NCBI RefSeq assembly: GCF_026210795.1
Contig: NC_089436.1
Coordinates: 4,154,001-4,218,000, forward strand
DNA length: 64,000 bases
Direction of reading: 5' to 3'
From: Rhizophagus irregularis
Taxonomy: Eukaryota > Glomeromycota > Glomeromycetes > Glomerales > Glomeraceae
The stretch's first letter is position 1. Each line of letters starts with the position of its first letter. The position numbers were made by a program, and so were the translations under genes. The notes beneath the pieces were generated by a model, which worked only from the letters and a program-made list of their open reading frames with translations, ran no database searches and was not told the origin of the DNA. Positions 1 through 64,000 of the stretch are shown in pieces.

Positions 1-140
1 ATTCTGCCCAAAATTTTGAAGACATTGTTATTAATTTTTAATATTACTAATTCATAAGAATAAGCAAAAATGCCGAAAAAAATTTAAGTTTGAAGTGCAA
101 ACCCTTTTATATTTGTTTTTATGATGATCAATTTCTATAA

Positions 141-155
141 CCGGAAACATAGCGA
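141..155 (+). repeat. Left target-site duplication of a retroposed element
   Basis: The 15-mer ccggaaacatagcga here is repeated exactly at 2259-2273. The second copy directly follows an A-run, so the pair reads as the target-site duplication of a target-primed reverse transcription insertion. Confidence 0.75.
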
Positions 156-259
156 GATGAACTCTTCCGGACGATCTTTCGGACCAAATTTTTTACGAAA
201 GAAAAATTTTATTTTATTAAAACAAAACATATAATAATACACAAATACACATATTAAAT

Positions 260-1811
260 ATGGAAGAGACGCTCAAACAATACATAACAGAGTACTATAG
301 AGGCTTTATAGGTTTTGAGATAGAACATATAGAAGACTTTTATCAGGCTTCCAAAACTTACAAACGTATAAATTTGGGAGACAGTCTTGGACAGAGATAT
401 ATTATATCCACTAGGCGAAATAAGGATAGGAGTACGAGACGCAAGGTGTATGGCAACAAGGCCAGTCCAAAAGCACTTTTTAATGGACCTTGCCATCTTT
501 ACAATGAAACTAGGTGGCGAAACCGTCAAAAAAAATACTCCGTGAGAATCCTCGAGAAGGCGCAGCAAACGAAAAGATGAACAACGAATTAGATTCACTC
601 AAAAAGAGAAGTTTAGAAGATAGTGAAAAAATAGAAGAATTGAAAAAGGAAATAAAAAAGGCAGAAGAACGAATAAAATTCTTAGAAAATGAGGCAATAA
701 GTCAGAGAAGAAAATGACAACGGGCGAGATTGCCACTTCTAGTAAACAGAAAAGTAAGACAAAAAGCCAAGATCCGATAACAAAAATCAAAAAAGAAGAA
801 ATCATCGACACAAGATATCAAAAAGGGGAAGATCACCAAAATTCCGGTTCAAACAACTTCCGATGATGATCATTTGGAAAAACATTTTGCCAAACGGTCA
901 CGTGACTCGAAATTCTACGATTTTCCAGCTTATTGAAGGACACAGAAATTTATGAAAGCCTTAAAAAAGTAGGATACATAGAAAGGCTAGAAGTCAAATG
1001 GAATTATAAATATAGAACTGTTCGGGCTAGAATCCGCTTAACAAAAGAAACGGAAGAATCATTTATCAAAGGAGGATCCAATATAGTCATAGCAAAAAAC
1101 GATCAGTACTATTTTTTTAGGATGTTTGACGCGAAGTTAAATGCCTCAGAATTAAAAAGAGATACGAATGGCAGGCGTATAAAAAAAATTAAACGAAGAA
1201 GAATGCAAGAAACAAGATTATGTAACGCTAAAAATGCATAAGTTCAAATATGGCGGTCATTTTTCAAAAATCATCAAAGCCAACAAAATTAAATACAGAT
1301 GTATTTTAACAACGAAAATGATTTTCTACAAGCGGTATATAAATCAACAATGGATGAGTCATTAGGAGATGGATTAAAGATTAAAAGTCAACACGAGTTG
1401 ATAGGAGTAGAGGGAACGTACAAGAAAAAATTTGGAATCAACAGATTTAAGCTGCCACAACAAGAAAAAACTTCAAAATCAAAAGACAAATTTTTTGACG
1501 CTCCTTCTGATCCAATTTCAACGATTCCCAGGACTTTGGAAGAACACAAAGAATTAGACAATTTAAATAAAAACTTTAGTAAAAATCTCGAAGAAGTTAA
1601 TAAAGAGAGACAAAGCTTGCCATCAACGAAGGGAAAGAAAGTAGAAAGAAGCGAAGAAAATGAAGAGAAGATTAATGAAAACAAAAAGCGTATGGGCGTA
1701 AGCAGGGAGAAAGGAAAGATTCTGACACAGAATAAACAAATTATCCCAAAATTTCCTCACAAGTTTGGTAAATTTTCTAGGCGATCAACACTTGAATTTG
1801 ATCGAAGATAA
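260..1811 (+). pseudogene. Broken ORF1-like gene: coiled coil plus RRM-like region
   Basis: Four open stretches in shifting frames follow one another on the plus strand (260-580, 514-717, 933-1241, 1299-1811). They look like one ancestral frame broken by indels. The second (67 aa) is a Lys/Glu-rich heptad-type coiled coil containing KIEELKKEIKKAEERIKFLE. The third contains an RRM-like stretch with RTVRARIRLTKE, followed by GGSNIVIA and YYFFRMFDAKLNASEL. The fourth is a charged, probably disordered tail of 170 aa beginning MYFNNENDF. A coiled coil followed by an RRM-like domain and a basic tail is the layout of LINE ORF1 proteins, which bind their own RNA; that assignment is inference. The break between 717 and 933 holds Lys-rich sequence open in other frames. 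Confidence 0.55.
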
Positions 1812-2228
1812 TATAGGCCAAGAACATCGATTTGGACCAATTTCTTAGATATTTTCAATATATAGTGTAGTTTTTTTCTTTAGAATTGTTCTCAAATGTA
1901 AAAATTTATTGCTTAATTTTGAACGCTTTTTATATATTATATATTTTAGTTTTTATTATCTTTCTTCAATTCATAGATAGAATGATTAATATAGTAAAGC
2001 CTCAAAACAGATAAAACATTAAAAATCTAAAAACATCGTAAAATTAGTATAGTAACGTAGTTTAGAAACAAACAATATTAATTTTTAATCAAGCACAAAA
2101 TTTAGTTAGATTTTAAATTAGTAATTTTAGATCCGAATACTTAGTTATAGGGTTTAGAAAGTTTTATCTTTCTTTGCTTAAAGTGCTTTTGTATTTAATT
2201 ATCAGATCTTTTATGATCGTTTATAATT

Positions 2229-2258
2229 AATAAAGCGCGTTACTATTTAAAAAAAAAA
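2229..2258 (+). promoter_or_regulatory. Polyadenylation signal and A-tail of the retroposed element
   Basis: AATAAA at 2229-2234 precedes an A-run that ends where the second 15-bp target duplication begins. This marks the 3' end of the inserted transcript. Confidence 0.6.
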
Positions 2259-2273
2259 CCGGAAACATAGCGA
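2259..2273 (+). repeat. Right target-site duplication of the retroposed element
   Basis: Exact copy of 141-155. It follows the A-tail and is followed by unrelated sequence (ttcgaaatggccggc). Confidence 0.75.
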
Positions 2274-4916
2274 TTCGAAATGGCCGGCATTAGGATTAGG
2301 AATAGGCCTAAAACTACCCGTTAAAATATAGTACAAAGTATGTTGATCAAATTAAGTAACTCTCCGCAGCAATTATTCTTGGACTGGAATAAGGCATTGG
2401 AATTGATTCTACTAAAATCAAATTAATCGAGTCAATATCGTTATGGCATTGGATTTAAAGAAATATTAAAAAAAGAAATCTGCTTTAAAATTTTTTAAAA
2501 TTTAAAAAAAAAAAATAAATTAATGTCTTTCTATAGCCGAAATAAAGTGTTAAGATAGAAACTAAATATATAAAAAAATTTTTTAAAAAAAAATCTGTTT
2601 TAAATAGCAACACTTAATCTCTTTTTAATACTTCATTCTTGTCTTTGCAACCTACCTCTCTGCAAGACTAGCCTAAGAAACATGATTGGAACATTAATTA
2701 AGGGCAAGATGCCACTCCGTCTGCGTATGTCCTTTTACTAATGTAACATGTGATTCTCAAAACTTATGCCCCGGCCGCTGCCACTGTTTATTTGTGAGGT
2801 TCTAATCAACCTTAATGTAACAGTTGCTGGAAAGAAACAACTTGAATAAAAATGATATGAATGGTGTTTAGGAAGTCAAGTCAATTTATTAAGAGTATTT
2901 TTTTTATTATGTTCTTATTTTTTATCATCATCAAAACATTTTAGGAATTATAGTGCTAAATTATTTTATTTTTCTCAATGTATTATAGACTGAATAAAAT
3001 TTCTCTAGTCTATAGATGCAATACTATTAATGCAATTGTTAAAAAATTTTTTATTACAAGCTAAGTTAAATAAATTTGTGCGATTCTCAAATGTTTTTCG
3101 CTACGAATACAACATGTTTCAAATTACATAAAATTTATTTAAATTCTTCATTAAATTCGTGACCAATGGGTGAAGATAAATGTTATAATATAATTATTAA
3201 TACTTTACTGTAATGTCTGGCACGTAAAGTTAGTTGTATTAATTCATACAGTAATTGGAAGATACTTCAAATCTCATATTTTTCCAAATTTCAATTAGTT
3301 AATATACACTATTATACATGAATGATAGATAAAATCATATTGTTTGAAATCTATCAAAACGTAATCCATAAGAAGAAAAATGAGTAGCGGTACTCAGATA
3401 GAGCAAAGCGTGAAAAACAAAATTATGCCTGCAGTCTTCTAGACCATAAATTAGTAAGTAATTGCAATCCATAAAAAATCAGTAATAATCACATCTAATT
3501 TAATAATGTAATCTTGATAATTACTCAATGTTTAATTGAGATGAATATACAATAAAAAAATTCGCACCACACATAACAGTTCATAAAAACCGGAATATTA
3601 AGAAATATATCATATGGAATCTTTCAAATCATTTAATGTAAATTCATAAATACCGAGCATAGGTATGCTATGATGATGGTATTCCCTCGTTGAATTAACA
3701 GATACTTCAGAAATTCTTAAGGATTTGAAGGATTTGGCAAACTTGTTAATTATTTAATTATTTGCAAAAATAATTTTAAAATTAAAAAATAAATCTGAGT
3801 AGATAAGAAAATTGAATTCGTGCTTTGCCTTTATATATTCCAACTAAGTGGAAACTAATAAAGGGTGAGGTACATAAAAAATTATAGTAAATGATAAATC
3901 CTTAAATTATCGTTCAAAGAAATCAATGATTCACGTTTAGCTACAAATATATTAGTAATATAATTGTTATTCAATGTAAAATAGGAGAATATTCCCACAA
4001 TTGTAATGTATTGACCAGAGTACACGAACGAACTACTACGTTTAAAAAATAAAAATATTTAGATTTAAGATTAGGATGAGTACAACAACCGGTAATTTGA
4101 AAAAGTGCTTTCTATGCTTTGCCATATTTTATAAAAATTGCTTAAAGAAATATAAAGTTGTAAACATTGTTTTCGTTTACCGACGAATGTGTTATCATTT
4201 GACACGAATCGACAGTCAACGCCTAGATGGATGATTTACATGTTTAGTAATCACCTCCATGCGGGAGGTTGGGTTTTTTTGTTTCACATTTTTCCCATAG
4301 CAGTACTTTTTTATAGAATATAATCATTTATTTGCTTATTAAAGTTTTTTTTCTTCTTTTTTTTTGATTTAGATTGTTTTATTTTTTGTTTTAATATTCG
4401 CCACTATAGATTTAGATAAGACTGGTTACCCCTTTTGGTCTTGGTTAGTAATTGGAGGAACGACTCCCTTAGAGTGACTTATATATTGATGTAGTCTGCC
4501 CTTTTTGGGGTTAGCAATTTTTGTTTTGTACACTACTCTGTTCTTGTCGTAATATCAAAAATAAAATAAAAATAAAAAAGTAAAATAGAAGAATATAATT
4601 CAGGCTAAGAATAAATACCCGTGAGGAAGTGAAGGATTAAGAGCAAGTGAAAAACATCAAAGCATACCTACCTAGATCTGTTAAGATAATAATAAAAATA
4701 ATAAAATCTTTATCATCATATAATGAATACTTAGTTTCATAAAGCGATATGTGTAGCTTATTTATTCATATAATAAAATTAAAGCATTAATATGTAATGA
4801 AATAAGATTAATTTCAGAAATATTTTAAATATGATAATAATCCAACATATAAATAACCAAAATTTTTAAGTGTATTTAAATTAACCAAATTGTAATCTGA
4901 TATAAAAAACGTGCGC
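2274..4916. other. AT-rich gene-free stretch
   Basis: No convincing coding frame on either strand. It contains A/T homopolymers, a GC-richer patch at 2640-2830 of unknown meaning, and a hairpin followed by a T-run at 4253-4281 (separate entry). The 3' end serves as downstream flank for the minus-strand TLDc gene. Confidence 0.5.
4210..4281 (+). ncRNA. Possible short RNA: A-box-like motif, hairpin, T-run
   Basis: acctcc and ggaggt around a short loop (4253-4270) form a stem, followed after a few bases by seven Ts at 4275-4281, as at the end of an RNA polymerase III transcript. About 30 bases upstream, gcctagatgg resembles an A box with one mismatch. No clear B box is seen. This is a weak candidate only. 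Confidence 0.15.
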
Positions 4917-6433
4917 TCATTGCTTTTTAATTTGAAATACTTCATAATCTTCCATAGAAAATTTATCTGGTGTTTCCCTTATCTCTTTTTCATAATAACA
5001 CTTTCTACACCAACTATTAGTGTAATCTACAGATTCGCTATAAGCCCCTATAATAATGTCACTGCCAAAATAGGGACCAACTGTACTATTATACAATATT
5101 GCATATTCCTCATATTTTACATTGCTAATAATTGCATCTTTAATATTCTTATCTTTGAAAGAAAAAATAAAACTTTCTTTAGTTTTACTCCAAGTACCAC
5201 GATTAGGAGATTCCCATTTTAAAGGATTATATCCACCAATAATTTCTTCTGTTCCTCTTATTTTAATAAAAGTAATAGTATTATGTTTGCCATCACATAA
5301 TTCATGAAATTTTTTAGGAGTAAATCCATCTCGGCTTCCTCTTAATAATAATTCAAATTTATATTCATTTACATTAGCAAATTTTTTGTCAACTGTTTTA
5401 TCAATCCAACTTGAAATCGTTGAAACAATACCGGAATCAACTATCTGTGAATCGATGATTTGAGCGGTATTTTTAAGTGGTGGCGATCGTGTGACTATTT
5501 TTCTAGGACGTAATACGTTATAAATTGATACACTATCGGGGTCCAAATAAGAGTTTAATAATTCTTCATAGAATTGATTACTTAAAAGTTTTTGATATGG
5601 TCGAACTTTATATGTAAATTCTTTAGATGATAAACAAAAAAATCTAACTAAAGGTATACAATTTTGTAGAGTAACTTTCATTTTCTTAAAATCATCATCT
5701 GTCCAAGTAATAGGATCCGGAATTAAGGTTGAATTTTGTGCAAGACCCCATTTTAAAATATTTTCCCATACTTCAACCTCATTCATTTGTAAATCATCTC
5801 TTTTAATAAGTGAAATTAAAGATTTTTCAGAAAGTGAGGTAAAATCAAATGATTGAAACACTTTTTCAGGAGATTGAACCATTAAATTTGTACAAAATTC
5901 TTGAAGCTCTGATAAATTATTAGATCGTGAACTTATTTGTTGAGTAAATTCAAAATGTTGTTCCATCCACTCAGATTTATTTTCAATTAAATATTTTTGT
6001 AAATAATTAACTAGTTCTTGAAGACAAAGTTCATCTGCAGCTACCAAAATTTTAAGAAAGTCTAAAGTATCTTGGCCATCCAACGAAAGAATACCACCAT
6101 ATATGTATCTATAATAAAAATTTTATAAATATTGGAATTAAAATTATCTTTTATATAATATATTAAACTTATAACTTACTCTAAAATAATTTGAAATATT
6201 TCCGGTGATATATTTGGTAATTTAATATGAACCAAAAAGTTGTCGTTATTCCTTTTATTGGAAGCCAAATTTCGTTGTAAATATGGAGAACGGTAACACA
6301 AAATGTTCATATGGGCACGAAATATTTTTACGTTAGGATCTTCACCAACTTCAATTGTAACATCATAATATTTATCATCTTTCAATAATTCAATATAGTT
6401 TTGACTTAATTTTGAAAGAAATTGGGTAGACAT
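4917..6433 (-). CDS. BTB-BACK-TLDc domain protein (2 exons, 481 aa)
   Basis: Two exons, 6433-6180 and 6108-4917, join across a 71-bp GT-AG intron (donor gtaagt, acceptor ttatag) and restore the frame as ...IILEYIYGG. The start is the ATG at 6433 (MSTQFLSKL); the open frame extends upstream but without family similarity. Domains: BTB about 20-115, with YYDVTIEVGE and FRAHMNILCYRSPYLQ; BACK about 125-225; TLDc about 315-478, with LLLRGSRDGFTPKKFHELCDG, IIGGYNPLKW and the terminal EDYEVFQIK. Family knowledge: BTB domains recruit Cullin-3 ligases, and TLDc domains occur in oxidation-resistance and V-ATPase-binding proteins. BTB-TLDc proteins are hugely expanded in Rhizophagus. It is divergent from the kinase gene at 6817, with 383 bp between start codons. 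All domains look intact. Confidence 0.9.
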
Positions 6434-6629
6434 TTCGTTTTTTTTTTTAAAAAAAAAGGATAATTCAGTATTTATAATTATTTTGGATATGGCCAAATTT
6501 GTACAGTGCATTACGCCAATCTGCGGCTTGTTCCACCATAAATTTTCATTTATGTAAACTCCTCCGTGATTGACGATCACTATTAAAATTGACCCGGCAT
6601 ACGAACTTGGCTGATTACGACATTACGGC

Positions 6630-6649
6630 GTTACGGCACGTGCCGTAAC
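6630..6649. promoter_or_regulatory. 20-bp perfect palindrome with central E-box, between divergent genes
   Basis: GTTACGGCACGTGCCGTAAC is a perfect palindrome centred on CACGTG, the bHLH E-box. Extra half-sites (ttacgac, ttacggc, aacggcac) lie within 30 bp on either side. It sits between the TLDc gene start at 6433 and the kinase array start at 6817, so it could act on both. Function is inferred from position and symmetry. Confidence 0.5.
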
Positions 6650-6816
6650 CGTTCTAACGGCACTTATAAAGTTATGTGTAATTATTTTTGTGATACCGTT
6701 ACTCAAAATAACGCTCGGACCGTAGTTTTTCCGGCTGCAATTGTATTATAAATTCATACCGTAAAAAGTTTGTTATTTTCGGAAATTTAAAACTTCCATT
6801 TTTATTAAATATAACG

Positions 6817-9800
6817 ATGAGTGGCATGGAATGTGAAATTTGTAGCAAAAAGTATACAATGGTGTTTTCTAAATGGTGTAAACAATGCGAAACAAATAAA
6901 TTAAGAAAAAATTTTACAAACTGGACTAGTGGAAATGAGAAAATTGATAATTTTATCCAAGAAAAACAATTAGAGATTAATAACTCATGGAATATTGTAT
7001 TTGAATGGATACCATATAATAAATTTCTTGACATCAAAAAAGTAGATAAAGATGATATTTCTACAATATACTCGGTAAAATGGGAAGATGGTCCATTAGA
7101 GTGGAATAATTATAGTAAAAAATATATAAGAAACCCAAAGGAAGTTGAATTTAAAGAATTAAAATTAAAATATTCACATAATTTACAAAATGTTGTTGAA
7201 TTTCTAAATGAGGTAAAATTATTTTATTTGAATTGAAATTCACTTTTAATATAATACTAATTTAAAATTATTTTGTATTTTATAGATTAAAGTATATTCA
7301 ACTAATTTCGAGATATTTGGCATATCTCAAAATCCACATACAAAGGATTATATTATAGCTTTACAAAATAATTATTCTTACTGTATAAAATGTAACTATA
7401 AGTATACTAATATAATCCAAGAATGGTGTAAACAATGTGAAACAAATAAGTTAATTACAAACTGGACTAGTGGAAATGAGAAAATTGATAATTTTATCCA
7501 AGAAAAGCAATTAGAGATTTATAGCTCACGGAATATTGTATTTGAATGGATACCATATAATAAATTTCTTGACATCAAAGAAGTAAATAAAGATGATATT
7601 TCTACAATATATTCGGCAAAATGGGAAGATGGTCCATTAAAGTGGAATAATTATAGTAAAAAATATATAAGAAACCCAAAGGAAGTTGAATTAAAAGAAT
7701 TAAAATTAAAATATTCACATAATTTAGTTGTTGAATTTCTAAATGAGGTAATTTTATTGAATTGAAATTCACTTTTAATTAATACTAATATATTATTTTG
7801 TATTTTATAGATTAAAGTAACTAATTTTACGATATTTGGAATATCTCAAAATCCAGATACAAAGGATTATATTATAGTTTTGCAGAATTATTATCATTAC
7901 TACTGTATAAAATGCAGCAATGGTATAATCCATGGGTGGTGTAAACAATGTGAAACAAATAAATTAAAAAATTTTACAAACTGGAGTAGTGGAAATAAAA
8001 AAATTGATAATTTTATCCAAAAAAGGCGATCAAAAATTAATAACTCATGGAATATTGTATTTGAATGGATACCATATAATAAATTTTTTAACATCAAAGA
8101 GGTGAATAAAGATGATTTTTCTGCAGTATATTTAGCACAATGGAAGGACGGTCCATTATATTGGGATAAAAATAGTAATAAATATATAAGAGAACCAGAA
8201 AAGGTTGCTTTAAAATGTCCATACGATTCACAAAATATTGATAATTTTTTAAATAAGGTACGAAATTTTTCTACTAAATAGAAATTCATTTTATTATAAT
8301 AATTTGTTGTTTTGTATTTAATAGGTTTAAATATATTTAATGAAAATTGAAATATATGGAATATCTCAAAATCCAAATACAAAGGATTATATTATGGTCT
8401 TACAAGATAAGAATTATTGTTTAATATGTAATTATAAATATAGCGATATAAATTGTAAATGGTGTAAACGATGTGAAACAAATAAATTAATTACAAACTG
8501 GACTAGTGGAAATAAAAAAATTGATAATTTTATCCAAGAAAAGCAATTAAAGATTTATAACTCACGGAATATTGTATTTGAATGGATACCATACAATCAG
8601 TTTAGTGAAATTAAAGAAATAGGAACACATGATCATATTACAGTATATTCAGCAAAATGGAATAATGGCCCGTTAATGTATGACGCAAATATAAGGAAAT
8701 ATAAAAGAACTCCAGATGCGTTAGTTAGATTTAAATGTCTATTGTTTAAGCAGGAGTCATTAACATTTTTCGAAAACCTACTATTATTATTTAAGGAGCA
8801 AAATACAACTAATGAATTCTTAAATAAGGTATGAAAATTTTATAAACCTAATTTACTTGGTTCTTTTTTAATATTCAGTAGCATTTTTTCTTTTTTACTT
8901 TAATAGATTAAAAGATATTTTATGGTAAATAGTAATAAGATATATGGAATATCTCAAAATCCAAATTCAAAAGAATATTTAGTTATTCTTAATGGTGGTT
9001 GTGTAAAGTGTGGTGAAATATATACTAATATATTATATGGATGGTGCAATCTGTGTCATATAAGTTCTTTTAAAAATAATTTTGTAAATTGGAGTAGAAA
9101 TGAACTAATTGATAATTTCATTCAAAAAATGAAATTAAAAATTAAAAAATATGATGATATAATATTTGAATGGATACCATACAATCAGTTTATTAATGTT
9201 AAAAAAATAGGTCAAAATAATTTTACTACAATATATTTAGCAAAATGGGAAGATGGTCCATTAGAGTATAATATAAATACAATGCAATATGAAAGGGATC
9301 CAAACAGAGCAATTACTTTAAAATGTTTAAATAATACACGAAATATGATCAATGAATTCTTGGACAAAGTATGTATACATAAATTTAATTTACTTGATTT
9401 ACTTATAACTGATAATAATAATTATTTATCTGTCTTATATTATTAATAGATTAAAGTAAATTCAATAGTGAAGGGAAGTAATGTTCTTAATAATATATAT
9501 GGAATCTCTCAAAATCCTGATACAGGTAATTATATTATGGTTCTCCATGGCAAATATTTTGAAAAATATTTTGAAGGACATTGTATAAAGTGTGATAAGA
9601 TATATACAGATATACGTAATAAATGGTGTAAACCATGTCAAATAGATTATTTTAAAAAATTCTTTACTAGTATAAACAAAGAAATTGATAATTTTATTCA
9701 AGAAATGCAATTGAAAATCAATAATCATGATGATATAGTATTTGAATGGATACCATACAATCAGTTTAATGATATTAAAAGAATAGGTAAAGGTGGTTTT

Positions 9801-10892
9801 GCTACAGTATATTCAGCAATATGGAAAGATGGTTTATTAAAGTATGATATAAATAAAAACCAATATATAAGAAATTTTGATACAAAAGTTGCTTTAAAAT
9901 ATTTATATAATTCTCAAAATATTACCAGTGAATTTCTCCATGAGGTACAGTATGTAATTTTTCTATAAATAAACTAGTACAGTACTTTATATTGTATAAT
10001 AATCAATTTTTTTTTTCATTAGGTTAAAGCTTATTCAATAAATAATTCTGGTAAAATACTTAAAGTTTATGGAATATCACAAGATCCAAACACAAAGGAT
10101 TTTATCATGGTTCTTCAATATGCAGAAGGTAGAAACTTTGATTATTGGATATATAACAATTACAAATATTTTAATTGGTCAACTAAATTAAAAATATTAA
10201 ATGATATTATTAGTGGCCTTAAAGAAATCCATCAAAAACAAATGGTTCATCATGATTTTCATGTAGGAAATATATTATTTAATGAAATTTTTGTAATTTC
10301 TTCAAATATTAAAATATATATTTCAGACATGGGATTGTGCAGAGAAGTTGGTAATGTAGATAAAACAACTATTTATGGGGTTATGCCTTATGTGGCGCCC
10401 GAAGTATTAAGAGGAAAACCTTATACTCTAGCGTCAGATATATATAGCTTTGGAATGATTATGTATTTTGTAGCAACGGAAAAACAACCTTTTGCTAACT
10501 GTGCTCATGACGAACTTTTAGCATTAGATATATGCAAAGGAATTAGACCCGAAATAAATGAGTCTGAGGCACCAAAATGTTATATTGATTTAATGAAAAA
10601 GTGTTGGGATACAGATCCTAACAATAGACCAGATGCTATTAAAGTAGAAGATTCTATTAGATTCTTATATAATTCATATTTTGGTCATAGTTCAATTAAC
10701 AAAGATTATGAAATTGAGAAACAATTCAAAGAAGCAGAGACATATAGAAGAAATAATCTTTCATTTTTTAAATATAGCCAGTTAGATACTCATCCACAAG
10801 CTATTTATACATCTCGGTTACTTAATCCATTCACTAAAGTTCTTGAAAAGTATGATAAATCTGAATGTTTGGAATGTGAAATTATAAATTAG
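6817..10892 (+). CDS. Multi-N-lobe kinase: six ribbon/N-lobe modules, one kinase C-lobe (7 exons)
   Basis: Exons 6817-7212, 7286-7747, 7811-8257, 8325-8828, 8907-9368, 9450-9944 and 10023-10892 are all phase 0, with introns of 63-81 bp. Exons 2-6 repeat one unit: a beta4-beta5/hinge piece (YGISQNP..KDYIMVLQ), a Cys-x2-Cys...Trp-Cys-x2-Cys ribbon, an IDNFIQ motif, then EWIPYN and a kinase N-lobe ending just after the alpha-C Glu. Exon 1 is the same without the hinge piece. Exon 7 carries the C-lobe: HHDFHVGN, SDMG, VAPEVLRG, DIYSFGM, and the family tail QTHPQAIYTSRLLN. Only exon 6 has a normal glycine loop (GKGGFATVYSA) and VALK; exon 3 also keeps VALK. All six ribbons keep four Cys. An in-frame TAA (8328-8330) follows the exon 4 acceptor, and an ATG at 8340 could restart translation, so this may be two genes of three modules each. 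Confidence 0.75.
8325..8342 (+). other. In-frame stop at an exon junction, followed by possible restart ATG
   Basis: The acceptor aatag ends at 8324. The expected frame then reads gtt taa, giving a stop at 8328-8330, and the frame-matched ATG is at 8340. Sister exons start attaaag at this point. Reading through exon 3 into the intron also stops at 8279-8281. The upstream transcript could thus encode three modules without a C-lobe, and the downstream one three modules plus the C-lobe. Confidence 0.6.
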
Positions 10893-11188
10893 ATAAAAAA
10901 ACTTATTCATTAAAAAGATATTTCATTTTACTATCTCTACAAAAAAAATTCTAGAATAAGCTCCAATAAATGATCATTTTTCTAGTTTTTATTCCGGAGA
11001 AACTCAGACATGTGATGTACCTTTATGTAAATGCTATAATGTATTGAGCAATACAAAACGTGCTTTTGATAAATGGTATAAGATCTACAGTCACGTGATT
11101 AAAATTAACATATAAAATAAAATTTATGATTTGAGCCGAAATTAAGATCGGCGATTACGAGAACCATTTTTTTTTATTTGCTACGCCT
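10893..11188. other. Spacer downstream of the multi-module kinase
   Basis: AT-rich 3' flank with no gene seen. It ends where the copied kinase promoter block begins (ttaggctgaaaatt). Confidence 0.5.
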
Positions 11189-11513
11189 TAGGCTGAAAAT
11201 TATTTTTATTTGGTTTCATTCAATCCGATTGTTTATTGAAAATTTCCTTTTTTTTTTATGCCGATCAATAACGTAACAAAGTATTTTATTTTTATCAATC
11301 AGATTAATACTATATGTAGAATTTTTGTATTCAAAATTTTGGATGTTACACATGTTGCACAGAGGCTTATTTGTTGAATAAATTTATCCGAACTCCGTAA
11401 TTTTTAAAAAAATTTTTTTTTTTTACGTTTCATTTTATTATATTGTTAACGTTTATCTTTGAATTTACTAAGTAAATTGTAATCTACATATACACAATCC
11501 AAATTAATTTAGT
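11189..11513 (+). promoter_or_regulatory. Conserved promoter/5' UTR block of kinase A
   Basis: About 325 bp from ttaggctgaaaattattt to the start codon is nearly identical to sequence upstream of kinases B (15620-15944), C (split; 18987-19098 and 26579-26793) and D (44527-44848, inverted). Shared landmarks are gccgatcaatagcgtaacaa, tggatgttacacatgttgca and ccgaactccgtaattt. It was duplicated with the genes and probably holds their promoter. Confidence 0.65.
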
Positions 11514-13362
11514 ATGGGTATGAAAATATCAAAAATGAATCCTAAAAAAAATAAAAGAAATTTATGGAAAAAAAGTGTTGATAATGATAAATATCAGGTA
11601 AAACAATTCATTTTGTCACTTAATAATATAACATTATTGAATTTTTAATTTGAATAATAATGTTTTTTTAAATCATTTATTTTAAAAGTTACATGTTACA
11701 ATTTCTACTATTGGTTCAACTACTGAATCAGCAGAAGAGATAGTTTATATGGAAGATTTAGAAAAAAGAAAACAAGTATATGGAATATGTGGAGAATGTA
11801 ATGAACCTGGTACAGGATGGTGTTGGTGTCAACCTTGTAATGCTAAAAGATTTAAAGATAACTTTAAAAATTGGACTAGTGGAAATAAAGATATTGATGA
11901 ATTTATACAACAATCACAACTTAATGCTGTGTATTATGGAAAATATCTTGAATGGATACCTTTTGAAAATTTTAAAGATATTACTTATATTACCAGAGGT
12001 GGATTTGGTAAAATCTATTCAGCTGAATGGCCTGAAGGATCTATTAGTTTCTGGGATATTGAAAATCAAAAATGGAAAAGGTATAGCAGAAAAGTTGCAT
12101 TAAAAAGTTTGGACAATTCATCTTGTATAAGTGCAGAATTTTTAAATGAGGTAATTAAAATAAGAAATGTAATCTATTTACTTTTATTTTTATTTATGTA
12201 TTACTTATAATATTAAAAATTTTCACTTTCAATATTTTCATTAGATTAAAACTCATCTTCAGATTTATCTTTATAATGTTATTCAATGTTATGGAATAAC
12301 TCAAGATCCAAATACCAAAGATTATATGATGGTTTTAGAATATTGTGAAGATGGAAATTTGAGAAATTACTATCTCAATAATGAATCAGATTATTATTCA
12401 AAAATTGAAGAATTACAAAAAATTGCAAGAGGACTTTTAGACATTCATAATGCTGGAAAAGTTCATAAAGATTTTCATTCAGGGAATATATTACTTGGTA
12501 GGTATACACTTATAAGTGATTTAGGAATGTGCCAACCAGCAAATAATGAAAAGCAATCAGATAAACAAGAAGGAATTTATGGAGTATTACCTTACATGGC
12601 ACCAGAAGTTTTACGTGGATATCAATATACAAAAGAATCTGATATTTATTCATTTGGAATAATGATGAATGAATTTATATCTGAAGAAACTCCTTATAAT
12701 AATATTCCTCATAATCATGCTTTATCTATTAAAATATGTAAAGGACTTAGACCAAATATTTTTAAATATACACCAAAATTACTTGCAGATTTGATTACTA
12801 AATGTTGGGATGCTAAAGCAGACAATAGACCAACTGCTAAAGAATTGTATCAAACATTAAATAAATGGAAAAATAATAAATATGATGATAGTGATATTAA
12901 ATCTTTTAAATCTCAAATGAAAGAGTATAATGATAAAATCAAATTAAACAGAACAAGTGAAAAAAGAGCTAACAACATTCAAACACATCCACAAGCAATC
13001 TATACTAGTAGACTTTTAAATTTCAAAAATCTTCCAGAACCAGTAAATTCAGGTAATTAATTTAACTTTACTTTGGTAACCAAAAAAAATGTTTACATTA
13101 CTAATAACTTTATTTTTTAATAGATGCTACTAAAACAACATTACGTAAGTAATTATTTGTAACCAATATAATAAATAAATCTTTATATTGTTTTAATATC
13201 ATGTTAATTAATTTATAGGTTCAGAATGTTTGGATTGTCAATTAGACGAATTAGGTAAAGATATTTATTCTATAGTTCTTTATTTTGCTAATACTTATTA
13301 ATTTACTTATTTTTGTAGATCTTAACGAAAGTGATCAAGATGAAGAAAATAATACTGAATGA
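11514..13362 (+). CDS. Kinase A: Cys-ribbon protein kinase, 484 aa, 6 exons
   Basis: Exons 11514-11597, 11689-12150, 12245-13052, 13124-13144, 13219-13254 and 13319-13362; frame and splice sites agree throughout. The first 28 residues come from a separate exon starting MGMKISK, which fits the N-myristoylation pattern (Gly2, Ser6) plus lysines. A ribbon follows (Cys 62, 65, 75, 78), then EWIPF, glycine loop GGFG at 132-135, Lys 167, and alpha-C Glu 182 just before an intron. The C-lobe has HKDFHSGN (Asp 258, Asn 263), SDLG in place of DFG (Asp 274) and APE at 301-303. HRD is HKD, but the catalytic Asp and Asn are present, so activity is plausible. The tail carries QTHPQAIYTSRLLN, SECLDC and an acidic end. 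A clade typical of Rhizophagus; substrates unknown. Confidence 0.88.
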
Positions 13363-14408
13363 TTTTTTTTATAAGAATCAAAGAATTTAGTTTAATTAAA
13401 ATTATACTATTAAATTATTCTTTTATACTAGTTATTATTTATGATTTTGTATGTAATATTTGGTTTTAACAAAAATAAATTACAATTGGTTAGCTATTGG
13501 CTGTTCAATTTATGTAAATTAGTTTGATTATTTCTAACTATCCAGTAACTATTTTGATGCAAAAGATTTAACATACAGTACATACATACAGTACATAAAA
13601 GTAATATCAAATTAAGGCGATTCTGCCATTTTCAAAAATCTCTTTCAATTTTACCAGATAGTGATGTAATTGTGTTCAAGTAACAGATTCAATAATAATG
13701 AAATCAATAGAATTATGAGTTTGACATAAATTCATTTTTTTGAAAACTTGGATAAAAGTTAAAAGGACATTTGTTTAATTTAATTTTTAATTTTATTGAA
13801 GTTATAGAAAACTGAAATATAATTAAATAATTCTAAAAGTGATCCTGTAATTTTGCAAATATATATATATATTTTTTTTTTATTAGTAACATATTCCCTT
13901 TATTAAGCAAATATAAAAATAAATTTATACAAAATTAAGGAAATATATAGCAGTATACTACCGTGGCAGTAATAAATTAATCTACGATACACCATAACTA
14001 ACTCCGTTTCCAAGAACGGAAAAAGAAAATTTATAATAGATTCATTTTGTATCTACTACCCTTGTACCCTAAAATCAAACAAAAACTCTACAAATTTCGT
14101 TTGGAAACCTTTTTACGTTAAATCATGTGACTTAAAACTGATGAAAAATAATCTTTGGCCTGAGTTATTTATAATTCTGCATAATGTTGGCCCTATTTTT
14201 CGGCGAAATGTACCGTAACCTCACTAATTAATATGAAAAGAAAATTCCCAGAAAAACTAATTATAAGGATTCTATTGTTATGAAAAAAAAAAATCCCCAG
14301 AAATATTAATTATAATGATCTATTGTTATAAAAAATAAATAAATAAGTCTATTATTGAGTTTGATACAGCCTAAAAAATAATATTATCATTAAATAATAA
14401 GAATTGGG
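13363..14408. repeat. Copied 3' flank of kinase A, then spacer
   Basis: Up to about 14160 this matches the 3' flank of B (17781-18500) and, inverted, of D (41706-42705). Landmarks are ggataaaagttaaaagg, aatttaatttttaattttat and catgtgacttaaaactg. It shows that the duplicated unit extends about 800 bp past the gene. No gene seen. Confidence 0.55.
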
Positions 14409-15076
14409 AAAAAAGGCAATTGCCGTGGCACTGCAGCATTGGTCTAAACTTAAATGGTGAATGCATTTGGGAAAAAAAAATTCGGTTTGAAAAGAAAAGC
14501 CAAACCGAAAAAGGAAAAGGGGAAAAAAAATTTCGGATTGGAGAAAAAGTCATCCAGAAAAAAACGGAAAATAAAAATAAAAATAAAAATAATTCGAAAA
14601 AATAAAACGAAAAAAAAAATTTGGGGGAGGGAAATAGAGAAAAATCGGGTTGAAAAAGAAACCGAAAAGGAAAAAAGAAAAAAGAAAAAAAAATCCGAAA
14701 GAAAAAGAAAAAAAATACGAACAATAATTTGGAGAAAAGAAAGATAAAGAAAGAAATCAGTTTAAAAAAGGGAATTTTCGAAAAAAAAGGAATCCGAAAT
14801 AAAATAGTAAGTACCGAAAAAAAGGACAATAATTCGGTCTAAAAAGACTGAAAAAAAAATTCAAAAAAAAACAATAGTCTAAAAATCGGTTTTAAAGGAC
14901 CGAAACAATAGGATTATTTAACAAAAAAAAAAAAAAATTTTAAAAGAATGAGAAAAAACAAATTTTTCGGTTTGAAAAAAAGATGAAATATTTTTAAAAA
15001 AAAAGGAACCAAAAAATGCTAAAATATTTGAAAAGAAAATCGGACAAAAAAAATTAATAATAAAAAAAAAATTCAG
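14409..15076 (+). repeat. Purine-rich low-complexity tract
   Basis: Several hundred bases of nearly pure A/G on the plus strand with recurring ttcggtttgaaaa / aaccgaaaa words. The open frames here on both strands (Lys/Arg-rich or Phe-rich) follow from composition and are not genes. Part of the same material recurs inverted at 38550-38740. Confidence 0.6.
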
Positions 15077-15230
15077 GATTGGAATGCACACGGATCGATT
15101 AGTTTTTGACTATAGCCTATAGGCATGTCACGGGTTTTAAATCTTAATTATATGGCATGTGATTTCAAGTTACACAATCACGGAGACTAATCCATTAAAT
15201 CCAAACGTCAGACAAATTTTTTTAGAGATA
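15077..15230 (+). repeat. Dispersed repeat copy, inverted partner at 38431-38545
   Basis: Shared words include ggattggaatg, acacggat, ggcatgtcacgggtttta, ttaattatatggcatg and actaatcc...aaacgtcagaca. They occur in the same order here and in reverse complement at 38431-38545, with indels. Identity is partial, so both copies are old. Confidence 0.6.
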
Positions 15231-15234
15231 ACCG

Positions 15235-15944
15235 GGAAAAAATTTATTGTTTTTTTTAAATACCTTTTTCTGGTTCTTATAGACCAAAATTTTTAAAAAA
15301 TTTTTTTCAAACCGAAAAAAAATGAAATTGATTTTTTTTTTCGGATTTTTTTTCAAACTAAAAAAAAGATGATTTTAACTGGTTTCAATTTTTTTAAAAA
15401 ATATTTTATTTTTCAGTTTCTTAAAGTTGAATTTTTTTTTTATTATTTATTCAATTTTTATTTACTTCTCAATTTTTTTTTTATTATTCATTTTTTCATT
15501 GTATTTATTTATTTATAATTAACATTAATATATCTAATTTACCTAAATATTGATTTGTTATATTTGATTTAAACTACATTAATCCTGTTGGCAACGGCAA
15601 CTAGTTACAACCTAGTTATTAGGCTGAAAATTATTTTTATTTGGTTTCATTCAATCCGATTGTTTATTTGAAAATTTCCTTTTTTTTTATGCCGATCAAT
15701 AGCGTAACAAAGTATTCTATTTTTATCAATCAGATTAATACTATATGTAGAATTTTTGTATTCAAAATTTTGGATGTTACACATGTTGCACAGGGGCTTA
15801 TTTGTTGAATAAATTTATCCGAACTCCGTAATTTTAAAAAAAATTTTTTTTTTTTACGTTTCATTTTATTATATTATTAACGTTTATCTTTGAATTTACT
15901 AAGTAAATTGTAATCTACACATATACAATCAAAATTAATTTAGT
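15235..15944 (+). promoter_or_regulatory. Upstream block of kinase B
   Basis: 15245-15610 matches the C upstream region (about 18640-18985), including gatgattttaactggtttc and the ttaatcctgttggcaacg landmark. 15620-15944 matches the 325-bp block before kinase A. The whole region is part of the duplicated unit. Confidence 0.55.
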
Positions 15945-17780
15945 ATGGAATTATCAAAAATGAATCCTAAAAAAAATAAAAGAAATTTATGGAAAAAAAG
16001 TGTTGATAATGATAAATATCAGGTAAAACAATTCATTTGTCACTTAATAATATAACATTATTGAATTTTTAATTTGAATAATAATGTTTTTTTAAATCAT
16101 TTATTTTAAAAGTTACATGTTACAATTTCTACTATTGGTTCAACTACTGAATCAGCAGAAGAGATAGTTTATATGGAAGATTTAGAAAAAAGAAAACAAG
16201 TATATGGAATATGTGGAGAATGTAATGAACCTGGTACAGGATGGTGTTGGTGTCAACCTTGTAATGCTAAAAGATTTAAGGATAACTTTAAAAATTGGAC
16301 TAGTGGAAATAAAGATATTGATGAATTTATACAACAATCACAACTTAATGCTGTGTGTTTTAATAAATATCTTGAATGGATACCTTTTGAAAATTTTAAA
16401 GATATTACATATATTACCAGAGGTGGATTTGGTAAAATCTATTCAGCAGAATGGCCTGAAGGATATATTTATTCTTGGAATATTGAAAATCAAGAATGGG
16501 TAAGGTATAGCAAAAAAGTTGCATTAAAAAGTTTGGATAATTCATCTTGTATAAGTACAGAATTTTTAAATGAGGTAATTAAAATAAGAAATGTAATCTA
16601 CTTACTTTTATTTTTATTTATGTATTACTTATATTATTAAAAATTTTCACTTTCAATATTTTTATTAGATTAAAACTCATCTTCAGATTTATCTTTTTAA
16701 TGTTATTCAATGTTATGGAATAACTCAAGATTTAAATACCAAAGATTATATGATGGTTTTAGAATATTGTAAAGATGGAAATTTGAGAAATTACTATCTC
16801 AATAATGAATCAGATTATTATTCAAAAATTGAAGAATTACAAGAAATTGCAAGAGGACTTCTAGATATTCATAATGCTGGAAAAGTTCATAAAGATTTTC
16901 ATTCAGGCAATATATTACATAAAAATTATCCACTTATAAGTGATTTAGGAATGTGCCAACCAGCAAATAATGAAAAGCAATCAGTTAAACAAGAAGGAAT
17001 TTATGGAGTATTACCTTATATGGCACCAGAAGTTTTACGTGGATATCAATATACAAAAGAATCTGATATTTATTCATTTGGAATAATGATGAATGAATTT
17101 ATATCTGAAGAAACTCCTTATAATAATATTCCTCATAATCATGCTTTATCTATTAAAATATGTAAAGGACTTAGACCAAATATTTTTAAATATACACCAA
17201 AATTACTTGCAGATTTGATTACTAAATGTTGGGATGCTAAAGCAGAAAATAGACCAACTGCTAAAGAATTATATCAAACATTATTTGAATGGCATAATAG
17301 TAAAAATAAAGAAGATAATGATACCAAATCTCAAATAAATGAATATGATGATAAAATCGGATTAAACAGAACAGATGAAAAAAGATCTAATAACATTCAA
17401 ACACATCCACAAGCAATATATACTAGTAGACTTTTAAATTTCAAAAATCTTCCAGAACCAGTAAATTCAGGTAATTTAATCTTTGATAACCAAAAAAAAG
17501 TTTACATTACTAATAACTTTATTTTTTAATAGATGCTACTAAAACAACATCAATACGTAAGTAATTATTTGTAACCAATATAATTAATAAATCTTTATAT
17601 TGTTTTAATACTATATAAATTAATTTATACTAGGTTCAGAATGTTTTGATTGTCAATTAGATGAATTAGGTAAAGATACTACTTATTCTTTGGTTCTTTA
17701 TTTTGCTAATACTTATTAATTTACTTATTTTTGTAGATCTTAACGAAAGTGATCAAGATGAAGAAAATAATACTGAATGA
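15945..17780 (+). CDS. Kinase B: Cys-ribbon protein kinase, 481 aa, 6 exons
   Basis: Exons 15945-16022, 16113-16574, 16669-17470, 17533-17556, 17634-17669 and 17737-17780, with the same phases as kinase A. The N-terminus is MELSKMNPKK: it lacks the Gly2 of A and C because the six bases that add MG are absent. Ribbon, GGFG, VALK, HKDFHSGN, SDLG and MAPE are all present, so it should be as active as A. Differences from A cluster in short patches: after LNAV (CFNKY), after WPEG (YIYSW), after GNIL (HKNYP), and in the region after the kinase domain (FEWHNSKNKED). It lies 4,424 bp from the matching point of A in the same orientation, a tandem duplicate. Confidence 0.88.
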
Positions 17781-18504
17781 TTTTTTTTTTTGAGAATCAA
17801 AAGAATTTAGTTTAATTAAAATTATATTATTAAATTATTTCTTTTATATTAGTTATTATTTATGGTTTTGTATGTAATAGTATTTGGTTTTAGCAAAAAT
17901 AAATTAAAAATTGGTTAGCTATTGGTGAATATATAGATAGCTATTGGCTGTTAATTTATGTAAATTAGTTTTATTTCTAACTATCTAGTAACTATTTTGA
18001 TGCAAAAGATTTAACATACAATACATGAAGGTAATGCCAAGTTAAGACGATTCTACCATTCTCAAACATCTCTTTCAATTTGATCAGATAGTGATGTAAT
18101 TGTGTTCAAGTAACACATTCAATAATGAGATCAATAAAATTATGAGTTTGACATAAATTTATTTTTTTTTGTGATAATGAAAACTTGGATAAAAGTTAAA
18201 AGGGCTTTTGTTCAATTTAATTTTTAATTTTATTGAAGTTATAGAAAACTGAAATATAATTTAAATTATAAAAATGAACCTGTAATTTTGCATATTCTCT
18301 TTATTAAGCAAATATAAAAATAAATTTATACAATAAAATTAAGGAAATATATACAGTATACTACCGTGATTATTCTACGATACTCCATAACTCCGTTTCT
18401 AAGAACGGAAAAAGAAAATTTATAATAGGCTCATTTTATATCTACTACTCTAAAATCAAAGAAAAACTCTACAAGAAAAAATTTTTTGTGCTAAATCGCG
18501 TGAC
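17781..18504. repeat. Copied 3' flank of kinase B
   Basis: Matches the 3' flanks of A and D: poly-T after the stop, ttggttagctattgg, tttgatgcaaaagatttaacata, and aaaactctacaag. No gene seen. Confidence 0.5.
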
Positions 18505-19098
18505 TTAAAACTGTTGTAGAGTTATCTCCGAAATTTCAGCCGGAATTTCTGAAATTTGGCCGGCATTATTGAATGCCGATTTTTTTTATATTGACTTGAA
18601 TTACTGGGAAATTAATACTTTTTCAGTTCTTATAACCGGAAATTTTATTATTTTTCAAATACTTTTTTCTAGTTCTTATAGACCGAAATTTTTAAAAATT
18701 TTTTTTTCGGATTTTTTTTCAAACTAAAAAAAAGATGATTTTAATTGGTTTCAATTTTTTTAAAAAATATTTTATTTTTCAGTTTCTTAAAGTTGAATTT
18801 TTTTTTTATATTCAATTTTTATTTACTTCTCAATTTATTTATTTTTTTTATTATTCATTTTTTCATTGTATTTATTTATTTATAATTAACATTAATATAT
18901 CTAATTTACCTAAATATTGATTTGTTATATTTGATTTAAACTACATTAATCCTGTTGGCAACGCAACAAGTTACAACCTAGTTATTAGGCTGAAAATTAT
19001 TTTTATTTGGTTTCATTCAATCCGATTGTTTATTGAAAATTTCCTTTTTTTCTTTTATGCCGATCAATAGCGTAACAAAGTATTTTTATTTTTATCAA
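18505..19098 (+). promoter_or_regulatory. Left part of the upstream block of kinase C, separated from its gene
   Basis: Matches B and (inverted) D upstream sequence, from the gccggaatttctgaaatttggccggcatta stretch through ccgattgtttattg to tttatcaa at 19091-19098. There it stops abruptly and unrelated sequence starts (ctagggtaat). The continuation, tcagattaatactatatg, appears at 26580, directly before kinase C. Confidence 0.65.
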
Positions 19099-19419
19099 CT
19101 AGGGTAATTTGGTATTGTTAGTGAGTTATAATATAATTATTGCATTATTCAGTAATTATTTATATATATTTTAAGTAATATAATAGGGTTTATATTAAAA
19201 AGTTGATTTGTATTTTGTATATTTATCAAATAATAAATTTTATGGTTTATTTTGAGTTTATTAGTTTTATTAAAGAAATATTATATTTAATGATCAAAAT
19301 GAATTAATCCTGTAACATGTTAAATGGTAATAATATAAAGATAAATATAAATATAATAGTTTGTATTGATTTTAATAAAATATTAGATATGATGATAATG
19401 TTAAGTATACGTCAAGGTT

Positions 19420-19524
19420 GCATGGGATGATCTCCCTCCTGAATATTATCGAAAATTAATTGATAGTATGCCTCAGAGGGTCAATGCTGTTATTTTCGCG
19501 AATGGATATAGAATTAATTATTAA
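19420..19524 (+). pseudogene. C-terminal tail of a Tc1/mariner-type transposase
   Basis: This frame reads AWDDLPPEYYRKLIDSMPQR, then VNAVIFANGYRINY and a stop. The pattern W-x-x-(I/L)P-x-x-x-x-x-x-L(I/V)xSMP-xR-x-x-AVI-x-x-x-G is the end of Tc1-family DDE transposases. The rest of the protein, including the catalytic acidic residues, is not visible upstream, so this is a dead fragment. Confidence 0.75.
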
Positions 19525-20794
19525 ATTTTTGTAAAATTCAATAAAGGAAGGCGTAATGAACATGTTAAATTTTTATTTTCATTTTATAAAACATATAAAA
19601 ATTTTCTAATTTTGAAAAGTGGCCGGATCATTTAGGCCACCATCTGTATGTAACATGATCTGTCCATGTTATTTGATTGGCGGTCGGGTCATATTATACA
19701 CAATTCTTTATTGCTAATATAATTTTCCGGTTAATGAAATTTTAATCACTTTTTTTACAAAAAAACTTAGTTTGTATTAATAATAATTTTTCTATTCCCA
19801 TCCTCTTGGAATGAATGATGCAGCTATCCAGTTATTTTCAGTTTTTGTAATTACAAATTTTTTTTAAATGAATATTATTCCTTTTTCAGTCAAAGCCAAT
19901 TTTTTTTCCATCATTGTAATTCTTTTATTTATTTAGTGTTTTTAATAATTTTTTTATCACTATAAAAATTTGTTTTTAAATTTTCTATTAATAAAATAGT
20001 GGCAAAAAAAAAAATAATAAAAATTGATATGAAAATATAGAAACATAATATGGACGAAATTATATTTATTTTGTAAAAGATATTTTGCGATGTGATTTTA
20101 ACATGATTTATATAAAGAAAAAAACTCCATTAATCCATTTATATTTTGAAACAATAAAATGATATATCTTTTTTTTATACTGTATATTCATACTGTATGC
20201 TTATAAAAAAATAAAATCTCCATATTTTTTAATATTCCACATTTTAAAGTACTTAATTAAATTCATATATTTATTATTAAATTCAAATAATAGAATAGCA
20301 TCTGTTTTTTAATACTAATATATTTCATTAATTTATAATGTTTTATACATTGCATTTATTTATTAAGTTTCATTTATTCACATTTATTGTTAACCTTTTG
20401 TATACATGCAATTTACTTTATATATACTGCCTATTATCAGAATAAGTATGTTAATTATGTAATCATTTATGAACTTAATAAATAAACGCGTTAAAAAAAG
20501 AATCAGAATAAGTAAAAATTGGCAAAAAATCAGATAGCCAGTTTTTGGCTACATCTGTCCAATTTGTGACTTTTACAGCCGATTTCATAGATCGTTAGTG
20601 TATTACCAATATAAAAATGTAGATTCCATAATCCATATACAATTTTTTTGTATGGTAAAAAATAAAGAAAAATTTATATTGTAATATTAAATTTAATTTT
20701 AAATAATAATGCTTTATTAAGTAATATTAAATAAAAATTTAAATTTTAAAAATACATTAAAGAATGTAAATTTATTTGCAATTCAGTATAGTAT

Positions 20795-21835
20795 GATCAT
20801 AAAAAATATAAATTACTCCACTGCATTTTCATGAAAATTGGATTTTGACTGCTAAACAACTTTTAATTAATAAAAGAAGTCGATTTCCTTTGACCAAAAT
20901 GTTCAAAATACGTTCTGAAGTGACAAAACAGAAAAAATAAAATTCATGAATGAGTACCGTTGTGAAAAACGTGAATAACCCTTCAAGTATTAACTGTACC
21001 TTCATGAAAATTAATATCCAAGCAGATTATGACCCACTGAAAAACTTTCAATTAATATAAGAAGTCAATTTACTTTGACTAAAATGCTCAAAATACGCTC
21101 TGAAGTGACAAAACGGAAAAAATAAAATTCGTGAATGAGTATCGTTGTGAAAAACGTGAATAACCCTTCAAGTATTAACTGTACCTTCATGAAAACTAAT
21201 ATTCAAACAGATTATAACTCGCTGAACAACTTTCAATTAATATAATAAGTTGATTTACTTTGACTAAAGTGCCTAAAATACGCTCTGAAGTGACAAAACA
21301 GAAAAAATAAAATTCGTGAATGAGTACCGTTGTGAAAAACGTGAATAACCCTTCAAGTATTAACTGTACCTTCATGAAAATTAATATCCAGGTAGATTAT
21401 GACCCGCTGAACAACTTTCAATTAATATAAGAAGTCGATTTACATTGACTAAAGTGCTCAAAATACGCTCTGAAGTGACAAAACGGAAAAAATAAAATTC
21501 GTGAATGAGTACCGTTGTGACAAACGTGAATAACTCATCCAGTATTAACTGTACCTTCTTGAAAATTAATATCCAAGTAGATTATCACCTGCTGAACAAT
21601 ATTCAATTAATATAAGAAGTCGATTTACTTTGACTAAACTGCCCAAAATACGCTCTGAAGGTAAAATAAATTTGTAACTTAGTACTATCATGTAAAAATG
21701 TAAATAACTCCAAAAATATTAACTGTGCTTTCATGTAGATTAATATCTTAACAGCTTCAAACTTGCTGAACTACTTTTAATTAAAGAGCAAGATTTACTT
21801 TGACCAAAATGCTCAAACCATAATTTGAAATATGT
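20795..21835 (+). repeat. Tandem array of about 5-6 units of 185 bp
   Basis: The word cg(c/t)tctgaag recurs at 20911, 21096, 21281, 21466 and 21651, a spacing of exactly 185 bp each time. Each unit holds gtgacaaaac, gaatgagtaccgttgtga, aacgtgaataacccttcaag, taactgtaccttcatgaaaa and agaagtcgatttac. The outermost copies are diverged. No coding potential. Confidence 0.9.
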
Positions 21836-22650
21836 GTAAACAAACTATAATATTTGTTTATATTTAAATTCTGAGTTATTTAATTTAAATATGTTTGTGT
21901 TTATATTTAAGGAAAAAAAATAAAATTTTACTTCTATTTTATTAGGTTTTTGTAAATGAAAAGACAAAAAAATAATCAGCTGAAAAAATAAAAAAATTCT
22001 TTGTTAATAACCGTAATACATGATCACATGTTGCAATATTAAAATCGGAAATCCTATATTTAAATTGGTAATACGTATTACATATATGACCGATAGGCCA
22101 AATTATATCTCCTGCTATTACAATTGTAAAATAATATTAAAATTATGAATAAATTAAAAGTTTTTCTAATTTGAAAAATGCAAATCTTTCTGAATTACTC
22201 AAATTTTCAAATCTGTTTATTATAGTATAATCAATAGTTAATTTTCACTGCAAAATCTCCTAGGAATGGATAAATAAATACATATAAATTTACTACCCAG
22301 TAAGGTTTTTTTGGATGGTTCTAACCTCTACTTATTATTTATTTTATTTTTTTTTATTTTTTTTATAGAGAGAAATTGTCATAATACATGTATTATTTTA
22401 AAATTAACATTTTAAAAATTAAATTGAAAAACTATAATTTATTAATTAACAATAAAATGTTTTTTGTTAAAATTATTTAAAAATTTTTTAAATTATAGCG
22501 AAAATGCTACAACAGTAAATAATATTATAATAGCGAAATTGATCAGCAAACAAATGAAAACATGCAAATATTGAATGATGTCTCAATTTAACAGGTATTT
22601 TCAGTGGCACAGGAAGAGTTTTTGCGAAAAGTTGGCATTAGAAGTTTTTT

Positions 22651-22753
22651 TCATTGTCATTGTCATTGTCATTGACATTGACATTGACATTGACATTGAC
22701 ATTGTCATTGTCATTGTCATTGTCACTGACATTGACATTGTCATTGTCATTTA
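22651..22753. repeat. Hexanucleotide repeat (CATTGT/CATTGA)n
   Basis: About 17 hexamers alternate in blocks between cattgt and cattga, which are partial reverse complements. The Ile/Val/Asp frame through it is a by-product. Confidence 0.85.
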
Positions 22754-22992
22754 CATAAAGTTATATAAGATTAATTTGAGAGTTTTTTACCAAAAAGGAA
22801 ATTTTTTTATAAAAAGAGAAATGATTTTCAATTTCGAGGCAATTCAGCAGGTGTTTTAATAACAAATTGAGAAATGATTTCCATAGAAAATCTCGTGACA
22901 AAATTTATAATAAATTTAAAAATAAATGATCAACAAATGATCAACAAAATTGTTACTAGTTTTATAAAAAACGCCCAATAATATCTTTTTAT

Positions 22993-23000
22993 TGTTTTAA
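22993..23000. repeat. Left 8-bp target duplication of the foldback element
   Basis: tgttttaa here is repeated at 26572-26579 immediately outside the right end of the element. Confidence 0.7.
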
Positions 23001-26000
23001 CACCCCAGCCAAATGATCGACATAGTTTCTAAGCTAAGTGGGCGTGCACTACATCCTAGCTTATAAACTGCCCATGGGCCAGATTAGCCCACGAGATCTG
23101 ATTGGTCCAAACAACTTACCAACATTTAATTACAAATAAGGCAATTTTATAACTTTTGACCGGATATTTACTTATAAACTCATGGTTAAGGATTGCATTA
23201 ATGTACATTTTGTACCACCTTGTAACTATAAAAAAGGCAAAAAAATTTTCAAGGTTACACATTAATTTGGCCAGAATTAAGATAATTTCGCCCAGCAAAA
23301 TTTGGCCGGAATTATAAAACGGACATAAATGTCCATTTGCAAATTTGGCCAGAATTATAAAAATGGACATAATTTGGCCGGAATTATAAAAACGGACATT
23401 AATGTCCATTTTTGTAAATTTGGTCAGCATTATAAATGCAAATATTATAAATTGCATCAATTTATCATAATCCAGTAATCATAGAAAAAATAAATTATAA
23501 CTTGTTAGCTTTGTCTCATCAAGACATGTTAAATTGTTAAATTGTGGTTTCTATCATCAATAGATGGAAAGTTATTGGCATTTGGAAATATTTAAGAATT
23601 CAAAAAAATTCTTTTCAAACAATGTAAATATCTTATTATTTATTAATCCTAAAGGTATAAAACTCCTACCATTTAATACATCTCAATACAATCCAACAAG
23701 CTGTGTATTATTTTTTTACAATTACTTGATGACAAGTTAATGCAATTTAACTTTTAGCAATTTGGTATATTTTAACCAAAAAAAAATTTTTTTATTGTAA
23801 ATTTAAGTTATTTAACATTTAAAAAATGATTTTTTGTTTTTATTTTTCACTATTAAATACAAATTATTTCAAAAATGCAGAAAATTAAATCTTTTAATTA
23901 TTATTTAAAAATTATGCTATTAAATAAAACATTAATTTTTTTGTTTTTTATTTACTTTTTTACTATTAGATCTAAAAATTGTCAGAAATTTAAATCCTTC
24001 AATTATTAATACATTACATATTTATGGAAGTTAAATAAACATACTTATTTAATGTAATTTAGCAATTAACATTGATTAATTTTGATTTTATTAATTTTTT
24101 TTTATTTGATGATTTTGATCTAAATTATTTCAAAAATTAATAGAAAATTAAATGATTTGGCTCTTTTAATTATTAATACATTACATATTTATGGAAGTTA
24201 AATAAATATACTTATTTATTAATCTATTTAATGTAATTTAGCAATTAACATTTTATTTTAATTTTATTTATTTTTTTATTGATCCAAATTATTTAAAATT
24301 AATAGAAAATTAAATGATTTATTTGGCTCTTTTAATTATTAATATATTATATATTTATAGAAGTTAAATAAACATACTTATTTAATCTATTTAATGTAAT
24401 TTAGCAATTAACATTGATTTTATTTTAATTTTATTTTATTTTTTTATTTGATCTAAATTATTTAAAATTTGATAGAAAATTAAAGGATTTGATTCTTAAT
24501 TATTAGTACATGGAATCTAAGAAGATTAATTTCAAAAAAAATGGTTATATATTTATGGAAGTTAGATAAACATACCTATTTAATAATGGAATTTAATATT
24601 TAAAATTATTTTATTAATATAAAACTTAATTTTTGTTTTGTTTTTTATTTACAGTATTTTTTTATTTTTTTATTTTTATTTTTTTTATTAGATACAAATT
24701 ATTTTAAATATTGTTAGAAATAGGATCAACAAAATCATTTATTAAAAAAATTTGGATTTGCAAATATTGCAGTAAATGTTTATCAGTACATTTCGCAAAT
24801 CCAAATTTTTTTTAATGAATGATTTTGTTGATCCAATTTCTAACAATATTTAAAATAATTTGTATCTAATAAAAAATAAATAAAAAGAAAAAAAGAAAAA
24901 AATACTGTAAATAAAAACAAAACAAAAATTAAGTTTTATATTAATAAAATAATTTAAATATTAAATTCCATTAAATAGATATGTTTATTCAACTTCTATA
25001 GATATAATAATATACTAATAATTAAAAGAATCAAATCATTTAATTTTCTAATAATATTTAAAATAAATTATATCTAATTAAAAAAAAGAATAAAACTAAA
25101 ATAAAATCAATGGCCTATTAATAAAATAATTTTTCAATTGCTAAATTGCATATATAATGTACTAATAATTAAAAAATCTAATTTTTTGACAATTTTTAAA
25201 ATAATTTGTATCTAATAATAAAAAAAATATTTTAATTAATAAAATAATTTTAAATACCAAATTACATTAAATACCAATATGTTTATGTAACTTTCACATA
25301 TATTTAATTTACTACTAAATACTAGATAGGTATATTTATATATGTAACTTCCACATATATTTAATATACTAATAATTGAAAGATCTAATTTTTTGGCAAT
25401 TTTAAAAATAAAAAAACCAAAAGTCAATATTTTTTCAATAAACCAATTTTTTAAATGCCAAATAACATTAAATAAATAGTATATTTATTATCTACAAAGA
25501 TAGTATATAATGAATTGGATAATTAAATAATTTATTTATATATTCTTAATGTAATATATATATATTATATTAAAGTAAACTTCTATAAATAGCATGTGAT
25601 GTATTATTTTATAACAATTAGAATAATAAATTAAATTATTAATTAATTATATCAATTATAAATTTTTGTAAATTTTCTTTATAAAATTTTCGTATAATAT
25701 TTATAAAACACAATGTTCATATAACTTTTATATATTAAATAAATAATAAAACAATATCTAGTATTCTGATTTAAAAAAAAACAAATGTCTATTATCTGAT
25801 TAAATATTTACATTAAATTGCTGAAAGCTAAACTGCTTTAGCTTGAAATCAAGTAATTACAAATAGAAAGATAAAATATATATAGCTTGTTGGATTGTTT
25901 TTTTGAGATATTTTAAATGGTAGCAGTTTTATACCTTTAGGATTAATAAATAAATAATAAAATATTAACATTTTCTTGAAATAATTTTTTATATTTTTAA

Positions 26001-26571
26001 ATATTTATAAATGCTAATAACTTTTATTTATTGATAATAGAAATTCCACTATTTAGCATATTTTGATGAGACAAAGACAACAAAATATAATTTATTTATT
26101 TATGATTACTGAATAATTAGTTAAAATATTTACATTCATAATGCTGGCCAAATTTACAAAAACGGACATAAATGTCCGTTTTTATAATTCCGGCCAAATT
26201 TATATCCGTTTTTATAATTCTGGCCAAATTTGCAAACGGACATAAATGTCCGTTTTATAATTCCGGCCAAATTTTGCTGGGCGAAATTATCTTAATTCCG
26301 GCCAAATTAATGTGTAACCTTGAAAAAAATTTTGCCTTTTTTATAGTTACAAGGTGGTACAAAATGTACATTAATGCAATCCTTGACCATGAGTTTATAA
26401 GTAAATATCCGGTCAAAAGTTATAAAATTGCCTTATTTGTAATTAAATGTTGGTAAGTTGTTTGGACCAATCAGATCTCGTGGGCTAATCTGGCCCATGG
26501 GCAGTTTATAAGCTAGGATGTAGTGCACGCCCACTTAGCTTAGAAACTATGCCGATCATTTGGCTGGGGTG
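23001..26571. mobile_element. Foldback DNA element: 3.57-kb near-complete palindrome
   Basis: The left end (caccccagccaaatgatcg) reappears in reverse complement at the right end (cgatcatttggctggggtg). The first 300 bp of each arm are nearly identical. Similarity continues inward: caatccaacaagct (left, about 23690) pairs with agcttgttggattg (about 25885), and ggatttgcaaa (24754) pairs with the cgcaaatcc at about 24793. The centre is near 24786, the midpoint, with a loop of about 30 bp. Flanking tgttttaa copies make an 8-bp target duplication, as used by hAT-type transposases. There is no transposase gene, so it is non-autonomous. Middle arm sections are more diverged than the ends. Confidence 0.85.
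23260..23460. repeat. Subterminal repeats in the left foldback arm
   Basis: Four or five copies of an aatttggccggaattataaaa word are interleaved with ggacat(a/t)aatgtcc palindromes. The mirror set is at 26140-26310. Repeated subterminal motifs are often transposase-binding sites; this function is inferred. Confidence 0.6.
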
Positions 26572-26578
26572 TGTTTTA

Positions 26579-26793
26579 ATCAGATTAATACTATATGTAG
26601 AATTTTTGTATTCAAAATTTTGGATGTTACACATGTTGCACAAAGGCTTATTTGTTGAATAAATTTATCCGAACTCCGTAATTTTAAAAAAAAATTTTTT
26701 TTTTACGTTTCATTTTATTATATTGTTAACGTTTATCTTTGAATTTACTAAGTAAATTGTAATCTACATATACACAATCCAAATTAATTTAGT
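26579..26793 (+). promoter_or_regulatory. Right part of the kinase C promoter block
   Basis: From the cagattaatactatatgtag landmark to the start codon this is nearly identical to the 215 bp before kinases A and B. It directly abuts the foldback target duplication. Any elements in the upstream half now lie about 7.5 kb away. Confidence 0.65.
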
Positions 26794-28634
26794 ATGGGTA
26801 TGAAAATATCAAAAATGAATCCTAAAAAAAATAAAAGAAATTTATGGAAAAAAAGTGTTGATAATGATAAATATCAGGTAAAACAATTCATTTTGTCACT
26901 TAATAATATAACATTATTGAATTTTTAATTTGAATAATAATGTTTTTTTAAATCATTTATTTAAAAGTTACATGTTACAATTTCTACTATTGGTTCAACT
27001 ACTGAATCAGCAGAAGAGATAGATGATAAAATAGTTTATATGGAAGATTTAAAAAAAAGAAAACAAGCATATGGAATATGTGGAGAATGTAATGAACCTG
27101 GCACAGGACTAAAATGGTGTCAACCTTGTAATGCTAAAAGATTTAAGGATAACTTTAAAAATTGGACTAGTGGAAATAAAGATATTGATGAATTTATACA
27201 GCAATCACAACTTAATGCTGTGCATTATATGAAATATCTTGAATGGATACCTTTTGAAAATTTTAAAAATATTACTTATATTACCAGAGGTGGATTTGGT
27301 AAAATCTATTCAGCAGAATGGCCTGAAGGATGTATTACATATTGGAATATTGAAAATCAAGAATGGGTAAGGTATAGCAAAAAAGTTGCATTAAAAAGTT
27401 TGGATAATTCATCTTGTATAAGTACAGAATTTTTAAATGAGGTAATTAAAATAAGAAATGTAATCTACTTACTTTTATTTTTATTTATGTATTAGTACTT
27501 ATATTATTAAAATTTTCCACTTTCAATATTTTCATTAGATTAAAACTCATCTTCAGATTTATCTTTATAATGTTATTCAATGTTATGGAATAACTCAAGA
27601 TCCAAATACCAAAGATTATATGATGGTTTTAGAATATTGTGAAGATGGAAATTTGAGAAATTACTATCTCAATAATGAATCAGATTATTATTCAAAAATT
27701 AATGAATTACAAGAAATTGCAAGAGGACTTCTAGACATTCATAATTCTGGAAAAGTTCATAAAGATTTTCATTCAGGGAATATATTACTTGGTACTTTTA
27801 CACTTATAAGTGATTTAGGAATGTGCCAACCAGCAAATAATGAAAAGCAATCAGTTAAACAAGAAGGAATTTATGGAGTATTACCTTATATGGCACCAGA
27901 AGTTTTACGTGGATATCAATATACAAAAGCATCTGATATTTATTCATTTGGAATAATGATGAATGAATTTATATCTGAAGAAACTCCTTATAATAATATT
28001 CCTCATAATCATGCTTTATCTATTAAAATATGTAAAGGACTTAGACCAAATATTTTTAAATATACACCAAAATTACATGCAGATTTGATTACTAAATGTT
28101 GGGATGCTAAAGCAGAAAATAGACCAACTGCTAAGGAATTGTATCAAGAACTTGAGGTTAATTTTTTTTATGAAGATTCCTCTCAGAGAAAGGAATATAA
28201 CGATAAGATCAAATTAAACAGAACAAGTGAAAAAAGATCTAGCAACATTCAAACACATCCACAAGCAATCTATACTAGTAGACTTTTAAATTTCAAAAAT
28301 CTTCCTGAACCAGTAAATTCAGGTAATTTAATCTAACTTTACTTTGGTAACCAAAAAAAAGTTTACATTACTAATAACTTTATTTTTTAATAGATGCTAC
28401 TAAAACATCATCATTACGTAAGTAATTATTTGTAACAAATATAGTTAATAAATAAATCTTTATATTGTTTTAATATTATGTTAATTAATTTATAGGTTCA
28501 GAATGTTTTGATTGTCAATTAGACGAATTAGGTAAAGATATTTATTCTTTAATCCTTTATTTCGCTAATACTTATTAACTTATTTTGTAGATCTTAACGA
28601 AAGTGATCAAGATGAAGAAAATAATACTGAATGA
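26794..28634 (+). CDS. Kinase C: Cys-ribbon protein kinase, 481 aa, 6 exons
   Basis: Exons 26794-26877, 26968-27441, 27539-28322, 28394-28417, 28496-28531 and 28591-28634. The N-terminus MGMKISKMNPKK equals that of A and fits an N-myristoylation site. Exon 2 carries four extra residues (IDDK) before VYMEDLKKR. The ribbon reads CGEC...KWCQPC, and GGFGKIYSAEW, VALK, HKDFHSGN, SDLG and MAPE are intact. The segment after the kinase domain is the most divergent of the set (ELEVNFFYEDSSQRK). The reading frame is fully open despite the split promoter block, which suggests it is still expressed or was disrupted recently. Confidence 0.88.
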
Positions 28635-30461
28635 TTTTTTTTTATGAGAATCAAAGAATTTAGTTTAATTAAAATTATATTATTAATTATTTCTTTTATA
28701 TTACTAGCTATTATTTAAGGGTTTTGTATGTAATATTTTGGTTTAGCGTTAATAAAAATAAATTATAAATTGATTATCTATTGATTGTTTATTTATGTAA
28801 ATTAATGTTATTTTTAAACTATCCATAATATTAATAGTAACTTTATTTTTGGCGTAAAGGATTTAAACATACAGTATATAATGTAATGTCAAATTAAATT
28901 ATCAATTATTGAATAAATTTATCATTGGTTTTATTATAAACGAAAAATAATTTTGTTATTTATACAAAAATATTTTAAAATATTTTAATTATCGAATTAT
29001 AAAACGAAAAATTATACTAAATCGCTTGAAATATTTTTTTTGCAAATTATCCTGAAAAATAATGGAAAAACTGAACGAAAATGCAAATAAAAGGATTATT
29101 AAATTAAACAAGGATCAAAAATGAAACAAATCAAAATAATAAGAAAGATAAAGGATCAAATGATGAAGTTGAATCGACAAAAAAGGGAAACTAAGTGAAA
29201 ATACAACTGAAATAAAAATTCAAGCACAAAGTATAAAACGAATATACAGCAAGACGTAAGTCTAATAAGTTATAATAAGCGATTCGATCCTGATCAATAT
29301 ATTGATTGTTTCATGTTATCTTGTTCACTGATAAAATTATTGGTGAAATAAATGATTTTTGATGTGTCAAACATGATCCGACAATTTTAGTATCGTACCA
29401 GACTTAAGTAATCATCCGCAGGAAAGTAAATATATGTCGTAATACATGTGAGCAACAGACATTAGAACATGAGTCATAGCCATACAGTGACAATCTTCAT
29501 GTGTCTTGGCAAGTATTTCCGCAGCAAGCGCAACTTAATAATACTGATTAGTCCATAGGAGAATATAATATTAGACAAGTTATAACTCATTTCATAATCT
29601 CAAGTGACTCAATGACACCACATTATTTATATAATTCAATATTATTTTTTCGATGAAAAAAAAAAATTGGTTAAACTTGCAGTCAAACCTCTCATAGGCG
29701 CGTGTGTTCTTTGTTTCATGTAATCAATCGAACCGCCTGTTGAAATAATTTTTGTAGAAAATTCGTGTTACACGTTCGTTAGTAATGCAAATATTAACAT
29801 CGTAACCAGGACTCGAATGCAATAATAATTTTTTTTGAAACGATGACATATCGATATAGTTATCTCGGACATTTTGGGATATATTAGGACTTTTTTTTTT
29901 TTTGGTTTGCGTCTTAAAAGTTCTTTTATTTTTTTTAATTAATTTCAAAAAAAAAAAGATTAGATCCCGGTACAATAATAATTTGTCCAAAACAAAAAGA
30001 AAAAAAATTAAACTGTCATAATTTTGCGCGTATAATCCGTATTATCTCATCAAACTATTTACCGATCAATATAAATATAATAATTCTGTGGATTTAACGA
30101 TTTTAACGCGTCTATAGTGTTGTCGATCGAATACACAAACCACATGACTAATTGATCTTGAATTAAGTTACACACTGAAATTAGGGTTGGACAATTGGAC
30201 ATGTTGAAATTACCGTAATATCACACTTTTGATTAATATATGCACAGTTAAAAAAATTTCGTTTCGATCAATATTTATTAAAAATTTTATTAAAACTAGA
30301 ACATCAGTTGGTATAGCATATTCTAAATAAACTACAAAAATCTTCTTAAAATCCCAAAAATTCATAAACTTTCACGTAAAAACTATACTATTGAAATAAA
30401 AATTACGTGGTGTTATTATACTTATATAAAATCGCTAACCCAACTATTATTTTTATAAAAT
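28635..30461. other. 3' flank of kinase C and gene-poor spacer
   Basis: 28635 to about 28930 is related to the 3' flanks of the other kinases (ttggtttagcgttaataaaaataaat resembles the D side). Beyond that only short, compositionally driven frames are seen, with no recognisable gene or element. Confidence 0.45.
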
Positions 30462-30737
30462 TTATTGCTTCATTTCTTCTTTGACAGGTTGTGCTGGTTC
30501 GTCTTTCATTTGTTCATCACTATTTTTTACTTCCTGATTACCGGTTAATTTATTTACACCTTCCGATACCGCTCCAACGGTAGCCTCAGTTAATTTTTCC
30601 GTCGGCGCTTCCTGTTTTGTATTATAAGCTTGATTTTCTCCTCCTTTCTTAACCTGGGGCTCGGTACAAGGACCATATCCTCCTTGATTGCCAATATTAC
30701 CATAACTCAATTCAGGATATAAATTTTGGTTTTCCAT
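30462..30737 (-). CDS. Small hydrophilic, disordered protein (91 aa), weakly CsbD-like
   Basis: A single-exon frame MENQNLYPELSYGN...KEEMKQ, rich in Glu, Lys, Gln, Asn and Gly, with no signal peptide or membrane segment. The middle (TVGAVSEGVNKLTGNQEVKN) loosely recalls the CsbD-like stress-protein pattern K-x3-G-x-x-TG-(N/D)-x-x-x-x, but only one repeat is visible and the match is weak. A TATA-like tatatatac run lies about 120 bp upstream on the minus strand (30854-30866). Composition and promoter support a real gene; function unknown. Confidence 0.65.
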   Translation of the reverse strand: MENQNLYPELSYGNIGNQGGYGPCTEPQVKKGGENQAYNTKQEAPTEKLTEATVGAVSEGVNKLTGNQEVKNSDEQMKDEPAQPVKEEMKQ

Positions 30738-30849
30738 CTCTGAAAGTATTTTTGTTTAGGATTATATTTGCGTTTGTTTTAAATTTTTATTATATTTGAT
30801 GTTTTGGTTTCGTTTTGAAATTAATTCAGACTAATTTTTTGAAGATTTT

Positions 30850-30870
30850 TGGGGTGTATATATATGTAAA
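30850..30870 (-). promoter_or_regulatory. TATA-like element of the 91-aa gene
   Basis: On the minus strand a tatatatac run lies about 120 bp before the start codon at 30737. Assigned by position and sequence only. Confidence 0.35.
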
Positions 30871-32226
30871 ATTATATTGGTAATCTCATCATATTTTGTC
30901 ATCACCAAATAATAAATTACATCAAGAGATAAAGAAGTTTAGCGATTAACGCCATTTTTATGATAAGATTATACGTATGTGGAGTTATTTTAACACGCGA
31001 AAGAGAAAAGATTGAATAAAATATTCATCATCGCCTAACTAAAATTTATCAAAACTTGGTTAAAAAAAGATGTATATGAAAAATAAGTTGATAATAATTT
31101 TCAGCCATAATATGATACCAAGTAAAAATGATTAAAATTTTTCATGTGCGTGTAAACGCGGAAACGCCACGAAAAGTAATCAATAAATTTTTTATTCCCA
31201 GATGAATTTAATCAGAACACTAGAACACTATCGGTAATCCATTTTTCAAGAATGGTATGTATAAATTCCTGACCAAATAATGACATACTCACTTTCATCT
31301 TAAAATTAATATACCACGCTTTCTTCTATTAAAAAATCCTTATCGCTTTTTACGGTTAGCTTTTTACTTCTAATATCATTGTTTCTTTTAAAATTTCGGA
31401 AATATTACAATCATTGGTATATTTACTACTATTAGTTGGATTTCTTAAAAATGATGTTAAAAAAAGATTTCTTTTAAATAATAGCATAAAAATCAATCAA
31501 GGGATTCGAGGATTGCGAAAAAAAAAATTAACGTAAACATGTAAAAAATTTAGTTATAATAAATTTAAACCTTTATTAGGCAAATCAAATTGCCATTCAA
31601 ATTATGCTCGCCGCCATATCCAATTCTCATTGGTGTGACAATAGCAGTTCACGAATATTGTTTGAACGTGTCGTGAGAGGCGTGCTTTGTCAACGTCATC
31701 GCTGTACTTTTTACATTAAATAAAGTATAGTAGTCAAATCGCCAAAAACTGAGACTGGCCATGACATAAGTGTGGCTTATATTATTAATAATTAAGTTTA
31801 AGATTTACGATCCCTTTTGTTGGAAGTCATCAAAATATGACTTATTGCTAATTTCTTTTCTTATATAATATGATAAATTTACAAAAAATTAATAACTCTA
31901 TTGTATGAGCGATTATAGGCGCAGAGCGCAGTAATAAACATTGCTTATCTAAATAATTGACTTTTTTTTTCATAAGATTTTTGCTAAGCCGCAAATTAAT
32001 TAACTAAAATAATTATAGTGTACCAAATTAAATATTCGTTTAGTTTAGTGAATGATCTACATCAATTTACATGACTAATCCTAATAATCAGCCGGAAAAT
32101 ACTTATCCAATTTTGTATAACAAAAGATTGTACACCAAAAAAAATTAACAAAATTTTTCCATGATTTTTTATTAATTTTTTTCCCTTACCAAATTTTTTT
32201 TTTAAAAAGAAATACGGGAAAAAAAA
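30871..32226. other. Gene-free spacer
   Basis: AT-rich, with no long frame. It probably holds the promoter of the F-box gene starting at 32227; the last 90 bases are A/T homopolymers. Confidence 0.45.
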
Positions 32227-33663
32227 ATGGAAAAACTTAATTTAGATTGTTTCGTAATAATTTTTAATGAATTACGAGATAAAAAATCCTTACATTCATG
32301 TTTATTGGTTAATAAAGAATGGTGTCATTTAATAGTACCAATTTTATGGAAGAATTTTTTTTATTATGAAGAAATTGAAGAAGATAAAACAATTTTTTAT
32401 AATACAATACTTTCTTTATTATCATCATCAACAAAACAAATTTTAAATGATAATGATATAAAATTACCTTTAACAAAATTTTTAAAACCTCCATTATTTA
32501 ATTATATTAGTTTTTGTAAATTTCCAAAATATGATATCGTAAATGGTATTATAAGTATGATATTAAAGAATAATAATAATCATGATAAAAGATATCTTTT
32601 AGAACAAGAAATTTATAAATCATTTATTATTCAATGTAAAAATATTAAAGAATTATATTGGAAAACTTCTCAACCTTTACCATTATTTCCTGGAGCTTCA
32701 ACTTGTTTTTCTCAATTACATAAATTAAATATTAATCTTGATTATGTAAATTCCAATTCACTTCAAGAGATGGCAAAATATTGTAAAAGTTTAAATGAAT
32801 TATCTGTTAGAAATCCTAAAGATTCCACAGGATTAATTTCTTTAATTGATGCACAAAAAAATTTAAAAGAAATATTTCTTTATTCTATTAAATTTAGGGA
32901 AAGAACTTATGAAAAATTAAGTAATACATTATCGAGAAAAGTTAATCTTCTTAAATTAGAATTATCTAATATTATTATTATACCACCTTCATTCTTAAAA
33001 TCATTAATTAATTTAACAACTATTTATATATTTTTTAATGAAGTTGATGAACAAGATGATGATATTAAAAAAATTAAAGAATTTCAAAGATGTCTCGCAA
33101 TTTCAGAATTTCCAAATCTTCAATTTCTTAGTATTTATTGGTTATTAAGTTTTAAAGAATTGGCGAAATTAATTGAAAAAACAAATGAAAATCTTTTACA
33201 TCTTGATATTTATAATACTCATAGAAATGTTAAAAATACTGGAATGTTAATTATATCAATTGCAAATAATTGTCCAAAGATTAAAACTTTACGTACTTAT
33301 ATTGAACCTAAAGATTTTATTTATGTAAAATCATTATTATTAAATTGTAAATATTTAGAAGTAGTAAAATTTGATAGTTTATACGCTTTTATTAATTTAA
33401 ATGATAATATATTAGGTGATGAATTATTGAATATTTTGGCTGAATTTTCTCCAAAATTTTTAACTAATATAACAATTAGTGCAATTTGGAAATATTCTAT
33501 TGATGGTTTTATACGACTTTTTGAAAGTTATAAAGAACGTAATTTACGACATTTTAATTTATGTAAAAATTATGATTATGATATAACTGAGGATCATAAA
33601 GTAATTATTAAAAAATATATTGATGAAGGTATTATAAGAAATTCAACTTGTACTTTTTATTAA
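32227..33663 (+). CDS. F-box protein with LRR-like region (478 aa)
   Basis: A single-exon frame starts MEKLNLDCFVIIFNELRDKK. Residues 3-45 form an F-box: LDCFVIIFNEL, then SLHSCLLVNKEWCHLIVPILW. F-boxes bind Skp1 and place the protein in SCF ubiquitin ligases. The remainder has irregular Leu/Ile-rich repeats of about 25 residues (for example FSQLHKLNINLDYVNSNSLQ, FPNLQFLSIYWLLSFKELAK), resembling the LRR-like substrate platforms of the large Glomeromycotina F-box family. The C-terminus is the typical polar helix and short tail. The ATG follows an A-rich leader. Intact; substrate unknown. Confidence 0.88.
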   Translation: MEKLNLDCFVIIFNELRDKKSLHSCLLVNKEWCHLIVPILWKNFFYYEEIEEDKTIFYNTILSLLSSSTKQILNDNDIKLPLTKFLKPPLFNYISFCKFPKYDIVNGIISMILKNNNNHDKRYLLEQEIYKSFIIQCKNIKELYWKTSQPLPLFPGASTCFSQLHKLNINLDYVNSNSLQEMAKYCKSLNELSVRNPKDSTGLISLIDAQKNLKEIFLYSIKFRERTYEKLSNTLSRKVNLLKLELSNIIIIPPSFLKSLINLTTIYIFFNEVDEQDDDIKKIKEFQRCLAISEFPNLQFLSIYWLLSFKELAKLIEKTNENLLHLDIYNTHRNVKNTGMLIISIANNCPKIKTLRTYIEPKDFIYVKSLLLNCKYLEVVKFDSLYAFINLNDNILGDELLNILAEFSPKFLTNITISAIWKYSIDGFIRLFESYKERNLRHFNLCKNYDYDITEDHKVIIKKYIDEGIIRNSTCTFY

Positions 33664-35716
33664 GTATATTAATATGGGGAGTTACTACGAAAGTCATGTG
33701 GCGTTAAACCATCGTACGATATTATTAGATTATTTATTACCTTTTTTATAGTTATAGAAATTTGTACGATTTATTTTAAATTTTTACTCGATATTTAATA
33801 TCTGTATAAATTGTTGAATTTCTAATAAAGAATTGAAAACTTGCTTGAAAATAAGAAATTCAAAATGCCATTATTCTGAAGTGTCTTACCCGTTCGCCTA
33901 TATAAGTATTATAAATATCATAAATTATTTTCCTAGATTGTAAATTATGAAAATTCACGCAAATTTATTTATCATTACTAAAAATTAATAAATTATTGTA
34001 AAGGTACAAAATATCAATAATGTTTCAACGTTTACGTAAAGAAAATTGTACTATTGTTATGTATGTAAAGTTACAAAAAAAATAAAGGGTCTCAAAATCC
34101 AAATGCTCATATCAACAAATGAACTACACGATTCGAGATGGACCGTTAGCAATTCTTACGCTCAGGCTCTTGGTATTCTCATAGATCCACATATAATTTT
34201 GAATTTATATTACGAAAGAACTTTTTCCGTTTTCATATTGGTAGATGGTCGCTTATGTAAGCTTTGTATCAGTTTTTTAAGTTTTTTAAATTCTACTTTA
34301 CGTACTTGTTTTATTTTGTACGTGTAGCTTGTACTTGGCGTGAGTTCTACTATAAAAATAACAAGCGTTGATATAAATAATATAGTTGGAAATGTTATTA
34401 TTTAATTATCAGTCCGTGAACGAATGAAATAAAGATGTGAAAATTAATAATTTTACTGATTCAATTTCGTCGAATTTATGATACTGTACAATTCAAAAAT
34501 TGAAATATTGCTAGTCGTATAATATTAATCATAAATTTGGTACCGCTGTTACACACCAAGTTCTAATAACTAAAAAACATGAATAAAGAGATTTTTTATT
34601 ATTTATAATACTTCAAATATTAGGATAAGCACATCTTCGTTGAACCGCAGCATTTTTTTTTTCCTTAACAGATAACTTTTTTTTTTAAAAAAAACGAGTA
34701 TTTATATTTGATTGACCAAATCATCAATAGATAGTTTGCTAAAATATTGTGAATGAACTAATTGAAATTTACCTGTGAAACTCGTAAAAATTTGGGTTAA
34801 AAATTTTATATAGTTTGCATATATACCTTATGGTTCGTACTACTTTATAAGATAATATTCCATTAACCGATTTAGGAAATAAAGACTTCAAGTGGCAGGA
34901 TTCTTAACACTTCGAAAAAATTGGAAAAAATTAATTTCGCTTTATTGAGCTAATAACTTGTAGAATAATTGTGAACATACGCAATAAACGAAGAAAATAT
35001 CGGAAACTCAAGAAAAAAAAACACAATTTCTTTACAAAACGATGTCCAAAGGAGATTGTTCAATATGAAGTAATACCAATCATAATAATGAATCTAAATA
35101 AATTCCTTTCTGACCATGAGGTAAATTATTTTCAATATAAAATTTCCAATTAGTGAATTAGATCATATATTTATTATTTTTGTCCTTTTTGTATAATTTA
35201 CATAAATCAAAAAATAAAAATATTCATTTTATTGTTTTGTAGGATCATTCTCCTATTTATTAGGTTTGAAAAAGCCATAGTCCCAGGCTTGCCAGCCAGT
35301 ATTAGCAAATATTCAGATTTCAATATTTGCCTATTTATTTGTGTCAGTTAATAATTGACGCGTGTCGAGTGTTGATTGACACCTGACGCGCGTCACCTAA
35401 GGAGTAATTCGCATATTATACTTGTGAAAAGTTGCTTATGAAGATATGCTAAATAATGTGAAAATTAACAATTTTAGTATCATAGCATGCATAACATGCC
35501 AAATATGAACAAAATAAACAAAATATAAGCATAATCGTGCCACACCCCGTAAACAATTCACTTAATTCACTACTACCCCTATTTCTTTCTTGTTGCACAG
35601 TCGTACAGCTTGTATAGCTTGATCGTTGTTATTAATTGCAGTAACGCAGACCCATAACCTTTGTGAAAAAAAAAAATTTTTTTCTCCCTCTATTTTTTTT
35701 TCAAAAAAAAAGAAAA
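33664..35716. other. Spacer between the two F-box genes
   Basis: No supported gene. It contains the palindrome-bearing segment at 35341-35400 (separate entry). Short frames at 34046-34327 and 34971-35153 show no family features. Confidence 0.45.
35341..35400. repeat. Inverted-repeat cluster around TGACGCGCGTCA
   Basis: tgacgcgcgtca at 35384-35395 is a perfect 12-bp palindrome. It is surrounded by related half-sites (gtgtcagtt, ttgacgcgtgtc, gattgacacc). The same palindrome, preceded by a similar gtcagttgataac, occurs at 62250-62261. These are probably remnants of one repeat family. Confidence 0.55.
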
Positions 35717-37117
35717 ATGTCCAAGCTAAATAAAGATATTCTTTATTTGATTTTTGATGAACTGCATGATAAAAACACACTTTTTTCGTGTCTTCTAGTT
35801 AATAAAACTTGGTGTGAAATGATTATTAGAAATTTATGGAGAGATCCTTGGAAATTTAAAGAGGATAGAAACGGTAAATTATTATTAAATACAATCGTTA
35901 CACACTTATCAGAAGAATCAAAAAATTACTTAAAAAGTCAAGGTATTAACATTCGATCAAGATCATATAACAAAATTTTATTTAATTATATCACATTTTG
36001 TAAACACTTAAACTTAAGTGTGATCAAAATGATTTTAAATAAAATTATTGAAAATAAATCAAAAATAATTATTATTATGAATGAAATACTTAAACTTTTT
36101 ATTAATGATAAAACAAAATTTACTCACCTTTATATACCTGAAAAATTTGATTATCAATTAAATCTTATACCAGAAGCAAAAAATTGTTTATCAGAAATTC
36201 AATTTCTTAGTTGTGATACTTCTATAAATGATAAATCTTTAATTAGATTAATGGAAATTTGTGATTCAATTAAAGAATTGGAACTTTTTATGGAATTAGA
36301 GAATAATAATTATGGTTTTACAAAATTAATTAAACAACAAAAAAAATTATTAAAGATTCATTTTTTTCCTAATAGTAAATATCCCATATATTATCCATGT
36401 GATGATTCATATTATGATGCTATTGAAAATTCTTTGATTAAACATTCAAGTACTATAGAATATTTAAAGACACCCAGACATATTAATACGAAAATTCTTT
36501 CATCTTTTGTAAATTTAAAAGTATTAGATATGAGTAATCATTATATGAATTGGGAATTTAAATGGAATCAGAATCTAATTTTTCCTCACTTGGAAATTCT
36601 CAAAGTTAGCAGATTCTCAATTCATACAGTTATAAATATAATTGAAAATACAAGTGGACATCTTATTGAAATAAGTATTGAGAAAGTATATTGGAATAAT
36701 GAAACTATTATTCAAGCTATTTATCAAAATTGTCCAAAGCTAAAGTATCTTAAAATGATGCTTGAACATAAAGATCTTTTAGAATTTAAAAATATATTAA
36801 TTAATTGTCAAGATTTGAATGAATTATATATTGCAGCTGGACATTATTTTTGGGGTGATTTATTTGAAATATTAGCTGAATATTCACCAATAAATTTATA
36901 CAAGTTTACATTTACAATAATGATTATTATATCAGAATCTTTAGATGACTTTTTTAAACTTTGGGAAGGTAGACGTCCTATGATATTAAAATTCTTTTCT
37001 AATTCTAAAAATATAAAAAAAATGATGAAATATTATAAAGCAAAAGGTATAATTGAAGATTATGACTATAAATTGGATTATAAAGAAGATTTAATCTGGG
37101 TTAGAATGTGTAGATGA
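35717..37117 (+). CDS. F-box protein with LRR-like region (466 aa)
   Basis: I chose the ATG at 35717 (MSKLNKDILYLIFDELHDKN) because it starts exactly at the F-box, as in the neighbour. The frame is open 18 codons further upstream, but only through low-complexity Lys/Phe. F-box about 3-45: LFSCLLVNKTWCEMIIRNLW. The rest is Leu/Ile-rich and repetitive, with a YQNCPKLKYLKMMLEHKDLLE segment that matches the position and pattern of NNCPKIKTLRTYIEPKDF in the gene at 32227. The two are paralogs in the same orientation about 2 kb apart. Predicted SCF substrate adaptor; substrate unknown. Confidence 0.88.
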   Translation: MSKLNKDILYLIFDELHDKNTLFSCLLVNKTWCEMIIRNLWRDPWKFKEDRNGKLLLNTIVTHLSEESKNYLKSQGINIRSRSYNKILFNYITFCKHLNLSVIKMILNKIIENKSKIIIIMNEILKLFINDKTKFTHLYIPEKFDYQLNLIPEAKNCLSEIQFLSCDTSINDKSLIRLMEICDSIKELELFMELENNNYGFTKLIKQQKKLLKIHFFPNSKYPIYYPCDDSYYDAIENSLIKHSSTIEYLKTPRHINTKILSSFVNLKVLDMSNHYMNWEFKWNQNLIFPHLEILKVSRFSIHTVINIIENTSGHLIEISIEKVYWNNETIIQAIYQNCPKLKYLKMMLEHKDLLEFKNILINCQDLNELYIAAGHYFWGDLFEILAEYSPINLYKFTFTIMIIISESLDDFFKLWEGRRPMILKFFSNSKNIKKMMKYYKAKGIIEDYDYKLDYKEDLIWVRMCR

Positions 37118-38430
37118 GATGTTAACATCTTATAAAGGAAAAGAATAAATTAGTAAAATTGTTTAGAATTTGATTGGTAGCTTCTCAGCATAATAATGAG
37201 ATACATAATTTTTAGATTTCTGTATATCAAATTTTGTTATATCGAGGCTCTTTTATTGAATAAAACATATAAATAAATATTTTAAATCCTTACCCATTAT
37301 TAATGAATAATGATACAGTCAGTAGCGTGTTTATTCAAACAATGAGTATATAACTACAATTTACAGTAAGTTGTTATTTCATTCATCACGGCATTAACGC
37401 TAAACTCTAAAGGTAATCTTTCAGCCTAAACCCAACCTTCCTAATCCTTACCCTAATCCTATGCTTATCTCAACTTTCAAATGTCAGTTTAACTATAGGT
37501 GGCACTGAAATTGATTTTTATAGTAAAGCTGTGTCTCACCAAAATCTAAAATCTGAAATAATAAACAACTTAATTTACTCATATCTGAATTACATCCGAA
37601 ATTATTTTATTAATTGTTAATTGTTTTAGTTTTTTTATATGAAAAAAATATTTCAAATCTGAAGTTCTTACCAAAATTATATTTTTTAAAAATCAATTTA
37701 GGGGCCATCTGTAGTGTTAACTGTAAGATAAGTATTTCAGGTTATAAGTAAAGCAATTTAAATTAAATAATTTGAATTGTGTAACATTGAAAAGTGTGCG
37801 TTCGAGCCGTTCGATTTATTTCGTAATTATCATATCATAAATATATCATAATTAACTGACTATGATAACAAATCTTTATACTAATACATTTACAGTTAAT
37901 TAAAATTTTAACTGGATTTTTTTTTATTCTGATGGATTAATACTAACAAAAAAAAGTATAATTTCTCTTATGCATTTATTTGTGGTTATTTCCGCTCTCT
38001 TAGTTACCACGAACCATTTCTATAATAATAATTTTTTTCGAAACTACCTTTTTAGTCTTTTTTTTTATTAATTTTTTTATCCCTCTTTTTATCACTATTG
38101 TTTCTTTTGGTTAACTTAACCAAAATTTTTTATTCTTATTGGATTTTTTTTTAGGGGATTTTTTTTTAATCGGAATTTATCAAAATTTTGGATTTTTTTT
38201 TAACCCAAAAAATAGTTTATTCTATGTCCTACGGGATTTTTTTTAGTCAATGATATTGTTTCTGACTAATAAATTCGTGTGAAAATTTTTTTTTAGTGAG
38301 AATTTTTTCAATATTATTTCCAACTAATAAATTTGTGAAAATTTTTTGTGAGATTGATTCTAATTATATAGATATTTTGTAATTAAATCAATAAATTTTT
38401 CGAAAAAAATATATAACTAAAAAAATTTGT
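37118..38430. other. Gene-free AT-rich spacer
   Basis: T-rich tracts from 37900 on and no supported gene. It runs into the dispersed repeat at 38431. Confidence 0.45.
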
Positions 38431-38745
38431 CTGACGTTTGGATTAGTCTCTTCATAATAATTAACTTGAAATCCATGCCATATAATTAAAACCCGTGACA
38501 TGCCTCCACCTGATCTATTTATCCGTGTACATTCCAATCCAATCAACTAATACAATTTCATTTTACCTTAATCGGAATTTTTTTTTTTTTGATTATTAAT
38601 TTTTAAATTTTTCGTTTTTTTCAAACTGAAAAAAAATTTTCTCCCTTTCTTCTTTCGGTTTAGTTTTTTTTTTCAAACCGAAAAATTTGTTTTTTTCTCA
38701 TTCTTTCCCTGGATAAATAGTTTAATTTTCAAATTCATAAAAATC
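38431..38745 (-). repeat. Dispersed repeat, inverted copy of the 14930-15230 region
   Basis: The reverse complement of 38431-38545 matches 15077-15230. The pyrimidine-rich part up to 38740, with aaaccgaaaaatttg, matches the purine-rich tract at about 14930-14975. Confidence 0.55.
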
Positions 38746-38804
38746 AAAAAAAAATTGATATTTTTACAATATTTTATAAATTAATTAATTAAAGAAATTG
38801 TTTG

Positions 38805-40317
38805 CCCTATAAAAAAATCGGATACGTTTTTTATAAAGTTTTTATACGATTTTTTTTCCTTAGAAATAACGTATCATGAAAGGATACGGAAAAATGCACA
38901 ATTCCGTATCACTAAAAATATGGTTTGGATACGGAATTTACACGGGATTCGTATGGAATTTACATGATTTGATCACTGATTTTATCATGAAATTTATACG
39001 ATTTTGTTACTGAATTTACCATTATATTACAGTTTATTATAGTTGTATTTACATAAATTTAATTCTACTTTATTAAATTAAATATAAATTAAAAATTAAA
39101 CAAATAAAAATATATTAAATACATTATTAAAATTCCCTTCCTTATCAAAACCACCTATTGCAACCTAAATTATCTATAATATGTTCAGATTCATTCAGAG
39201 TCAAAAAACCTAAAAAGAAAAAAGAAACATGAGAATGTTTAACTTAACCGGAAACCAAAACACCCTCATATAGTATCTGCAATCGTCCAAGTCACCAAGG
39301 GTCAGTATTCCTACAAAAAAGAAAAAGAACTCCAAAATGTCTGACCTACATAAAAGAAAAGAATCATAAAACGTCTGATGAAAAGAAACCAAAACAACTT
39401 ACAAGAAAAAAATCCAGAATCTGAACCAAACTTACAAAGAAAAAAGAAAATTTGAACTGACCTAAAAAAGAAAAAAATCCTGTACCATCCTACAAAAAGA
39501 AAAGGAATCCCAAACTAATTTACAAAAAAAAGAAAAAAGAAACTTTCAAAAAAAACCTGTTGGCCTATGAAAAAAAAGAGATAATATAAATAAAAAAGAA
39601 GGGTAGTGAGTGGTGAATAAAAGAACAAATCAAAAAAATATTTTTCTTTAAAAAGAGGGGTGACGAGTTAAAAAAATTTTTTTTAAAAAAAAGGGAGGAT
39701 GTCAAAGTTAGAAAAATAAAAATTTTTTATAAAGAATAGAAAGAAAATTTTTTTTAAAAAAAAAAGGAAAGGGTGGTGAGTGGGGAATAAAAGAATAAAG
39801 TCAAAAAAAAATTTTTTTAAAGGAGTGACGAAAAAAATTTTTTTTTAAAAGGAGAGTGATGAAAACAAATTTTTTAAAGGAGTGATGAAAAAAAAAATTT
39901 TTTTTAAAGGAGAGTGACGAAAAAAAAATCTGAAAAATTTTTTAAAATAAAAAAAAAAAAACAAAATAACAAAAGACAAAAGAAAGGAAAGATAAAAAGG
40001 AAGATCAAAGTAATTGTTAAGGGTTTATATAAAAAACAAAAAAACGTACCATAACAAAACAATAAACAATCACGTGATCACGTGTTATGATACGGGATGA
40101 TTGTAAAATTATTTTCTAAAATATTAAGTTTAAAAATTCCGTATACATTCCACATTATTAATTTTTTCCGTATACATTTCGTATACGTTAGTTTTTTAAA
40201 AAAATGTTCAAAAATGAATTTCTTATTAAATATACGGAATTTGTATACGGAATCTATAGAAACGTACATAAAATGTATACAAAACGTATCCATTCCATAT
40301 ACAGATTTCTTATAGGG
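38805..40317. mobile_element. Putative 1.5-kb TIR element with repetitive interior
   Basis: The left end ccctataaaaaaatcggata and the right end reverse complement ccctataagaaatctgtata form an imperfect inverted repeat. Both ends continue with the same type of words (ggatacg, gtatacg, attccgtat). The interior is low-complexity: A-rich words with gaaaaaagaaa (39200-39560) and a degenerate minisatellite based on ttttttaaaggagagtgacg (39640-39935). No transposase frame and no clear target duplication found, so boundaries are tentative. Confidence 0.45.
39600..39940 (+). repeat. Degenerate minisatellite (aaaggag(a)gtga(c/t)gaaaaaa...tttttt)
   Basis: At least five units of about 30-45 bp combine an A-run, a T-run and (g)gagtgacg or gagtgatg. 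Unit length varies with the homopolymers. Confidence 0.6.
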
Positions 40318-40956
40318 TTAGATTTAATAATAGACTATTATAACCCAAATCCATATCAGAAATTCTCTAAATAATCACCAGATTTTTGATTAAACATTTC
40401 AATTCAAATGGTTTAGTTAAATTAATAATTTATCGAATAAAATGAGTATTCAAAAGAATAATAATAAATGAAATGAACAAGATTTCTAGTACATTTAATT
40501 ATTTAAATATTTTTCCTAAGTTGATTATAAGTTTAAAATTGACGTAATATAAAAATAATAAGAAATAATTAATCAATTAATAAAAATATTTGTAATATTT
40601 TCATAATATTAAAGTTTTTTCTAAAAATACTCCTAAAAAAATTAATCAATTTTTATTGATAATTATTTTTTTCACAATTCCTAATTAATCTGAATTTCAC
40701 TCTACACTCAAACATCAAATCATTAAATATAAATAGTTACATTATTCTAAAAATAGTAATTTATTTATTTATATCATTCTAATATTATAAATATAATTTA
40801 ATACATATTTTTTATTACGTAATTATTATCATATTAAATTCCTATTTATAAACAAAAAACTTCTTTAATTTACTTAGTATTATATTATAATACTAAATCT
40901 TTCTATTTAAAAAAAAACTCATTGGTCCCGGTGCGAAGCAACGGGTGACAGCTAGT
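40318..40956 (+). mobile_element. Helitron-like 3' terminus (CTAG end at 40952-40955)
   Basis: cccggtgcgaagcaacggg (40928-40946) forms a stem of 8 pairs with one mismatch and a GAA loop. It is followed six bases later by CTAG and then T. A GC-rich hairpin a short distance before a 3' CTRR end next to T is the diagnostic 3' end of Helitron rolling-circle transposons. The rest of the element upstream is AT-rich; the 5' TC end could not be located, so the start given is only the nearest neighbouring boundary. No Rep/helicase gene is seen, so a non-autonomous copy. Confidence 0.6.
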
Positions 40957-41203
40957 TAGTTATTAAAATAAATGTAATATAGTAAATTATTATCCTTTAA
41001 ATGGTTTTGCAGCAAAATTTGGCTGCAATTTTAAAAAATATAACTTTATTACTATTAATTTAATAATATTTAAAGTGTTATAAGATTATTATATGTTAAA
41101 AGTTAAATCTAGATGATAATAAAAAAAATATTAACATCGGTTAATGATAGACAAATTTTACTGTCAAAGATTAGTGTATATCTTAAGATGAATTTCGTTG
41201 GTG
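40957..41203. other. Short AT-rich spacer
   Basis: Nothing recognisable beyond a small inverted word, gcagcaaaatttggctgc, at about 41011. Confidence 0.4.
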
Positions 41204-41503
41204 TCAAGTTTTTGAACACCTAAATTCACTAAATTCATAGATCTTGTTATAACCGGTTTTAGAGGCAGACGTTACGTGAAATTTTTTGAAAGAGACGAGA
41301 AAAGAATTATCCACAATAGTTTGAGTAGGAAGTAAAGGAAAGGAAATATCTGAAGGAATATCATCTTTAGGAAAAATATCAACAGAAGTAGGTTTAGACA
41401 CTAAAGGTGTGTGGTTAAAGACAAAGTTGTCTGGGCCAAGGCCATAAAGTCGTCTGGAGGAATATATCCTATGTCTGCTCGAGGAAAAAAACTCATGGTT
41501 TTG
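41204..41503 (-). pseudogene. Frameshifted coding relic of unknown family
   Basis: On the minus strand, MSFFPRADIGYIPPDDFM is followed after a frame change by GLGPDNFVFNHTPL. It then runs open as VSKPTSVDIFPKDDIPSDIS to ...FSEFRCSKT and a stop at 41204. The composition is protein-like, but the frame is broken near 41450. I do not recognise the family. It lies between the Helitron end and the duplicated kinase D unit. Confidence 0.45.
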
Positions 41504-41705
41504 AGTGAAAAGGTAACAAAAACTCCGTATATACCTGGAGCGCCCTACTGTGGCCTCCTTCCCCCCAAAGTTATCACTAGATAACTGAAAAAAAACGAAA
41601 CCAAAAGTTGCGAAACTTATTTACTGTGGAAAATTAACAAAATAAAAAAGGGGGAAAGAGTTTTTTCTGTCTACATTCTTTTTCTTTTAATAATTAAGAG
41701 ATAAT

Positions 41706-42705
41706 TTTACAACAGTTTAAGTCATGTGATTTAACGTAAAAAATTTTTCTGAATGAAATTGTTGTATTTTGTATTTGTCTTTTAATTTTATCATGGGATA
41801 GTAGAAAAAAATATTTGCAAAATTACAGGATCATTTTAAAATAATTTAAATTATATTTCAGTTTTCTATAACCAATAAAATTAAAAATTAAATTAAACAA
41901 ATGGGCGTGCGTCAGTTAAAAAGGGGGAAATCTACGTTTTCATCATTTTGAGAAAAATGAAATTAACTTATTTGCAAGAAAAAACATTTTGCTTTCGTGC
42001 GTCAGTTAAAAGGGGGGAAATTTGGTGGCTAAACTTTTATCCATATCATGTGACTTTACCTTCATCATTTACGTCATGCTATTGCTAAATAAGTCAATGA
42101 TCGTCAAATAATCAAATGATCGTCCCTATAGCATATTTCAGTTATTTGATTTTATTTCGATAATTTATTATGCTTATCGGCATACAATATTAAGTGAAAA
42201 TAGTGTACATTGATGGTTTACACAATATAAGCCAAAAACCTCAAATTTGGTTTTGAGGTAGATTTCCCCCTTTTTAACTGACGCACGCCCAAATGCTTTT
42301 TTGACTTTATCCAGATTTTCACTATCATAAAAAATAATGAATTTATGTCAAATTCATCATAATTCTATTGAATTCGTTATTGTATATGATACTTAAACAC
42401 AATTACATTACTATCTGATCAAATTGAAAGAGATGTTTGAGAATGGTAGAATCGCCTTAATTTGGTATTACATTCATGTGCTGTATGTTAATCTTTTATG
42501 TCAAAAATAAATATTCTGGGTAGTTTAAAGATAACATTAATTTACATAAATGAATAATCAATAGATAATCAATTTATAATTTATTTTTATTAATGTTAAA
42601 CCAAAATATTACATACAAAACCCATAAATAATAGCTAATATAAAAGAACTAATTTAATAATATAATTTTAATTAAACTAAATTCTTTGATTCTCATAAAA
42701 AAAAA
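41706..42705 (-). repeat. Copied 3' flank of kinase D, interrupted by a MITE
   Basis: The reverse complement matches the 3' flanks of A and B on both sides of the insertion at 41903-42290. Landmarks are catgtgatttaacgta, aaattacaggatcattt and catctctttcaatttgatc. Confidence 0.6.
41903..42290. mobile_element. MITE with perfect 33-bp terminal inverted repeats
   Basis: 41903-41935 and 42258-42290 are exact reverse complements over 33 bp, beginning gggcgtgcgtcagttaaaaa. The flanking aaat is duplicated. The paralogous 3' flanks of A (about 13770) and B lack the 388-bp insert, so empty sites are visible in the same window. A third internal copy of the end (cgtgcgtcagttaaaagggg, 41997 on) suggests nested or tandem end duplication. 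No ORF. Confidence 0.9.
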
Positions 42706-44526
42706 TCATTCAGTATTATTTTCTTCATCTTGATCACTTTCATTAAGATCTACAAAATAAGTATATTAATAAGTATTAGCAAATTAAAGAACTAAACAAT
42801 AAATATCTTTACCTAATTCATCTAATTGACAATCAAAACATTCTGAACCTATAAATTAATTTATATAGTATTAAAACAATATAAAGATTTATTAATTATA
42901 TTGATTACAAATAATTACTTACGTAATGATGTTGTTTTAGTAGCATCTATTAAAAAATAAAGCTATTAGTAATGTAAACATTTTTTTTTAGTTACCAAAG
43001 AAAGGTTAAATTAGATTACCTGAATTTACTGGTTCTGGAAGATTTTTGAAATTTAAAAGTCTACTAGTATAGATTGCTTGTGGATGTGTTTGAATGTTAC
43101 TAGTTCTTTTTTCACTTGTTCTGTTTAATTTAATTTTATCATTATATTCATTTACTTGAGATCTAATATCAACATTCTTAAACTTACATTCATCTAATTT
43201 TTGATACAATTCTTTAGCAGTTGGTCTATTTTCTGCTTTAGCATCCCAACATTTAGTAATCAAATCAGTAAGTAATTTTGGTGTACATTTAAAAATATTT
43301 GGTCTCTGTCCTTTACATATTTTAATAGATAAAGCATGATTATGAGGAATATTATTATAAGGAGTTTCTTCAGATATAAATTCATTCATCATTATTCCAA
43401 ATGAATAAATATCAGATGCTTTTGTATATTGATATCCACGTAAAACTTCTGGTGCCATATAAGGTAATACTCCATAAATTCCTTCTTGTTTAACTAATTG
43501 CTTTTCATTATTTGCTGGTTGGCACATTCCTAAATCACTTATAACTGGATATACTCCATATAATATATTGCCTGAATGAAAATCTTTATGAACCTTTCCA
43601 GCATTATGAATGTCTAGAAGTCCTCTTGCAATTTCTTGTAATTTATCAATTTTTGAATAATAATCTAATTCATTATTGAGATAGTAATTTCTCAAATTTC
43701 CATATTCACAATATTCTAAAACCATCATATAATCTTTGGTATTTGGATCTTGAGTTATTCCATAACATAGAACAACATTATAAAGATAAATCTGAAGATG
43801 AGTTTTAATCTAATGAAAATATTGAAAATGAAAATATAAGTAATACATAAATAAAAATAAACATTTCTTATTTTAATTACCTCATTTAAAAATTCTGTAC
43901 TTATACAAGAAGAATTGTCCAAACTTTTTAATGCAACTTTTGTATTACTATTCCTTTTCCATTCTTGATTTTCAATATCCCAAGAATAAATACATCCTTC
44001 AGGCCATTCTGCTGAATAAATTTTGCCAAATCCACCTCTGGTAATATAAGTAATATCTTCAAAATTTTCAAAAGGTATCCATTCAAGATATTTAAGAAAA
44101 TGCACAGCATTAAGTTGTGATTGTTGTATAAATTCATCAATATCTTTATTTCCACTAGTCCAATTTTTAAAGTTATCCTTAAATCTTTTAGCATTACAAG
44201 GTTGACACCATTTATATCCTGTACCAGGTTCATTACATTCTCCACATATTCCATATACTTGTTTTCTTTTTTCTAAATCTTCCATATAAACTATTTTATT
44301 ATCTATCTCTTCTGCTGATTCAGTAGTTGAACCAATAGTAGAAATTGTAACATGTAACTTTTAAAATAAATGATTTAAAAAAACATTATTATTCAAATTA
44401 AAAATTCAATAATTTTATATTATTAAGTGATAAAATGAATTGTTTTACCTGATATTCATCATAATCAAAACTTTCTTTCCATAAATTTCTTTTATTTTCT
44501 TTAGGAATCATTTTTGATAATTTCAT
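42706..44526 (-). CDS. Kinase D: Cys-ribbon protein kinase, 482 aa, 6 exons
   Basis: Minus-strand exons 44526-44449, 44357-43881, 43809-43020, 42946-42923, 42848-42813 and 42749-42706, with the same phases as A-C. The N-terminus is MKLSKMIPKENK, without the MG extension. Exon 2 includes IDDK, as in C. The ribbon is CGEC...KWCQPC; GGFGKIYSAEW, VALK, HKDFHSGN, SDLG and MAPE are present. Differences cluster after LNAV (HFLKY), after GNIL (YGVYP) and after the kinase domain (DECKFKNVDIRSQ). This is the only inverted copy, about 16 kb beyond C, and its unit carries two insertions that the other copies lack. Confidence 0.88.
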
Positions 44527-45251
44527 ACTAAATTAATTTGGATTGTATATATGTAGATTACAATTTACTTAGTAAATTCAAAGATAAACGTTAACCATAT
44601 AATAAAATGAAACGTAAAAAAATTTTTTTTAAAAATTACGGAGTTCGGATAAAATTTATTCAACAAATAAGCCCCTGTGCAACATGTGTAACATTCAAAA
44701 TTTTGAATACAAAAATTCTATATATAGTATTAATCTGATTGATAAAAATAAAATACTTTGTTACGCTATTGATCGGCATAAAAGAAAAAAAGGACATTTT
44801 CAATAAACAATCGGATTGAATGAAACCAAATAAAAATAATTTTCAGCCTAATAACTAGGTTGTAACTTGTTGCGTTGCCAACAGGATTAATGTAGTTTAA
44901 ATCAAATATAACAATTAATATTTAGGTAAATTATATATATTAATGTTAATTATTAATAATAATGAAAAAATGATAATAAAAAAAAATAAATTGAGAAGTA
45001 AATAAATAATGAAAAAAAAAAATTCAACTTAAAGAAACTGAAAAATAAAATATTTTTAAAAAAAAATTAAAACCAATTAAAATCATCTTTTTTTTTTAGT
45101 TTGAAAAAAAAAACTGAAAATAAAAAACCAATTTTTTTTCGGTTTGAAAAAAAAATTTTTTAAATTTCGGACTATAAGAACTAGAAAAAGGTATTTAAAA
45201 ATTAATAAAATTTCCGGTTATAAGAACTAAAAAAGTATTAATTTTCCCAGT
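44527..45251 (-). promoter_or_regulatory. Upstream block of kinase D
   Basis: The reverse complement matches the 325-bp promoter block of A/B/C up to about 44848, then the longer upstream region shared by B and C (ccaacaggattaatgtag, aaaaccaattaaaatc) up to cccagt at 45251. Confidence 0.6.
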
Positions 45252-45568
45252 TTATAAGTACTGACATTTAACTATAATAAATATGGAATAAATTGGGCGC
45301 AGAAGTATCACCCGTACATTAACCCCAGTGACACCCGAAAAAATTCCGCAATAGTAATTTTATTCATCACATGTGTCACGACTGTCACGTCCCTCTGTTT
45401 TCCATTTTCTACAAGTATCTGAGGGACTTAGTTTTTTTCGATTAGTCAAAATCCTATTTGTCACGCCCTTAGTCGTCACTGTTTATTCACGTGTTACTGC
45501 ATAGTGCCGGCCCTGTGCGGAATTTTTTGGGCAGATTTTCGGGTGTCATAGGGGCAGTTCACGCATAC
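45252..45568. mobile_element. Small inverted-repeat insertion upstream of kinase D
   Basis: In the C unit the sequence runs cccagtaattcaagtc (reverse complement of about 18595). In D, cccagt (ending 45251) and aattcaagtc (from 45569) are separated by 317 bp. Within the insert, tgacacccgaaaa at 45329 and its reverse complement at 45536-45548 form inverted repeats, extended by accccag / tagggg and by an inner gaaaaaattccgc / gcggaatttttt pair. Probably a MITE; exact ends are uncertain. Confidence 0.6.
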
Positions 45569-48270
45569 AATTCAAGTCGAAATAAAAAAAATCGGCAGTC
45601 AATGATGCCGGCCAAATTTCAGCAATTCCGGCTGAAATTTTGGTAAAATTTCGACCAGCATTAAAAACCGGTTAAAAAATTGGCCAAAATTATATTTGCC
45701 AATTTTAATCTCATGTGATATGTGAAATTATCCAGATCATCTACTTGAAAAATTCATATATCGGAAAAACGTTTGTCTATATGTAAAATTAAAATCTTCC
45801 TTCTTCCTTCTTAGTCTTTTTTGAAGGCTTAAGTAAAGTTATAGTATAAGATAATAAAATACACATTCTGTGAAGTTTTCAAGTTCTTAGATATATATGA
45901 AGAATACCTTTTTAAAATTTGCCGATTTTTACAGAAAAAAAAATATTCCTATAAGATAACTACTAAATAAATTAGTTTATTTCAAAATTAATATTTTTAT
46001 CATATATTTTATAATATTTTTAATACAAAAATCAAAAAAAAATATTTGGTTAATTAGTAGAATTTTATGTATATAAATAATTAACAATGTTGAAAATTGC
46101 TTGCAAAATTGTATGCAATTTTTTTAAAAAATGTTTGTATGTAAAGTCAAAATCGGACTTCAAAACATTCTTTAAAAGCTTTAAGTAATAAAGCAAGAAA
46201 AATTACACTTAATAGGTAAATTTTAAGATTATAGGGTAGGTTATGAGGAATGCAATATAATTAATAATTGATTTTTCTGAAACTCCAATTTTTAAATATA
46301 AAACTTTTACCTATAAAATAATTATATTTTCTAGTGGTTTAATATAAAAAATTTAAAAAATTTTGGGTTAGTAGAATTTTAATGTAAATAAAGGTTTAAA
46401 CACTTTTACACGCAATTTATACCAAATATTTATCAATATATAAATTCAAAATCTGACATCTAAACATCCTTTATAATCCAAGTAAATTTGTAGAATTAAA
46501 GCAAAATACACATAATATCTAAATTTCAAGATTCTAGATTATATACATAAGGAATGTGATACAAATAACTTCTTAAAATTTATCAATTTTTACATAAACA
46601 AAAATTCACCTATAAAAGACAACTATTGAAATAATTGTTTATATAAACAAATAATATTTTTATCACATATTTTATAGTGTTATTAGGTTAATTAATGAAA
46701 TTTACATATATAGATAATTAAACAATGTTGTGATAATAGAAAAATATATAAAATAAAGAAAAATTATATAGAAAAATATAAATATAGATTATAAATATTT
46801 GAAAAAAAAATCAGTTTTAAAAAAAGAAAAAAAATCAAAAAAATTAAGTAACATGCATTCCTTTATTCAGAATCAGTATGTATAAAGTAGGCAATTTTCT
46901 TTACTTTATTCATTAAATCAAAAATTTTTTTTGATTATTTAATAAAAAAGAATATAAATAAATTATTATTTTAGATGTCACTAAACCGATGTTTGAGTCA
47001 TTTATGATTAACGCATTTTTAATTTTTTTTACTTTACAATTTGATTTTTTTTTTTACTTTACAATCTTCTAAATTTACTTTAATAAAACCTTTCTTTTTA
47101 AATTTTCTTGTTTAACAAAATAATTATGAGTGAACTATATCCTGGACATAAGGATAAACACATAACTTTGTAATTATGAAATTCGCGTATTAAATGTCAT
47201 TTGTGATAAAATTTTTTTTTGGTAATGTACTAAAATATATAAAAAGTGTTCGGGTGAACATCAAAAATTCTCAGGCAACCCGAAATATGAACCGATTAAA
47301 TTTCTTATTCAGATATCCAGTACATTTTACATTACTGATTCAACAAGAATCAAATTAATCAAATTGCTGTAATTAAATATTTTTTTTCATGAACCCTTAA
47401 TTGGGGATCTACTTTTTTTATTATCTTTTTTAGATCAGTAATCGGTAACGTAAATTTTTTATTTGTTTCATCTATACTAAAACAGACGACTTCTGTAAAT
47501 GAAAGACTACATAACTGAATTCACATCATCCAGTGATCCAAAGTCGACATACGAAAATTTTCTTTCAATTGCAATTTTTACAAGTTATATATGCTTAACT
47601 AATAAGTGTGAATTTAAACATGAGAATTCACTTCTATTATAAAATTATTATAAGATGAAATAAATATAAAATTTATAATTACAATACACGTTCAGTTAAA
47701 AATTTCCATTTATAATAACTATTTATTACCATAAATAAAATTTTTGAATTATATACAAACATAACTTAATTGTAATTATCATTAACATTATTAGCCCTGT
47801 TCAACTCCGGTCGGTTGCAATTTTCGGCCATACGCAGAATAAACCATTCTATTGGTGAAATGCGTTCAGTCAAAAAAACCAAAAAATTTTATGGAACAAA
47901 GGTCGGATATTTCATGTGTAATAATTTTCAAATTAAATACGTGTTATTCACATATTAATTTTATTTCCCAGTGATCTACCGTTCAAAATAAATCATTTAC
48001 GCTTGTAAAATAAACAAATATACTCAGAAACCTTTAAACCTTTTGAAAAAGTTTTCAAACTTATTAAATATTGATTAAGTTATATAGACATGATTAGTCA
48101 TGTGATATTATTAGTCACAACGTATATTTTATGACATTCGTTAAGCATTACATGTTATTAAAATATTATAAGTTATCAATAGAAATAAAAATTTATAAAA
48201 ATTTTATTATTTAAAGTTTCAAACGATACTTTATTCACTTTATTAAATACAAAAAAAAAAAGCTAAGTGA
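45569..48270. other. AT-rich region with diverged tandem repeats, no gene
   Basis: 45569-45650 is the end of the duplicated kinase unit. 45770-46740 holds about three diverged copies of a 300-360 bp unit (separate entry). No supported gene from there to 48270. Confidence 0.5.
45770..46740 (+). repeat. Diverged tandem repeats of about 300-360 bp
   Basis: Recurring order of words: an aaaatcNgacNtc...aaacatNctttaNaa block (about 46145 and 46445, weaker at about 45790), then acacata/acacttaa, a ttNtcaatttttaca block, and tatcacatattttata with tggttaattagtNaaatttNNatatat. Similarity is visible by eye but low. Confidence 0.4.
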
Positions 48271-48279
48271 ATTAACGAT

Positions 48280-48890
48280 CTAATTCTTCTTGACTATTAC
48301 TTTATATAATATATTCCATAAGAAAGGTACGGCTATCCGAGACCAGGATCTATTTACAATGTCGCAAGAATGTAAAGATGAAATATCATCTTGTAATTCA
48401 AGCATAATCAATAAATTGAACCATAGTTATATTCCTTTTATTAGATCTAGAATTAATAATCTAATTCTTCTTGGCTATTACTTTATATAATTTTACATGT
48501 GATTTCCTATCAGAGAGATAATATATTTCCATAATAAAGGTACAGCTATCCGAGACCAGGATCTATTTACAAGGATGCAAGAATGTAAAGATGAAATATC
48601 ATCTTGTAATTCAAGCATAATCAATAAAAGGATATCTGCATAAAGTTGAACCATAGCTATATCCCTTTTATTAGATCTAGAATTAATAGTCTAATTCTTC
48701 TAGACTGTTACTTTATACAGTTTTACATGTGATTTCCTATCAGAGAGATAATATATTTCCATAGGAAAAATACTGCAATCCGAGACCAGGATCTATTTAT
48801 TCATAAGGATGCAAGAATGTAAAGATGAAATATCATCTTGTAATTTAAGATCAATAAAAGAATATCTGCGTAAAGCTGATCCATAGCATT
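48280..48890 (-). repeat. Three tandem copies of an F-box-encoding fragment
   Basis: ctaattcttct recurs at 48280, 48461 and 48691, giving units of 181 and 230 bp. The first unit lacks the ttacatgtgatttcctat segment. Read on the minus strand, each unit encodes an F-box core with LQDDISSLHSCI and VNRSWSRIAVP. The middle copy is an open 53-codon frame (48654-48493). The first lacks the ATG frame, and the third is frameshifted. Confidence 0.8.
48493..48654 (-). CDS. F-box-only mini-ORF (53 aa), middle copy of the tandem array
   Basis: The frame starts MVQLYADILLLIMLELQDDI, continues SSLHSCILVNRSWSRIAVPL and ends GNHM. It covers a whole F-box and nothing else. F-box cores bind Skp1; without a substrate domain it could at most act as a dominant competitor, or it is simply a fragment. 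Neighbouring copies are broken, so a pseudogene fragment is as likely as a functional small protein. Confidence 0.4.
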   Translation of the reverse strand: MVQLYADILLLIMLELQDDISSLHSCILVNRSWSRIAVPLLWKYIISLIGNHM

Positions 48891-49381
48891 TTCTTATTGC
48901 TTTGCGGAGAGATCCAAAGCCAAAGTATTTCAAATCCGTCTGGTATATTATCTACTGAGATAGAGTCTACTGGAGAGCACTGATTACAATAAAGTTGTCT
49001 TTGTACCTCATAATGCTCATTATCAAAATCATCGCTAAGAATCATTGTTAATGTAAACAACTTTCTTGAATGTACAAAGTCAAACTCTGAATTGTATATC
49101 ATCAATTCATTTAAGTCATTAAAATCATCTCCATATTGAATTTTAATGAATTCCAAGTATTGACAATTAATTAATATAGTTTTCAATACAATACTCATTG
49201 GTTGATAAGTAACGTTAACACTATATTCAACAACAACCCTCCACAAAATTCTAACAGAAATTTCACACAAAAGACGATTAACTGATAAACATGAATGTAA
49301 GGCAGTTATGTCATTCTCTAAATTTTCCAAAATTTCATGTAAACAGTCGAATAAAAGTTTTTTAATAAGCTTATTGGCCAT
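48851..49381 (-). pseudogene. Truncated F-box gene (176 aa)
   Basis: It starts MANKLIKKLLFDCLHEILEN with an F-box core (ALHSCLSVNRLLCEISVRILW). It then jumps directly to VLKTILINCQYLEFIKIQYG, a motif that in full-length relatives lies in the C-terminal half (compare FKNILINCQDLNELYIAAG in the gene at 35717). About 250 residues of LRR-like sequence are missing from the middle, consistent with an internal deletion. Its 3' end runs into the tandem F-box fragments at 48280-48890. An open frame remains, so a short protein could still be made. Confidence 0.65.
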
Positions 49382-50560
49382 TTTATATCAATGAAAGATT
49401 TTTGAGTTTAAAATTTAAAATTTTTAAAAAACGCAACGCATTAACTCCTTAATGTATTATATACAGCGTTGTGCATTATGATGTAATTTGCTGCATAATA
49501 AATGAATTGCATTGTGTGACATTTGTGACATTTCTTTCTTTCACGAAATTTTTTCCGATGTAGATCAATTTGACATATGATCAGTAATCATGATCATTTG
49601 GCCAAAATTAGCGTTAATTTTAGCCAAAATGATTGACATTCCGATCATCAAGTGAGTCAAATCCGCCCATATGTTCTGGTCCAAATTTAATTCTGTCACA
49701 AATTAACTCTGGCCGACTTAAACTTCATATAAAAAATAAAAGTTGTATTTTTTTCAAATTAGTATTAGGTAATATCGAAAATGCAGTTGAATATTACATA
49801 TCCAAAACCACCTAACTATTTGTAAACTTATTTGAATCGTTGTCATTTTCAGTTTTTGAATATATTATTGGTATTTTTTTTTTTTAAAAAAAATGTATAT
49901 ATAATAGGTTGGCGCTAATGATATCTATAACGAGTAATTTAGAATTGGAAAGATAATGATTACAAAATTTGGCTTCCAATTATTTTCATATCATTAACCA
50001 GTGAATCCGATAATGTCGCACAAATAATGATTAGGCGCAGTAAGTTCAAAAAATCACAAGTCACGTGAGATCAGATACAATATTACGATAACCATTTAAC
50101 AAATAAGGGATTACGGTACATTTTCGCCGAAATCCATCTAAGTTCAGTAGTCGCCTACGGCCTTCGAGGACAATCAGACCTTTCAGTTGGTAAGGAGCTA
50201 GGAAAAAGTACGAGGAGAAAGTAGAAAGTAAACTTGGCTGCTGGGACGAACTACCGGCGGAAGGAGTAATAAAAGGATTAGGTTCAACTAAGTATTTATG
50301 CGACTTGATGTTTATATTCAAAGAAAACTTTCTTGACAAAAATACTTACATTTTCCTTGGACGAACGAAAATGATTTGAATCACGTAAGTACGAGGATCG
50401 TTGAAGTAACCAAGGAACGAATAATAGAGGGGAAATTAAGAAACTAGGAACAAAAAAATAATTATCGTCGATTTTTCAGTATGTGCAACGTCGGATTCAG
50501 AGAAAAATTTTCCGATAAATCACGTAAAATATCCGACCATCCCGTGGTATTGGAAATAAG
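49382..50560. other. Spacer, no supported gene
   Basis: Short frames at 49633-49815 (+) and 50061-50339 (-) lack family features. The latter may be antisense to the degraded ORF1-like copy that becomes recognisable from about 50570. Confidence 0.4.
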
Positions 50561-50569
50561 TTACAGCAA

Positions 50570-50970
50570 ATATGATATATAGAGAAATTTAGTATCAAAA
50601 GATCCTTTGAATATAAAACTGTGAAGGCAAAAATATGTTTTACGAAACAACAAGATGACAAATATATTAATGGTGGAGCGAATATTGTTGTTTAAACGTA
50701 ACCAACGTTTTTATTTTTAAGGGTTTTAGATGCTAATCTACCAGCAAGCGAAGTGAAAAATATATATAAGTGGCAGGTAGCGAAGAAATTAGAGGAGAAT
50801 GTCACGAAGGATCATAATGAAACGAATTAATTAAAGAATACATTAGAAAGTACAAGGGTCATTTTACAAACATTATTAAAGTATACAAAACAAATTATAT
50901 TTTAATATACTTTAGTAATGAAAATGACATGATGAAAGCTATTTACGAATCCGTCAACGACCACGAATAA
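50570..50970 (+). pseudogene. Second, degraded copy of the ORF1-like (RRM) gene
   Basis: The translation shows FEYKTVKAKICFTKQQDDKY, INGGANIVV, then FLRVLDANLPASEVKNIYKW and QVAKKLEENVTK, in shifting frames. YFSNENDMMKAIYESVND follows at 50908. These align in order with RTVRARIRLTKE, GGSNIVIA, FRMFDAKLNASEL and YFNNENDFLQAVYKSTMD of the element at 156-2258. The distance between the GG(S/A)NIV motif and the YF.NEND motif is also conserved (about 230 bp). Several stops and frameshifts make it a relic. Confidence 0.6.
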
Positions 50971-51189
50971 GATAGGAACGGGTTTACAAATAAAAGTTAA
51001 GATGAATTACTGGATAGAAACGGCAAATCCGGGCAGTTGAAGCGGCAAACAAAATCTGAATAAGCGTCGTTAGTACGTCGTCTAGTTTGGACGAACAATT
51101 TTTTGAAGCGGCGGAAGACTTGCCGTGAATAGATAATAAATAATAAATTAATATTATAATTTTTGATGTGACCTGCATTCATTATCTTA

Positions 51190-51444
51190 AAATAGTTCTG
51201 TGTGAAATTTGGGAAGGCTACTTGGGTAAATTTACTAAGGGTTATTACATTGTTTTACATTATATTTCAATTTAACAAATCTTTTCTTTCTTTATTATTC
51301 AGGAATGTTTCTAGTGTAAATTCAGGAGGAATATCTTGGCTTAGATTTAAGAGAAAATATAACAAAGCATTAGAAAATGGAAATGAAGAAATACTATATA
51401 ATTTATATAACTGCTACAAATTGGGAAAAGAATTGAAAAAATAA
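51190..51444 (+). pseudogene. Possible two-exon fragment with a Sel1-like tail
   Basis: EIWEGYLG (51208-51225) can splice across a GT-AG intron (acceptor tattattcag, 51302) to NVSSVNSGGISWLRFKRKYN and KALENGNEEILYNLYNCYKL before a stop at 51444. The last part resembles one Sel1 unit (compare AENGDKVAMFNLAICYKNGKG in the neighbouring gene). Too short to be a full gene; probably a relic of a kinase/Sel1 paralog on the opposite strand to the intact one. Confidence 0.3.
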
Positions 51445-51966
51445 ATTTAAATTTGTTATTTATTATAAAGAAGCAAAAAGATTAGGTATTTTAACAAATT
51501 ATTCGAATTCATATTTTTTTATTATATTATCTAGGATCTATCGATGTGGGAGATGCTGCCCTGATCAGGAAACGATAGTACCGAACTTCTAGATTGGAAA
51601 GGGAATTTATCTTGCCTGAAAATTGACCAAATGTTACATTTCTACAATAATCCTTTTTCTAACATAAGATTGTTTATATTGTATTTTCATTGTAAAATTC
51701 AAGGGCTAAGTTGCTTAGTTAAAGCCTTAGTTTTGTTTTATATTTTTGCAAATTCTATTAATATTATTAAGATTTAACATTTATTGCTTTATTCATCATT
51801 TAAAATTGTGTTTTTATTGAAATTTAGTTTTATTTTTTATGAATATAATGGTATGCACCCTAAAACATCCAAATCGTGCCGTAACCAAAACATCATCCCT
51901 AGTTAAAAAAAAAAGAAAAAGTATATCTGCCTTTACATTTTTGTAACTCTTGAAAATCTAATTTTA
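51445..51966. other. 3' flank of the Sel1 kinase gene
   Basis: No gene. aattaataaaat follows the minus-strand stop at 51967. Confidence 0.4.
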
Positions 51967-54900
51967 TTAATTATTGTTCAACACTTTGTTCCAGTCAACT
52001 AAATATAATAAAGCATAAAATATTAGTTCAATACTATATCTTAATAAGTAAAGAATTATACTATACTACTTACCGTGCAAACTTGAAAAGGATTGAACAT
52101 ATTCAAAAGATTCGTCACTAGCTTGTGATTGCGAAGTTGCATTATCATTATCCATAATAATAAACATTCCATTTTATTTTTAACAATATATTATTGGTAT
52201 AAATAAATATATAAATATGAATAATAAATAAATACCCTTGACTAATTTGCTTGTAACATCATTTACAAAACCCATTTTTTTAAATTCATCTAATATTTCA
52301 TTAATAGTTGGTCTTTGTTTGGGTTCTTGATTCCAACAATTTCTATAGAGATTTTCATATTCTTTAGGAGTACCAAAAACTGTAGCCTTATGAATATTAA
52401 TAATAGGAAAAATAATATTACTATTATCTGGAGGCTTTCCTCTAGAAATTTCCCACATCAATACACCAAAGCTATAAATATCTGAAGACTTGGTATATTC
52501 AAAATTTGGATCAATAAAACGGTTTGGCTCCATATAAGCAATAACACCAAAATTACCAACATAAGCTGTTGAAGCTAAACTATTTTGATTTTTTGAAATA
52601 CCAAAATCCGTGATTTTAACATTACTTTCATGAATAACTATATTTTTAGAATGCTAGGAGAAAATAAATTAGATAAATACATTATTATTACTAGTACTAT
52701 TATTATATAAAGAATAACTACTTAAATACTACTTACAAGATCTCTATGCAAAATATTTTCATTGTGTAAGTAATTTAATCCATCAGCAATTTGAAATGCT
52801 AATTTTTTCTTATCATTCCATGTCAAATTCTCAAAATTATTTTTGAGATAATTTTGGAGATCTCCGTCATTAGCATACTCCATAATAAGAAGATATTCAT
52901 TTGTTTTTGGTTCTAAAAAAAAAAATTTATAGGAAGTTAAAAAAAATAACAAAAGATACAATGCAAAAAAATATATCAATTACCTAAACTGATACCAAAG
53001 CAACGTATAATTCTGTCACTATAATTAAGGTGCAAATGCATTTTTAGTTCATGAATAAATGCATCTAACAAATCATTCTTAATATAAGTTGTATTAGTCA
53101 ATTTTTTACAAATTACATAATTATTAGTCTTAATCCAAATTGCTTTTGATATTTTTCCAAACCCCCCTGCCTGAAGTGGCTCTACCTTTTTTAGTTCTTT
53201 ATAAGATATAAATTTAACTTTTTCATACTTTAATGCTTTTTCAATCCATTCGGATGCACTTAAAACTCCATTTTCTGCTCTTTGAAACCAATAAATAGAT
53301 TTTTCCAAATCTTTTTCTACTCCTTTACCAGTCTTATAAAGAAATCCAAGTTTATACTGTGCATCATTAATTCCTTGTTGAGCTGCTTTTTCATACCAAC
53401 AACAGGCTTTTTCTATATTCTTTTCTGTTCCTATTCCATTTTCATAACATGTGGCTAAATTAAACCATGCAACATTATCACCATGTTCTGCTGATTTTTG
53501 ATACCAATAAAAGGCTTTTTCTAAATTAATTCCTGTTCCATTCCCCCTTTTATAAAATAAGCCTAAATAATTCATTCCAACTTTATTACCATTTTCTGCT
53601 GCTTTTTGATACCAATAAAAAGCTTTTTTGAAATCTTTTGCTGTACCTTCTCCATTTTTATAACATTCAGCAAAATAAACCATTGCATTTATATCATCAT
53701 TTTCTGCTGCTTTTTGATACCAATAAAAAGCTTTTTCGAAATTCTTTTCTGTTCCTACTCCTTTTTTATAACATTCGGCTAAATAAACCATTGCAACTAT
53801 ATCACCATTTTCTGCTGCTTTTTGATACCAATAAAAGGTTTTATCTAAATTCTTTTCTGTACCTTCTCCATTCTTATAACATATGGCTAAATCAAACATT
53901 GCAACTTTATTACCAGTTTCTGCTGCTTTTTGATACCAATAAAAAGCTTTTTCTAAATTCTTTTCTGTCCCTTTTCCATTTTTATAGCATATGGCTAAAT
54001 CAAACATTGCAACTTTATCACCATTTTCTGCTGCTTTTTGATACCAATAAAAGGCTTTTTCTAAAACCTTTTCTGTATTTTCGTAAAATATGGATAAATT
54101 AAACATTGCAGCTTTATCACCAATTTCTGCTGCTTTTTGATACCAATAATAGGCTTTTTCTAAAACCTTTTCTGTACCTTCTCCATTTTCGTAACATATG
54201 GCTAAATTAAACATTGCAACTTTATTCCCATTTTCTGCTGCTTTTTGATACCAATAAAAGGCTTTTTTTAAATTTTTTTCTACTCCTTCTCCATTTCTAT
54301 ATCTGTTGGCTAAATTATTCATTGCTCTAATATAATCTTTATCCGCTGCTTTTTGATACCAATAAAAGGCTTTTCCTAAATTCTTTTCTGTTCCTTCTCC
54401 ATTTTCATAACACATGGCTAAATTAAACATTGCAATTTTATCACTATTCTCTGCTGCTTTTTGATACCAATAAAAGGCTTTTTCTAAATTCTTTCCTGTT
54501 CCTTTTCCATTATTATAACATATGGCTAAATTAATCATTGCAACTGTATCGCCATTTTCCGCTGCTTTATGATACAAATAAAAGTTTTTTTCTAAAGTTT
54601 TTTTATTTTCATAATTTGTAGCTAAATTAAATATTTCAACATTATCACCATCTTTTGCTGCCTTTTGATACCAATAAAAAGCCTTTCCTAAATTCTTTTC
54701 TGTTCCTTCTCCATTTTCATAACATGTGGCTAAATTAAACATTGCAACTTTATCACCATTTTCTGCTGCTTTTTGATACCAATAAAAGGCTTTTTCTAAA
54801 TTCTTTTCTGTTCCTTCTCCGTTCTTATAACATACAGCTGAAATATACATTGCAACTTTATCACCATTTTCTGCTGATTTTTGATACCAATAAAATGCTT

Positions 54901-56704
54901 TTTCTAAATTCTTTTTTGTTCCTTTTCCATTGTTATAGCATATGGCAAAATTATACATTGCAATTATATCACCATTTTCTGCTGCTTTTTGGTACCAATA
55001 AAAGGCTTTTTCTAGATTACTTTCTGTCCCCACTCCATTTTCATAACATATGGCTAAACTATTCATAGCTTTAATATAATCTTTTTCTGCTGCTTTTTGA
55101 TACCAATAAAAGGCTTTTTCTAAATTATTTTCTATTCCTTTTCCATTTTTATAACATATGGCTAAATTAAACATTGCAACATTATTACCATTTTCTGCTG
55201 CTTTTTGATACCAATAAAATGCTTTTTTATAAATCCTTTCTGTTCCTTCTCCATTTTCATAACATATGGCTAAATTAAGCATTGCAACTATATCACCAAT
55301 TTCTGCTGCTTTTTGATACCAACAGAAGGCTTTTTCCAAATTCTTTTCTGTTCCTTCTCCGTTCTTATAACATATAGCTAAATTAAACATTGCAACTTTA
55401 TCACCATTTTTTGCTGCTTTTTGGTACCAATAAAAGGTTTTTTCTAAATTTTTTTCTGTTCCGTTCCCTTTTTCATAACATATGGCTGAATTAAACATTG
55501 TAACATTATAACCATTTTCTGCTGCTTTTTGACACCAATAAAAGGCTTTTTCTAAATTCTTTTCTGTTCCTTTTCCATTTTTAAAAGATATAGCTAAATT
55601 AAACATTGCAACTTTATCTCCACTTTCTGCTGCTTTTTGATACCAATAAAATGCTTTTTCTAATTTTTTTTCTGTTCCTTCTCCATTTTCATAACATATG
55701 GCTAAATTAAACATTGCGAATTTATCACCATTTTCTGCTGCTTTTTGATACCAATAAATAGCTTTTTTTAAATTCTTTTCTGTTCCTAATCCATTGTCAT
55801 AACACATGGCTAAATTATTCATTGCTTTAATATAATCTTTTTCTGCTGCTTTTTGATACCAATAAAAAGTTTTTTCTAAGTTCTTTTCTGTTCCTTTTCC
55901 ATTTTTATAACATGTGGCTAAATTAAACATTGCAAATATATCATTATTTTCTGCTGCTTTTTGATACAAATAAAAGGCTTTTTCTAAATTTTTTTCTGTT
56001 CCTTCTCCATTTTCGTAACATATGGCTAAACTATTCATCGCTTTAATATAATCTTTTTCTGTTGCTTTTTGATACCAATAAAAAGCTATTTCTAAATTCT
56101 TTTCTGTTCCTTTTCCATTTTTATAACATATAGCTAATTTAAACATTGCAATTTTATCACCATTTTCTGCCGCTTTTTGATACAAATAAAAGGCTTTTTC
56201 TTTATTCTCTTCTGTTCCTTTTCCATTTTTATAACATATGGCTAAATTAAACATTGCAACATAATTACCATTTTCTGCCGCTTTTTGATACCAATAAAAA
56301 GCTTTTTCTAAATTTTTTTCTGTACCTTCTCCATTTCTATATCTATTGGCTAAATTAAACATTGCAATTTTATCACCATTTTCTGCTGCTTTTTGATACC
56401 AATAAAAAGCTTTTTCTATATTCTTTTCTATTCCTTTTCCATTTTTATAACATATAGCTAAATTATTCATTGCAACTTTATCACCATTTTCTGCTGCTTT
56501 TTGGTACCAATAAAATACTCTTTCTAATTTTTTTTCCGTTCCTTTTTCATTTTTATAACATATAGTTAAACTATTCATTGAAACTTCATCATCATTTTCT
56601 GCTGTTTTTTGATTCTGATGAATTTCATTTTTTTCGATATTAATTACATTTTTATAAAAAATGTCAATTTCATTTTGCGTTTTACTGCGTTTTTGTTCAG
56701 ACAT
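51967..56704 (-). CDS. Sel1-repeat protein kinase: 31 Sel1 repeats then kinase domain (5 exons, 1464 aa)
   Basis: Exons 56704-52984, 52912-52737, 52653-52236, 52121-52074 and 51998-51967; frames join at every junction. After MSEQKRSKTQNEIDIF come 31 units of 36 aa, consensus AENGDKVAMFNLAICYKNGE then GTEKNLEKAFYWYQKA, plus a partial 32nd (two units are 32-33 aa). Sel1 repeats are alpha-helical protein-binding solenoids. The kinase domain begins about residue 1175: GGFGKISKAIW, Lys in VICKK, LLIMEY hinge, ILHRDLHSKN, an intact TDFG, AYMEP in place of APE, and DIYSFGVLMWE. The last two exons give a Ser-rich tail, SFEYVQSFSS, ending VLNNN; acceptor 4 (acaag) is the least certain. Most Glomeromycotina Sel1 kinases I know carry the kinase first; here it is last. 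Probably active. Confidence 0.88.
53270..56600 (-). repeat. 108-bp coding minisatellite (Sel1 units)
   Basis: 31 near-identical 108-bp units lie within exon 1 of the Sel1 kinase. On the plus strand, ttctgctgctttttgatacc marks each unit. The long antisense frames on the plus strand (for example 53638-54102) are a by-product. Confidence 0.95.
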
Positions 56705-56920
56705 TTTTTTTTTAATAATGAATTAAAACAATTATCTTTGTGAGCTTTATTATATTATAGTAGATCAACAGTTTGGTGTAATAGACGTTCTTGCTTTATA
56801 GAAGGATATTCAGTACGGTGCAATTTTGTAAATCAGTACGGTACAGTTGATCAGTTGGTACCGGTATCGTTACTCTCGACGCAGATCGTACTCTATAGCT
56901 TAGTATATAGGATAACATAG
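56705..56920 (-). promoter_or_regulatory. Probable promoter region of the Sel1 kinase
   Basis: 216 bp between the start codon and a minisatellite. On the minus strand there are a ctataatataataaag run (about 56750) and A-rich leader sequence. Inferred from position only. Confidence 0.3.
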
Positions 56921-57090
56921 TAATTATTCGGACATCAATGTCCATTTCACATGTGGTTATTCGGACATCAATATCCACTTCACATGTGGTTATTCGGACA
57001 TCAATATCCATTTCACATGTAGTTATTTGTACATTAATGTCTATTTAACCATAATGGTAATTTGGACACCAATGTCCATTTTTGAGTATA
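56921..57090. repeat. 33-bp minisatellite with GGACATCAATGTCC palindromes (five units)
   Basis: attcgg recurs at 56926, 56959 and 56992, with degenerate forms at 57025 and 57060: spacing 33, 33, 33 and 35. Each unit contains (t)tcggacatcaat(g/a)tcca and ttcacatgtggtta. ggacat..atgtcc and acatgt are palindromic. The same ggacatNaatgtcc word occurs in the foldback arms at about 23315-23400 and 26165-26250. Confidence 0.85.
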
Positions 57091-59880
57091 TATAGGACAA
57101 ATATGGTACGGTACGGAATTTTTGGAATTTTTGAAAATTTGATCAATCGTATCAGAAATGGTTGAAGAAAAACGCACAGAAAAAATGTGATCGGCAATCA
57201 TATAATCGACGAATCAAATGATATTTATCGGTTTTCAATAATTCATACGCCGAATAATTTTTTTATTGTTGCGAGTTGCGACGCAGCGTCTTATAGTAAA
57301 CCAACTGTTACAACACTTAAAACTCCTATAATTGCGTATACATACCTTACAGTGCATATACAATTGAAAACTTCAGTTTTTATTTTAAAAAGGACTACAC
57401 GACCTTAGAAGAAGCTTCCGCCTCATACATTTTCGCCCACAGCGGCAAGAGTTTTTCAGCCTCATTCTATTCTTGAAAACATACTTTTATACAACTATGC
57501 ATATTTTTAACTTTATTCTAGAAATAACTATAAACTTATTACACATTTATTATGTCACTCTCAAGGCCAAATTCGTCTAAAAATGATCCTTGATAGCCAA
57601 TCATAATTTTATTAATTGATCGTGTCTTAGCGCCTTAATTTCGCATGTAGATTATATTTCCTTAGTGAAACCAAAATGGAACCAACGATGAGTTGAAATA
57701 GAACCGGACTATCCACTCCCATTCATATGAAAGTTCTTTTAATGATACCATCTTTAATATCAAGAGGTATTGTCATAAATTATGTATAAAAGGTGATTTT
57801 ATACCAGATAAATTCGGGAGAAATCGAATTGAAAGAAACTTAGGATAATTGTTGTAACTTATAACGAACTTTCCATGTCGAGTATTGATTTCATGAGCAT
57901 TAATTATTACTTTTAATGTAAAGAATTCCTCGTGATAAAAAAAAATGCAAATTTTTTTTTTCATGCTTACACCGTAGTATTCAATTTCCCCTGAGTTGAG
58001 GGTAATGCAGTATTAAATTATGTAAATTAAGAGATGAGAGATGAAGTTACTTAGAACATATTAATAAAAAAAGAACTTTTGTTTTTATTTTTATATCTTG
58101 GAAGAACATAATTTAGGTACAGACTACAGGTAACTATAAAATTATTAAGTAGAAGCCTCCCGTCTTTCGATGGAAAAAATAAAATATAACTATTTAATAC
58201 ATAGATTTTCGTAATATTCATAATATTTTTGAATAGTTAAAAAGAATTCTTAATAATTTTTTAGTCAATAACGATCTTTGTACGATAACATTTGACAAAT
58301 AAATATTATTTTTAGAATGAAAATACTTGAAAAATCGCTTTAAATTTTCTTCAGAGTAAGTAGAAAATCAAAAATTACGTTTTGGATATTTATTATTGTG
58401 TAAAACAAAAAAAATTAGTTTACGTCATATAATGGTATGTGAATACATAAGAGAAAGCATTATGTATAAAATAGGTGCTAATTAAGCTATTATACAGTAT
58501 AATCATATATTTTAGCGCCTATAGGATACTCTCGTCATATAAATGTACAATGAAACATATCCATGAAAAGAAAACGTGCATCTTACTCCCTAAATAGTAA
58601 ATACTGGTATTAAATGAATCTAAAAGATATTGAAATACAAACACAATGTAATATAATGATTAAGTATTTTTATCATAAAAAAAAAAGACAAATAAAGATC
58701 AATGGATATTAATTGAATCAATTGAATCACAAAAAAGAGACCTAATTTTATACATTTACAAACCTATTTTTTAACTAAAGTTAAAATCAAAATTGAACCA
58801 AAAAGGATAAAAACAAACCAAAAATTGTATAAACTAAAAAAGACTAACCTGATTATATATATAAGCTATCTTCAATTTATTGGTTAATTATTAGGTTACA
58901 GCACGATTTCCCGACAGAACATTTGCCCGACAGGTTTGGCTAGAGTTATCCAGAGTTATGCACGAACACGTGATCAGACGTTAGGCTGTCGTGAAAATAT
59001 CCCGTCGGGAAACAGTCCGTAAGCGAATTATACAAGACATTCTTGGAAATTGGAAAAAAATGAGAGATTTTATTTTTATAATTTTATAATAAAGTTACAG
59101 TAATCATTAATTTTTTGATGAGATCAATAGGTACTGTGAGCCTCTGAATGAGCTTAAAGACTTGGATATTAATGTCCAAAGAAAGAAATTGAAATGATGT
59201 TTAATTTGTAAATTTTTCCTGCAAAATTTGATGTTGATAATTAAATTCGTATTTGAAAAAACATTATTATTAACTCAGCTTTTTATTGTCAATTAATCAT
59301 ACAGTCTTTCATATTCGGTGAATAAATTTTGTAGTAATCGTGTTGCAAGTACATATAAATAAAATTGTCGATTGTGATAGGGACAAAACGGGGGTTAAAC
59401 CAAATTTTGCTAATTCAGTACAGTAATAATTTTTTTAATGTAATACTGTACTTAGGTGTCACAGGTGTCACATTTCATCATGTCTTAAAACGAGTTTCTT
59501 ACTTACTGCGGTCGTATTACGCGATTATCTATAAAAAGTTAAACTGTTAACGTTAAAATAATTTCTATCTGGTCGCAGCAGTAAAAAATGAACATCCTTT
59601 TTCAAATATAGATCATCAGTTTGTTTTGATCACGATGTTCTTTTTATGCTATTGTTTATTTACAAACTTGATATCATTCTTTATTTCTTTTATTCTTTTA
59701 TTCTTTTATAACTTATTGTGGACTCATTGTACTTCCGATTAGTAATTCTTTTATTAACTGCGGTCAAAAAAACCTTAATTCTTGTAACAAAAAAAAAAAA
59801 TTGCTTTTGTTTATATCATTCATTGTTATTTTTCTTTTTCTTTTCAACGCTTGATACGTCATAATCTCATTAAATAAAAA
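57091..59880. other. Gene-poor region upstream of the small-protein pair
   Basis: No supported gene. A possible coding exon near 57160-57408 (MVEEKRTEKM or the frame at 57187) could not be confirmed. A MITE-like inverted repeat lies at 58905-59023. Confidence 0.4.
58905..59023. mobile_element. Small inverted-repeat element (MITE-like)
   Basis: tttcccgacagaacatttgc (about 58908) aligns with the reverse complement of the sequence ending cccgtcgggaaac (about 59012), over about 28 bp with several mismatches. The insert is GC-richer than its surroundings. No clear target duplication. Confidence 0.4.
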
Positions 59881-59882
59881 AT

Positions 59883-59893
59883 TGTATATATAA
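59883..59893 (+). promoter_or_regulatory. TATA box of the first 84-aa gene
   Basis: tgtatatataaatg lies about 105 bp before the start codon at 59995. The tandem paralog has atatataaaa at a matching distance. Confidence 0.55.
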
Positions 59894-59994
59894 ATGAATA
59901 AAATTTCTCCCTTACATGCAATAAAAAAAAAAATTTCCTGTTTGACAATAAAAAACGAAAAAATATTATTCAAATAATTTGTAATATTTAAACC

Positions 59995-60249
59995 ATGTCT
60001 ACAAACTCAAATACATCCTCAACTTCAAATAATAACAATCCATCGTCTTCATCTCAAACTCAACCTAATAATAACGTTTATAGTGGCGTTAATAGCCAAG
60101 GAAACAGTTGGACTCATCGTGGAGACTCAGTAGCACCTGGCGGTTCTTTTCATTACTCAAACAATGATGGTTCCTATTATTATCAAAATCCTAACGGTTC
60201 GAGGTATTACAACGATGGAAAAGGAAATTCTTATTATGAAAGAGAATGA
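59995..60249 (+). CDS. Asn/Tyr/Gly-rich small protein (84 aa), copy 1
   Basis: Single exon. Residues 1-30 are Ser/Thr/Asn-rich and disordered (MSTNSNTSSTSNNNNPSSSS). The rest is a conserved module with NSWTHRGDSVAPGGSFHYSN, DGSYYYQNPNGSRYYNDGKG and NSYYERE. A short motif of the type SYYY.NPNGS.YYNDGKG occurs in small proteins of many fungi; function unknown. No signal peptide, so presumably cytosolic or nuclear. It has a TATA box about 105 bp upstream and AATAAA at 60426. The paralog at 61094 has the same layout, so this is a tandem duplication. Confidence 0.85.
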   Translation: MSTNSNTSSTSNNNNPSSSSQTQPNNNVYSGVNSQGNSWTHRGDSVAPGGSFHYSNNDGSYYYQNPNGSRYYNDGKGNSYYERE

Positions 60250-60425
60250 ATTTTTAATATTTATTTAGCATTATCTCTTTTTCCTTTTCTCTTTGAAATT
60301 TCTCTTTTTTTTTCTTTTTTTCTATTATTCCTTTTATTTATTTATTTATTTATTTATTTTATTTTATATCCATTTTTTTTCTTGATGTATGTATGTCATT
60401 TTATTATATGCAGTTATTTTTATGA

Positions 60426-60431
60426 AATAAA
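60426..60431 (+). promoter_or_regulatory. Polyadenylation signal of the first 84-aa gene
   Basis: AATAAA within atgaaataaagttataaatttt, 177 bp after the stop. The same context (tgaaataaagttttgaatttt) occurs after the paralog. Confidence 0.55.
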
Positions 60432-60459
60432 GTTATAAATTTTAAATTTTAAGTTTTAA

Positions 60460-60990
60460 AATTTTGAAGTTACATTTCTAATGCATTATTAACCAACTGC
60501 AACTGCTTATTGCAGTAATATTGCAAATATCTTCTGCTACTTTGAAAAATTGTTTCTAAAATTGATTGCAAAAATCATACCTTGTTAGTTTCACTCATGT
60601 GAAATTATCAAGATGATACCAAATTATGCAGAATATACAAAAAATATTATCGGGTTATAGTAAAGTTCATCTGTCTCGTGATTGTATTCCTCAATTCTGC
60701 TGCGACAGCCTTTGTACCACGCTTGACATCATTTTTTATTTATTAAATCTACTTGTGAATGATAAGTTACTTATTACGGTATTTAAAAGAACATCGTGAT
60801 CAAAATAATGTGTAACAGTTAATCGTTGCTTATTATTAAATATATTGAACTTTCATAGAATTTACTTTTAAAGATATATTGCACAAAACGAGTTTCTGTT
60901 ATTGTTGGTGTTATTTTGATTTTATGACTGAACGTATCTTAAAATCTTATCGAAGCGTGTGAAAATTCTGAAAATTCCTCTATCTCATCA
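60460..60990. other. Spacer between the small-protein paralogs
   Basis: Upstream sequence of the second copy, with words shared with the first copy's upstream region: aaaacgagtttct at 60897 and 59488, cttgaNatcattNtttattt at 60722 and 59668. It also holds an inverted match of gaacatcgtgatcaaaa (60789 versus 59620). No gene. Confidence 0.45.
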
Positions 60991-60993
60991 ATA

Positions 60994-61003
60994 ATATATA
61001 AAA
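60994..61003 (+). promoter_or_regulatory. TATA box of the second 84-aa gene
   Basis: atatataaaa lies about 95 bp before the start codon at 61094, matching the position in copy 1. Confidence 0.55.
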
Positions 61004-61093
61004 CCTCCTACTTGCACGAAATTTCCCTCCAATAAAAAAAATTCTTCCGCGAAACAATTCAAATCTTATTCAAGTAATTTGTGATATAAAATC

Positions 61094-61348
61094 ATGTCTA
61101 CGAACTCCGATACTTCATCAACATCAAATAATAATACTTCATCTCAAACTCAACCTTCAAATAGTAACGATAACGTTTATAAAGGCGTTAATGATCAAGG
61201 AAATAAATGGACTCATCGTGGAGACTCAGTAGCACCTGGCGGTTCTTTTCGTTACTCCAACAATGATGGTTCTTATTATTATCAAAATCCTAACGGTTCG
61301 AGGTATTTTAACGATGGAAAAGGAAATTCTTTTTTCAAAGAATTTTGA
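61094..61348 (+). CDS. Asn/Tyr/Gly-rich small protein (84 aa), copy 2
   Basis: Paralog of the gene at 59995, with the same length. The disordered N-terminus differs by small in-frame indels (MSTNSDTSSTSNNNTSS). The core WTHRGDSVAPGGSF(R)YSN and DGSYYYQNPNGSRYFNDGKG are almost identical. Tyr to Phe changes occur at three points near the end (RYF, SFFKEF in place of RYY, SYYERE). TATA box and AATAAA (61553-61558) sit as in copy 1. Function unknown. Confidence 0.85.
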   Translation: MSTNSDTSSTSNNNTSSQTQPSNSNDNVYKGVNDQGNKWTHRGDSVAPGGSFRYSNNDGSYYYQNPNGSRYFNDGKGNSFFKEF

Positions 61349-61552
61349 AATATTATGAATTTTTTTAGTATTTTTTTTTTCTTTAGAATTTTTTCCCCCT
61401 CAAAATTTATCATTTCCGTCTTTTTTCTCATTTTTTTTTTTTGATAATGATAGTTTTTTTTTTATACCTCTCATGTTCTGTTATTTTTGTCATTATATTT
61501 CTATTAATGTCCTTTTTTTATCGTTTTAACTATGTCTAGAAAGCTATCATGA

Positions 61553-61558
61553 AATAAA
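61553..61558 (+). promoter_or_regulatory. Polyadenylation signal of the second 84-aa gene
   Basis: AATAAA in tgaaataaagttttgaattt, 205 bp after the stop, conserved with copy 1. Confidence 0.55.
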
Positions 61559-61798
61559 GTTTTGAATTTTAAAATGTTGACGTTTTATTAAAAATATACA
61601 TGAACATTATATACACTTGTTGCTGCGTGTGCAATACCATGTAATACCAAACACAATTAATAACTATATCTATAAGTGATACTGTTGATAGGGAACTGTC
61701 GTAGTATACTTTATAACGTATCATCGCTATTTTCATTTCACATGTGGTTACTTAAAAAACTCGATTTATTACAAAATGCCGATGAGATTATATTTCAC

Positions 61799-62071
61799 TG
61801 ATGGTATCATCTTTTAAAAATAGCAGGATCAAAGACAGGAAATACCCAAATTGCTTTTGAATTTACATCAACTAAAAAAGAAACTGATGTAGATGTAATG
61901 GTATCAACAGAAAATAATTTTGGTGAATCTAAAAATCTTGGGAAAGCGGCAACGATCTCCATCAAAAGAAGCTTATTTTCTCAAGTGTACGAATTATATT
62001 TGAATAGGTAGTATCCAGGTCATTGGACTCTAAAGGAACGTAAAGAACGTGAAATATTTCAAGCGTTGATC
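61799..62071 (+). pseudogene. Coding relic of unknown family with one nonsense codon
   Basis: The frame reads WYHLLKIAGSKTGNTQIAFE, then FTSTKKETDVDVMVSTENNF and KRSLFSQVYELYLNR, a TAG at about 62010, then continues in the same frame as YPGHWTLKERKEREIFQALI to a TAA. The composition is protein-like. There is no upstream start. I do not recognise it. Confidence 0.4.
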
Positions 62072-62235
62072 TAAAATATTTTGATGATATGAACGAAGAT
62101 CTATTGCCAACAAAATTAACAAATACTTGTCGAACATAGAATATTTGAATTTGTTGCGACTTAAAATAACTTTTTGATTAGAATGAATTGCGAGAAGATA
62201 TAAAGATATATGTTGTGCCTCAAGTGTTTGATTCA

Positions 62236-62290
62236 CGTCAGTTGATAACTGACGCGCGTCACTTATCGATTGTCAATTTTTCCCTGACGC
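62236..62290. repeat. Second copy of the TGACGCGCGTCA palindrome segment
   Basis: cacgtcagttgataactgacgcgcgtcac shares the 12-bp palindrome (62250-62261) and the preceding gtcagtt with 35341-35400. ccctgacgc at 62282 is a further half-site. Confidence 0.5.
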
Positions 62291-62299
62291 AAATTAATT

Positions 62300-62700
62300 T
62301 TATAATACAATATTTTTTTAACTACCAAATTTTTTTTACTAGAATTCTTTTACAAATAAGGACACATACTTGTAATTACTCTTAGTTTTTGTAAGTATTA
62401 GGTTTAAAGGCTTGAAATTGACGTTCAGATCTCTTGAAAATTGTATTTTTGAAAGTATCGTTGTTAAATTTTTGTATTTTAATACTAAGAACATTTACTG
62501 ATGCTTTTTTTTGTAGATTTCAAACTTGAAGATTTGAAATTAACGTCCAGAATTATTGGAAGGATATTTGAAGATATGGATTATCGTTAAAAGGTATTTT
62601 GAGTGTTGAATGTTTTCTTTATTATAAGACAACCTTTGATTTTGTATTTGCTGTATATTTGTATTAGAAATAAAGCTTTATTGAGAAACAATGTTATGTA
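62300..62700. other. Spacer, no gene seen
   Basis: AT-rich. A direct near-repeat (aaggcttgaaattgacgttcag at 62408 and agatttgaaattaacgtccag at 62531) suggests a small old duplication. Confidence 0.35.
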
Positions 62701-62724
62701 TAATTTTTATTTTACAAATTTTAT

Positions 62725-62830
62725 TTAGTTGCATTTGTTTTACATGAACGACCACCATGACATCTATTTCCACAAAACTACATTTCATGCAATTACATTT
62801 ACTTGGACAGGTTACAAACGCAGAAATTAA
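62725..62830 (-). pseudogene. Cys-rich coding relic (CPSKCNCMKCSF... CGNRCHGGRSC)
   Basis: The minus strand encodes CPSKCNCMKCSF, then after a one-base frame change CGNRCHGGRSCKTNATK and a stop. The dense Cys pattern resembles the CXC-type zinc-binding tails of some transposases and DNA-binding proteins. It is broken and isolated; family uncertain. Confidence 0.35.
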
Positions 62831-62899
62831 GGCAAATTGTTAAGTTCAGGAAAAGACATTGTACCAAGTGGCTCAATTAATCAATTTTTCCAGGTGAAT

Positions 62900-64000
62900 A
62901 ATATGAATTAATAATCCCAAATCTTGATATTGATTATTTTCTGTAATTTATATAATTTTACATGGAAGTATAGGACGAACGATCAATTTTGAAATAGAAA
63001 TTCCCACTGATTCCCCTACTTCATATTCTTTAGACTTTTATTTTCATATTAATTTGATTTGCCATTTGGTTGGTATAAATTTGAAGGTCCCGGCGTACAG
63101 CCTCTTAAAATTTCATGTCCTGTTAATGTAGCTTCAAGACCTTTGATGATGAGGCTGCATTTGTAATATTTTCAAGGATCGGATGGTAGGTTTTTAGGGT
63201 TGATTCGTCCAAATGTATTTAATTTATCGTTTCAATAGTTTCAATAATATTAATACTCATATTATCATCATTTGACCGCTATTCAATATATTATCTGCAA
63301 TTGGATTTATATCTAAGCGCAACAGCGTAGATGTAGATGATGATGATGAAGCTGTAGTAGGTTTTGCTGAAGTGACTGATGGTAGTGGAGTAAGATGCTA
63401 GTGTTGGAGAAAAAGTTGTGCCTACTGGTAATAGGAAAGTAGAGTTTAAAATTATTGAAAAAACGTAAGTTAATTTTTATTTTATTTTTCTTTTTAACTT
63501 TCTGTATTTTTCATTATTTCTAGTTTTTTAATTTTTACACTGTTTAATTAAATTTTTTACTTTTAAAAAAATATTTCAATTATTGTTATTTTTTTTTCTT
63601 AATTTCACATTTTTTAATTAATTTTGTATTTTAATTAAATTGTTTTTTTAGATTTTATATTATTAATTTTTTAATTTTTATATTTTTGGGGTATCAAATT
63701 TTTTTCAAAGAATAATAAAAATTATTAATGTCGTGAATGTTCACCAATCATAGCATCATCCAAGTTTTCAGTTAAAATATTTTAAAAAATCTTTGACATC
63801 AATTGCTTCAAGTATTGTTTCTTCATCATAAATATCTTCGTTAAACAATTCTTCAACCTCCACGAGTCTTACCACTAGATACAGGCTCATGAGAAGTTTT
63901 TTTGTTAGAACGGCAATATGAAGAATGATTAACTACCGAACGAAGCCCAACAGATCAATTGTTTCCTCTCGCCATTTTCCTGATTTTTGTTTCAATATTC
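62900..64000. other. Coding relics and AT-rich sequence at the window end
   Basis: Short protein-like pieces without intact frames. On plus: WYKFEGPGVQPLKISCPVNV (about 63070-63130), VDVDDDDEAVVGFAEVTDGS (about 63328-63388), and KVVPTGNRKVEFKIIEKT followed by a gtaagt donor-like site at 63465. On minus: VNHSSYCRSNKKTSHEPVSS (about 63870-63930) and VEELFNEDIYDEETILEAID (about 63800-63860). They may belong to one or more degraded genes, or to exons of a gene reaching past the window. Confidence 0.3.

Follow-up and report, generated by a model that had tools for sequence, protein, structure and literature searches.

A kinase gene of Rhizophagus irregularis, at positions 6817-10892 (forward strand) of the window, is a now interrupted member of a large gene class in which tandem modules of the kinase N-lobe precede a single C-lobe. 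The window is the whole stretch of 64,000 nucleotides analysed (C8:4154001-4218000), part of an assembly of 146.7 Mb in 32 contigs. We regard the N-lobe array architecture as very probably real. Our overall explanation, to which we give a probability of roughly one half, is that a chain of dead N-lobes would serve as a docking or recognition surface ahead of one TKL-like kinase.

The window gene exhibits seven exons, every one of a length divisible by three, separated by GT..AG introns of 63-81 nt. These boundaries agree with the seven consecutive phase-0 exons described in an earlier note on this DNA.

6817..7212, forward strand: exon 1, start ATG, ribbon CEIC..CKQC (6832-6888), IDNFIQ helix, EWIPYN, N-lobe b1-alphaC with degenerate Gly loop VDKDDIST; terminal residue Glu
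7213..7285, forward strand: intron 1, 73 nt, GTA..TAG
7286..7747, forward strand: exon 2, module 1 b4-b5 (FGIS), ribbon CIKC..CKQC, module 2 N-lobe with loop VNKDDIST; terminal residue Glu
7748..7810, forward strand: intron 2, 63 nt
7811..8257, forward strand: exon 3, module 2 b4-b5, ribbon CIKC..CKQC, module 3 N-lobe with loop VNKDDFSA; terminal residue Lys
8258..8324, forward strand: intron 3, 67 nt
8325..8828, forward strand: exon 4 (by phase-0 splicing), b4-b5, ribbon CLIC..WCKRC, N-lobe with loop IGTHDHIT, an in-frame stop; terminal residue Lys
8328..8330, forward strand: in-frame TAA, codon 2 of exon 4 (exon start GTT TAA ATA TAT TTA ATG)
8829..8906, forward strand: intron 4, 78 nt
8907..9368, forward strand: exon 5, b4-b5, ribbon CVKC..CNLC, N-lobe with loop IGQNNFTT; terminal residue Lys
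9369..9449, forward strand: intron 5, 81 nt
9450..9944, forward strand: exon 6 (last module), module 5 b4-b5, ribbon CIKC..CKPC, N-lobe with intact Gly loop IGKGGFAT (9783-9806), VALK from 9888; alphaC Glu at the end
9945..10022, forward strand: intron 6, 78 nt
10023..10892, forward strand: exon 7, b4-b5, hinge and sole C-lobe with HHDFHVGN (10248-10271), SDMGLC (10323-10340) and APEV (10395-10406); stop TAG

As the earlier note had described them, exons 2 to 6 each contain a hinge strand, a Cys ribbon, IDNFIQ, EWIPYN and an N-lobe. All these elements are seen in the translations, the b4-b5 segment reading YGIS or FGIS and the ribbon showing two CxxC pairs. The CxxC..CxxC zinc-ribbon sequence motif is present in 6/6 modules of the gene. 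The repeat unit runs, as was also proposed, from the intron behind alphaC to the next alphaC, each copy's hinge being fused to the ribbon that follows it. The statement that six exons end after the alphaC Glu has to be amended: Glu ends exons 1, 2 and 6, and Lys ends exons 3, 4 and 5. At the nucleotide level, a 272-nt direct repeat occurs in six copies, five of them 63-96% identical to the reference copy. Tandem Repeats Finder returned no row for the window, because its longest period is 500 and the units lie 517-588 nt apart.

Given these splice sites, the TAA at 8328-8330 cuts the window chain after module 3. The sole later AG within reach as an alternative acceptor for exon 4 ends at 8384, inside b4-b5, and lacks a pyrimidine tract.

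That the usual gene of the family has one such module is borne out by four ordinary relatives in the window.

11686..13060 (about), forward strand: ordinary kinase, one ribbon and N-lobe exon, one C-lobe exon
16185-17475 (about), forward strand: ordinary one-module kinase
27055-28324 (about), forward strand: ordinary one-module kinase
43018-44270 (about), reverse strand: ordinary one-module kinase

In the first of these (splice modelled), the intron occupies the same alphaC point as in the array genes. The ordinary ribbon-kinases share the ribbon, the IDxFIQ helix, EWIPY, the N-lobe and the C-lobe with the arrays, but possess one N-lobe module where unbroken arrays have 3 to 21. Two fragments of another kinase at 52276-52913 (reverse strand) exhibit weak C-lobe profile matches (64 and 52 bits), with no accompanying match to an N-lobe module of the array family. 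Open frames on the opposite strand (4917-6622), immediately upstream of the array gene, appear BTB-like by eye. BTB-type proteins are named as an expanded family of R. irregularis in the sections of PMC8647823 considered here.

The assembly was searched at the protein level with one ribbon-less and one ribbon module as queries, taking the best 150 of 4442 and the best 150 of 4523 first-look candidates. After five first-module or partial matches were left out, at least 295 fused hinge-plus-N-lobe exons in at least 120 clusters on at least 24 of the 32 contigs were found among the matches listed; these counts are lower bounds, biased toward well-preserved exons. Among the same matches, 58 clusters contain two or more exons and 62 contain one, and internal stops occur in 2 of the 295 exons. 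Contig C16 (4.9 Mb) carries 40 of the 120 clusters. A DNA search with the window gene revealed one relative of 87% and one of 88% identity covering most of the gene, as well as about thirty further places (grouped by eye) among the matches listed. Since the same architecture recurs genome-wide, the window array is beyond chance, and since the array is not unique in the assembly, the multi-module idea survives the broken window copy. The array of the earlier note is thus real; its picture of a single odd gene gives way to a class spread across the genome, which has a second module type and reaches 21 modules in unbroken genes.

This second type lacks the ribbon and accounts for 111 of the 180 full exons at the loci examined. 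Both types are mixed in three arrays (L004, L025, L026). In 63 ribbon-type exons, one ribbon Cys is invariant and the three others are conserved at 90% or more. Near-identical units, some of which occur here, make arrays difficult to assemble, so that repeats might have been collapsed or falsely chained. Such an artefact is nevertheless hardly credible, in view of the fused exons on at least 24/32 contigs, of at least 105 ribbon-less exons with only 52-83% protein identity to the query exon, and of a last module that is specific to its position.

Gene models were built with profile HMMs and splice rules from 31 stretches plus two long arrays on contig C2. The rules yielded 35 models, two of them single-module; the 33 multi-module models and the two C2 arrays make up the 35 arrays read. 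Every rule is passed by 15 of the 33. L004 fails the ATG rule alone in the later modelling, having passed the earlier one, and is open by eye. Including L004 and a C2 gene of 21 modules, 17 of the 35 multi-module arrays are unbroken. Their N-lobe modules number 3, 3, 4, 5, 5, 5, 5, 8, 9, 10, 11, 11, 12, 13, 13, 14 and 21, followed in each by one C-lobe; the predicted product of the 21-module gene is 2983 aa long. This gene occupies about C2:1368170-1379020, an intact gene of 14 modules lies within C16:3490000-3499800, and an intact five-module sister of the window gene is located at about C13:396900-400510. Eleven arrays are clearly broken (the window gene, L001, L003, L005, L010, L014, L016, L021, L028, L029 and a C2 array of about 25 modules). 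In L017, L025 and L026 the rules failed to locate a splice site, and the start was not found or not reached in L011, L020, L027 and L031.2. The C-lobes of the 35 arrays exhibit HxD in 31, DxG in 35 and an APE-like motif in 32 cases. The HxD exceptions are L031.2, which reads HRN, and L016, L020 and the 25-module C2 array, where the motif was not found; none of the 17 unbroken arrays lacks HxD or DxG.

The introns of the modelled arrays begin with GTA in 163/163 cases and end with TAG in 150, partly by construction of the models. In-frame read-through is possible for none of the 163. The branch-point motif CTRAY is not enriched in them (19/163, compared with 29.4 in shuffled introns). The exons of an intact gene would be joined in one mRNA and probably yield one long polypeptide.

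The arrays might also be by-products, growing by unequal exchange and then decaying, with functionless internal modules tolerated in front of a working kinase. The 11 clearly broken arrays and a recent block duplication in the 21-module gene are what such a history would leave behind. On the other hand, 17 of the 35 arrays are unbroken, and the 14 arrays chosen as intact would be expected under neutrality to have received about 183 stops, a lower-bound figure from a test that the choice of intact arrays makes unclean. In the duplication (L032/L034, C2:1360400-1379400), a block of several modules is repeated at a distance of about 4.3 kb, and the same unusual 245-nt intron is present in both copies, which points to a recent unequal exchange.

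The modules of an array are not equivalent. From the 35 models, 220 of 248 N-type pieces were aligned, the other 28 being truncated, motif-less or split. The second Gly of the Gly loop is found in 31/32 last modules, 6/157 internal modules and 2/29 first modules (last versus internal, Fisher p = 2e-28, a test that treats paralogues as independent, which is untrue). The b3 Lys is present in 32/32 last, 147/157 internal and 26/29 first modules, and Glu closes the exon in 28/32, 124/157 and 22/29, respectively. When nearest neighbours were sought for 181 of the 213 non-first pieces, a last module had the last module of a different array as its neighbour in 28 of 29 cases, and an internal module had an internal one in 144 of 152. 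The grouping of last modules with last modules suggests that the split of roles seems to predate most of the expansion.

The distribution of the Gly loop also bears on a reading by alternative splicing, where one N-lobe exon would be selected for splicing to the C-lobe exon, or the chains made would differ in length. The exons are phase 0, symmetrical and multiples of three, with introns at the same alphaC point, so that any skip keeps the frame; skipping of exon 4 would thereby avoid the window stop. However, with the Gly loop mostly confined to the last module (31/32 against 6/157), a single N-lobe picked from the array would in most cases yield a dead kinase, and the internal exons retain at their start a b4-b5 segment that is needless for a one-of-many choice. 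We consider alternative splicing quite unlikely as the explanation of the arrays. Mutually exclusive splicing of equivalent N-lobes is unlikely given the Gly-loop pattern.

The last module and C-lobe of the window gene exhibit the full kinase set: IGKGGFAT, VALK, Glu, HHDFHVGN, DMG and APE. Exon 7 matches the Pfam families Pkinase and PK_Tyr_Ser-Thr at about 1e-30, and exons 6 and 7 joined match positions 4-254 of the 258 of PF07714 (E-value = 3.6e-38). Among solved structures, the C-lobe exon is best matched by RIPK1, STK17B, Roco4 and MLT. The last module with the C-lobe is thus recognised as a protein kinase (PF07714/PF00069), whereas the internal modules have no C-lobe and have mostly lost the second Gly. 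Three internal modules joined in native register gave no kinase match in Pfam, and a PDB profile search with an internal module gave none either, the best hit being an aminopeptidase (E-value = 0.41). The chain of N-lobe pseudodomains before a catalytic unit, as first proposed for the window gene, agrees with the Gly-loop pattern for the class; for the window copy itself it holds less well, given the in-frame TAA in exon 4.

In alignment, internal and last modules are plainly homologous. AF2 models were made for single exons, where b4-b5 stands without its native partner. For a ribbon-less exon, b1-b3 and alphaC are modelled at pLDDT 78-95 per ten-residue block and b4-b5 poorly, as expected if b4-b5 belongs to the preceding module. 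In the ribbon exon modelled (exon 3, 7811..8257), pLDDT is 61-69 for b4-b5 and 45-52 for the ribbon. With the ribbon-less model, the 50 matches listed by VIA-align are all protein kinases, the top Z of 5.8 over 66 residues lying in the range that the tool calls common. Foldseek listed 41 kinase domains and 9 other proteins among 50 matches to the first model, with weak E-values (0.29 and worse), and mixed matches with non-kinases on top, again at weak E-values, for the second. A kinase N-lobe fold is favoured by the confident b1-b3/alphaC core and the VIA-align matches, but not by the Foldseek E-values; the internal modules may fold as separate N-lobes.

Substitution rates were compared between sister genes in five pairs, using reciprocal-best, collinear and unbroken exons (18 internal, 5 last and 5 C-lobe pairs). 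The pN/pS ratio is lowest in the C-lobe (0.26), intermediate in the last N-lobe (0.50) and highest in the internal N-lobes (0.63). Within arrays it amounts to 0.68 for exons shorter than 145 aa, most of them ribbon-less (421 pairs), and to 0.76 for longer exons (154 pairs). Neutral simulation with the base composition of the introns gave 1.05-1.29, with 7.4-7.7 stop hits per module pair. The array is the fastest evolving part of the gene, yet is under some constraint. Comparison with the introns speaks against strong constraint: 358 close pairs taken from within arrays have a pN of 0.136 and a pS of 0.176, where introns diverge by 0.127; for internal modules between sister genes, the corresponding values are 0.0575, 0.0917 and 0.0565.

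The fast internal modules (0.63) and a pN about equal to intron divergence are compatible with the by-product reading. Against it stand a pN/pS below that of the neutral simulation and the constraint on the helix block SGNEKIDxFI, the most constrained of all (0.28; 0.39 in the long, ribbon type). Overall we judge it rather unlikely that the internal modules are functionless by-products.

Other blocks evolve much faster than the helix. The alphaC-b4 link (first ten codons) is fast in both module types (pN/pS 1.30 and 1.36), and the b2-b3 loop reaches 1.28 in the ribbon-less type. A conserved executor behind a faster array with such blocks would suit an immune or non-self decoy, where the dead N-lobes would resemble those of genuine kinases and trap foreign proteins directed against kinases, an event then reported by the terminal kinase. 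Such a role is proposed for plant tandem kinase-pseudokinases (TKPs) in the consulted portion of PMC6170490. Blocks near 1.3 are no proof of positive selection, however, because the neutral simulations themselves reach 1.05-1.29, so that the fast blocks equal or slightly exceed the top neutral value. Moreover, the b2-b3 loop of the ribbon type gives 0.81 and 0.90, while one other block of this type reaches 1.39. A decoy function specifically is in our opinion unlikely.

Returning to a docking or recognition surface ahead of one kinase, the origin of such chains may be read from the exon junction. The alignment of 9 tandem exons in full and the consensus of 106 and 63 exons place it just behind b5, at the hinge. 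The simplest inference is one founding fusion followed by spread via intron exchange: the hinge of one two-exon kinase would have joined the N-terminal region of the next with deletion of the C-lobe between them, and later unequal exchange between introns would have multiplied the fused exon. The ribbon-less modules may be derived from the ribbon modules. At one locus (L031, C5:5253600-5258000, reverse strand), a degenerate whole kinase at 1160-2236 in coding orientation joins an N-lobe array in one frame. Its C-lobe reads HRN instead of HRD and GLG instead of DFG, and it is a possible fusion intermediate; the C-lobe closing the array likewise reads HRN.

The product of an intact gene would be one long protein with 2 to 20 N-lobes followed by a competent N-lobe and a C-lobe. 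The upstream N-lobes would have lost the ATP-gripping Gly loop and mostly kept the b3 Lys and alphaC Glu, and the last N-lobe, with its complete loop, would form with the C-lobe a competent TKL-like kinase, presumably capable of catalysis. The dead N-lobes would offer a multivalent surface for docking or recognition, at which partners are gathered or sensed; candidates are other N-lobes, kinases or foreign proteins, and binding would control the terminal kinase. For the docking or recognition role taken by itself, our confidence is tentative.

The C-lobe and last N-lobe of the arrays match nearly the full domain of TKL-type kinases (RIPK1, Roco4, MLT, B-Raf). We know of no tandem N-lobes in these relatives, and, as far as we are aware, such an N-lobe array architecture has not been described. 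No description of N-lobe kinase arrays was found in the open-access literature searched, and no relatives were detected by tblastn in prokaryote genomes and viral contigs, a search that says little about other fungi. The expansion of PF07714 kinases in R. irregularis is reported as gene number, not as N-lobe arrays, in the part of PMC6123716 considered, and such arrays are not described in the relevant sections of PMC6123716, PMC8647823, PMC8778642, PMC10197012 and PMC6170490. Plant TKPs (WTK1/Yr15, RPG1) and Janus kinases resemble the arrays in having a degenerate kinase part beside a competent kinase (PMC6170490, in part). However, they consist of whole kinase domains, whereas the arrays repeat the internal N-lobe only, many times. 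Two whole kinase domains in tandem, which define a TKP, are not found in the arrays: each array read has one C-lobe, except L031.

With some hesitation, we suggest that the arrays represent a new class of signalling proteins, in which a repeated half-kinase would act as a fast-evolving sensor or scaffold, variable in copy number, on a conserved kinase. As the Pfam searches made here did not recognise the internal modules, similar arrays may have gone unnoticed in other places. Should the chains be produced, a kinase N-lobe would be able to exist as a free repeat module, although it is normally inseparable from its C-lobe. This would be a new way of building kinase signalling proteins, and the kinase expansion of arbuscular mycorrhizal fungi, so far unexplained, would gain a concrete content open to testing.
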